Under the pieces are notes generated by a model. That model made no database searches. It saw only the letters and a list, made by a program, of their open reading frames with translations, and had not been told where the DNA came from. The position numbers and the translations under genes are program-made. 38,588 bases of DNA from Candidatus Sulfopaludibacter sp. SbA3 (GTDB lineage Bacteria > Acidobacteriota > Terriglobia > Bryobacterales > Bryobacteraceae): assembly GCA_945860645.1 (NCBI GenBank), contig CAMATG010000007.1:1-38588 (forward strand), given 5' to 3'. Positions 1-38,588 of the stretch are shown here, in pieces (positions within the stretch are counted from its first letter, which is position 1; each line of letters opens with the position of its first letter).

Positions 1-2
1 AG

Positions 3-350
3 GTGCAGCAACAACAGCAACAACAACCGCCGCAGGTTTCGGCGCCCGTCGCATCGGCTCCAGCGGCGCCGGCCGTGGACCGGGCGGGGCTGGACGAGCA
101 GCGGCGACGGATCATTCAGATGGCTCAACGGATCGCCACGGCGAAAGCCGCGCTGCAATCCTTGCGGGAGAGTATGGCGCAGCAGGGGCTGCGGCCGCGG
201 GCGGAGCTGCAAGGCTCGTCGCAGCGGATGCAGTTTGAAATGGACCAGGCGGAAGCGGCGTTGAACAGCGGCAGCGTGGGCCAGGCGAAACAGCATCTGG
301 ACTATGCCGAACGCGCTCTGGAGGCGTTGGAAAAAGCGTTGAACCTGTAG
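3..350 (+). CDS. C-terminal part of a Q/P/A-rich protein with a coiled-coil-like helical tail; 5' end probably outside the window
   Basis: Open frame from the window edge to the TAG at 350; begins with a poly-Q/P stretch, then an Ala/Glu/Gln-rich helical segment. The GTG at position 3 is probably internal. Confidence 0.5.
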   Translation: MQQQQQQQPPQVSAPVASAPAAPAVDRAGLDEQRRRIIQMAQRIATAKAALQSLRESMAQQGLRPRAELQGSSQRMQFEMDQAEAALNSGSVGQAKQHLDYAERALEALEKALNL

Positions 351-353
351 CGG

Positions 354-2774
354 TTACTCTTGGCGAAGGGCGCGCAGCGGGTCGATCCGGGCCGCGCGCC
401 AGGCCGGGATGCTGGTGGCGGCGATGGCCACGAAGAGCAGCAGGAAGCAGACGATCGAGAGCACGATGGGATCGAAAGCGCTGACGCCGAAGAGCAGGTT
501 GCTGAGCAGGCGGCCGAGGGCGAGCGTGAGTACGAGTCCGCAGCCGACGCCGAGCAGAACGAGTTTACCGCTGTGGCTGAGGATGAGCTTCAGCACATCG
601 CCCTGCGTGGCGCCCACGGCCATACGGATGCCGATTTCCTGGGTGCGGCGGCTGACGGCGTACGACATGACGCCATAGATGCCGATGCTGGCCAGGAGCA
701 GGGCGGCGGCGGCGAAGAGGGCGGTGAGGAAGCCGCGGGCGCGGGGGGCGGCGGCGGAATCGAGCACGACTTCGTCCATACTCCGGATGCGGTAGAGGGG
801 GAGGTCGCGGTCGAGATCGCGGAGCACCTGCTTCATGGCCGCGGCGATAGTTTCACGCGGAGCGTTGGAGCGGATGATGATATTGGCGATGGGGTACGGG
901 CTTTGCAGCAGCGGGACGTAGACTTCGACGCGGGGCTGCTGGGCGAGATTTTCGTGGCGGACGCCGCCCACCACCCCAACCACTTCCCCTTCAAACGGCG
1001 CGGCGCCGCCGGTGAACAGTTGCAGACGCTGGCCGATGGCGCTGCGACCGGCAAAGTACTGCTGCGCCATGGGCTCGCTGATGACGATGGCTTTAGGGGC
1101 GTCGCGGCCGTCCTGCTGATTGAAAAAGCGCCCCTGCTTGAGCGGGATGCCCATGGCTTCGAAATAGCCGGCGGTGACAGAGGTGAAGCCGGTGAACGGG
1201 GGGATGGGCGGCGGCGGATCGCCAACTACTTTGAATTCGTAGAATGAGTAAATTGTGCCCATGGGGAGCGCGAGGGCGGCGCCGGCGGCCTGCACGCCAG
1301 GGAGGGTGCGGAGGCGGGCGAGGTAGCTTTCGACGAACGCGGCCGTGGCGTCGAGCGTGCGGAACTTGCGCATGGGGAGCGTCATCTCCGTGGTTACGAC
1401 GCCGGCGGTACGAAAGCCGGGATCGACGGAGAGCAGTTGGCGGAGTGACTCGAGCAGGAGCCCGGCGCCGGCGAGGAGGACGATGGCGAGAGCGATTTCG
1501 CCGACGACCAGAAAACTGCGCAGACGGACGCGCCCGGCGCCTTCGCCGCCGCCGCGCGAACCGGCGTCGCGAAGGGCTTCGTGCTGGTCGCCGCGGGTGG
1601 CCTGGAGGGCGGGGGCGAGTCCGAACAGGAGTGCGGTGACGATGGAAACACCGAGGGCAAAGACGAGCGAGCCGGGATCGAGCGAGAGTTCGGCGGCGCG
1701 GGGAAGCGAGTCCGGATTCCAGGAGCGAAGGAGACGAACGGCCCACCAGGCGATGACGGTGCCGAGGGCGCCGCCCGCGATGGAGAGCGCAAGGCTTTCG
1801 GCGAAGAGTTGCCGGACGATGACGGCGCGAGGGGCGCCGAGCGCGTGGCGGACAGCGACTTCGCGGCGGCGTGTAGTGGCGCGGGCCAGGAGGAGATTGG
1901 CCACATTGGCAGAGCCGATCAGGAGAAGAAAGGCCGTGATGCCGGTGAGGAGGAAGAGGGTTTCGCGGACCGAACCCGTTACGCGGTCGGTGAGGGACTG
2001 GACATCGAAGCGGTAGCCGGCATTCGAGGTGGGGTAGGTACGTTCCAGTTCGGCGGCGATGGAGGAGAGTTCCTGGGCGGCTAGCGGGGCCGAGGCGTTC
2101 GGCGTCATGCGCGCGACGCCCAGATAGCTGTGCGCCTCGCGCATGAGCGTGGCCTGGGTCCCGATCGGAATGGGCACCCAGATGGCAATTCGCGCGGGAA
2201 ATTGGAAGCCCGGAGGCATGACGCCGATGATCTGATAGGAGACCGAGTTCAGGTTGATGGTGGCGCCAATGGCGGCGGGGTCGGCCGCGTAGTTACGGAC
2301 CCAGAGATCGTGACTGAGAACGGCGACGCGGGGGCCGCCGCGTTGGTCCTCGCCGGATTGGAACGTTCGGCCGGCGGCGGGGGGGACGCCGAGGACATCG
2401 AAAAAGTTGGCGGTGACGCGCATGCCATCGACCTGCTCCGGGTCGCCAGTGCCGGTGACGACGAGTTTGTCGGCAAAGAAAGAGTAGGCGGCGGTATTGG
2501 AGAGGGTGCGCGACTGGCGGCGGATATCGAGGAGATCGGGGATGGAAACGCCGGAACTTTCGGTGCCAAAACGCGCCTCCCTACCGCCAAACCAGAGGAG
2601 TTGTTCCGGTTGACGATAGGGGAGTGGCTTTAGCAGCACGCCGCGGACGATGGAGAAGACCGCGGTATTGGCCCCGATGCCGAGAGCGAGCGTCAGGAGC
2701 GCGAGGATGGAAAAAGATGGGTGTCTCCACAACAGCCGGAGGCCGAAGGAAAGATCGTCCCAGAACGGGCGCAT
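354..2774 (-). CDS. ABC transporter permease, FtsX/MacB-like, ADOP (acidobacterial duplicated orphan permease) type
   Basis: 806 aa; begins DLSFGLRLLWRHPSFSILALLTLALGIGANTAVFSIVRGVLLKPLPY; second FtsX half ends RRTQEIGIRMAVGA...PAWRAARIDPLRALRQE, the typical ADOP/MacB layout. Confidence 0.93.
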   Translation of the reverse strand: MRPFWDDLSFGLRLLWRHPSFSILALLTLALGIGANTAVFSIVRGVLLKPLPYRQPEQLLWFGGREARFGTESSGVSIPDLLDIRRQSRTLSNTAAYSFFADKLVVTGTGDPEQVDGMRVTANFFDVLGVPPAAGRTFQSGEDQRGGPRVAVLSHDLWVRNYAADPAAIGATINLNSVSYQIIGVMPPGFQFPARIAIWVPIPIGTQATLMREAHSYLGVARMTPNASAPLAAQELSSIAAELERTYPTSNAGYRFDVQSLTDRVTGSVRETLFLLTGITAFLLLIGSANVANLLLARATTRRREVAVRHALGAPRAVIVRQLFAESLALSIAGGALGTVIAWWAVRLLRSWNPDSLPRAAELSLDPGSLVFALGVSIVTALLFGLAPALQATRGDQHEALRDAGSRGGGEGAGRVRLRSFLVVGEIALAIVLLAGAGLLLESLRQLLSVDPGFRTAGVVTTEMTLPMRKFRTLDATAAFVESYLARLRTLPGVQAAGAALALPMGTIYSFYEFKVVGDPPPPIPPFTGFTSVTAGYFEAMGIPLKQGRFFNQQDGRDAPKAIVISEPMAQQYFAGRSAIGQRLQLFTGGAAPFEGEVVGVVGGVRHENLAQQPRVEVYVPLLQSPYPIANIIIRSNAPRETIAAAMKQVLRDLDRDLPLYRIRSMDEVVLDSAAAPRARGFLTALFAAAALLLASIGIYGVMSYAVSRRTQEIGIRMAVGATQGDVLKLILSHSGKLVLLGVGCGLVLTLALGRLLSNLLFGVSAFDPIVLSIVCFLLLFVAIAATSIPAWRAARIDPLRALRQE

Positions 2775-2781
2775 GAAAAGA

Positions 2782-3603
2782 TTAGGATTGCATACCGGCC
2801 AGGACGCCGCGCATATAGGCGAAGCTCTTGACCATACCCGGCAGCGGATTTTTCAGGTTGATCTCGTATTCCAGGTTGGCGTTGCCAGTGTACTTTTTCT
2901 TCTTGAGGAGCTTGAAAATGGCGGCGATGGGGATGGCGCCGTCACCGACTTCGCATTGCGAGTCGCGCTCGTTGAGATTTTTGAGATCTTTGATGTGGAA
3001 GTCGAGGAGGCGGGAGCCGGCTAGTTCGATCGAATCCAGAACACTCGCGCCGGTGCGGACGGTGTGGCCGATGTCGATGCAGAGGCCCATACGGGGGTCC
3101 ATGTTTTTGACGGCGTCAAACACCGATTTCGGCGAGGGGAAGTTCTTGTCTTCAGGGCCGTGGTTATGAATCATGGCCTTGATGTTGTACTTCTTGACGA
3201 ACTTTTCGATGCGGGGCAGGGTTTGGATGTTCGGCGCGCAGACGATACCGGTGGCGCCCATCACCTGGGCGTACTTGAAGTTGATCTCGATTTCTTCGTC
3301 GTCATCCTTGGTCATGGTGATGTTGCCAACGGAGACAACCTTGATGCCAACGGAGTCGAGCTCTTTACGCGCTTGCGCCCACTCGGCGGGATCGCCTTTG
3401 ATCTTGGCGTGGAATTCTTTGAGCGAGACCGTATCGACGTCGAGGGTCTTCAACATCTCGATGGCCTGCGGGCGGGGAAAGCCGCGCAGGGAGTAGGACG
3501 CGACGCCGAGACGGAAGCCGGCGGAGGAGTCAATCTTGGGCGCGGCGACAAGCGGAGTGGCCAGGGCGGCGGGAAGAAGTTGCAGGACGTTGCGACGGTT
3601 CAT
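2782..3603 (-). CDS. Sugar phosphate isomerase/epimerase-like TIM-barrel protein with N-terminal export signal
   Basis: 273 aa; MNRRNVLQLLPAALATPLVAAPK signal-like start; GLCIDIGHTVRTG, LDFHIKDLK and LEYEI resemble xylose isomerase-like TIM-barrel motifs. Confidence 0.85.
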   Translation of the reverse strand: MNRRNVLQLLPAALATPLVAAPKIDSSAGFRLGVASYSLRGFPRPQAIEMLKTLDVDTVSLKEFHAKIKGDPAEWAQARKELDSVGIKVVSVGNITMTKDDDEEIEINFKYAQVMGATGIVCAPNIQTLPRIEKFVKKYNIKAMIHNHGPEDKNFPSPKSVFDAVKNMDPRMGLCIDIGHTVRTGASVLDSIELAGSRLLDFHIKDLKNLNERDSQCEVGDGAIPIAAIFKLLKKKKYTGNANLEYEINLKNPLPGMVKSFAYMRGVLAGMQS

Positions 3604-3676
3604 TCTGGGAACATAGTATCGTAACTTGCGGTATCGGCGCGATAGGACTATGATGAAAAGGTTGTCTGTGCGCCGT

Positions 3677-3753
3677 CGGGGCGTGGCTCAGCCTGGTAGA
3701 GCGCCTGGTTCGGGACCAGGAGGCCGGAGGTTCGAATCCTCTCGCCCCGACCA
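3677..3753 (+). tRNA. tRNA-Pro (anticodon CGG), CCA encoded
   Basis: Acceptor cggggcg pairs with cgccccg; anticodon stem cctgg/ccagg with loop ttcggga; T-arm ttcgaat; ends acca. Confidence 0.95.
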
Positions 3754-3775
3754 TTTCTTTCGCTACGAGTAGATC

Positions 3776-4642
3776 ATGGCGGATTCCGCTCCACAGACAC
3801 AGGCGATTCTTCGATTGCGCTCGGGTGAGCGGGTCGCGGTTGTGTTTTTTGTATATCTGGCCGGACTGGGGATCTACCGGCAGATAGGCGCAATGCAGAT
3901 TGTTGCCTTGTTGGCGATGGCTTCGGCGATCTTTGCGGGAGCGGTGTGGGAGAGTTCCCGATCGACTGCATTAACGAGGGTGGTGCGGGACTGGCTGTCG
4001 ATGGGCGTGATTCTTGCGGGTTACTGGAGCGTTGGCTGGTTCGTAGGGCCGCCATTGGTACAGCGGCAGGAGGAATGGCTGGGTGGGGACCGTGTGGTGC
4101 TGGGGGAGTGGGGGCTGCGGGCGGCGGTGGAAAGCCTGGGCCCGGTGATCCCATCTGTGCTGGAGATTTTGTACCTGCTGCTGTACGCGGTGCCGCCGAT
4201 TTGCATTTGCGCCATTTATTGGGTGGGCGGACGGCAGCGGGTCCATACGTTTCTGTATACGCTCTTGCTGGGGACATTCTCGGCCTACGCGCTGCTGCCG
4301 TTGGTTCCCGTTCATGGACCGCATGTGGTCTACCCGCTATTGGACTTGCCGAACCAGAGCGGGTTGGGGCGGGCATTGAACGTGTGGATTCTGGACCACA
4401 TGGACATTCCCACGAGCGTATTTCCTAGTGGACACGTGGCGGTGGCATTCGCGTCCGCGTTTGGCATGCTGCGCGCCGTGCGGAGACATATCGTGCTGTG
4501 GGCTCCGGTTTTTGCGGTAGCGGCGCTGGTCTACGTGGCGACAATCTACTGCCGCTACCACTATTGCGTGGACGGCATGGCCAGCATCGCCGTGGTTACG
4601 GCTGCGTGGTTTGTCAGCGGTCACGGAGAAGAAATTTCGTGA
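3776..4642 (+). CDS. PAP2-family membrane phosphatase/phosphoesterase
   Basis: 288 aa, multiple hydrophobic helices; VFPSGHVAVAFA and later YCRYHYCVDG resemble the PAP2 PSGH and SRxxxxxHxxxD motifs. Confidence 0.85.
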   Translation: MADSAPQTQAILRLRSGERVAVVFFVYLAGLGIYRQIGAMQIVALLAMASAIFAGAVWESSRSTALTRVVRDWLSMGVILAGYWSVGWFVGPPLVQRQEEWLGGDRVVLGEWGLRAAVESLGPVIPSVLEILYLLLYAVPPICICAIYWVGGRQRVHTFLYTLLLGTFSAYALLPLVPVHGPHVVYPLLDLPNQSGLGRALNVWILDHMDIPTSVFPSGHVAVAFASAFGMLRAVRRHIVLWAPVFAVAALVYVATIYCRYHYCVDGMASIAVVTAAWFVSGHGEEIS

Positions 4643-4647
4643 CGATT

Positions 4648-4722
4648 TGGAGGCGCGGGTCGGGATCGAACCGACGAGTGAGGGTTTTGCAGACCCTTGC
4701 CTTACCACTTGGCTACCGCGCC
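4648..4722 (-). tRNA. tRNA-Cys (anticodon GCA), CCA encoded
   Basis: Reverse complement ggcgcgg...agggtctgcaaaaccct...ggttcgatcccgacccgcgcctcca; acceptor ggcgcgg/ccgcgcc, loop ctgcaaa (GCA), discriminator U. Confidence 0.93.
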
Positions 4723-4805
4723 CCTCGTGAAGGCCGACCTCTTTAGCGTATGCTACGGCGTACCGGCTATGCAAGCCCAAGCCGGTTCCGCTGAAGGAGA
4801 ACCCC

Positions 4806-5351
4806 ATGGAACGACGAACCCTTTTCCCTGCCCTTGCCGCTGGAATGGCCGCCACTGCGGCCCCCTTTTCGAACCCGTTCGCGCAGGCATTTCTGAAGAG
4901 CTTTGTGGAACACTGGCGCGACACGCGCGAGTATTCGCTGGCCGTGCTGGACGCCATGCCCGCCGACAGGTTCACATCCAAGGCCAATCCGGCCCAACGC
5001 ACCTTCGGCGAGCAGATGCTGCATCTGGCATCGGCGAACAACGCCTACTTCCGCGGGTTCGATCTGGTTCCGCCGCCGGAGATGAAGGCCCCCAGCGCGG
5101 CCGATAAGGCGGCGGTGCGGGCGTTTGTCGTGGCCGGATTCGACTTCACGGACGCCGTTTTGGCGAAGATGACGGAGAAAGACGTCCTCCGTACGGACGT
5201 CAAATTCAGCCCGCGGCTGCCTCCGCACTCGACGGTCGATATTTTTCTGCGCGCCTACATGCACACGGCCCATCACCGGGGGCAGATCATCACCTACCTG
5301 CGGGTGAATGAGATCGCGCCGCCGACGTGGAAGTTTGAGCCGCACGCCTAG
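4806..5351 (+). CDS. DinB-family protein
   Basis: 181 aa; FLKSFVEHWRDTREYSLAVLDAMPADRF...TFGEQMLHLASANNAYFRG...HHRGQIITYLR, a DinB-like four-helix pattern with metal-binding His. Confidence 0.85.
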   Translation: MERRTLFPALAAGMAATAAPFSNPFAQAFLKSFVEHWRDTREYSLAVLDAMPADRFTSKANPAQRTFGEQMLHLASANNAYFRGFDLVPPPEMKAPSAADKAAVRAFVVAGFDFTDAVLAKMTEKDVLRTDVKFSPRLPPHSTVDIFLRAYMHTAHHRGQIITYLRVNEIAPPTWKFEPHA

Positions 5352-6217
5352 TCGAGCGGCTTCGCCCGATCGCGCAGAAGTTGCTCTACTCCCTGTTTCC
5401 ACCACGCGCCCGTGACGCCCTCCAGCGGGCGCGTGAGCTGGCCGGGACGGATACGCAGCGTTTCCACGATCGTGTCTTCGCCGTAGATGGAGGCTTCGCT
5501 GAGAATGTTGCCATCGTCCTTGATGATGCGCGAGTGGCCGTGGGAGCCGGAGTTGTCGCTGACGTTGCCGGGGGCGTTGGAGGCGACCGCAAACATCTGG
5601 TTTTCGACGGCGCGGGCCATCATTTGTGCGCGATAACCGGGCAGTTTTGACTCGTTTTTCATGCCCGATTCGTGGCTGATGTAGTAGACCACGCGGGCCC
5701 CGGCGATGGCGGGCAGCCGGACGAATTCCGGATATCGTTCGTCGTGGCAGATGATGACAGTGGAGGCAACGCCGCGTAGCGTGAACAGGGCCATGTGGTT
5801 CCCGGGAGTGGCCCACTTTTCGCCGGCTAGTTGGAGCTTGCCGAAGCGCTCAATGATCTGGCCTTTTTCGTCGAAGACGAGCGCCACGTTGTACGTGTGG
5901 CCATTGGTTTTGTAGACGGAGCCGACCACGGCGGCGATGCGCCGGCGGGCACAGGCCCGGCCGATCTCCTGCGCCGCGGATTCCAGTTGGGCGGCATCGG
6001 GATGGAACGAAGCCTCGGTTGTGTAGCCGGTGACGGCGCACTCCGGAAAGGCGGCGACGTGGACACCGGCATCGGCCAGTTGCTCCAACTTGGCGATGAT
6101 GCGTTTGGTGTTGTCGGCAATATCGAAAGAGGAACGGAACTGGACGGCGGCGACTTTCAGTTCCACGGGCTGAGCGAATAGAGATGTAACCGCGGCGAGG
6201 AGCAGAATCAGCTTCAT
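5348..6217 (-). CDS. Carbon-nitrogen (nitrilase-type) hydrolase with signal peptide
   Basis: MKLILLLAAVTSLFAQPVELKVAAVQFRSSFD...VAAFPECAVTGYTT...FGKLQLAGEKW...VIICHDERYPEFVR; Glu-Lys-Cys nitrilase motifs. In frame inside the longer ORF 5348..7666; ATG at 6217 overlaps the sulfatase stop (ATGA). Confidence 0.88.
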   Translation of the reverse strand: MKLILLLAAVTSLFAQPVELKVAAVQFRSSFDIADNTKRIIAKLEQLADAGVHVAAFPECAVTGYTTEASFHPDAAQLESAAQEIGRACARRRIAAVVGSVYKTNGHTYNVALVFDEKGQIIERFGKLQLAGEKWATPGNHMALFTLRGVASTVIICHDERYPEFVRLPAIAGARVVYYISHESGMKNESKLPGYRAQMMARAVENQMFAVASNAPGNVSDNSGSHGHSRIIKDDGNILSEASIYGEDTIVETLRIRPGQLTRPLEGVTGAWWKQGVEQLLRDRAKPLD

Positions 6218-7548
6218 TTTTTCGCTTCCTTGGGGGGATAGTCGGCGTTTTCGGTGCGGGCGGCGTTGAGAAGGGCGGTCAGCTCGCGAACGATCTCCGG
6301 GTTCGTTGCGGCCAGATCGGCTTGCTCTTCCGGGTCCTTGGCGAGATCGTAGAGTTCCAAGACACCCGCCAAACCGTGGCGAACGCCTTTCCAATTTCCT
6401 TTTCGGATCCCTTGGTGAAACCCTTTCTGGTGGGATTCCCAGTAGAAGTATTCGCGCTTGGGATCTTCGGGTTTTCCGAGGAAGACGGGGAGCATGGAGA
6501 CGCCGTCGGCTCCCTTGGGCGGGTCGACATTGGCGATGGCGGCGGCGGTTGGCAACAGATCCCAGAAGGCCCACGGCGTATCGCTGACACCGCCGGGGGC
6601 GATGCGTCCTGGCCAGCGAGCGATCATCGGCACACGGATACCACCTTCGTACACTTCGCCTTTGGCACCACGGAATCGGCCGGTGCTCTTGAACAGCGGC
6701 AGGCCGGCTTTGTGGCCGGCGCCATTGTCGCTGGTGAAGATAACGAGCGTCTGCGTGGCCAGGCGCAGGCGGCTGAGCAGTTCCACGACATTGCCGATGC
6801 CGCGATCCATATGCGTGATCATGGCGGCGTAGTTCTTGTCCTCCTCGGACCACGGTTTGTCCTTGTAGATGCCTTGCGAGGGCACCTGCAAATCGGCGTG
6901 CGGCGCGGTGTAGGTGAGATAAAGGAAGAACGGATTCCACCGATTGACGCGGATGAACCGGAGCGCTTCGCGGGTGAAAAGATCGGTGGTGTATTCCCCG
7001 TGGGCGCCGCTCTGGTTGCCCGCGAGCGGCTCCTTCTTTTCGTTTCGCCAGAGGTGATCGGTGTAGTAGTCGACGGCGTGATCCTGATTCAGAAAGCCGT
7101 ACCAATCGTCGAAGCCCTGGCGATTGGGAACGCCGGTCGTTTCGGGCTCGCCCAGCCCCCATTTGCCAACGATGCCGGTGGCGTAACCGGCGGCGCGAAG
7201 TAGCTTTGCAACGCTGGGATCCTCCGGCCGCAGCGGGACGCGGTCGCCGGTTTGCACCGAATGGTTCCAGCGGACGCGGGTGTGGCCGGCGTGTTGTCCG
7301 GTGACGAGGCAACTGCGGGAGGGCGCGCAGACCGGGGCGCCGGCATAGGCGGAGGTGAAGCGGAGGCCCTGGGCGGCGAGGCGGTCGATATGCGGCGTTT
7401 GAATATGGGTCTGGCCATAGCAGCCGGGGTCCCCGTAGCCCATATCGTCGGCCATGATCCAGATGATGTTCGGCCGCCGTGGGGCTTGCGCGAGGACCGC
7501 GCCGGACAAAGTGAGCGAAAGCCATTGCCGGCGGGAGAGTGGGGTCAT
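6214..7548 (-). CDS. Sulfatase (arylsulfatase A-like, Cys-type)
   Basis: RPNIIWIMADDMGYGDPGCYGQ...GAPVCAPSRSCLVTGQHAGHTRVRWN; C-x-P-S-R signature; MTPLSRRQWLSLTLSGAVLAQ signal-like start at 7548 preferred over the longer ORF start at 7683. Confidence 0.93.
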   Translation of the reverse strand: MTPLSRRQWLSLTLSGAVLAQAPRRPNIIWIMADDMGYGDPGCYGQTHIQTPHIDRLAAQGLRFTSAYAGAPVCAPSRSCLVTGQHAGHTRVRWNHSVQTGDRVPLRPEDPSVAKLLRAAGYATGIVGKWGLGEPETTGVPNRQGFDDWYGFLNQDHAVDYYTDHLWRNEKKEPLAGNQSGAHGEYTTDLFTREALRFIRVNRWNPFFLYLTYTAPHADLQVPSQGIYKDKPWSEEDKNYAAMITHMDRGIGNVVELLSRLRLATQTLVIFTSDNGAGHKAGLPLFKSTGRFRGAKGEVYEGGIRVPMIARWPGRIAPGGVSDTPWAFWDLLPTAAAIANVDPPKGADGVSMLPVFLGKPEDPKREYFYWESHQKGFHQGIRKGNWKGVRHGLAGVLELYDLAKDPEEQADLAATNPEIVRELTALLNAARTENADYPPKEAKK

Positions 7549-7605
7549 GCCTTGCCCATGGTAGTAAATTGGCGTTTGATTGCGCTGAGAGCAAGGGCGG
7601 GTTGA

Positions 7606-7611
7606 TATAAT
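7606..7611 (+). promoter_or_regulatory. Possible -10 element TATAAT just upstream of the first Gfo/Idh/MocA gene
   Basis: Perfect TATAAT ending 8 nt before the ATG at 7620; no convincing -35 at 16-18 bp spacing. Confidence 0.3.
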
Positions 7612-7619
7612 CGCGGGCG

Positions 7620-8819
7620 ATGCTCGAAACCGATCTCTCGCGCCGCCGCGCGCTGCGTTTAGCCACGGCGATGACAGCGGCAAGTTATTCCCGCGTGATG
7701 GGCGCCAATGAGCGTATCCACCTGGGCCTGATCGGCTGCGGCGGCCGCGGCACGGGCGTGATGGGCACGTTCATGAACACCAATCAGGTGGACGTTACCG
7801 CCGTTTGCGACGTTTACGGTGACCGCATTGATCGCGCGCAACAGAAGGCGACCAAGGCGCAGGGGTTTAACGACCATCGCAAATTGCTGGCCGCGAAGAA
7901 CGTGGATGCGGTGCTGATCGCCACGCCGGATCACTGGCACAGCGGGTGCGCGATTGACGCGCTGAACGCGGGCAAAGACGTCTACGTGGAAAAACCGCTG
8001 ACGCTGACGATTGAAGAAGGCCCCCACATTGTGAAGGCCGCGCGCGTGAACAACCGCATATGCCAGGTGGGCATGCAGCAGCGGTCGGGGCAGATTTATC
8101 TGCAGGCCAAGCGCGAGTATTTCGACACGGGCAAACTGGGCAAGATTACGATGGCGCGCACGTGGTGGCACGGCAACGGCGCGCATTTGCAGAAGGCGCC
8201 GGAGCGATTGGCGCAACAGCCTTCGAACCTGGACTGGGCGCGATTCCTGGGCCCGGTAAAATGGCGCGATTGGGACCCGCAGCGGTTCTGGAATTTCCGC
8301 GCGTACCTGGAATTCGGCGGCGGGCAGGTGACCGATCTATTCACGCACTGGATCGACGTTGTCCACATGTTCATGGGACAGGACAACCCGATTTCGGCCA
8401 GCGCCGCGGGCGGCATTCTGCACTACAAAGACGGCCGCACGGCGCCGGACACGATCAACGTTTTGCTGGAGTATCCGAAGGAATGGACGGCGACGTTCGA
8501 AGCGACACTCGCCCCCGGCATCAAGGGCGCAGGCGTGGAGATGTGCGGTACCGAAGGCCGGCTGTTCATCACGCGCAGCCAGTTTGAGTTCTATCCGCCA
8601 GAGCGGGGCGCGCCGCCGGTGATCGTGAAATCGCCGCGCGATCAGACCATCGACCACGTGGAAAACTTCCTGGATTGCTGCCGTTCGCGCAAGTTGCCGA
8701 ATGGCGATGTCTACATTGGCCACCGCTCGGCGGCCGCGTCGCACCTGGGCAATATCGCCTACCTGCAACGCCGCCGGCTTCGTTATAACCCCGACCGCGA
8801 GGAGATTTTACCCCTATGA
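7620..8819 (+). CDS. Gfo/Idh/MocA family oxidoreductase with N-terminal export-like signal
   Basis: 399 aa; IHLGLIGCGGRGTGVMG nucleotide-binding motif; VDAVLIATPDHWHSGCAIDALNAGKDVYVEKPLTL is diagnostic. Confidence 0.95.
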   Translation: MLETDLSRRRALRLATAMTAASYSRVMGANERIHLGLIGCGGRGTGVMGTFMNTNQVDVTAVCDVYGDRIDRAQQKATKAQGFNDHRKLLAAKNVDAVLIATPDHWHSGCAIDALNAGKDVYVEKPLTLTIEEGPHIVKAARVNNRICQVGMQQRSGQIYLQAKREYFDTGKLGKITMARTWWHGNGAHLQKAPERLAQQPSNLDWARFLGPVKWRDWDPQRFWNFRAYLEFGGGQVTDLFTHWIDVVHMFMGQDNPISASAAGGILHYKDGRTAPDTINVLLEYPKEWTATFEATLAPGIKGAGVEMCGTEGRLFITRSQFEFYPPERGAPPVIVKSPRDQTIDHVENFLDCCRSRKLPNGDVYIGHRSAAASHLGNIAYLQRRRLRYNPDREEILPL

Positions 8820-10000
8820 ACCGCCGTTCCCTGATTCGAGGCGCCGCCGCCATGTCGGCCGCCAGCTATATGCGCGTGATGGGCGCCAATGACCGCATCC
8901 AACTGGGCCTGATCGGCTGCGGGGATCGCGGCGAGTACGTGATGACGGTGTTCCAGGGCAGCAAGCAAGTCGATGTTGCCGCCGTCTGCGACATCTACGG
9001 GGCGAAGATCGACAAGGTGCAGCAGAAGGCCGTTGGGGCCAAGGGCTTCAGCGATCATCGGAAATTATTGGAGACAAAGACGGTGGATGCGGTGCTGATC
9101 GCCACGCCCGACCACTGGCACTCCACCTGCGCCATCGATGCCCTGAACGCCGGCAAAGACGTCTACGTGGAAAAGCCGTTGACGCTGACCATCGACGAAG
9201 GCCCGCCCATCGTGAAGGCGGCGCGCGTCAACAATCGCATCTGCCAGGTGGGTATGCAGCAGCGCTCCGGCGAGAACTATTTGCAGGCCAAGCGCGACTA
9301 CATCGACTCCGGCAAATTGGGCAAGGTCACCATGGCGCGGACCTGGTGGCATGGCAACGGCTATCACCTGCGCAAGGCGCCGGCTTCGCTGCAATCCAAG
9401 CCGTCGAACCTGGACTGGGCCCGCTTCCTGGGTCCGGTGAAATGGCGCGACTACGACCCGCAGCAGTACTTCAACTTCCGCGCGTATTTGGATTTTGGCG
9501 GCGGCCAGGTGACCGATCTGTTCACGCACTGGATCGACGTGGTCCACATGTTCATGGGCCAGGACAATCCGATTTCGGCGAGCGCGGCGGGCGGCGTCTA
9601 CCACTACAAAGACGGGCGCACGGCGCCGGACACGATCAATGTGTTGTTGGAGTACCCGAAGGAATGGGTGGCGACTTTTGAGGCCACGCTGGCGCCGGGC
9701 ATTAAGGGCGCGGCCGTCGAGATGTGCGGCACTGAAGGCAAGCTCTACATCACCCGGCAGGGCTATGAATTTCTGTCGGCCGAAAAGGGCGCGCAGCCCA
9801 TCAAGGTTCCCTACACGAAGGATCAGACCATCGATCACGTGCAGAACTTCCTGGACTGCTGCCGGTCGCGAAAACTGCCGAATGCGGATGTGCAGATCGG
9901 GCACCGGTCGGCGGCCGCGTCGCATCTGGGCAACATCGCCTACGTGCAGAAACGGCGGCTGAACTACAATCCGGATCGCGAAGAAATTTTGCCGCTCTAG
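8816..10000 (+). CDS. Gfo/Idh/MocA family oxidoreductase, tandem paralogue of the preceding gene
   Basis: 394 aa; IQLGLIGCGDRGEYVM...VDAVLIATPDHWHSTCAIDALNAGKDVYVEKPLTL; ATGA overlap with the upstream gene. Confidence 0.95.
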   Translation: MNRRSLIRGAAAMSAASYMRVMGANDRIQLGLIGCGDRGEYVMTVFQGSKQVDVAAVCDIYGAKIDKVQQKAVGAKGFSDHRKLLETKTVDAVLIATPDHWHSTCAIDALNAGKDVYVEKPLTLTIDEGPPIVKAARVNNRICQVGMQQRSGENYLQAKRDYIDSGKLGKVTMARTWWHGNGYHLRKAPASLQSKPSNLDWARFLGPVKWRDYDPQQYFNFRAYLDFGGGQVTDLFTHWIDVVHMFMGQDNPISASAAGGVYHYKDGRTAPDTINVLLEYPKEWVATFEATLAPGIKGAAVEMCGTEGKLYITRQGYEFLSAEKGAQPIKVPYTKDQTIDHVQNFLDCCRSRKLPNADVQIGHRSAAASHLGNIAYVQKRRLNYNPDREEILPL

Positions 10001-10035
10001 GGCGGGCGATTGCGCGTGTTACCTTTGGAGTCGGT

Positions 10036-11394
10036 ATGAGGCAATTGCAGCCGGTGATCTGGATGAAGGGGACTTTTTTGAGTCCCCAGCATTTGCAGAC
10101 GCAAGATCGATTTATTGAGAGCACGCTACGGTTTCACACCGAAGCGCTGAGCTTCCGCCCGTGGGGTTTCGGGCACGTTCGCATCGACCATGAGCAACTG
10201 GCGGCTGGCAACATCGCCATCGCCTCCGCGACGGGCATCTTCCCGGACGGGATGCCATTCGACATCCCCGCGCCCGATTCGCCGCCGCCGCCGAAGCCGT
10301 TGGCAGAGGCGTTCGACGTTGATCAAAACGAACTCGACGTTTTTCTGTGCATCCCCGACCAGCGGATCCCCGGGCTGAATATTTCGCTCGCGACGCGGAA
10401 GGATTCCGGTACGCGCTACTTCTCCGAAGTGGCCATGCTGCGGGATGAAAACAATGGGCTGAACGAAAAGCCGGTGCAGGTGGCGCGGAAGAATTTCCGT
10501 ATTCTGACCAGCAACGAATCGCTCGATGGGTATTCGACAATTCGCTTTGCCCGGGTTAAGCGAAACCCGACCGGAACACTGGACGTGGACCAGAAGTTCG
10601 TCCCGCCAACGCTCGACATCAGCGGCACGGAATACCTGCTGGCGCTGACCCGCCGGCTGATTGAAATTCTGAGTGCGAAGAGCTCCTTGCTGGCCAACCA
10701 ACGGCGGCAGAAGAATTTGAGCCTGGCCGATTTCGGCACCGCCGACATTGCCAATTTCTGGCTGCTGTATACGATTAACTCGCATTTTCCCCAGTTCCAG
10801 CATCTGCTGGAAGTCCGGCGCGGACATCCGGAAGCGCTCTACGAGACGATGGTTTCGCTGGCCGGGGCGCTGACAACGTTCTCCCTGAACCTGCATCCGC
10901 GGGACCTGCCGAAGTACGATCACGACAATCTGGGCGGCTGCTTCACGGAGTTGGACGAACAGATCCGAACGTTGCTGGAAACCGTTGTCCCCAGCAATTT
11001 CGTATCTTTGCCCCTCAAACTATTGCAACCGTCCATCTACGGCACGCCGCTGGCAGAGGACCGGTTCCTGAAGAATACGCGCATGTACCTGGCGATCTCG
11101 GCGGATATGAACGAGGGCGACCTTATCGCCAAGACACCGTATCTGGTGAAGGTCTGCTCGGCCAATCACATCGAGCATCTGGTGCGCCAGGCGCTGCCGG
11201 GCGTGTCGTTGACGCACGTGCCGAAACCGCCCAGCGCGGTGCCGGTGAAGCTGAACTGCCAGTACTTCAGCGTGGGTATGAGCGGCGGGGCATGGGAAGC
11301 CATTACGCGGGCTCGCAATCTGGCGGCGTACGTGCCAGGCGATCTGCCCGCCGCGAATCTGGAACTGATCATTTTGTTGCCGGAAGCGGGCTGA
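10036..11394 (+). CDS. tssK: Type VI secretion baseplate protein TssK-like (copy 1)
   Basis: 452 aa; MRQLQPVIWMKGTFLSPQHLQTQDRFIESTLRFHTEALSFRPWGF...ASATGIFPDGMPFDIP...RGHPEALYETMVSLAGALTTFS...YVPGDLPAANLELIILLPEAG; TssK/VasE-like. Confidence 0.88.
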   Translation: MRQLQPVIWMKGTFLSPQHLQTQDRFIESTLRFHTEALSFRPWGFGHVRIDHEQLAAGNIAIASATGIFPDGMPFDIPAPDSPPPPKPLAEAFDVDQNELDVFLCIPDQRIPGLNISLATRKDSGTRYFSEVAMLRDENNGLNEKPVQVARKNFRILTSNESLDGYSTIRFARVKRNPTGTLDVDQKFVPPTLDISGTEYLLALTRRLIEILSAKSSLLANQRRQKNLSLADFGTADIANFWLLYTINSHFPQFQHLLEVRRGHPEALYETMVSLAGALTTFSLNLHPRDLPKYDHDNLGGCFTELDEQIRTLLETVVPSNFVSLPLKLLQPSIYGTPLAEDRFLKNTRMYLAISADMNEGDLIAKTPYLVKVCSANHIEHLVRQALPGVSLTHVPKPPSAVPVKLNCQYFSVGMSGGAWEAITRARNLAAYVPGDLPAANLELIILLPEAG

Positions 11395-11412
11395 TCCGCT
11401 CCCGGCGACTGG

Positions 11413-14400
11413 TTATTTCTTCATCGCGAAGACAACGACGACGACGATCGCCACAAGCAGCAAAACGCCCAGGGCGATGAAGATCATCTTATTGTTGGGC
11501 GGCGCGGCCTGCGGCATCCCGCCGGGCATTCCTTGGGGCATGCTGCCGGGCATTTGTGGGGCCTGCGGCATACCGGGTTGGAACGTCGGCGAATTGATGT
11601 TCATCTGCGGCGCGTTCATGTAGGGGTCCGACATCTGGGGTCCCGTCATTTGCGGCGCGCTAACGCTACCAGGCGTGAAATTCAGCCCGTCCGCCCCCAC
11701 ACCAACCTGCGGCATGTACACTTGCGGGCCGCTCATTTGCGGACCGGTCAATTGCGGGGCTCCGAACGTTGGACCTTGGACGTTGGCCATACCGCCAAGG
11801 GCACCCATCATCCCAGCACCAGCGCCACCGCCGGCACCTTGTGCACCGCCGCCGGCCGCGCCAGGAGGGCCACCGGCGCCGGGGGACATGAACATGCGCG
11901 TGTACTCGCTGGGGCCCGAGGGAGGAGCGGCTCCACCACCGGGGGCCCCGCCGAAGCCGCCACCGCCAGGGGGCATGGTGAAGACCTGTGTCGCGCTGGC
12001 GGCGGGAGGACCGCCGAAGGCAGGGGGAGGCGTATGGGGCGCGCTGGGCGGCGCCATGGAAGGGGCACCGCTGCCGGGGCCGCCGAAGATCTGGGTAAAC
12101 TCGCCAGGCGCGCCATGCGGCTTACTTGGCGTGGGGCCCTGCGGCGGGAAAGCGAAGGGCGTGGACGGAGCGCCGCCGGAGGGCCCGGCCGGGGCGGAAC
12201 CACCGCCGGAATTGAACATCCGGGTGAACTCGCCGGGCTGGCTGCCGCTGACCGATGGCAGACCGCTGGAAGGCGGGGGCGTGGACGGCAGGCTGGGAGT
12301 GGGGCCGGAGGGAGAGTTGAAGATCCTGGAGAATTCCCCGGGTGCACCCTGCGCCGGTGGCGCTTGCGGCGGCGCGTTGAACATGTTGGCGAAATCGTTA
12401 GCCGCGGCAGCGGGAGGCGCGGAGGGCGGGGCGGCGGGAGGCGGTGTGGACGGCCCGGGAGCGGTGAACATCCGGGTGAACTCGCCCCCGCCAGATGACG
12501 GCGGCGGCGCTGCCGGGGCGGATGGAGCCTTCGGCGGTTCCGGCGCTTTCGGCGGAATGCTTCCGGGGGCCGGGGCGGTGAACATCCGGGTAAATTCGCC
12601 GGCAGGAGGCGCGGCGGATGGTTTCGGCGGTTCAGCAGGCGCTGCAACCGGCACGCTGGCCGGGGCGGCGGGTTTTGGCGCTTCCGGAGCCGGGATGCTA
12701 CCGGGTAGCGGGGCCGTGAACATGCGAGTGAATTCTCCGCCTCCGGCCGGGGGCGGCGCGGCGGCGGGCGGCTTCGGCGGCTCGGGAGCCTTCGGCGGTT
12801 CCGGCGCTTTCGGGGATTCCGGCGGCGCGGTGGCGCCCATCGACTGGGCGTTGAACATCCGCGTGAATTCTCCACCTTCGCTGGCGGCGGGCGCGGCCGC
12901 CGGCGGCTTCGGCGGCTCGGGAGCCTTCGGCGGTTCCGGCGCCTTCGGGGCTTCCGGCGGAGCCGTTGCTCCCAGCGACTGGGCGTTAAACATCCGCGTG
13001 AATTCTCCGCCTTCGCTGGCGGCGGGCACGGCCGCCGGCGGCTTGGGCGGCTCTGGAGCCTTCACTGGTTCCGGGGCTTTCGGGGCTTCCGGCGTAGCTG
13101 TAGCGCCCAGCGACTGGGCGTTAAACATCCGCGTGAATTCTCCGCCTTCGCTGGCGGGGGGCGCGGCGGCCGACGGCTTCGGCGGCTCAGGAGCCTTCGG
13201 CGGTTCCGGCGCCTTCGGGGCGTCCGGCGGAGCCGTCGCGCCCGGCGACTGGGCGTTGAACATCCGCGTGAATTCTCCGCCTTCGCTGGCGGGGGGCGCG
13301 GCGGCCGGCGGCTTCGGCGGCTCAGGAGCCTTCAGCTGTTCCGGCGCCTTCGGGGCGTCCGGCGGAGCCGTCGCGCCCGGCGACTGGGCATTGAACATCC
13401 TCGTGAATTCTCCGCCTTCGCTGGCGGGAGGCGGCGCGGCGGCCGGCGCTTTCGGCGGCTCGGGAGCGACAGGCGGTGCGCTCGCCTGCGCGTTGAACAT
13501 ACGAGTGAACTCGCCCGGGGCAGCCACGGGCGGGGCAGGCGCTACGACCTGCGGAAGCGGCAACTCCTCCGTGGGGGCTTCGGCCGGGGGAGGGGGAACA
13601 CTGGCCTTCGGCGGCTCCACAGGAGAGGAGAACAGCCGGGTAAATTCGCCCGGTTCGCGGCCTTTGGCGGGGCTTGACGGCGTTGCCGGAGCGCTCGACA
13701 TCGACAGCCCGCCCTTGCCACGTTCCGGCACCTGAAAGAGCTTCAGGAAGTCCTCGTCGGCACCTTTTTTGCTTTCCGGCGGCGCCTCCGGCAGACCAGC
13801 TGATGGATTGGCGGACGGCGTCATGGCGCGAAACGGGGGAAGAGTTTCCCCGCGATTGGGAAGCGACGGCGCTTGAAAGGGAGGCAGCGTGGCCCCGCGG
13901 CTGGGGTCGTAGGCCTGGAAGGGGGGCAACGTCGCGCCTTTATCCAAATCACTTAACTTCGGCTCTGGCGCTTTAAAGGAGGGCAGTGTGGCGCCCTTGG
14001 TGGGATCGTACGCCTGGAACGAGGGGAGCGTGGCCCCCTTCTCGACATCGGCCATAAATGTCTCTGGCGCTTTAAACGAAGGTAGCGTCGCGCCTTTCGT
14101 CGGATCATAGGCGGCAAACGGAGGCAATGTGGCCCCCTTCTGCAAGTCGTTCAAGGCGGAAGGCGGCGGAAACGCTGATGGCGCGTCGGGAATTCCCCCC
14201 AGCCACTCGCGGAACCCACGCCGGTCCGGCAACAAATGGGATACCACGTACGGCGTTCCGTCGTGATCGCCCACTTCAAGCACAAACTGACGGTGCTCAG
14301 AAGGCAACTGGTGGATCTTGTCCAGCAGGACATTGTTCTCCGGCGTTCGCCCGGAGAGAAACAGATGTGCCTCCACCGCCTGGCCGGAGGCCTTCTCGCG

Positions 14401-14469
14401 CGCAACCACGGTCCGAATCCCGTCGTTTCGCAACTCTGCCAGAATCTCGTATTTGTCGTCGAAGCTCAT
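11413..14469 (-). CDS. Tail-anchored, Pro/Ala-rich multi-repeat protein: degenerate kinase N-lobe-like head, KGATLPPF array, GEFTRMF array, PQM-rich segment, C-terminal transmembrane helix
   Basis: 1018 aa from MSFDDKYEILAEL (the ORF extends to 14526 upstream); strong repeats visible in the translation; C-term KMIFIALGVLLLVAIVVVVVFAMKK. Confidence 0.85.
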   Translation of the reverse strand: MSFDDKYEILAELRNDGIRTVVAREKASGQAVEAHLFLSGRTPENNVLLDKIHQLPSEHRQFVLEVGDHDGTPYVVSHLLPDRRGFREWLGGIPDAPSAFPPPSALNDLQKGATLPPFAAYDPTKGATLPSFKAPETFMADVEKGATLPSFQAYDPTKGATLPSFKAPEPKLSDLDKGATLPPFQAYDPSRGATLPPFQAPSLPNRGETLPPFRAMTPSANPSAGLPEAPPESKKGADEDFLKLFQVPERGKGGLSMSSAPATPSSPAKGREPGEFTRLFSSPVEPPKASVPPPPAEAPTEELPLPQVVAPAPPVAAPGEFTRMFNAQASAPPVAPEPPKAPAAAPPPASEGGEFTRMFNAQSPGATAPPDAPKAPEQLKAPEPPKPPAAAPPASEGGEFTRMFNAQSPGATAPPDAPKAPEPPKAPEPPKPSAAAPPASEGGEFTRMFNAQSLGATATPEAPKAPEPVKAPEPPKPPAAVPAASEGGEFTRMFNAQSLGATAPPEAPKAPEPPKAPEPPKPPAAAPAASEGGEFTRMFNAQSMGATAPPESPKAPEPPKAPEPPKPPAAAPPPAGGGEFTRMFTAPLPGSIPAPEAPKPAAPASVPVAAPAEPPKPSAAPPAGEFTRMFTAPAPGSIPPKAPEPPKAPSAPAAPPPSSGGGEFTRMFTAPGPSTPPPAAPPSAPPAAAANDFANMFNAPPQAPPAQGAPGEFSRIFNSPSGPTPSLPSTPPPSSGLPSVSGSQPGEFTRMFNSGGGSAPAGPSGGAPSTPFAFPPQGPTPSKPHGAPGEFTQIFGGPGSGAPSMAPPSAPHTPPPAFGGPPAASATQVFTMPPGGGGFGGAPGGGAAPPSGPSEYTRMFMSPGAGGPPGAAGGGAQGAGGGAGAGMMGALGGMANVQGPTFGAPQLTGPQMSGPQVYMPQVGVGADGLNFTPGSVSAPQMTGPQMSDPYMNAPQMNINSPTFQPGMPQAPQMPGSMPQGMPGGMPQAAPPNNKMIFIALGVLLLVAIVVVVVFAMKK
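12841..13480. repeat. In-gene tandem repeat, period 135 bp (45 aa), five copies
   Basis: The phrase cgactgggcRttRaacatccKcgtgaattctcc starts at 12841, 12976, 13111, 13246 and 13381, exactly 135 bp apart. Confidence 0.93.
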
Positions 14470-14691
14470 AGGCTGTCTACCCGTTCCGTGAAAGTAGATT
14501 ATCACGCCGGCCCCGAAAGACCGCATTCAGAAAAGCACTGAGGAGGCACGCGGATTCGCATGGGAAAAGCCATCAGCCCCTCACTAATTTCCTACGGTAG
14601 CAAGTTGAAAGGGCTGTGGTAGAGTAAATCGTGCCAAGAAGCGGAAAAGGGCGGGACTTTATTCGCCGAATCCGCGTTAGGGATTAAGCGC

Positions 14692-16047
14692 ATGAAACAG
14701 CTTTCGCGCGTAGTGTGGTCGGAGGGGATGTACCTCGGGCCTCATCATTTTCAGGTACAGGGCCGCTACTTCGAAGATTCGATTCGGTTCGCGACCTCGT
14801 CTCTATGGTTTGAGCCATGGGGAATGGTTGGGTGCGAGCTCGATTCCGAAGCCCTGATCAACGGGACGCTTTCCGTCCTCCACGCCCGCGGGATATTCCC
14901 CGACGGGCTGCCCTTCCATATGCCGCAGCATGACCCGCTGCCGGTGACACGCAACATCGCCGACGAGTTTCCGATGACTCGCGACCGCGTCACGGTTTAC
15001 TTGACCATTCCCCAGCGTCGGGAAAATGGCGTCAATTGCGTGCCGTCCGAAGAGGCCTCCATAAACCCGACCCGGTTTATTGCCGAGAACCAAATGCTAT
15101 TCGACGAAACGACCGGCCGCGATGAGAAAGCGGTCCGGCTCGGCCGGAAGAATATAAAGCTCGCCTTGGATCTGGACAGTCCGGATCCCAACGCCAGCGT
15201 CGCCATTGCCCGCGTAATGCGGGACGGGTCCGGCAATTTCGTCTTTGACCCGAGCTTCGTCCCCCCTTGCGTGCAAGTCGCGGCCAGCGAACGGGTTTTG
15301 AGCCTTCTGCAGCGGCTTGTGGACATTCTGGACGACAAGAGCCGCTCGCTCGGCCGCGGCAAGAGCGGTAGCGCCAGCTTGTGGTCGGAGTATTCGACTT
15401 CAGAGATCGCCACATTCTGGATGTTGCACAGCATCAACGCCGCGCTGGCGCCGCTTCGCCACCAGTTGAAGGTGAAACGCGGGCACCCCGAAGAGCTCTA
15501 CAGCGAACTGGCGCGCCTGGCCGGTGCGCTTTGTACGTTTTCTGTTGATCATCATCCGAGCAAAATTCCGCTGTATAGACATCGGGAGTTGGACAAGACG
15601 TTTGAAGATCTTGACGCATTGATCCGATTCCTGTTGGAGACGATGGTTCCGACGCAATACATTCAGATCCCGCTCGAGAAAACGGCGGATTACTTCTATC
15701 AGGGCAACGTGACCGACCAGCGCGTCCTGAATCCGTCGAAGTGGATCCTCAGCGTGCGGTCCTCGGCCATGGAAGCCGACGTCATCCGAAAAACGCCGCA
15801 ACTGGCGAAGCTTTGCTCCACGTCCTTCGTTCCCAAACTTGTCGAGCGCGCCCTACCCGGCCTGCCGCTCATCCATCTTCCGGTCCCGCCGTCGGCCATC
15901 CGGTCGCGCGTGGACGCGCAGTATTTTGCGGTTACCTGCAAAGGTCCCTGCTGGGAGAGCGTTTCGCAAACCCGCCAGATCGGCCTCTACATCCCTGGTG
16001 ACCTGCCGGACCCCAAGCCGGAGCTGTACGTAATTCTGGAATCCTGA
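14692..16047 (+). CDS. tssK: Type VI secretion baseplate protein TssK-like (copy 2)
   Basis: 451 aa; MKQLSRVVWSEGMYLGPHHFQVQGRYFEDSIRF...LHARGIFPDGLPFHMP...KRGHPEELYSELARLAGALCTFS...YIPGDLPDPKPELYVI; same architecture as copy 1. Confidence 0.93.
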   Translation: MKQLSRVVWSEGMYLGPHHFQVQGRYFEDSIRFATSSLWFEPWGMVGCELDSEALINGTLSVLHARGIFPDGLPFHMPQHDPLPVTRNIADEFPMTRDRVTVYLTIPQRRENGVNCVPSEEASINPTRFIAENQMLFDETTGRDEKAVRLGRKNIKLALDLDSPDPNASVAIARVMRDGSGNFVFDPSFVPPCVQVAASERVLSLLQRLVDILDDKSRSLGRGKSGSASLWSEYSTSEIATFWMLHSINAALAPLRHQLKVKRGHPEELYSELARLAGALCTFSVDHHPSKIPLYRHRELDKTFEDLDALIRFLLETMVPTQYIQIPLEKTADYFYQGNVTDQRVLNPSKWILSVRSSAMEADVIRKTPQLAKLCSTSFVPKLVERALPGLPLIHLPVPPSAIRSRVDAQYFAVTCKGPCWESVSQTRQIGLYIPGDLPDPKPELYVILES

Positions 16048-16072
16048 TTTCGTTTCCCATTTCGAGGAGTGC

Positions 16073-16804
16073 ATGCATCCCAACGCTGCCCAATCCGCAC
16101 CGGCCGCCTTCGGCTCCGAGCGGCGCGCCGAAAATCTATCCTGGGTCTTCCAGGAGATATTCACTGTTATCGAGCGGTTGCGCTCCAACCGGCAGCCGGT
16201 CACGGACGCCAATGCCTTTCGCCATCAGGTCCGGGAAGCGATCAAAATGGCCGATCAGGAAGCCAAGAACCGCGGCTACGACGGGGAGGAGATCAAACTG
16301 GCGATCTTCGCCGTCATCGCGTTTCTCGATGAATCGATCCTGAATCTGCGCCTGCCCGTGTTCGCCGACTGGCCGCGACAGCCCATGCAGGAAGAGTATT
16401 TCGGCCACCATGTGGCCGGCGAAATTTTCTTCCAGCATCTGCAAAAGCTGCTGACGATGAATGACTCGCAGTCCCTGGCCGACCTGCTGGAGGTCTTTCA
16501 ACTCTGCCTCCTCCTCGGCTTCATGGGCCGGTATTCGCTCGGCAATCGTGGCGACCTGCAGCCCATCCTCCACGCGACCTCAGAGAAAATCCACCGCATT
16601 CGCCGGACCAACATCGCCATCTCCCCGTTCGGCATGCTCCCGCCACCCGGCGCCTCAGCGCCGAGCGGCAACGACCCGTGGGTAAAGCGATTCATGATCA
16701 TCGCCATCAGCTGCGTTGTCATCACCCTCGGTCTCTTCGGGACCTACTATTACCTGCTTTCCAACGGCATCAGCAGCCTCGCGTCGCTGGCCCGCGGCCG
16801 CTAA
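16073..16804 (+). CDS. tssL: TssL/DotU-like type VI secretion inner-membrane protein
   Basis: 243 aa; NLSWVFQEIFTVIERLRSNRQPVTDANAFRHQVREAIKMADQEAKNRGYDGEEIKLAIFAVIAFLDESIL; DotU signature plus a single C-terminal TM; no OmpA-like domain seen. Confidence 0.92.
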   Translation: MHPNAAQSAPAAFGSERRAENLSWVFQEIFTVIERLRSNRQPVTDANAFRHQVREAIKMADQEAKNRGYDGEEIKLAIFAVIAFLDESILNLRLPVFADWPRQPMQEEYFGHHVAGEIFFQHLQKLLTMNDSQSLADLLEVFQLCLLLGFMGRYSLGNRGDLQPILHATSEKIHRIRRTNIAISPFGMLPPPGASAPSGNDPWVKRFMIIAISCVVITLGLFGTYYYLLSNGISSLASLARGR

Positions 16805-16821
16805 TTTAAGGAGCCTCACCC

Positions 16822-19800
16822 ATGTCTCCCGTTCTTCTCGTCATCATCTGTCTCCTTATCTGGATCGGCATCGCCGTCGGCCTGGCCTATCTGATCGGCT
16901 TCACCGGATCGATGTTCTGGATCTTCATCGGCGTGATGAGCATCCTCGGCATCATCGGCGCCGGGGTCTATTTGTGGCTCCGTTCCAAGCAACCGGCCAA
17001 GCCCGGCACCAATAGCGGCGACCCCGAAATCGACGCCTTGTGCAAGGATGTCGACAACAAACTGGCCGTCGCCAAAACCGTCCAGGGCGCCAAGATCAAC
17101 AACCTGCCGCTGGTGTTCCTCATGGGCGAAAACGGCAGCGTGAAGACCACCACGCTGCTCAACAGCGGCTTGGAACCGGAACTTGTTTCCGGTCAGGTTT
17201 ATCAGGACACCAACGTCGTTCCCACCCGGCTGGCGAACGTTTTCCTCGCCCGCCAGACACTGTTCATGGACACCGCCGGTGGCTTCATGAACGATGGCAA
17301 CCGCTGGCAGCGCCTGGTCCGGCGCCTGGCTCCGGGGCAGTTGAAGAGCGTCGTCGGCGCCCAGGCGCAGGCGCCCCGCGCCGCCGTCGTCACCTTCGAT
17401 GGCGAGACGTTTTTCCGCCAGGGCGGCAACGAAGCGGCCACTGTCATTGCCCGCAAGTTGAACGAACGGCTTGTCGAAATCTCCGCCCAATTGGGCATTC
17501 GCGTCCCCGTCTACGTGCTGTTCACCCGCATGGACCGCATGCAGTTCTTCCTCGATTTCGTCCGCAACATCGGCAACGAAGAGGCTCTGCAGATCTTCGG
17601 ATGCACCCTGCCGCTGCCCGCCTTGGACGGCTCCGGCATTTATTCCGAAGACGAAACGCGCCGGATCACCGATCAGTACAGCCTGCTGACGCACTCCCTG
17701 TGCGACAAGCGACTGCTGTTCCTCCCCCGCGAAAATGACCCCACGAAACTCCCCGGTGCCTACGAATTTGCCCGTGAATTCACCAAATTGCGCCGGCCGC
17801 TGGTCCAGTTCCTGGTCGACCTCTGCAAGCCCAGCCAGCTGAAAACCTCGCCCTTTCTGCGCGGGTTCTACTTCTCCGGCGTCCGCCCGATTGTCATCGA
17901 CGATTCGGCCGGCCTCCAGGCCGCCCGCCAGCAGCACGCACCGGCTATCGATGCCGGCCAGGGGGGCGCCACCAAGATCTTCAAACTCGGTCCCGGCGGC
18001 ACCATGGGACAGAACAATCCCAGCTTCACGCCCCAGGTCGGCGCCACGCGCAAAGTCCCGCAGTGGACCTTCCTCGGCCGGCTGTTCAACGACGTCATTC
18101 TGGCCGATCACGAAGCCCAAAGCGCCTCCAGTGCCAGCACCAAAACGTCGATGGCGCAGCGCATCCTGCTCGGCGCCGCCGCGGGCCTTTCGCTGATTGC
18201 TCTCACCGCGTTCACAGTCAGTTTCTTCAACAACCGGACGCTGGAAAATGATGCGTTGGAAGCCGCGCGCGGTATCGCCAGCGTCAACATTACTGACCCC
18301 AACGCCCTCGTCGACAAAGCGTCGCTCGAGAAGCTTGAAACACTGCGCCAGACGCTCCAGAACCTGGATCAGTACAAGGTGGATGGCGCGCCGTACAAGC
18401 TCCGCATGGGCCTCTATTCCGGCAACGACATGTATCCGCACGTCAAGGAAATCTGGTGCCAGAAGTTCAACCAGACCCTCCTCGGGCCCACCCATGGCGG
18501 ACTGCAGCGCATGCTGAAGGGCCTGCCTTCGTCGCCGCAACCCACCGACGATTACGGCACCTATTTCAGCGCCCTGCGAACCTATCTGACGATCACCGTC
18601 TATCCGGACAAGTCCACCAAGGACATCACCGCCGCGGCGCTCTACAACGCCTGGTCGGCCGGCCGCGACGTCAGCGACCGCGCCCAGATCGCCCGCGCGC
18701 AGTTCGACTTCTACGCCGATTATCTGCGCAACTCCGGCGGCTGCCCGCTGCCCTTCGACGCCGAAGCCGGCACCCGCGGCCGTCGCTTCCTGGCGCAGTT
18801 CTCCGGCGTCGATAGTATCTATCAATCGATGCTCGCCTCGGCCAACAAGGCCAACAAGCCCGTCAACTACAACCGCGATATCAAGAACTCGAAAGAGATC
18901 ATCGTCAACGATAAGGACGTCGCCGGCGCCTTCACCAAGGAAGGCTTCGGCACCATGTCGGGCTATATCAAGAACCCCGACCCCTTCTTCGGCGGCGACA
19001 AATGGGTACTCTGCGGCGAAACGTCCAACGCCAAGGACACCGCCCGCACCAGCTGCGACAACGGCGCCGGGTCCATCGACCGTACCAACCTCGCCAAGAA
19101 CCTGACCGACCGCTACACGGCCGACTACATCCGCTCCTGGCGCGGCTACTTCCGCAACTCCACATTCGTGAAGTACAAGGACCTCGAAGACGCTACCGCC
19201 AAGCTCGATCAAATCGTCTCCAACGACACGCCGCTGATGGCGCTCTTCTGGCTCGCCACCCGCAACGTGGCCGTCGAGAACGACAAGATCAAGCTGGCCT
19301 TCCAGCCAATTATGGAAGTGGTGCCGCCGCCGGCCACCGTCCAGAAGTACATCTACGCCGAGAAGAACGGCGTCTACATCGACTCGCTGGCCAAGCTCCA
19401 GAAGGCGCTCTCCGACGCCGTACCCAATCTGAAAACCGATCCCAATGCGGCCAACAAACCCATCGACGCCGCCGGCGATTCGCGCATGCAGGTGAAAGCC
19501 GTGGCGCGGAGCTTCAACCCGGACCCCGATGGCCAGGTGGACCAGATGGCGTTCAAAATCCTGGAGGATCCCATTATTCAGGTGGACCGTTTCCTGAAGG
19601 GCATGGGCAAGGATGAACTCAATGCCAAAGGCGCCGGATTCTGCAACCAGAAGTTTGCCGGCCTGCGCGGCAAGTTCCCCTTCAACCCCGCCGCTAAAGT
19701 CGACGCCACGCTCGACGATGTCGTCAAAGTGTTCCACCCGGGCGATGGCGCCATCTGGGCCTTCATCGACAACGACTTGAAAAAATATGTGAAGAAGGAT

Positions 19801-20328
19801 GGCGGAAAGTGGGTGGGCGTCAACGCCGACAACATCCAGATCAACCCGGCCTTCCTTGCCTTCGCCAACCAGGCGCAGCGCTTCTCCGACATGGTCTTCC
19901 CCGGCGGCTCGCAGCAGCCGAAGATGGTCTACACGTTGACGCCGTTGAAGTCCGACGTCGTCACCGGTAGTTCGCTGACCATCGACGGACAAACCCAGCA
20001 GTTCGGCGCCTCCGGCGGCGGGAAACAGTTCAACTGGCCCGGAAACCAGCAGGGTGTTCGCGGCAGCGTGAAACTAGTGGGCGGCACTGCCTTCGACGTC
20101 GAAGCGCAGTCCGGCATCTGGGGCATCTACCGCTTCATCTACGCGGCCGATCGGGTCACGCCCACCGGCGGCGGCCAGAGCATCGAGTGGATTGTCCGCC
20201 AGGGCAAAGCGGCTAAGCCCATGATCATCGGCGACAAAGAAGCCAGCTACAAATTTGAGGTGAATGTGCCGATCTTCTCTCGTGAATTCAACCAGGCGCT
20301 GCAGTGCGTGCCGCTGGTGGCAAAGTGA
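16822..20328 (+). CDS. tssM: TssM/IcmF-like type VI secretion inner-membrane protein
   Basis: 1168 aa; two N-terminal TM helices, P-loop region LVFLMGENGSVKTTTLLNSGLE, FMDTAGGFM, PVYVLFTRMDRMQFF, PFLRGFYFSGVRP, then a third TM (ILLGAAAGLSLIALTAFTVSFF) and a long C-terminal region. Confidence 0.93.
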   Translation: MSPVLLVIICLLIWIGIAVGLAYLIGFTGSMFWIFIGVMSILGIIGAGVYLWLRSKQPAKPGTNSGDPEIDALCKDVDNKLAVAKTVQGAKINNLPLVFLMGENGSVKTTTLLNSGLEPELVSGQVYQDTNVVPTRLANVFLARQTLFMDTAGGFMNDGNRWQRLVRRLAPGQLKSVVGAQAQAPRAAVVTFDGETFFRQGGNEAATVIARKLNERLVEISAQLGIRVPVYVLFTRMDRMQFFLDFVRNIGNEEALQIFGCTLPLPALDGSGIYSEDETRRITDQYSLLTHSLCDKRLLFLPRENDPTKLPGAYEFAREFTKLRRPLVQFLVDLCKPSQLKTSPFLRGFYFSGVRPIVIDDSAGLQAARQQHAPAIDAGQGGATKIFKLGPGGTMGQNNPSFTPQVGATRKVPQWTFLGRLFNDVILADHEAQSASSASTKTSMAQRILLGAAAGLSLIALTAFTVSFFNNRTLENDALEAARGIASVNITDPNALVDKASLEKLETLRQTLQNLDQYKVDGAPYKLRMGLYSGNDMYPHVKEIWCQKFNQTLLGPTHGGLQRMLKGLPSSPQPTDDYGTYFSALRTYLTITVYPDKSTKDITAAALYNAWSAGRDVSDRAQIARAQFDFYADYLRNSGGCPLPFDAEAGTRGRRFLAQFSGVDSIYQSMLASANKANKPVNYNRDIKNSKEIIVNDKDVAGAFTKEGFGTMSGYIKNPDPFFGGDKWVLCGETSNAKDTARTSCDNGAGSIDRTNLAKNLTDRYTADYIRSWRGYFRNSTFVKYKDLEDATAKLDQIVSNDTPLMALFWLATRNVAVENDKIKLAFQPIMEVVPPPATVQKYIYAEKNGVYIDSLAKLQKALSDAVPNLKTDPNAANKPIDAAGDSRMQVKAVARSFNPDPDGQVDQMAFKILEDPIIQVDRFLKGMGKDELNAKGAGFCNQKFAGLRGKFPFNPAAKVDATLDDVVKVFHPGDGAIWAFIDNDLKKYVKKDGGKWVGVNADNIQINPAFLAFANQAQRFSDMVFPGGSQQPKMVYTLTPLKSDVVTGSSLTIDGQTQQFGASGGGKQFNWPGNQQGVRGSVKLVGGTAFDVEAQSGIWGIYRFIYAADRVTPTGGGQSIEWIVRQGKAAKPMIIGDKEASYKFEVNVPIFSREFNQALQCVPLVAK

Positions 20329-20382
20329 GGCTGGCGCCAGAAACGCTCAGCGCGATGATACTATGAGACTTCGGACCTCCTG

Positions 20383-21585
20383 ATGCAGCTCCCTGCGCGG
20401 ATTGGCAAATACGAATTGCAGGAATTCCTCGGCGGTGGCATGTCACATGTCTATCGCTCGCAGGACACGGTGCTTGGCCGCACTGTTGCCGTGAAAATTC
20501 TCACGGAACAGGGCTGCTCTGACGCTGAAGCGAAAGCTCGCTTCCTGCAGGAGGCCCGCGTGGCTTCCAGCATCGTTCATGAAAACATCATGAACGTCTT
20601 TGATTTCGGCGAAGAGGGCGGCAAGCCCTATATCGTCATGGAGTTTCTCCGCGGGGAGAATCTGCGTGACGCCATTCGCAACGGCCGCGCCGGCGACATC
20701 CGGAACCGGCTACGCCTGGCGGTGCAGACCGCCAAGGCGCTCGACTACATTCACCAGAAAAAGATCATCCATCGCGACATTAAGCCGGAGAATCTGCAAG
20801 TGGATTCCACCGGCAGGATTAAATTGATGGACTTCGGTATCGCCAAAGCCGAAGGGATGCAACTCACCCGCGCTGGTTTCACCTTGGGCACGCCCTATTA
20901 CATGGCGCCGGAGCAGGTGCTGGGCCAGCAAGTGACGCATCTGGTGGACGTCTATTCCTTCGGCATTTTGCTGTTTGAGATGCTGTGCGGCAACAAGCCG
21001 ATCAGCGGCGACACGATCGAGAAGATTTTCAACAAGATCCTCTATGAACCGCTCGATATGGCGCCGTTACAGGCGGCAGGCGTCGATCCAGAAGTGCTGC
21101 GGATCGTCTCCAAGTGCACGGCCAAACAGCCGCAGGACCGCTATCAGAAGCTGTTTGACACCGCCGTCGACATCGAACGGTATCTGGGCGTCCAAAGCGC
21201 TTCGCGCATGGTGACCACCAGCATGCCCACCATGGGCTCCATGCAGCCGCAGAATCAGCCGTCGCAAACGCCCACATCGGCCACGCGTCCGCCAGCCCAA
21301 ACCGGCTACACCCAGCAGACCCCGCCGCAGACGCAGCAACGGCCAACAACCACCAGCCAGCAACCCGGCAATCAACCCGTCGGGCAAACCGGCTGGCCCC
21401 CCACCCAGCAGACCGGCGCGCGGCCCAATATCAGTGGCACGCAGCAGGTGCCGGAGGGCCTCCCGGGCTTCGTGAAAATCCTCCCGGCTGCTTTACAGAA
21501 CCAAACCGGGGTCATGATTCTCGTCGCGGTTGCCGTTCTGCTCTTCATGGCCGCTATTTATTTTGTGATTAGCTTAGTATCCTAA
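20383..21585 (+). CDS. Ser/Thr protein kinase, tail-anchored by a C-terminal TM
   Basis: 400 aa; GKYELQEFLGGGMSHVYRSQD, VAVKIL, HRDIKPEN, MDFGIAK; Q/T/P-rich linker and C-term MILVAVAVLLFMAAIYFVISLVS. Confidence 0.95.
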   Translation: MQLPARIGKYELQEFLGGGMSHVYRSQDTVLGRTVAVKILTEQGCSDAEAKARFLQEARVASSIVHENIMNVFDFGEEGGKPYIVMEFLRGENLRDAIRNGRAGDIRNRLRLAVQTAKALDYIHQKKIIHRDIKPENLQVDSTGRIKLMDFGIAKAEGMQLTRAGFTLGTPYYMAPEQVLGQQVTHLVDVYSFGILLFEMLCGNKPISGDTIEKIFNKILYEPLDMAPLQAAGVDPEVLRIVSKCTAKQPQDRYQKLFDTAVDIERYLGVQSASRMVTTSMPTMGSMQPQNQPSQTPTSATRPPAQTGYTQQTPPQTQQRPTTTSQQPGNQPVGQTGWPPTQQTGARPNISGTQQVPEGLPGFVKILPAALQNQTGVMILVAVAVLLFMAAIYFVISLVS

Positions 21586-21591
21586 TTGCTC

Positions 21592-23241
21592 ATGCAACTT
21601 CCCGCGCGGTTCGGAAAATACGAGCTGCAGGAGTTCCTCGGCGGTGGAATGTCTCACGTCTACCGCGCCGTGGACACTGTGATCGGGCGTGCGGTAGCGG
21701 TGAAAATCCTCACCCCGGACGCTGCTCTCGATAGCGAGGCCAAGGAGCGCTTCCTGCACGAAGCGCGCATCTCGGGCGCCATCCAGCACGACCATATCGT
21801 CACCATTCACGACTACGGCGAAGAGCAGGGCCTGCCCTACATCGTCATGGAGCACCTGCGCGGCGGAGACCTGCGCGATGCCCTCCGCAAAGGCACAGCG
21901 GGCGACGTGATGAATCGCCTCCGCATTGCCGCCGAAATGGCCGCCGCGTTGGAGTACGTTCATTCGCGCGGCGTCATCCACCGGGATATCAAGCCGGAAA
22001 ACGTGTTCCTGGAGGCCTCCGGCCGCTCCAAGCTGATGGACTTCGGCATCTCCAAGGCCGCCGGGTTCAACCTCACCAAGGCCGGCAACACCATGGGCAC
22101 GCCGTTCTACATGTCGCCGGAACAGGTGATGGGCGTCAACATTACGCCGTTGGTCGACGTGTATTCCTACGGCATCGTACTGTACGAAATGTTCACCGGT
22201 GAACGCCTCGTCACCGGCGACAGTATGGAACGCCTGTTCTACGCCATCCTGCACGAAAATCCGAACCCGTCGAAACTCCAGAACGCGGGCCTGCCCCCGG
22301 CCCTGTGCGATTTGATCGTACGCTGCACGGCAAAGAAGCCGGAAGAACGAATCCAAGGGTTTGGCCAGGTACGCCAGGCGTTGGCAAAAATCATCGCGGA
22401 GCCCGGCGGCGGCGCGGCGGCGCCGGTCACGCCCCCAGCGAAAGCCAGCTCCGGCTCCTCGATGGGCCTGATTGCGGCCGCGGTAGTCGGTTTGGTTGTC
22501 ATTGGCGGCGCTCTCTACATGTTCCTGGGCGGGAAATCGGCGACGCCCCCAACACCGAAGTCCTCCGGTCCGGCCGCCACCCTGGCAGCCAAAGGCGGCA
22601 ACATGGCGCTCGTACCCGCCGGCGAGTTCCTGTTTGGCTCCTCGCGGTCGCCGGTGAAACTGCCCGCCTTCTACATGGACAACACCGAAGTCAGCAACAA
22701 GGCCTATCGCGAGTTCGCCAGCGCGGCGAGCCACGCACTGCCGGATGGCTTCGCCGCCGAAGCCCCCACGCTCCCGGTTACCAACATCGGCTATCCCGAT
22801 GCCAAAGAGTTCTGCGCCTGGGCCGGCAAGCGCCTGCCCGACGAGCGCGAGTGGGAGAAGGCCGCGCGCGGCGCCGATGGCCGCAACTACCCGTGGGGCA
22901 ACAACGAAACGGCAGCCAACGCCAACGTCGGCAACAAAGGCCCAGCCCCGGTCGAAAGTTTTGAATCCGGCGCCAGCCCCTACAAGCTGTTGAACATGAC
23001 CGGCAACGTCTGGGAATGGGTAGACCATCCGCACACGCCCAGCGCCCAGGCCATCGCCAGTTTCGGTAAGCTCATGAAACCAGCGCCCACAGCCAGCGAG
23101 CCGTGGCATTACATCAAGGGCGGAGCCTTCGACCGTACTCTGGCCGAAGGCGTAACCTATGAGTGGTCCAGCGTCCCGGGGCGCTTTACCAGTCCCACCA
23201 TTGGCTTCCGCTGCGCCATGGACGTGCCAGAGGCAAAGTAA
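21592..23241 (+). CDS. Ser/Thr protein kinase - TM - FGE/SUMF1-like (formylglycine-generating enzyme fold) fusion
   Basis: Kinase motifs AVAVKIL, HRDIKPEN, MDFGISK; TM SMGLIAAAVVGLVVIGGALYMFLG; then NMALVPAGEFLFGS...DNTEVSNKAYREF...RLPDEREWEKAARG...NMTGNVWEWV...GFRCA. ATG at 21592 preferred over the TTG at 21586. Confidence 0.94.
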   Translation: MQLPARFGKYELQEFLGGGMSHVYRAVDTVIGRAVAVKILTPDAALDSEAKERFLHEARISGAIQHDHIVTIHDYGEEQGLPYIVMEHLRGGDLRDALRKGTAGDVMNRLRIAAEMAAALEYVHSRGVIHRDIKPENVFLEASGRSKLMDFGISKAAGFNLTKAGNTMGTPFYMSPEQVMGVNITPLVDVYSYGIVLYEMFTGERLVTGDSMERLFYAILHENPNPSKLQNAGLPPALCDLIVRCTAKKPEERIQGFGQVRQALAKIIAEPGGGAAAPVTPPAKASSGSSMGLIAAAVVGLVVIGGALYMFLGGKSATPPTPKSSGPAATLAAKGGNMALVPAGEFLFGSSRSPVKLPAFYMDNTEVSNKAYREFASAASHALPDGFAAEAPTLPVTNIGYPDAKEFCAWAGKRLPDEREWEKAARGADGRNYPWGNNETAANANVGNKGPAPVESFESGASPYKLLNMTGNVWEWVDHPHTPSAQAIASFGKLMKPAPTASEPWHYIKGGAFDRTLAEGVTYEWSSVPGRFTSPTIGFRCAMDVPEAK

Positions 23242-23277
23242 GCGGCGGGGCATCGCCCGCCGCCCGAATCGCCCCTA

Positions 23278-24690
23278 CTAGGCGGAGCGGCCCAATCCGC
23301 ATTCCGCGTGAATGGCCTTCACTGCCCGCTCCAGCCCATCCCGGCTCACCACCAGATTGATGGTCAATTCGCTCGAGCCCTGCGCAATGGCGATGATGCT
23401 GATCCCTTCTTTGGAAACCGCGGTGAACACGCGCCCCGCCAACCCGGGCACGCCGCGCATCCCCTCACCCACTACGGCCAGCAGCCCGACGTTCTCGTCG
23501 ATCTCAAACGGCTTGATGTAGCCGTGCTGAATTTCCAGCGCCAGCGCCTCTTCCAGGCCCTTCAAAACGACGGGCAGCTCGTCCTTCCGCACCAGGAAGC
23601 AGAAGCTCTGCCGGTACGACGAACTCGACAGCGTCAGCACTTCGGCGTTCACGATGTCCAACGCGTCCAGCGCCCGCGCCATCACACGCGTCCCGCTGAT
23701 CGCCGCCGACGCCGGCTCCACCGACACCAGGGCCACATTCGCCATCGACGTCACCGCCCGCGCCCCGCGCGGCTCATCGTCGCGCAACGCCGGCACGATA
23801 TGCGTCCCCGGCGCGGCCAGGTTGAAGGAGTTCTTGCTCCACACCGGAATCTTCTTTTCCACCAACGGCGCCAGCGTCCGCGGATGCAGCACCTTCGCCC
23901 CGTTATAGGCCAGCTCCGCCGCCTCCGCGTAGGTCACTTCATCCAGCACGCGCGCGTCCTTCACCAGCCGCGGATCGGCCGTCATAATGCCATCGACGTC
24001 GGTCCAGATCCACAACTCCTCGGCATCGATGGCGCTCGCCAGAATCGACGCGGAAAAATCGGACCCTCCCCGCCCCAACGTCGTCGGCTTGCCATCGGCC
24101 GTCGCGCCGTTGAAACCCGTCATCACCGCAATCTTGCCGGCATCGAGCAGAGGCACAATCACCTCCGCCGCCCGCGCCCGCGTCGCGCTCATGATCGGCG
24201 TCGCGTTGCCAAACACGGAGTCGGTCACAACAACCTGCGCCGCGTTCACCGACTCGGCCGGGGTCCCGGCTTCCGTCAGGTACGCCGCAATAATCAACGC
24301 CGTCAGCCGCTCGCCAATCGCCACCGCTTCGTCCACCGACCGCGGCGGCCGGTCACCCAGCAGCAACATGCCCTGCGCGATCCGCTCAAATTCACCAACC
24401 AGAACCCCAATGCCCGCCACCACCGCGTCCGGCGCCGCCAGCAACTCGCGCGCCGTCGTCTCGTGGCGATCACGCAACCCGGCGACATTCGCATCCACCG
24501 CCGCCCGGTTCCCGTTCTCCGCCTGCCGCAGCGTCTCCAGCAGCAGATCAGTCACCTTGGACATCGCCGAAACCACAATCGCCACCGGCCGATTAGCTCT
24601 CTCGGCGGCCGTAATCCCAGCCGAGACACGGATCCGGTCGGCACTCCCCATGGACGTGCCGCCGAACTTCATCACGATCGAATTGCTCAA
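23278..24690 (-). CDS. lysC: Aspartate kinase
   Basis: 470 aa; KFGGTSMGSADRIR, VTGFNGATADGKPTTLGRGGSDFSASILASAIDAEELWIWTDVDGIMTADPRLV; two C-terminal ACT-like regions. Start TTG 24690 (or ATG 24672). Confidence 0.95.
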   Translation of the reverse strand: MSNSIVMKFGGTSMGSADRIRVSAGITAAERANRPVAIVVSAMSKVTDLLLETLRQAENGNRAAVDANVAGLRDRHETTARELLAAPDAVVAGIGVLVGEFERIAQGMLLLGDRPPRSVDEAVAIGERLTALIIAAYLTEAGTPAESVNAAQVVVTDSVFGNATPIMSATRARAAEVIVPLLDAGKIAVMTGFNGATADGKPTTLGRGGSDFSASILASAIDAEELWIWTDVDGIMTADPRLVKDARVLDEVTYAEAAELAYNGAKVLHPRTLAPLVEKKIPVWSKNSFNLAAPGTHIVPALRDDEPRGARAVTSMANVALVSVEPASAAISGTRVMARALDALDIVNAEVLTLSSSSYRQSFCFLVRKDELPVVLKGLEEALALEIQHGYIKPFEIDENVGLLAVVGEGMRGVPGLAGRVFTAVSKEGISIIAIAQGSSELTINLVVSRDGLERAVKAIHAECGLGRSA

Positions 24691-25355
24691 CTCGTTACTC
24701 CCTTTCCATTCGAAGTCTTTTCACGCACAATGCGCAGCACGGCCAGAATCACGCCCTCTTCGTCCAGCGCGCTCGTGTCCAGGTAGGTTGCGTCCTCAGC
24801 CTGCCGTAACGGAGAATCGGCGCGCGTGGCGTCGCGGTCGTCCCGTTCGCGAATATCCCGCAGCACCGGTTCGTAATCGCCGCCCAACTCCTCCACCCGC
24901 CGCCGCGCCCGCACCTCCGGGCTCGCGTCCAGATAGATCTTCACCTGCGCCCGCGGGTAGACCACCGTCCCGATATCCCGCCCTTCCATCACCACGCTCG
25001 CCTCCGCCGCGTACTCCTGCTGCTTCAGCACCAACTCCCGCCGCACGCCCGGAATCGCCGACACCCGCGAGGCCGCCTGCGAAACCACCGGCTGCCGAAT
25101 CTCCGTCGTCACATCCCGGCCGTTCAACGTAACCCGCCCGCCCGTCAACAAAATCTCCGCGCTCTCAGCCAGTGGCACCAGCTTGTGATCGTCGCTCGGG
25201 TCAATCCCGTTCTCCACCGCCCAAAGCGCTACCGCCCGATACATCGCCCCGCTGTCGACGTGCAAGAAACCCATCCGCTCCGCCACGGCCTTGGCCACGG
25301 TGCTCTTCCCCGCCCCGGCCGGCCCGTCAATTGCCACGATGATTCGTTTTTCCAT
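24687..25355 (-). CDS. cmk: Cytidylate kinase
   Basis: 222 aa; MEKRIIVAIDGPAGAGKSTVAKAVAERMGFLHVDSGAMYRAVALWA; VVMEGRDIGTVVYPRAQVKIYLDASPEVRARRR. Confidence 0.95.
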   Translation of the reverse strand: MEKRIIVAIDGPAGAGKSTVAKAVAERMGFLHVDSGAMYRAVALWAVENGIDPSDDHKLVPLAESAEILLTGGRVTLNGRDVTTEIRQPVVSQAASRVSAIPGVRRELVLKQQEYAAEASVVMEGRDIGTVVYPRAQVKIYLDASPEVRARRRVEELGGDYEPVLRDIRERDDRDATRADSPLRQAEDATYLDTSALDEEGVILAVLRIVREKTSNGKGVTS

Positions 25356-25363
25356 GTGGGTGC

Positions 25364-25744
25364 CTACTCGCCGCTCCCACGCAAAGGGTTCACCGCGAAG
25401 ACAAACTCCTCCACCGGCTTGCCACCTACCAAATGTTCGTCCACAATCCGGTCGGCCACTTCCTTGGTCACCGAGTGATACCAGGTGCCCTCCGGATAGA
25501 CCACCGCGATCGGGCCCTGCTCGCACACGCGCAAACAGTTCGCCTTCGTGCGGAACGCGCAGTTGTCGCCGGCCATCAAACCCGCCCCGGCGATGCGCTT
25601 CTTCAAGTGCTCCCAAACCTCGTTGGACTCCTCCTTCCCCGCACACTTCGGCTTCGTCTGATCGGCGCAGAGGAAGATATGTCGGGTCAGCTTACCAATC
25701 CCGAGATTGGCGGCCACGGTCGGCAATGAGGTTGGATCGTTCAT
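25364..25744 (-). CDS. (2Fe-2S) thioredoxin-like ferredoxin
   Basis: 126 aa; HIFLCADQTKPKCAGKEESNEVWEHLKKRI...AFRTKANCLRVCEQGPIAVVYPEGTWYHSVT; conserved Cys pattern. Confidence 0.9.
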   Translation of the reverse strand: MNDPTSLPTVAANLGIGKLTRHIFLCADQTKPKCAGKEESNEVWEHLKKRIAGAGLMAGDNCAFRTKANCLRVCEQGPIAVVYPEGTWYHSVTKEVADRIVDEHLVGGKPVEEFVFAVNPLRGSGE

Positions 25745-25800
25745 GGGAGAATGTGGGGAGAGCGTTGCGCATCGGTGCGCACACTCTCTATTCTGACAAA

Positions 25801-26211
25801 GTGCCCCTACGGCTCGCACCCAAAGCCTTCGACGCGATTGTGGAACGCGCCGTCGCCAATATTCCCGGCCGCTTCCGCGCCCGCATGCGCAATCTCGTCA
25901 TCGTCGTGCAACCCGTCGGGCCGTCGCCAGACCTGCTCGGCCTCTACGAAGGCCGGCCGGTAACCGAGCGTTCCGCCTCCGACCCCATGCTCGAAGGGCC
26001 CGATCGCATCCGGATTTTTCAGCGCCCCCACGAAGAGATGGCGCGCAATGCGGCCGAGCTCGAACGCATCGTCACCGATACCGTTTGGCACGAAATCGGC
26101 CACTATTTCGGCCTGTCGGAACGCGAAATCCACGCCGCCGAAGACCGTCGCGAACGCCTCCGCCCCCTGCGTCAGGCAGCCCGGCTTGCCAAATCCACCC
26201 GGAACAGGTAG
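25801..26211 (+). CDS. Zincin-like metallopeptidase family protein (HExxHxxG)
   Basis: FDAIVERAVANIPGRFRARMRNLVIVVQ...IVTDTVWHEIGHYFGLSEREI. Start uncertain: GTG 25801 avoids overlapping the divergent ferredoxin; ATG 25726 and GTG 25753 are alternatives. Confidence 0.8.
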   Translation: MPLRLAPKAFDAIVERAVANIPGRFRARMRNLVIVVQPVGPSPDLLGLYEGRPVTERSASDPMLEGPDRIRIFQRPHEEMARNAAELERIVTDTVWHEIGHYFGLSEREIHAAEDRRERLRPLRQAARLAKSTRNR

Positions 26212-26317
26212 ACTTAATAGTTGCGGACTGGTTCCGCACGCGCTTAGGGTGTGCATTACCCCCCTCCTGCCCCCCGTAAGTAACAAGAATCCAATAGAAC
26301 ACCTGAAGAGGTTAGCG

Positions 26318-26629
26318 ATGTACGCAGTGATCGAAACTGGCGGCAAGCAGTACCGCGTTGCTCCCGGCACATCTTTGAAGATCGAAAAGCTGGTGGGTGA
26401 ACCCGGCGCCGATATCACGTTCGACAAAGTCGTCGCCGTCGTCAATGACGCTGGCGAACTCACCACTGGCCAGGACGCCGCCGGCGCCAAGGTCAACGCC
26501 AAGATTGAAAACCACGGACGCGCGGAAAAGGTCCTCGTCTTCAAGTTCAAGCGGAAGAAGCAGTACAGAAAGACCCAGGGTCACCGTCAGGGCTACACGC
26601 AAGTGATGGTCACCGGGATCCAGGCGTAA
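26318..26629 (+). CDS. rplU: 50S ribosomal protein L21
   Basis: 103 aa MYAVIETGGKQYRVAPG...VFKFKRKKQYRKTQGHRQGYTQVMVTGI. Confidence 0.98.
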   Translation: MYAVIETGGKQYRVAPGTSLKIEKLVGEPGADITFDKVVAVVNDAGELTTGQDAAGAKVNAKIENHGRAEKVLVFKFKRKKQYRKTQGHRQGYTQVMVTGIQA

Positions 26630-26641
26630 GGACAAACAGTC

Positions 26642-26902
26642 ATGGCATCGAAAAAAGGTCTAGGCTCTACTAAAAACGGGCGCGATTCCAACGCGCAACG
26701 GCTCGGCGTGAAGCGCTTCTCCGGCGAGATCGTCACCGGCGGCTCCATCATCATTCGTCAGCGTGGGACACCCTACAAGGCTGGGGAAAACGTCGGCCGC
26801 GGCTCCGACGATACCCTCTACGCCCGTGTCGCTGGCACTGTCGTTTTCCGCGATCGCGGCCGGATGGGCAAATTCGTCTCCATCCAGGCGCTCGCCAACT
26901 AA
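26642..26902 (+). CDS. rpmA: 50S ribosomal protein L27
   Basis: 86 aa; [61 protein letters not shown]. Confidence 0.98.
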
Positions 26903-26930
26903 TTAGAACTCCTCCGAAAGTCTCTTTTGT

Positions 26931-26962
26931 AAGCCGCCGCAAAACGGCGGCTTTTCTTTTTG
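26931..26962 (+). terminator. Rho-independent terminator between rpmA and obg
   Basis: aagccgcc-gcaaaac-ggcggctt followed by a T-rich tract (ttctttttgg). Confidence 0.85.
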
Positions 26963-26972
26963 GTATCTCCCT

Positions 26973-27995
26973 ATGTTTATCGATGAGGTAAAGATCTACG
27001 TGAAGGCTGGCGACGGCGGCAACGGCTGCGTAGCCTTCCGCCGCGAGAAGTTTGTCGCCAAAGGTGGCCCCTCCGGGGGCGATGGCGGCCGTGGTGGCGA
27101 CGTGGTCATTGTCTCTTCGGAACACTACAATACGCTGCTCCACCTTCGCTATAACCCGGAACACAAAGCCGAGCGCGGTGGCCACGGCGAAGGTTCAAAC
27201 CGGACCGGTGCCGATGGCGACGACCGCGAAGTAAAGGTCCCCGTGGGAACGGTCGTCTACGATTGGCACACCCACGAGCAGCTTTTCGACTTAAACGCGC
27301 CAAACCAGAGGTTCATCGTCTCACGAGGCGGCCGTGGTGGCAAAGGCAACGCCCGTTACGCCAAACCCTGGCACCAGACGCCGACAGAACACGAACCCGG
27401 CTTCCCGGGCCCGGAGCTCACCCTCCGGCTGGAGCTGAAGCTACTGGCCGATGTGGGGTTGGTCGGGTTCCCTAACGCTGGCAAGTCCACGCTTATCTCC
27501 CGCATCTCCGCCGCCAAGCCCAAGATCGCCGATTATCCCTTCACGACCCTGGAACCGAACCTGGGCGTGGTCCAGTTGGCGGAAGACCGTACTTTTGTCG
27601 TTGCCGATATCCCCGGCCTCATCGAAGGCGCCAGCGAAGGTCATGGCCTCGGCACCCAGTTCCTGCGGCACATCGAGCGCACCCGCCTGCTCATCCATAT
27701 GGTGGATGTCAGCGACATCACTGGGCGCGACCCCGGACACGATTTCGATGTCATCTGCAACGAACTCACGAGCTATTCCGAGGAACTCGGCGCCAAGCCG
27801 ATGATCGTCGTCGCCAGCAAAATCGACGCCGCGCAGGACCCCGCCCGCATCAAGGCCGTTCAAAAACTGGCTAAGAAGCACAAACTGGAGTTCCACAAGA
27901 TCTCCAGCGCCACCGGCGAAGGCCTGGAAGAGCTCAAAGAGGCCATCGCCCTCCGGCTCGCTCAAACGCCCCGCGAAACGCCGACAGAGGCGTAA
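26973..27995 (+). CDS. obg: GTPase Obg/CgtA
   Basis: 340 aa; [75 protein letters not shown]. Confidence 0.98.
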
Positions 27996-28002
27996 GCCAC
28001 CT

Positions 28003-28020
28003 GGGCTGCAAGCACAGCCC
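28003..28020 (+). terminator. Small hairpin 8 nt after the obg stop, possible weak terminator
   Basis: gggctg-caagca-cagccc followed by tctata; no clear U-tract. Confidence 0.3.
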
Positions 28021-28146
28021 TCTATAGCGTCCCTGGCGCCTCGAACCCAAGGCCACCGCCTGAAATCCGGTCGCCTTAAGCTGCAACGGCCTACCGCGTC
28101 TGCGACTCAAGGCATCGGCTGCCAAAACGCTCGCCCAAAAATAGAT

Positions 28147-28181
28147 CCGCCGGTCAGGAGAGTCTCGCTCCTGGCCGGCGG
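28147..28181. other. Strong intergenic inverted repeat, 14-bp stem and 7-nt loop
   Basis: ccgccggtcaggag-agtctcg-ctcctggccggcgg; one G:T wobble, otherwise perfect. Confidence 0.75.
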
Positions 28182-28333
28182 GGCGCAGTATCTTATTTCG
28201 TCTAGCAAGTCAGCGTGAATCGCAGTCTTGTCAGTTTAGTGACGGGACTTAGGTTCCCGTTACTTATTAAAGCGACAAAATTCGGAAAATCGTTGCACAC
28301 AAAACAAAATAAATCTGTTTGTGACAAAACACC

Positions 28334-29563
28334 TTAATCGTTGGGTGCGGTGGCTGCCTTAGGCGCCAGATTCCTGCCGGCGGCGAAGAACTGCTGGCCG
28401 GACAGGTTCTTATATACTCCACCGGCAATCTGCGCCGCCACCGGGCCATTCACAGCCTTCCCACCCGTCAACAGGACCACGACAACCAGCTTGTTGTTCC
28501 CGACTTCATTGAAGCTGCCAAACCACCCCAGATGGGTCGGCGTCGCCCGGTCCGTGCACGTCCCGGTTTTCCCGAGGATCGGCTCATTCGGATCGTAATG
28601 CGCCCGCCGGGCCGTACCAAACTCAACCGCGCCCATCATCCCCGGCTTGATCTCCGGAATCTCGTTGCCAAAGTCCAACTGGCGCTTCACTCGCGGCTGG
28701 AACCGCCGCAACTCATCCGCCGAACGCGGATATTGCAGGTGGTACATCGTCCCGCCATTGGCGATTGTCGAAAGCAACGATGCCAACTGCAAAGCAGTCA
28801 ACTGAATGCCTTCGCCAAAGCTGGTCATCATCCCCACACCACCAAACTTCGGCGGCGCCTCGGTCAAAGAGCCGGGGCTCTCTCCGTCGATGCCCAACCC
28901 GGCCCGCTCGCCCAAACCGAACTGCCTGGCGTACGAATGAACCTTTTCAAACCCAAGCTGCTCACCGACCTTCGCAAAATAGTAGTTGTTCGAAGTCGCC
29001 AGCGCGGTCGTCAAATCGATCGTAGACCGTCGGCCTAGCCGAATCTGCGTCTCGCGGTCAACAACGCCTTCGTGCAATCCGGCGAGCGCGCAAACCAGCT
29101 TGATCGTCGAACACGGTTGAAATCCGCTGCCCAGCGCCAATTTCTGGTTCACAATCGTCAAAATACGTCCCGTTTTCGGGTCCGCCACCACAACACTGCC
29201 GTTGTACGGCCCAAGGGCGTTCACGGCGGCCTGACGGATCGTCAGGTCCTCCCCGGCGATATCGTCTCCCGTCGTCGAGTCAGCAAAAGTTGGCTCTTTC
29301 CAAGGCCCCCCGGATACGGTACCCGCACGCCCAGTACGAGTCCTTGCCAGCGCTCGCTTCCGGGACGCAACCGTAGCGGCCCGCTTCGACGCCGCCGTGG
29401 TCTTCCCCACTGCCTTCGTCGTTTTCGACGCAACGGCCGTCTTCTTCCGAACCGGTTGCCGCCGCGAAGGAATCGCCAACGCGGGAATCGCGAAGAGCAA
29501 AACCACCAGCCCAGCCAGAACCATCCGCCAGCGCGCCGTGAGAACACTCAAATCTGTCATCAA
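28334..29563 (-). CDS. Penicillin-binding protein transpeptidase-domain protein
   Basis: 409 aa; SxxK motif in FQPCSTIKLV, SxN motif ATSNNYYF, KTG motif GKTGTCTD; N-terminal TM and a Lys/Arg/Thr-rich linker. Confidence 0.9.
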   Translation of the reverse strand: MMTDLSVLTARWRMVLAGLVVLLFAIPALAIPSRRQPVRKKTAVASKTTKAVGKTTAASKRAATVASRKRALARTRTGRAGTVSGGPWKEPTFADSTTGDDIAGEDLTIRQAAVNALGPYNGSVVVADPKTGRILTIVNQKLALGSGFQPCSTIKLVCALAGLHEGVVDRETQIRLGRRSTIDLTTALATSNNYYFAKVGEQLGFEKVHSYARQFGLGERAGLGIDGESPGSLTEAPPKFGGVGMMTSFGEGIQLTALQLASLLSTIANGGTMYHLQYPRSADELRRFQPRVKRQLDFGNEIPEIKPGMMGAVEFGTARRAHYDPNEPILGKTGTCTDRATPTHLGWFGSFNEVGNNKLVVVVLLTGGKAVNGPVAAQIAGGVYKNLSGQQFFAAGRNLAPKAATAPND

Positions 29564-29776
29564 AACAAAATTCCTTCCTTGCGTTGTTCCGGACTTGAGA
29601 CCCGCCCATTCGTACTACGAACCCTGTGTCTTGTTGCCTGTTATTTTGACCGACTCTAGTACTAGTAGTCAATCAAAAAACGCCCTAGAAACTACTTCGC
29701 AGTGGTGCCGCTTACCTATTGTATCGACACCACTTGCGCCTACCATTAGGAGGACACGCGTGTTACCGGAATAAAC

Positions 29777-30526
29777 CTAGGCGGCCGTCCACCCGCCGTC
29801 GATCGAAACCACGCTCCCGTTCACGAAACCAGCCTCGTCCGAAGCCAGATAAAGCGCCAAATTCGCAATCTCCTCCGGCTTTCCCAGCCGCCCGATCGGC
29901 TGCCGCTGATTCAACTCCGCCCGCACCTTTTCCTTCTCATGCTTGTGGTACTTTTCCAGGTACCCTTCCACAAACGGCGAATCCACCGTCCCCGGACACA
30001 CGCAGTTCACCCGGATCTGCGTCGGATAGTCCACCGCCAACTGTCGCGTCATCGCCACAACGGCGCCCTTCGTCGCACAATAGGCGAACCGCTTCTTTAC
30101 GCCGATCAGCCCCGCCACGCTCCCAATATTCACAATCCGCCCCGACGACTTCAATAAATGCGGCATCGCATACTTGGTCACCAGGAACGGCCCCGTCACG
30201 TTCACCCGCATCAGCCGCTCGAAATCGGCGGTCTCGGTGTCTTCCACCGTCCCCACCAGGCCAATCCCGGCATTGCTCACCAGGACGTCCAGGCCTTCCA
30301 GGCCCGCAAACAAATCCCGGATCCCCGCCTCATCGGTGACGTCGCACCGCACCGCCCGCGCCCCGGGCAACTCCGCGGCCAGCTTCTCGGCCCGCGCCAT
30401 ATCAATGTCGGCAATCAGCACCGTCGCGCCCGCCGCCGCAAACACGCGACTGGTCGCCTCCCCGATACCACTTGCACCGCCGGTCACCATCGCGACCCGG
30501 CCATCCTGACGAAAAGGTGTAGTCAT
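29777..30526 (-). CDS. Short-chain dehydrogenase/reductase (SDR)
   Basis: 249 aa; MVTGGASGIGEATSRVF, LVSNAGIG, YCATKGAVVAMTRQ, SIDGGWTAA. Confidence 0.95.
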   Translation of the reverse strand: MTTPFRQDGRVAMVTGGASGIGEATSRVFAAAGATVLIADIDMARAEKLAAELPGARAVRCDVTDEAGIRDLFAGLEGLDVLVSNAGIGLVGTVEDTETADFERLMRVNVTGPFLVTKYAMPHLLKSSGRIVNIGSVAGLIGVKKRFAYCATKGAVVAMTRQLAVDYPTQIRVNCVCPGTVDSPFVEGYLEKYHKHEKEKVRAELNQRQPIGRLGKPEEIANLALYLASDEAGFVNGSVVSIDGGWTAA

Positions 30527-30592
30527 TTCTCCACGATTGTATCGAAGCTTTCCCCCCGCGCCACCCCTCTCTGTTATGTACGCTAAGTATTC

Positions 30593-33529
30593 ATGAATGG
30601 TAGGCGTCTGCTCGTCATTGCCTGCAATGACGAGGCTCGAACTCTAAATTTTATTCCTGAGTTGCCTCAGGCGTTCTACGACGCCATGGTCGACGCCAAC
30701 TCCGGCGGCTGCCGCCACCACGCCCTACCCCTTATCAACCCCTCCCGCGACAAGCTCATCGACGCCCTGGCCGATGTCATCCAAGCCGCCGGCCGCGAGC
30801 GGGACGAACTCATCCTCTACTTCCTCGGCCACGGCACCGTCAATATCCATTCCAACAAGTACTACTTCGGCGCCTCCAATTCTGTCGGCGTCGATCTCGC
30901 CAGCGAGTTCGATCGCCTCCTCTCCGGCGCCCCTCCTCCGCGAGCCCTCGCCCTCATCCTCGACACCTGCCACTCCGGCGGCGGCGCCGTCCAGGCCGCG
31001 GCCGTCTGCGGCGGCCTCACACAGTTCAGCATCCTCGCCGCCGTCACCAGCGGCCTCGCCTACAACGGCGACTTCTCCCGCGCGCTCCTCGATCTCATGC
31101 GCGACGAATCCTTCGAATCCACCACCGGCACTATCTCTCTCGAAGAAGCAGCCAACTGGTGCGGCCGCCGGCTGCAAAAAACCGAACTGCCCTTCTACAT
31201 CAGCGGCAAACAGGGCGGCCGCGCCATTCCCTATCTCGCCCGAAACCCTGCCTACGACGGCGCCGGCGGCCGCTCGCTACCCCAGCACTTCCAGCCGCCC
31301 AAAGCGCTTTCCCTCATCGAAGCCGGCCTGCGCAATGCCAATGTCGTTCATGTAACAGGCAGCTTCGGCGCTGGAAAAACCACCTTGGCCATCGCCTTGG
31401 TGCACCTCTTCGGCCCCCGCGGGAAAACCAGCCCGAATTTCCTCCACGCCGCCGTCTTCCTCACGCCCCACACAACCACCGGCATCCTCGCCGAAACGCT
31501 CTGCGCCCAACTGGCCCTCTCCTCCAGCGCCTTCCGCGAAAGTCTCCACACTGTGGATGACGCACCCATCCAGCGCCTGCGAGCCGGCAATCCGCTCATC
31601 CATCGCGTGCTCCAACCCCTGGAAGCCATGCGAACCAACGCCAGCGTCCGCATCGTCATCGACGGCTGCGAAGAAATATCCGGTCCCGACGCCCCCACCA
31701 TCCGCACCTTCCTTCGCCAACTCTCCCGGATGCCCCTCGTCCGACTCGCTCTCTTCGCCCATCGCGATAGCGATCTCCCCGGCTCGGGAGCCCGCAAAGT
31801 AGACGTCAACCGTGCTGATGAACACGATCTCACCGCCTACCTAGTCGCCCGCGGCATCGCGGACCCCGCCCTCCGCGCTGCCATTCTCAACAACAGCCGC
31901 CTCAACTGGCAGCAAACCTGCCTCCTCGCCGCTCTCGCCGAAAGCGGCGAACCGGCTACGTCACTCGGTAAACGCGGCCAGTCGCACTACTTCCGCCGTC
32001 TCCTCGAAAATCTCGATCACATCGAAACGCCCTGGAGCACCCATCTCGCCCCGGTCCTGGGCATCGTCGCCCTCGCCGGCAAAGGACCGATTCTTCCCAT
32101 CGAACTGCTCCTGGCTGCCTCGGAACGCCTCAACGGTCCAGCCACGCTCCCGGCCGTCCGCGAAGTGCTCGCCCGCCTGAACGAACTCACCGAACAATCG
32201 GACGCCGGCAAACCCACCGAACTCCTCGGCCTCGCCTTCCCAGCCCTCGAATCGTATCTGTTCTCGGAGGCCTCCGGTGATCACCTCCTCGATCGCCAAA
32301 CCTACGAAACCGCCCTCGTCGAAGCCATCGAAACTCTCGCCCCCCGCGTTGCCATGTGGTCCGGCCGGGTCGAAGAATACGCCTGGCGGCGCGAAGCCGA
32401 TCACCTCGAATCACTACGGCATCCGGCATTGCTTGATTCTCTCCATTTTCGTCGCACTAAATATCTGACGGAGGATCTCCAGCGGCTGCAATCCTGGCGG
32501 ACTATCTTCTCGAAAGATGGAAGAGACCGGACCCTCAACACCCTCTACATCTCATTTCAGATTGAGCTCATTAGCCTGGAAATCCTTCGCCGACAGTCAA
32601 CGTCCGGTTCGACAATTGAGAACGAACTGGAAACGCGTAACGAGAACCTGCAGCGCGCTTACAACCTTCTCAACGATACTTTCCCTGATGAGCGGGCCAC
32701 AATTTCGGCCAATCGAGATTGGGCGGACTGCTTAGCGGCGCGGGTATCGGTCCAGGAATCTCTCGTGTTCTCTGAAAAGCTGGCGCAGCGCGCCCGTTTG
32801 CGGTTGAGCATCGAGGATTTCATCCTGCTTGAGATTGAATGCACGCTACTCACTCGCAAAAAGGAGGCCGCCGAGAAAAACGAGCTGATATTGCAAGAGA
32901 GCGAACCACTACTTTCGCGAATAAAAAAGACGACTGGCACGAATAGCCGAATCTACCTCGACCTGCTGACCTTCCGGGCCTCCATTCTCGGCCAATCTGA
33001 TCCTGTACAAGCGGTCTCTCAGTTGCAGGATATTCTGAACGAGAAGCGATCCCACACTTCTGATGATGACGAAAGCGTACTCACCACGCGCCACAACCTC
33101 GTCGTAAATCGCCTACGTTTAGACATCCCAGAACAAACTCACGTGGCCTTTACTGAGGTTGAGAAACTTGTTGAGGACCAGATTCGGTATTTCGGGAGGT
33201 TTCACTATGACTCGATCCAAACCCGGCTTCTCGACTGCACTGTTGGGTTTACGAAAGAGTTTCGATCGGCATCAGCGAGTCACCGCAAGCTATCCGACCT
33301 GCTCCATGACGCCACTCAAGCTCTGAAACCTGAACACGAAATACTGATCGTCATAAGAGGTTGGCGCGCTGTCGTCGCGCACGCGATCGGGTCAACAGAC
33401 GCCTCCATCTCGGAATGTGCTACCGCCCTCGACGCCCTTCTCGCTTCCAACCTTCGCCAAGACAGGCTAAGCAAATATCTCCGTTTGGCGGCGGGCAGAG
33501 AGGTCATCACAGCTGGCGTGGGTATGTAA
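30593..33529 (+). CDS. Caspase-like (peptidase C14) - STAND P-loop NTPase - TPR-like repeat protein
   Basis: 978 aa; His motif ILYFLGHGT, Cys motif LILDTCHSGGG, Walker A VTGSFGAGKTTLAIAL, Walker B-like VRIVIDGCEE; C-terminal helical repeats with TPR/kinesin-light-chain-like spacing. Confidence 0.85.
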   Translation: MNGRRLLVIACNDEARTLNFIPELPQAFYDAMVDANSGGCRHHALPLINPSRDKLIDALADVIQAAGRERDELILYFLGHGTVNIHSNKYYFGASNSVGVDLASEFDRLLSGAPPPRALALILDTCHSGGGAVQAAAVCGGLTQFSILAAVTSGLAYNGDFSRALLDLMRDESFESTTGTISLEEAANWCGRRLQKTELPFYISGKQGGRAIPYLARNPAYDGAGGRSLPQHFQPPKALSLIEAGLRNANVVHVTGSFGAGKTTLAIALVHLFGPRGKTSPNFLHAAVFLTPHTTTGILAETLCAQLALSSSAFRESLHTVDDAPIQRLRAGNPLIHRVLQPLEAMRTNASVRIVIDGCEEISGPDAPTIRTFLRQLSRMPLVRLALFAHRDSDLPGSGARKVDVNRADEHDLTAYLVARGIADPALRAAILNNSRLNWQQTCLLAALAESGEPATSLGKRGQSHYFRRLLENLDHIETPWSTHLAPVLGIVALAGKGPILPIELLLAASERLNGPATLPAVREVLARLNELTEQSDAGKPTELLGLAFPALESYLFSEASGDHLLDRQTYETALVEAIETLAPRVAMWSGRVEEYAWRREADHLESLRHPALLDSLHFRRTKYLTEDLQRLQSWRTIFSKDGRDRTLNTLYISFQIELISLEILRRQSTSGSTIENELETRNENLQRAYNLLNDTFPDERATISANRDWADCLAARVSVQESLVFSEKLAQRARLRLSIEDFILLEIECTLLTRKKEAAEKNELILQESEPLLSRIKKTTGTNSRIYLDLLTFRASILGQSDPVQAVSQLQDILNEKRSHTSDDDESVLTTRHNLVVNRLRLDIPEQTHVAFTEVEKLVEDQIRYFGRFHYDSIQTRLLDCTVGFTKEFRSASASHRKLSDLLHDATQALKPEHEILIVIRGWRAVVAHAIGSTDASISECATALDALLASNLRQDRLSKYLRLAAGREVITAGVGM

Positions 33530-34409
33530 ACGCCTCCGCCACCGCCCGCCCAATCATCTCTTTCCCCAAATAGAACCGCGCCTCATGCGGATCCGCCCCG
33601 TTGTCCGGCGTCCACGTCCCCTCAATCGTCCCCCCAGGGAACAACGGACCCAGGTCCGGTTCCGCGGCAATGTAGTCGTTCCGGTCCGCCACGTTCACCC
33701 ATCGCTTCACCTTCGGCGGAAACACAGGCGGCTGCGGCCACAGGTTCGGATACACCACCCCGCGCAGCCCCAACGGCGAACCAATCGTCACCAACAGCGG
33801 CAACTCCGCCCGCTCCGTCCGCTGATGCAACGCCTCCCACGCCACCACGCTCCCCAGCGAATGCGCAATCACCACCCGCGTCTCCGGCCCAAGGTGTTCC
33901 AGCACCCGCTCGCGCGCCTTCACCCGTATCTCCGGTTCCTCCAAGTACCGCGTCACTTGGTCCAACGCGCTCACGACAAAACTCGCCGCTCCATACACCG
34001 GCGGCACAAACCACGGAACCCGCGATAATGTCCGAATCGCCCATCCCAGCACCGCGCCCGTTCCCTGCGCTCCCTCCGCCCCCAGTCGGTACCCGCCCAC
34101 CGCCCGCCGCGCATCATCCCGCTCATATTCATCCAGCGAACGCGCCGCCACGTTCCTCAGCCACTCCTTCGTCAACTCGTCTACCATGGCGCTCTCGGCC
34201 ACCGCCCCGCCCTGCCCGCCCGGCCGCAAGAAATAGTTCCCATAAAACCCCATCCGGCACCGCACCTCGCCGCCCCGGATCCGGTCAGCCAGCGCCCCGT
34301 CCCCGGCAATCCGCACCGCCCCTGCCAGTTGCGTCCGCCACTCCTGCTCCAACGTATCGGCCGTCAATTGCTCCTTCGCAATCCCATGTACAAATACGAT
34401 CTCGCTCAT
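33507..34409 (-). CDS. Alpha/beta hydrolase (lipase/esterase-like)
   Basis: 300 aa; MSEIVFVHGIAKEQL...TRVVIAHSLGSVVAWEAL...LLVTIGSPLGLRG; nucleophile elbow AHSLGS. Tail-to-tail overlap with the caspase-STAND gene. Confidence 0.82.
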   Translation of the reverse strand: MSEIVFVHGIAKEQLTADTLEQEWRTQLAGAVRIAGDGALADRIRGGEVRCRMGFYGNYFLRPGGQGGAVAESAMVDELTKEWLRNVAARSLDEYERDDARRAVGGYRLGAEGAQGTGAVLGWAIRTLSRVPWFVPPVYGAASFVVSALDQVTRYLEEPEIRVKARERVLEHLGPETRVVIAHSLGSVVAWEALHQRTERAELPLLVTIGSPLGLRGVVYPNLWPQPPVFPPKVKRWVNVADRNDYIAAEPDLGPLFPGGTIEGTWTPDNGADPHEARFYLGKEMIGRAVAEAFTYPRQL

Positions 34410-34502
34410 TTCGCCTCAATCCTGCCGTCTACAATAGCGCATACGCCACAGCCGCGTTATCCTAGTCGTCGTTCCCGGTAACCGCCCCAAGGAGCCTCAA
34501 CA

Positions 34503-36521
34503 GTGAGCCAGAAAAAACACGTCCCCTACGTCCCCATCGACCGCAAAATGACGGAGTTCTCCTACTTCGCCGTCATCCTCGGTCTCTTGATGAGCGTCAT
34601 CCTCGGCGCCGCCAATGCCTATCTCGGGCTCAAGGCCGGCATCACGATCGCCGCCACCTACCCCGCCGCCGTCATCGGCATGGCCCTCCTCCGCTTCAAG
34701 CGCGGAACCATTCTCGAAGAGAACCTCGCCCGTACCGCCGGCTCCATCGGCGAGTCCATCGCCGCCGGCGCCATCTTCACCATCCCCGCCTTTGTCATTT
34801 CCCGCGCCTGGCCGGTCTTCGACATCGAACACGGCTACCTGAAATCCACCGCCCTCATGCTCGTCGGCGGCGTCCTCGGCGTCCTCTTCGTCTCCCTCGT
34901 CCGCCGCGTCATGGTGGAAGACGACGATCTTCCCTTCCCCGAATCCGTCGCCGCTGCCGAAATCCATAAGGCCGGCCAATCGGCCTCCAAAGCCGCCAAG
35001 TTTCTCTTTATCAACATGGCCACCGGCGCCGGCGTCTACATCCTCGGCGTCATGAAACTGTTCGAGCCCGACCGCAACTTCCTCTTCCACATCGGCAACC
35101 TCGGCCACACCACCGTCAAGCTCGGCTCAGAACAAAAAGCCCTCTCCGTCGGCGGCGTCACCATGGCCGCCGCGCCCACTATCAGCCCCGCCTATATCGG
35201 CGTCGGCTACATCATCGGGCCCAAACTCGCCGCGCTCAACTTCTCCGGCGGCGTCCTCGCCTGGGGCTTCCTCATTCCGATGCTGATCTACTTCCTCGGC
35301 GACGACCTCCAGAAATTCCTCCCGCCCGGCGCCGCCGAAGGCGATTGGCAAGCCCTCGCCGCCGCCGTCTGGCGCTATATCGTTCGCCCCATCGCCGTCG
35401 GCGGCATGCTCGTCGGCGCGGCCAATACGCTCTGGAAAATGCGCAAGAATCTGAGCGTTGGCCTCGGCCGCGCCTTCGCCGAACTCCGCGGCGCCGGCCC
35501 CGCCGTTGACAAGGAAAACCGCACCGAACAGTACATGAGCTCGAAGTCCGTCTTCGGCCTGATCGGCCTCACCTTCCTGGCCATGATCGCCGTCTACTAC
35601 TACTTCGCCGGCGCCATCTGGATCGCCACCGTCGCCGCCGTCGTCATGTTGATCACCGGCTTCTTCTTCGCCACCGTCTCCGGCTCGCTCACCGGCATGA
35701 TCGGCTCATCGAACAACCCCGTCAGCGGCCTGACATTATCCACCCTCCTCATCGCCGCCCTCCTCATGGTCTCCCTCGGCGTCGGTGGCCCCGAAGGCGT
35801 GGCGGTCGTACTCGCCGTGGCCGCCGTGGGCTGCGTCTCCGCCGCTGTCGCCGGAGAACTGCTACAGGACTTCAAAGTCGGCTACATCCTCGGCGGCACT
35901 CCGCGCACCATTCAATGGGTCGAACTCCTCTCCGTCGTCGTCTCCTCGCTAGTCATGTTCTTTCCGTTGATGCTCCTCCACCAGGCCAATATCAAGCAGG
36001 GCGGCATCGGCTTCGGCGATGCCAAGCTCCCCGCTCCGCAGTCCGGCCTCATGGCGCTCATCGCCCAGGGCATCGTCGGCGGCGATATGGCGTGGCCCCT
36101 CGTCATCATGGGAATTTTCATGGGCCTCGGCATGATCATGATGCAGGTCCGCAGCCCCATGCTCGTCAGTGTCGGCATGTACCTGCCCTTCGCCACGACG
36201 TTCGCCATCTATGTCGGCGGCCTCTTCCGCGGCATTGCTGACCGTATCGCCGCCAGCAAGGGCCACAACGAAGGCCAGCGCGCCCGTAGCGAGAACATCG
36301 GCATCCTCATCGCCTCCGGCATGATCGCCGGCGAAGGCCTCATGGGCCTCGTCGTCGCCGGCTTCGCACTCGGCGAAATCCCGCTGCCCGAGTTCTTCAA
36401 AGAGCCCAGTTATTTCGTCGGTCTCGGCGTTTTGGCGCTCATGGCGATCAACATGATCTCGGTCCCGATCGCCAATGCGGGCGACCCCGACGAACCCGCT
36501 CCGCCAACCGCCATGATGTAA
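34503..36521 (+). CDS. OPT-family oligopeptide transporter
   Basis: 672 aa polytopic protein; MTEFSYFAVILGLLMSVILGAANAYLGLKAGITIAATYPAAVIGMALLR...EENLARTAGSIGESIAAGAIFTIPAFV. Confidence 0.93.
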   Translation: MSQKKHVPYVPIDRKMTEFSYFAVILGLLMSVILGAANAYLGLKAGITIAATYPAAVIGMALLRFKRGTILEENLARTAGSIGESIAAGAIFTIPAFVISRAWPVFDIEHGYLKSTALMLVGGVLGVLFVSLVRRVMVEDDDLPFPESVAAAEIHKAGQSASKAAKFLFINMATGAGVYILGVMKLFEPDRNFLFHIGNLGHTTVKLGSEQKALSVGGVTMAAAPTISPAYIGVGYIIGPKLAALNFSGGVLAWGFLIPMLIYFLGDDLQKFLPPGAAEGDWQALAAAVWRYIVRPIAVGGMLVGAANTLWKMRKNLSVGLGRAFAELRGAGPAVDKENRTEQYMSSKSVFGLIGLTFLAMIAVYYYFAGAIWIATVAAVVMLITGFFFATVSGSLTGMIGSSNNPVSGLTLSTLLIAALLMVSLGVGGPEGVAVVLAVAAVGCVSAAVAGELLQDFKVGYILGGTPRTIQWVELLSVVVSSLVMFFPLMLLHQANIKQGGIGFGDAKLPAPQSGLMALIAQGIVGGDMAWPLVIMGIFMGLGMIMMQVRSPMLVSVGMYLPFATTFAIYVGGLFRGIADRIAASKGHNEGQRARSENIGILIASGMIAGEGLMGLVVAGFALGEIPLPEFFKEPSYFVGLGVLALMAINMISVPIANAGDPDEPAPPTAMM

Positions 36522-36549
36522 ATGGCCTTACATCAATTACCATAGTTAC

Positions 36550-38588
36550 TTGTCCCGAATCACGACCTCCCACGATTCCGTCACGACCAGTTGGCCCCAA
36601 GTCTATATGGGGGTGGCCTTCACCACCATGGCCACGCTCTTGCTCGAACTGGCGATGACCCGGATTTTTTCCGTAGTTTTCTACTACCACTTCGCCTTCC
36701 TGGCCATTTCCATCGCCCTCTTCGGCCTCGGCGCCGGCGGCGTCTTCTCCTATGTGATCGCCGCCCAGCCCGCGCCCCTCTTCCGTAAACTCGGTCGCCT
36801 GTCCCTGGTCAACGCCGTGATGCCGCTCATCAGCGTCATCTTCATCCTCACCCGCGGCCAGGAACTCACCAACGCTACCCTCGCCGCCGTCTACTTCTTC
36901 AGCGCCCTGCCCTTCTTCCTCGCCGGCGCCATCGTCTCACTGGCCATCTCGGAAACCATCGAACGCATCGACCGCGTCTATTTCTTCGACCTCCTCGGCG
37001 CCGCCGGTGGCTGCCTCCTGCTCATCCCGCTGCTCAATAATTTCGGCGGTCCCAACACCGTCATCGCCGCGGCCGTTCTCTTCGCCGTCGGCGCCGCCAT
37101 CTGGTACAACCTCGATGGCCACCCGCCCCTCCGCGCCGCCTCCGTCGCCATCGCGCTGCTCCTGACTGTCCTCATCGTCCTAAACACCAAGAGCCACTGG
37201 ATCGACGTCCACTACGCCAAAGGCCAGGCCCTCGACAACGAAATCTTCGTCAAGTGGAACACCTTCTCGCGCATCTCCGTCGCCAAGGAAAAGACCAGCG
37301 GCCAAACCCAAATCGTCATCGATGCCGACGCCTCCACCGGCATCATGGACTTCAACGTCGACGCCCTTACGCCCGACCAGTTGAAGGACCTCACCCAGCA
37401 AGGCCCGGCCTTCCCCTACGTCATGCGCCCCGGTGCCAAGACCCTCATCATCGGGCCCGGCGGCGGCTGGGACGTCGCCCGCGCCCTCGCCTCCGGCTCC
37501 AAAGACATCACCGGCGTCGAGATCAACCCCATCATCGCCACCACCGTCATGCGCGGCGACTTCGCCTGGATCAGCCGCAACCTCTATCGCCGCCCCGGCA
37601 TCCGCATCTTCGAAGAGGATGGCCGCAGCTTCGTCCGCCGCAGTGAAGAAAAGTACAGCGTTCTGCAGGCCACCCTGGTCGACACCTGGGCCTCCACCGC
37701 CGCCGGCGCGTTTGCTCTATCGGAAAACAATCTCTACACGACGGACGCCTTCTACGACTATCTCTCCCACCTCAACGACGACGGCGTCCTGGCAATCACC
37801 CGCTGGGGTTTCGACCCTCCCCGCGAGTCCGTCCGCCTCCTCATCCTCGCCCGCGAAGCCCTCGCCAAGCTCGGCGAAAACGAGCCCCAGCGCCACGTCA
37901 TGGTCATCCGCGAAGGCTCACAGAAAGAGCTCGAAGGCTGGGGCGCCCGCGACACGGTTCTCATCAGCCGCAAGCCCTTCACCGATGCCGACGTCGCCCG
38001 CGCGCAGTCCATCATCGCCACCTCGCGCTTCCAGCAGATCTACCTCCCCGGCGATGGCGCCAAGAACCCCTTCGGCCAGGCGCTGCTCGCGAAAAACCTC
38101 GATAATTGGCTGGAAAACTATCCCTTTGACGTCACCGCCGTCGACGACAACCGGCCCTTCTTCTTCTACACCGTGCAGCCGCGCGACCTCTGGAACTTCC
38201 TGACGACCATGAACAAGGACAGCGCCGATTACAAAATCAACCGCGCCGTCCCCATGCTCTTCTCCCTCGTCGGCATCAGCCTCCTGGCCACGCTCATCAT
38301 CCTCGCGCTCCCGCCCTTGGTCCTCGGCACACGCCTCCCGCGCGAAAAAGGCGTACTGCAATTCCTCATGTACTTCCTCTGCATCGGCGTCGGCTATATC
38401 CTCATCCAGGTCGCGCTCATCCAGAAGTTCGTCTTGTTCCTGGGACACCCCACCTACGCGCTCACGGTCATCATTTTCAGCATGCTGGTCGCCAGCGGCT
38501 GCGGCAGCTTCTTGAGCGGCAAGTACATCGGCGACGATGACAACAAACTCATGCGCGCCCTCGGCCTCGTCAGCGTCCTGGTCGCCAT
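36550..38588 (+). CDS. Membrane-bound spermidine synthase-like (SAM-dependent aminopropyltransferase fold) protein, 3' truncated by the window
   Basis: Open frame with no stop to the window end (absent from the ORF track); N-term TMs MGVAFTTMATLLLELAMTRIFSVVFYYHFAFLAIS, Rossmann motif TLIIGPGGGWDVARAL, GVEINP, DDNRPFFF, then more TMs. Start TTG 36550 or ATG 36607. Confidence 0.8.
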   Translation, partial: MSRITTSHDSVTTSWPQVYMGVAFTTMATLLLELAMTRIFSVVFYYHFAFLAISIALFGLGAGGVFSYVIAAQPAPLFRKLGRLSLVNAVMPLISVIFILTRGQELTNATLAAVYFFSALPFFLAGAIVSLAISETIERIDRVYFFDLLGAAGGCLLLIPLLNNFGGPNTVIAAAVLFAVGAAIWYNLDGHPPLRAASVAIALLLTVLIVLNTKSHWIDVHYAKGQALDNEIFVKWNTFSRISVAKEKTSGQTQIVIDADASTGIMDFNVDALTPDQLKDLTQQGPAFPYVMRPGAKTLIIGPGGGWDVARALASGSKDITGVEINPIIATTVMRGDFAWISRNLYRRPGIRIFEEDGRSFVRRSEEKYSVLQATLVDTWASTAAGAFALSENNLYTTDAFYDYLSHLNDDGVLAITRWGFDPPRESVRLLILAREALAKLGENEPQRHVMVIREGSQKELEGWGARDTVLISRKPFTDADVARAQSIIATSRFQQIYLPGDGAKNPFGQALLAKNLDNWLENYPFDVTAVDDNRPFFFYTVQPRDLWNFLTTMNKDSADYKINRAVPMLFSLVGISLLATLIILALPPLVLGTRLPREKGVLQFLMYFLCIGVGYILIQVALIQKFVLFLGHPTYALTVIIFSMLVASGCGSFLSGKYIGDDDNKLMRALGLVSVLVA

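Follow-up and report, generated by a model that had tools for sequence, protein, structure and literature searches.

Most work on how T6SS assembly sites are chosen and activated has been done in Proteobacteria and has centered on PpkA, Fha, and TssL. FHA domains are specific for phosphothreonine; in Agrobacterium the T6SS Fha protein binds the pThr14 site of TssL (PMC3953482), and in Acidovorax condensates of PpkA and Fha recruit T6SS parts (PMC12607579). The TQXF cluster of MDC1 is an FHA docking array (PMC11884936), and the logo of PknA-dependent phosphosites in mycobacteria favors a hydrophobic residue at +3 and acidic residues before the Thr (PMC7164672). In this work we analyzed a T6SS locus in the window (the whole stretch of DNA under study, 38,588 nucleotides), in which a gene for a tail-anchored protein with an array of short T-x-x-F motifs lies between two tssK genes. 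We conclude that this array protein represents a real, conserved, and undescribed T6SS-locus family with an unusually clean short motif. The features of the locus are as follows.

10036..11394, plus strand: tssK1, convergent with the array gene (PF05936, E 3.8e-134; TIGR03353)
11413..14469, minus strand: array protein gene, 1,018 aa, with the conserved start M20 from orthologue comparison
11416..11502, minus strand: C-terminal transmembrane helix and AMKK tail, aa 1009-1037 (hydropathy)
11518..11787, minus strand: xPQM-type short repeats, about aa 914-1003, N-terminal of the membrane anchor (read from sequence)
11890..13755, minus strand: 16 FxxPhiF motifs, aa 258-879, 10 of them exact GEFTRMF and 14 with Thr/Ser at the key position
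12717..13467, minus strand: 135-bp (45-aa) tandem repeat block, mid-array (repeat analysis)
13831..14136, minus strand: seven KGATLPxF-type motifs, aa 131-232 (sequence)
14179..14469, minus strand: kinase N-lobe-like domain without the catalytic C-lobe, aa 20-116 (profile, AlphaFold, Foldseek)
14692..16047, plus strand: tssK2, divergent from the array gene (PF05936, E 4.7e-129; TIGR03353)
16073..16804, plus strand: tssL (DotU; PF09850, E 1.4e-43)
16822..20328, plus strand: tssM (IcmF; PF06761, TIGR03348)
20383..21585, plus strand: Ser/Thr kinase 1, intact HRD and DFG, C-terminal tail anchor
21586..23241, plus strand: Ser/Thr kinase 2, intact HRD and DFG, transmembrane segment, FGE-sulfatase domain

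The T6SS is genuine and its genes are split across the genome. TssC of the window's genome is encoded on another contig (C103) and is also present in relatives, whose T6SS clusters encode TssB, Hcp, ImpE, TssA, TssE, TssF, TssG, a ClpV-type ATPase, and VgrG. The first-pass annotation had described the locus as T6SS-like; the T6SS linkage stands, and the wording gives way to a genuine T6SS with the remaining apparatus encoded elsewhere. Most genomes of the genus encode one kind of TssC-like sheath protein scoring about 460 bits and another scoring about 200 bits, which makes a second contractile system probable, and two genomes (G009, G011) keep sheath genes with TssK not detected. The formylglycine-enzyme-like domain of kinase 2 follows the transmembrane segment and is predicted to be periplasmic. 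In other loci the space between the array gene and tssK1, or the place of the array itself, is taken by methyltransferase-like genes (L055:4047-5678, L061:6887-8656, and L067:11938-15126, called by the Pfam MTS domain; L168:8199-9806 and L173:8168-9766, called by sequence only).

The longest ORF of the array gene covers 11413-14526 on the minus strand; orthologues open at M20 (MSFDDKYE), so that 11413-14469 is the likely gene. By hydropathy the protein has one transmembrane segment, at the C-terminus and followed by a short basic tail, and no hydrophobic segment at the N-terminus, which bears out the earlier description of a membrane-anchored protein. It matched no named family in Pfam and NCBIfam, again as had been supposed. 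The string GEFTRMF gave no match in the literature searched, no title on the array protein was found in the literature on T6SS in Acidobacteria or Bryobacter, and a search for relatives on plasmids gave no match. The KGATLPxF-type motifs (KGATLPPF, 7 copies) form a second motif family found only in the same genus (g1); these motifs, the kinase N-lobe, and the dispersal of T6SS genes over the genome were absent from the first-pass annotation.

That annotation had placed an array of about 16 motifs in this gene, and we found the same 16: 10 GEFTRMF plus EDFLKLF, GEFTRLF, NDFANMF, GEFSRIF, GEFTQIF, and SEYTRMF. Its regular expression, [GSN][ED][FY][TSA][RNQK][MIL]F, matches the array protein 15 times, whereas 20,000 shuffles of the same protein averaged 0.00015 matches with never more than 1, and it has no match outside the array gene in the six frames of the window. 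A DNA pattern for the exact heptad occurs 10 times genome-wide, every time inside the array gene, and reversed-pattern controls gave 0. The statement that each motif carries a Thr or Ser holds for 14 of the 16 copies and fails for EDFLKLF and NDFANMF.

Codon comparisons separate the motif from its surroundings. The array is not a plain recent duplication: its 10 identical heptads are encoded by differing synonymous codons and, compared pair by pair, show 125 synonymous differences, while in the seven codons on either side the differences are mostly amino-acid changes. The central 135-bp tandem block (12717-13467) spans five to six motif copies. Against L039, the closest fully read orthologue, we counted 33 synonymous to 1 nonsynonymous changes in motif codons, 263 to 69 in linker codons, and 26 to 3 in the N-terminal domain. 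These ratios indicate strong purifying selection on the motif and a drifting linker. Together the shuffles and the codon analysis rule out low complexity or chance as the source of the motifs, and the ratios and the orthologues agree with the original view of a conserved multivalent motif amid divergent linkers.

What is conserved in the motif can be stated as a grammar. With the prefix [GPAS][ED][FY] as anchor in 16 deep lineages, Thr follows in 104 of 112 copies, and Phe stands at +3 from the Thr position in 97 of 112. With F-x-x-Phi-F as anchor, Thr outnumbers Ser 108 to 2 at the key position, compared with 371 Thr and 506 Ser in the linkers; Ser is rare in every lineage, and the Fisher p of 2.6e-34 for this contrast is too small because motif copies are related by descent and are not independent. 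Across 45 array proteins T-x-x-F occurs 403 times (63 expected), while S-x-x-F is depleted (47 seen, 72 expected). The core of the motif is T-x-x-F: the array of L140 has changed the -1 and +2 positions and kept it, and the grammar is shared across genera and families. The fixed-context Thr proposed at the outset is thus found in most copies; the exceptions are variants preceded by D/E with Leu, Met, or Ala in its place (EDFLKLF, DDFMKLF, NDFANMF), of which the Thr-less EDFLKLF/DDFMKLF variant is kept across the genus.

The N-terminal domain (~95 aa, globular) has the fold of a kinase N-lobe. A profile of 29 orthologous N-domains matched kinase N-lobes in the PDB (residues 8-91 of a MARK2 chain, E 0.0016), and a smaller profile matched kinases phylum-wide (E 1e-7 to 1e-5); Pfam gave neither a kinase nor another convincing match. 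AlphaFold with the 29-row alignment returned a mean pLDDT of 88 and the order beta1-beta2-beta3-alphaC-beta4-beta5. The best 50 Foldseek matches were all protein kinases (probability 1.00, query TM about 0.54-0.66); no single match fell below E 0.001, and the fold assignment therefore rests on this uniform list together with the sequence profile. The catalytic C-lobe (HRD, DFG) is absent, the N-lobe running directly into the disordered linker, and, as read from the sequences, another residue, often His, takes the place of the beta3 Lys. The domain is thus not an enzyme and cannot be a kinase. In an AlphaFold model of aa 20-480 the motifs are unstructured (pLDDT about 45-60), with a short predicted helix at EDFLKLF as the sole exception; since this model gives no structured docking, we rejected the idea that the motifs dock on the protein's own N-lobe. 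A bare-N-lobe-like domain also heads an array-less protein in G049 (L058:3787-6798), apparently with TPR and PEGA-like repeats.

Next, we examined the distribution of the family. Searches of 61 genomes with the N-terminal region matched 29, and the motif DNA pattern was present in 30, its sites being array proteins beside tssK where contigs allow. In G019 the array gene and tssK are on separate contigs, and G057 has a single isolated chance match; the motif is otherwise confined to the array gene in these genomes. No array was found in the genomes without TssK (G009, G011, G021). To avoid ascertainment bias, we retrieved 80 TssK2 loci with TssK2 as the sole query. They come from Acidobacteria, mostly Bryobacterales MAGs including Candidatus Sulfopaludibacter, with two records under other taxon labels. 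The array gene is directly upstream of and divergent from tssK2 in 57 of the 80, and all 57 array proteins carry the kinase N-lobe. Among the remaining loci, L140 has a variant array missed by the filter, several run into a contig end, as L105 and L124 do, or have their array beside TssK1 at another place, and some, such as L168 and L173, have no array. In most loci the array gene lies between tssK1 and tssK2, and it stays with either gene when those separate (with tssK1 in G027 and G034, with tssK2 in G025). Motif number and linkers vary widely between orthologues, from about 2 to 20 copies, and copy numbers are lower bounds for the many contigs that break inside the array. The first two of the outcomes named beforehand as damaging were looked for and not found: arrays do not lie mostly away from T6SS loci, the linkage being strict, and the motifs are conserved between orthologues.

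Kinases, readers, and phosphatases were surveyed in the same loci. Of 55 informative loci, 38 have a kinase gene after tssM; among the 36 that bear an array the number is 23, and the other 13 have no kinase beside tssM. Kinases thus adjoin only about two-thirds of loci, which speaks against universal use of adjacent kinases. The flanking sequence retrieved with the 80 TssK2 loci, up to 10 kb, contained no FHA gene, and in the array-bearing genomes G027 and G032 the sole FHA domains detected are on FHA-SpoIIE and FHA-cyclase proteins. A candidate protein with an FHA domain, a transmembrane segment, and a lytic transglycosylase domain (FHA-TM-SLT) is encoded in the window's genome (L083:3181-4674, on C315), and its counterpart in G030 (L079:6888-8411), and only there, lies in a T6SS cluster near VgrG and a PAAR-like (DUF4280) gene. 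Many array-bearing genera lack it, and G009 and G011, which have no TssK, have it. As this distribution does not track the array, and most of its neighborhoods that were read hold no T6SS genes, we regard it as no more than a possible dedicated reader; a link from Thr phosphorylation to cell-wall opening through it is possible. A SpoIIE-type phosphatase is encoded in 5 of the 80 TssK2 loci and not in the window; such genes were seen in or near the tssK1-tssK2 slot in L084 (6669-9251), L141, L144, L146, L148, and L164.

Our preferred reading, to which we give a little less than an even chance, is that the array protein is a tail-anchored, multivalent T6SS assembly scaffold, probably switched by threonine phosphorylation. 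The motif string is most likely cytoplasmic, given the lack of an N-terminal hydrophobic segment, the N-terminal kinase lobe, and the C-terminal tail anchor. The transmembrane helix would hold the protein in the inner membrane beside TssL/TssM, and the disordered linker would offer its about 2-20 T-x-x-F motifs, most often GEFTRMF, to one repeated partner surface; binding at many sites may then concentrate T6SS assembly parts at the membrane. A multivalent docking strip is favored by disordered near-identical motifs encoded beside TssL/TssM and between two TssK genes. The near-invariant Thr would most likely be the switch: a kinase may phosphorylate it, and pT-x-x-F would then be read in the manner of FHA domains, since Thr and not Ser is what phosphothreonine readers demand. 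The bare N-lobe probably links the scaffold with a kinase or a second copy of itself. We infer the phosphorylation step with caution because FHA genes are unlinked, kinases are not universal, two motifs of the window (EDFLKLF and NDFANMF) lack a Thr, and the motifs are undocked in AlphaFold.

The main rival keeps the docking and drops the phosphate: unmodified F-T-x-Phi-F would bind a repeated surface of the baseplate or membrane complex and tether baseplates to the inner membrane by avidity, with TssK1 and TssK2 as obvious candidate partners. The position of the array gene, mostly between the two tssK genes and accompanying either when they part, fits such a role, as do the array loci without an adjacent kinase and the conserved Thr-less variants that keep the aromatic/hydrophobic pattern (EDFLKLF/DDFMKLF, the former a predicted short helix). 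However, it leaves both the near-absence of Thr-to-Ser replacement and the depletion of S-x-x-F unexplained, and in L140 T-x-x-F persists through changes at -1 and +2; we consider this rival a possible but rather unlikely explanation. The same Thr preference is unexplained if the motifs dock on kinase N-lobes, either of the neighboring kinases in trans or between copies of the array protein, in the way the AGC hydrophobic motif sits in the PIF pocket, leading to self-association or kinase gathering. Motifs and N-lobe do occur together in every array protein, and the N-lobe fold is supported; F-T-x-Phi presumably resembles the C-terminal hydrophobic motif of AGC kinases, a likeness that we take as a lead and not as a test. 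Since the motifs of aa 20-480 stay at pLDDT about 45-60 with no structured docking, we think this improbable.

Two further explanations deny the motifs a role in docking or place them elsewhere in the cell. The array could be an entropic spacer or low-complexity tether grown by slippage, with function confined to the N-lobe and membrane anchor. The 135-bp tandem block is a recent expansion, and motif number and linkers vary widely, both of which suit a spacer; but the selection pattern already contradicts it, with a single nonsynonymous change in the motif codons, identical heptads in different codons, and one grammar across genera and families, and we regard it as highly improbable. Least probable of all is a surface-exposed or secreted protein (an adhesin or T6SS cargo) in place of a cytoplasmic scaffold. 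Pro/Ala-rich repeats are common in surface proteins, but here the N-terminus has a kinase N-lobe and no hydrophobic segment, and the single transmembrane segment is C-terminal with a short basic tail.

For a large and uncharacterized lineage of soil and freshwater Acidobacteria the family provides a conserved T6SS-locus scaffold of the lineage's own and a genomic marker for such loci, and it shows a kinase N-lobe retained by itself in a non-catalytic role. The motif grammar is clear and directly testable: Thr in preference to Ser, Phe three residues further on, and a high copy number. If the Thr is a switch, the array would be a natural bacterial case of multivalent phospho-docking, whose variable copy number offers a ready-made titration.

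Compared with known systems, the array protein shares parts with several of them. The N-lobe fold and weak sequence homology connect its N-domain to PknB-type Ser/Thr kinases, unlike which it has no C-lobe (HRD, DFG) and a replaced beta-3 Lys. With the T6SS threonine phosphorylation pathway (PpkA-Fha-PppA; pThr14-TssL/Fha in Agrobacterium; the Acidovorax condensates) the locus has in common Ser/Thr kinases encoded with TssL/TssM, a Thr at a fixed site, and, as proposed here, membrane-linked recruitment of assembly parts. It differs in having a separate tail-anchored protein with many motifs where that pathway has one site in TssL, in the bare kinase N-lobe, and in array loci without a linked Fha; because the search for a linked Fha was negative, we rejected membership in the PpkA-Fha pathway. 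FxxLF-type and AGC hydrophobic-motif peptides are short Phe-rich amphipathic groove-dockers, which the array motifs may resemble, and under that comparison the Thr invariance would stay unexplained. The TQXF cluster of MDC1, whose readers are the FHA domains of RNF8 and Pellino, is like the array in its repeated T-x-x-F within a disordered region, with several Thr, a fixed Phe at +3, and Thr not Ser, and a minority of the bacterial motifs match TQxF exactly. MDC1 is a eukaryotic nuclear protein with four copies and no homology, and the bacterial reader is only putative. By this analogy the array protein may be a bacterial phosphothreonine docking strip, an N-lobe-only kinase with a tail-anchored T-x-x-F string that would be phosphorylated by T6SS-linked kinases and nucleate machine assembly, convergent with MDC1; in this specific form we hold the idea to be speculative and on the unlikely side. 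The family is best placed among T6SS assembly or regulation scaffolds, as a new variant.
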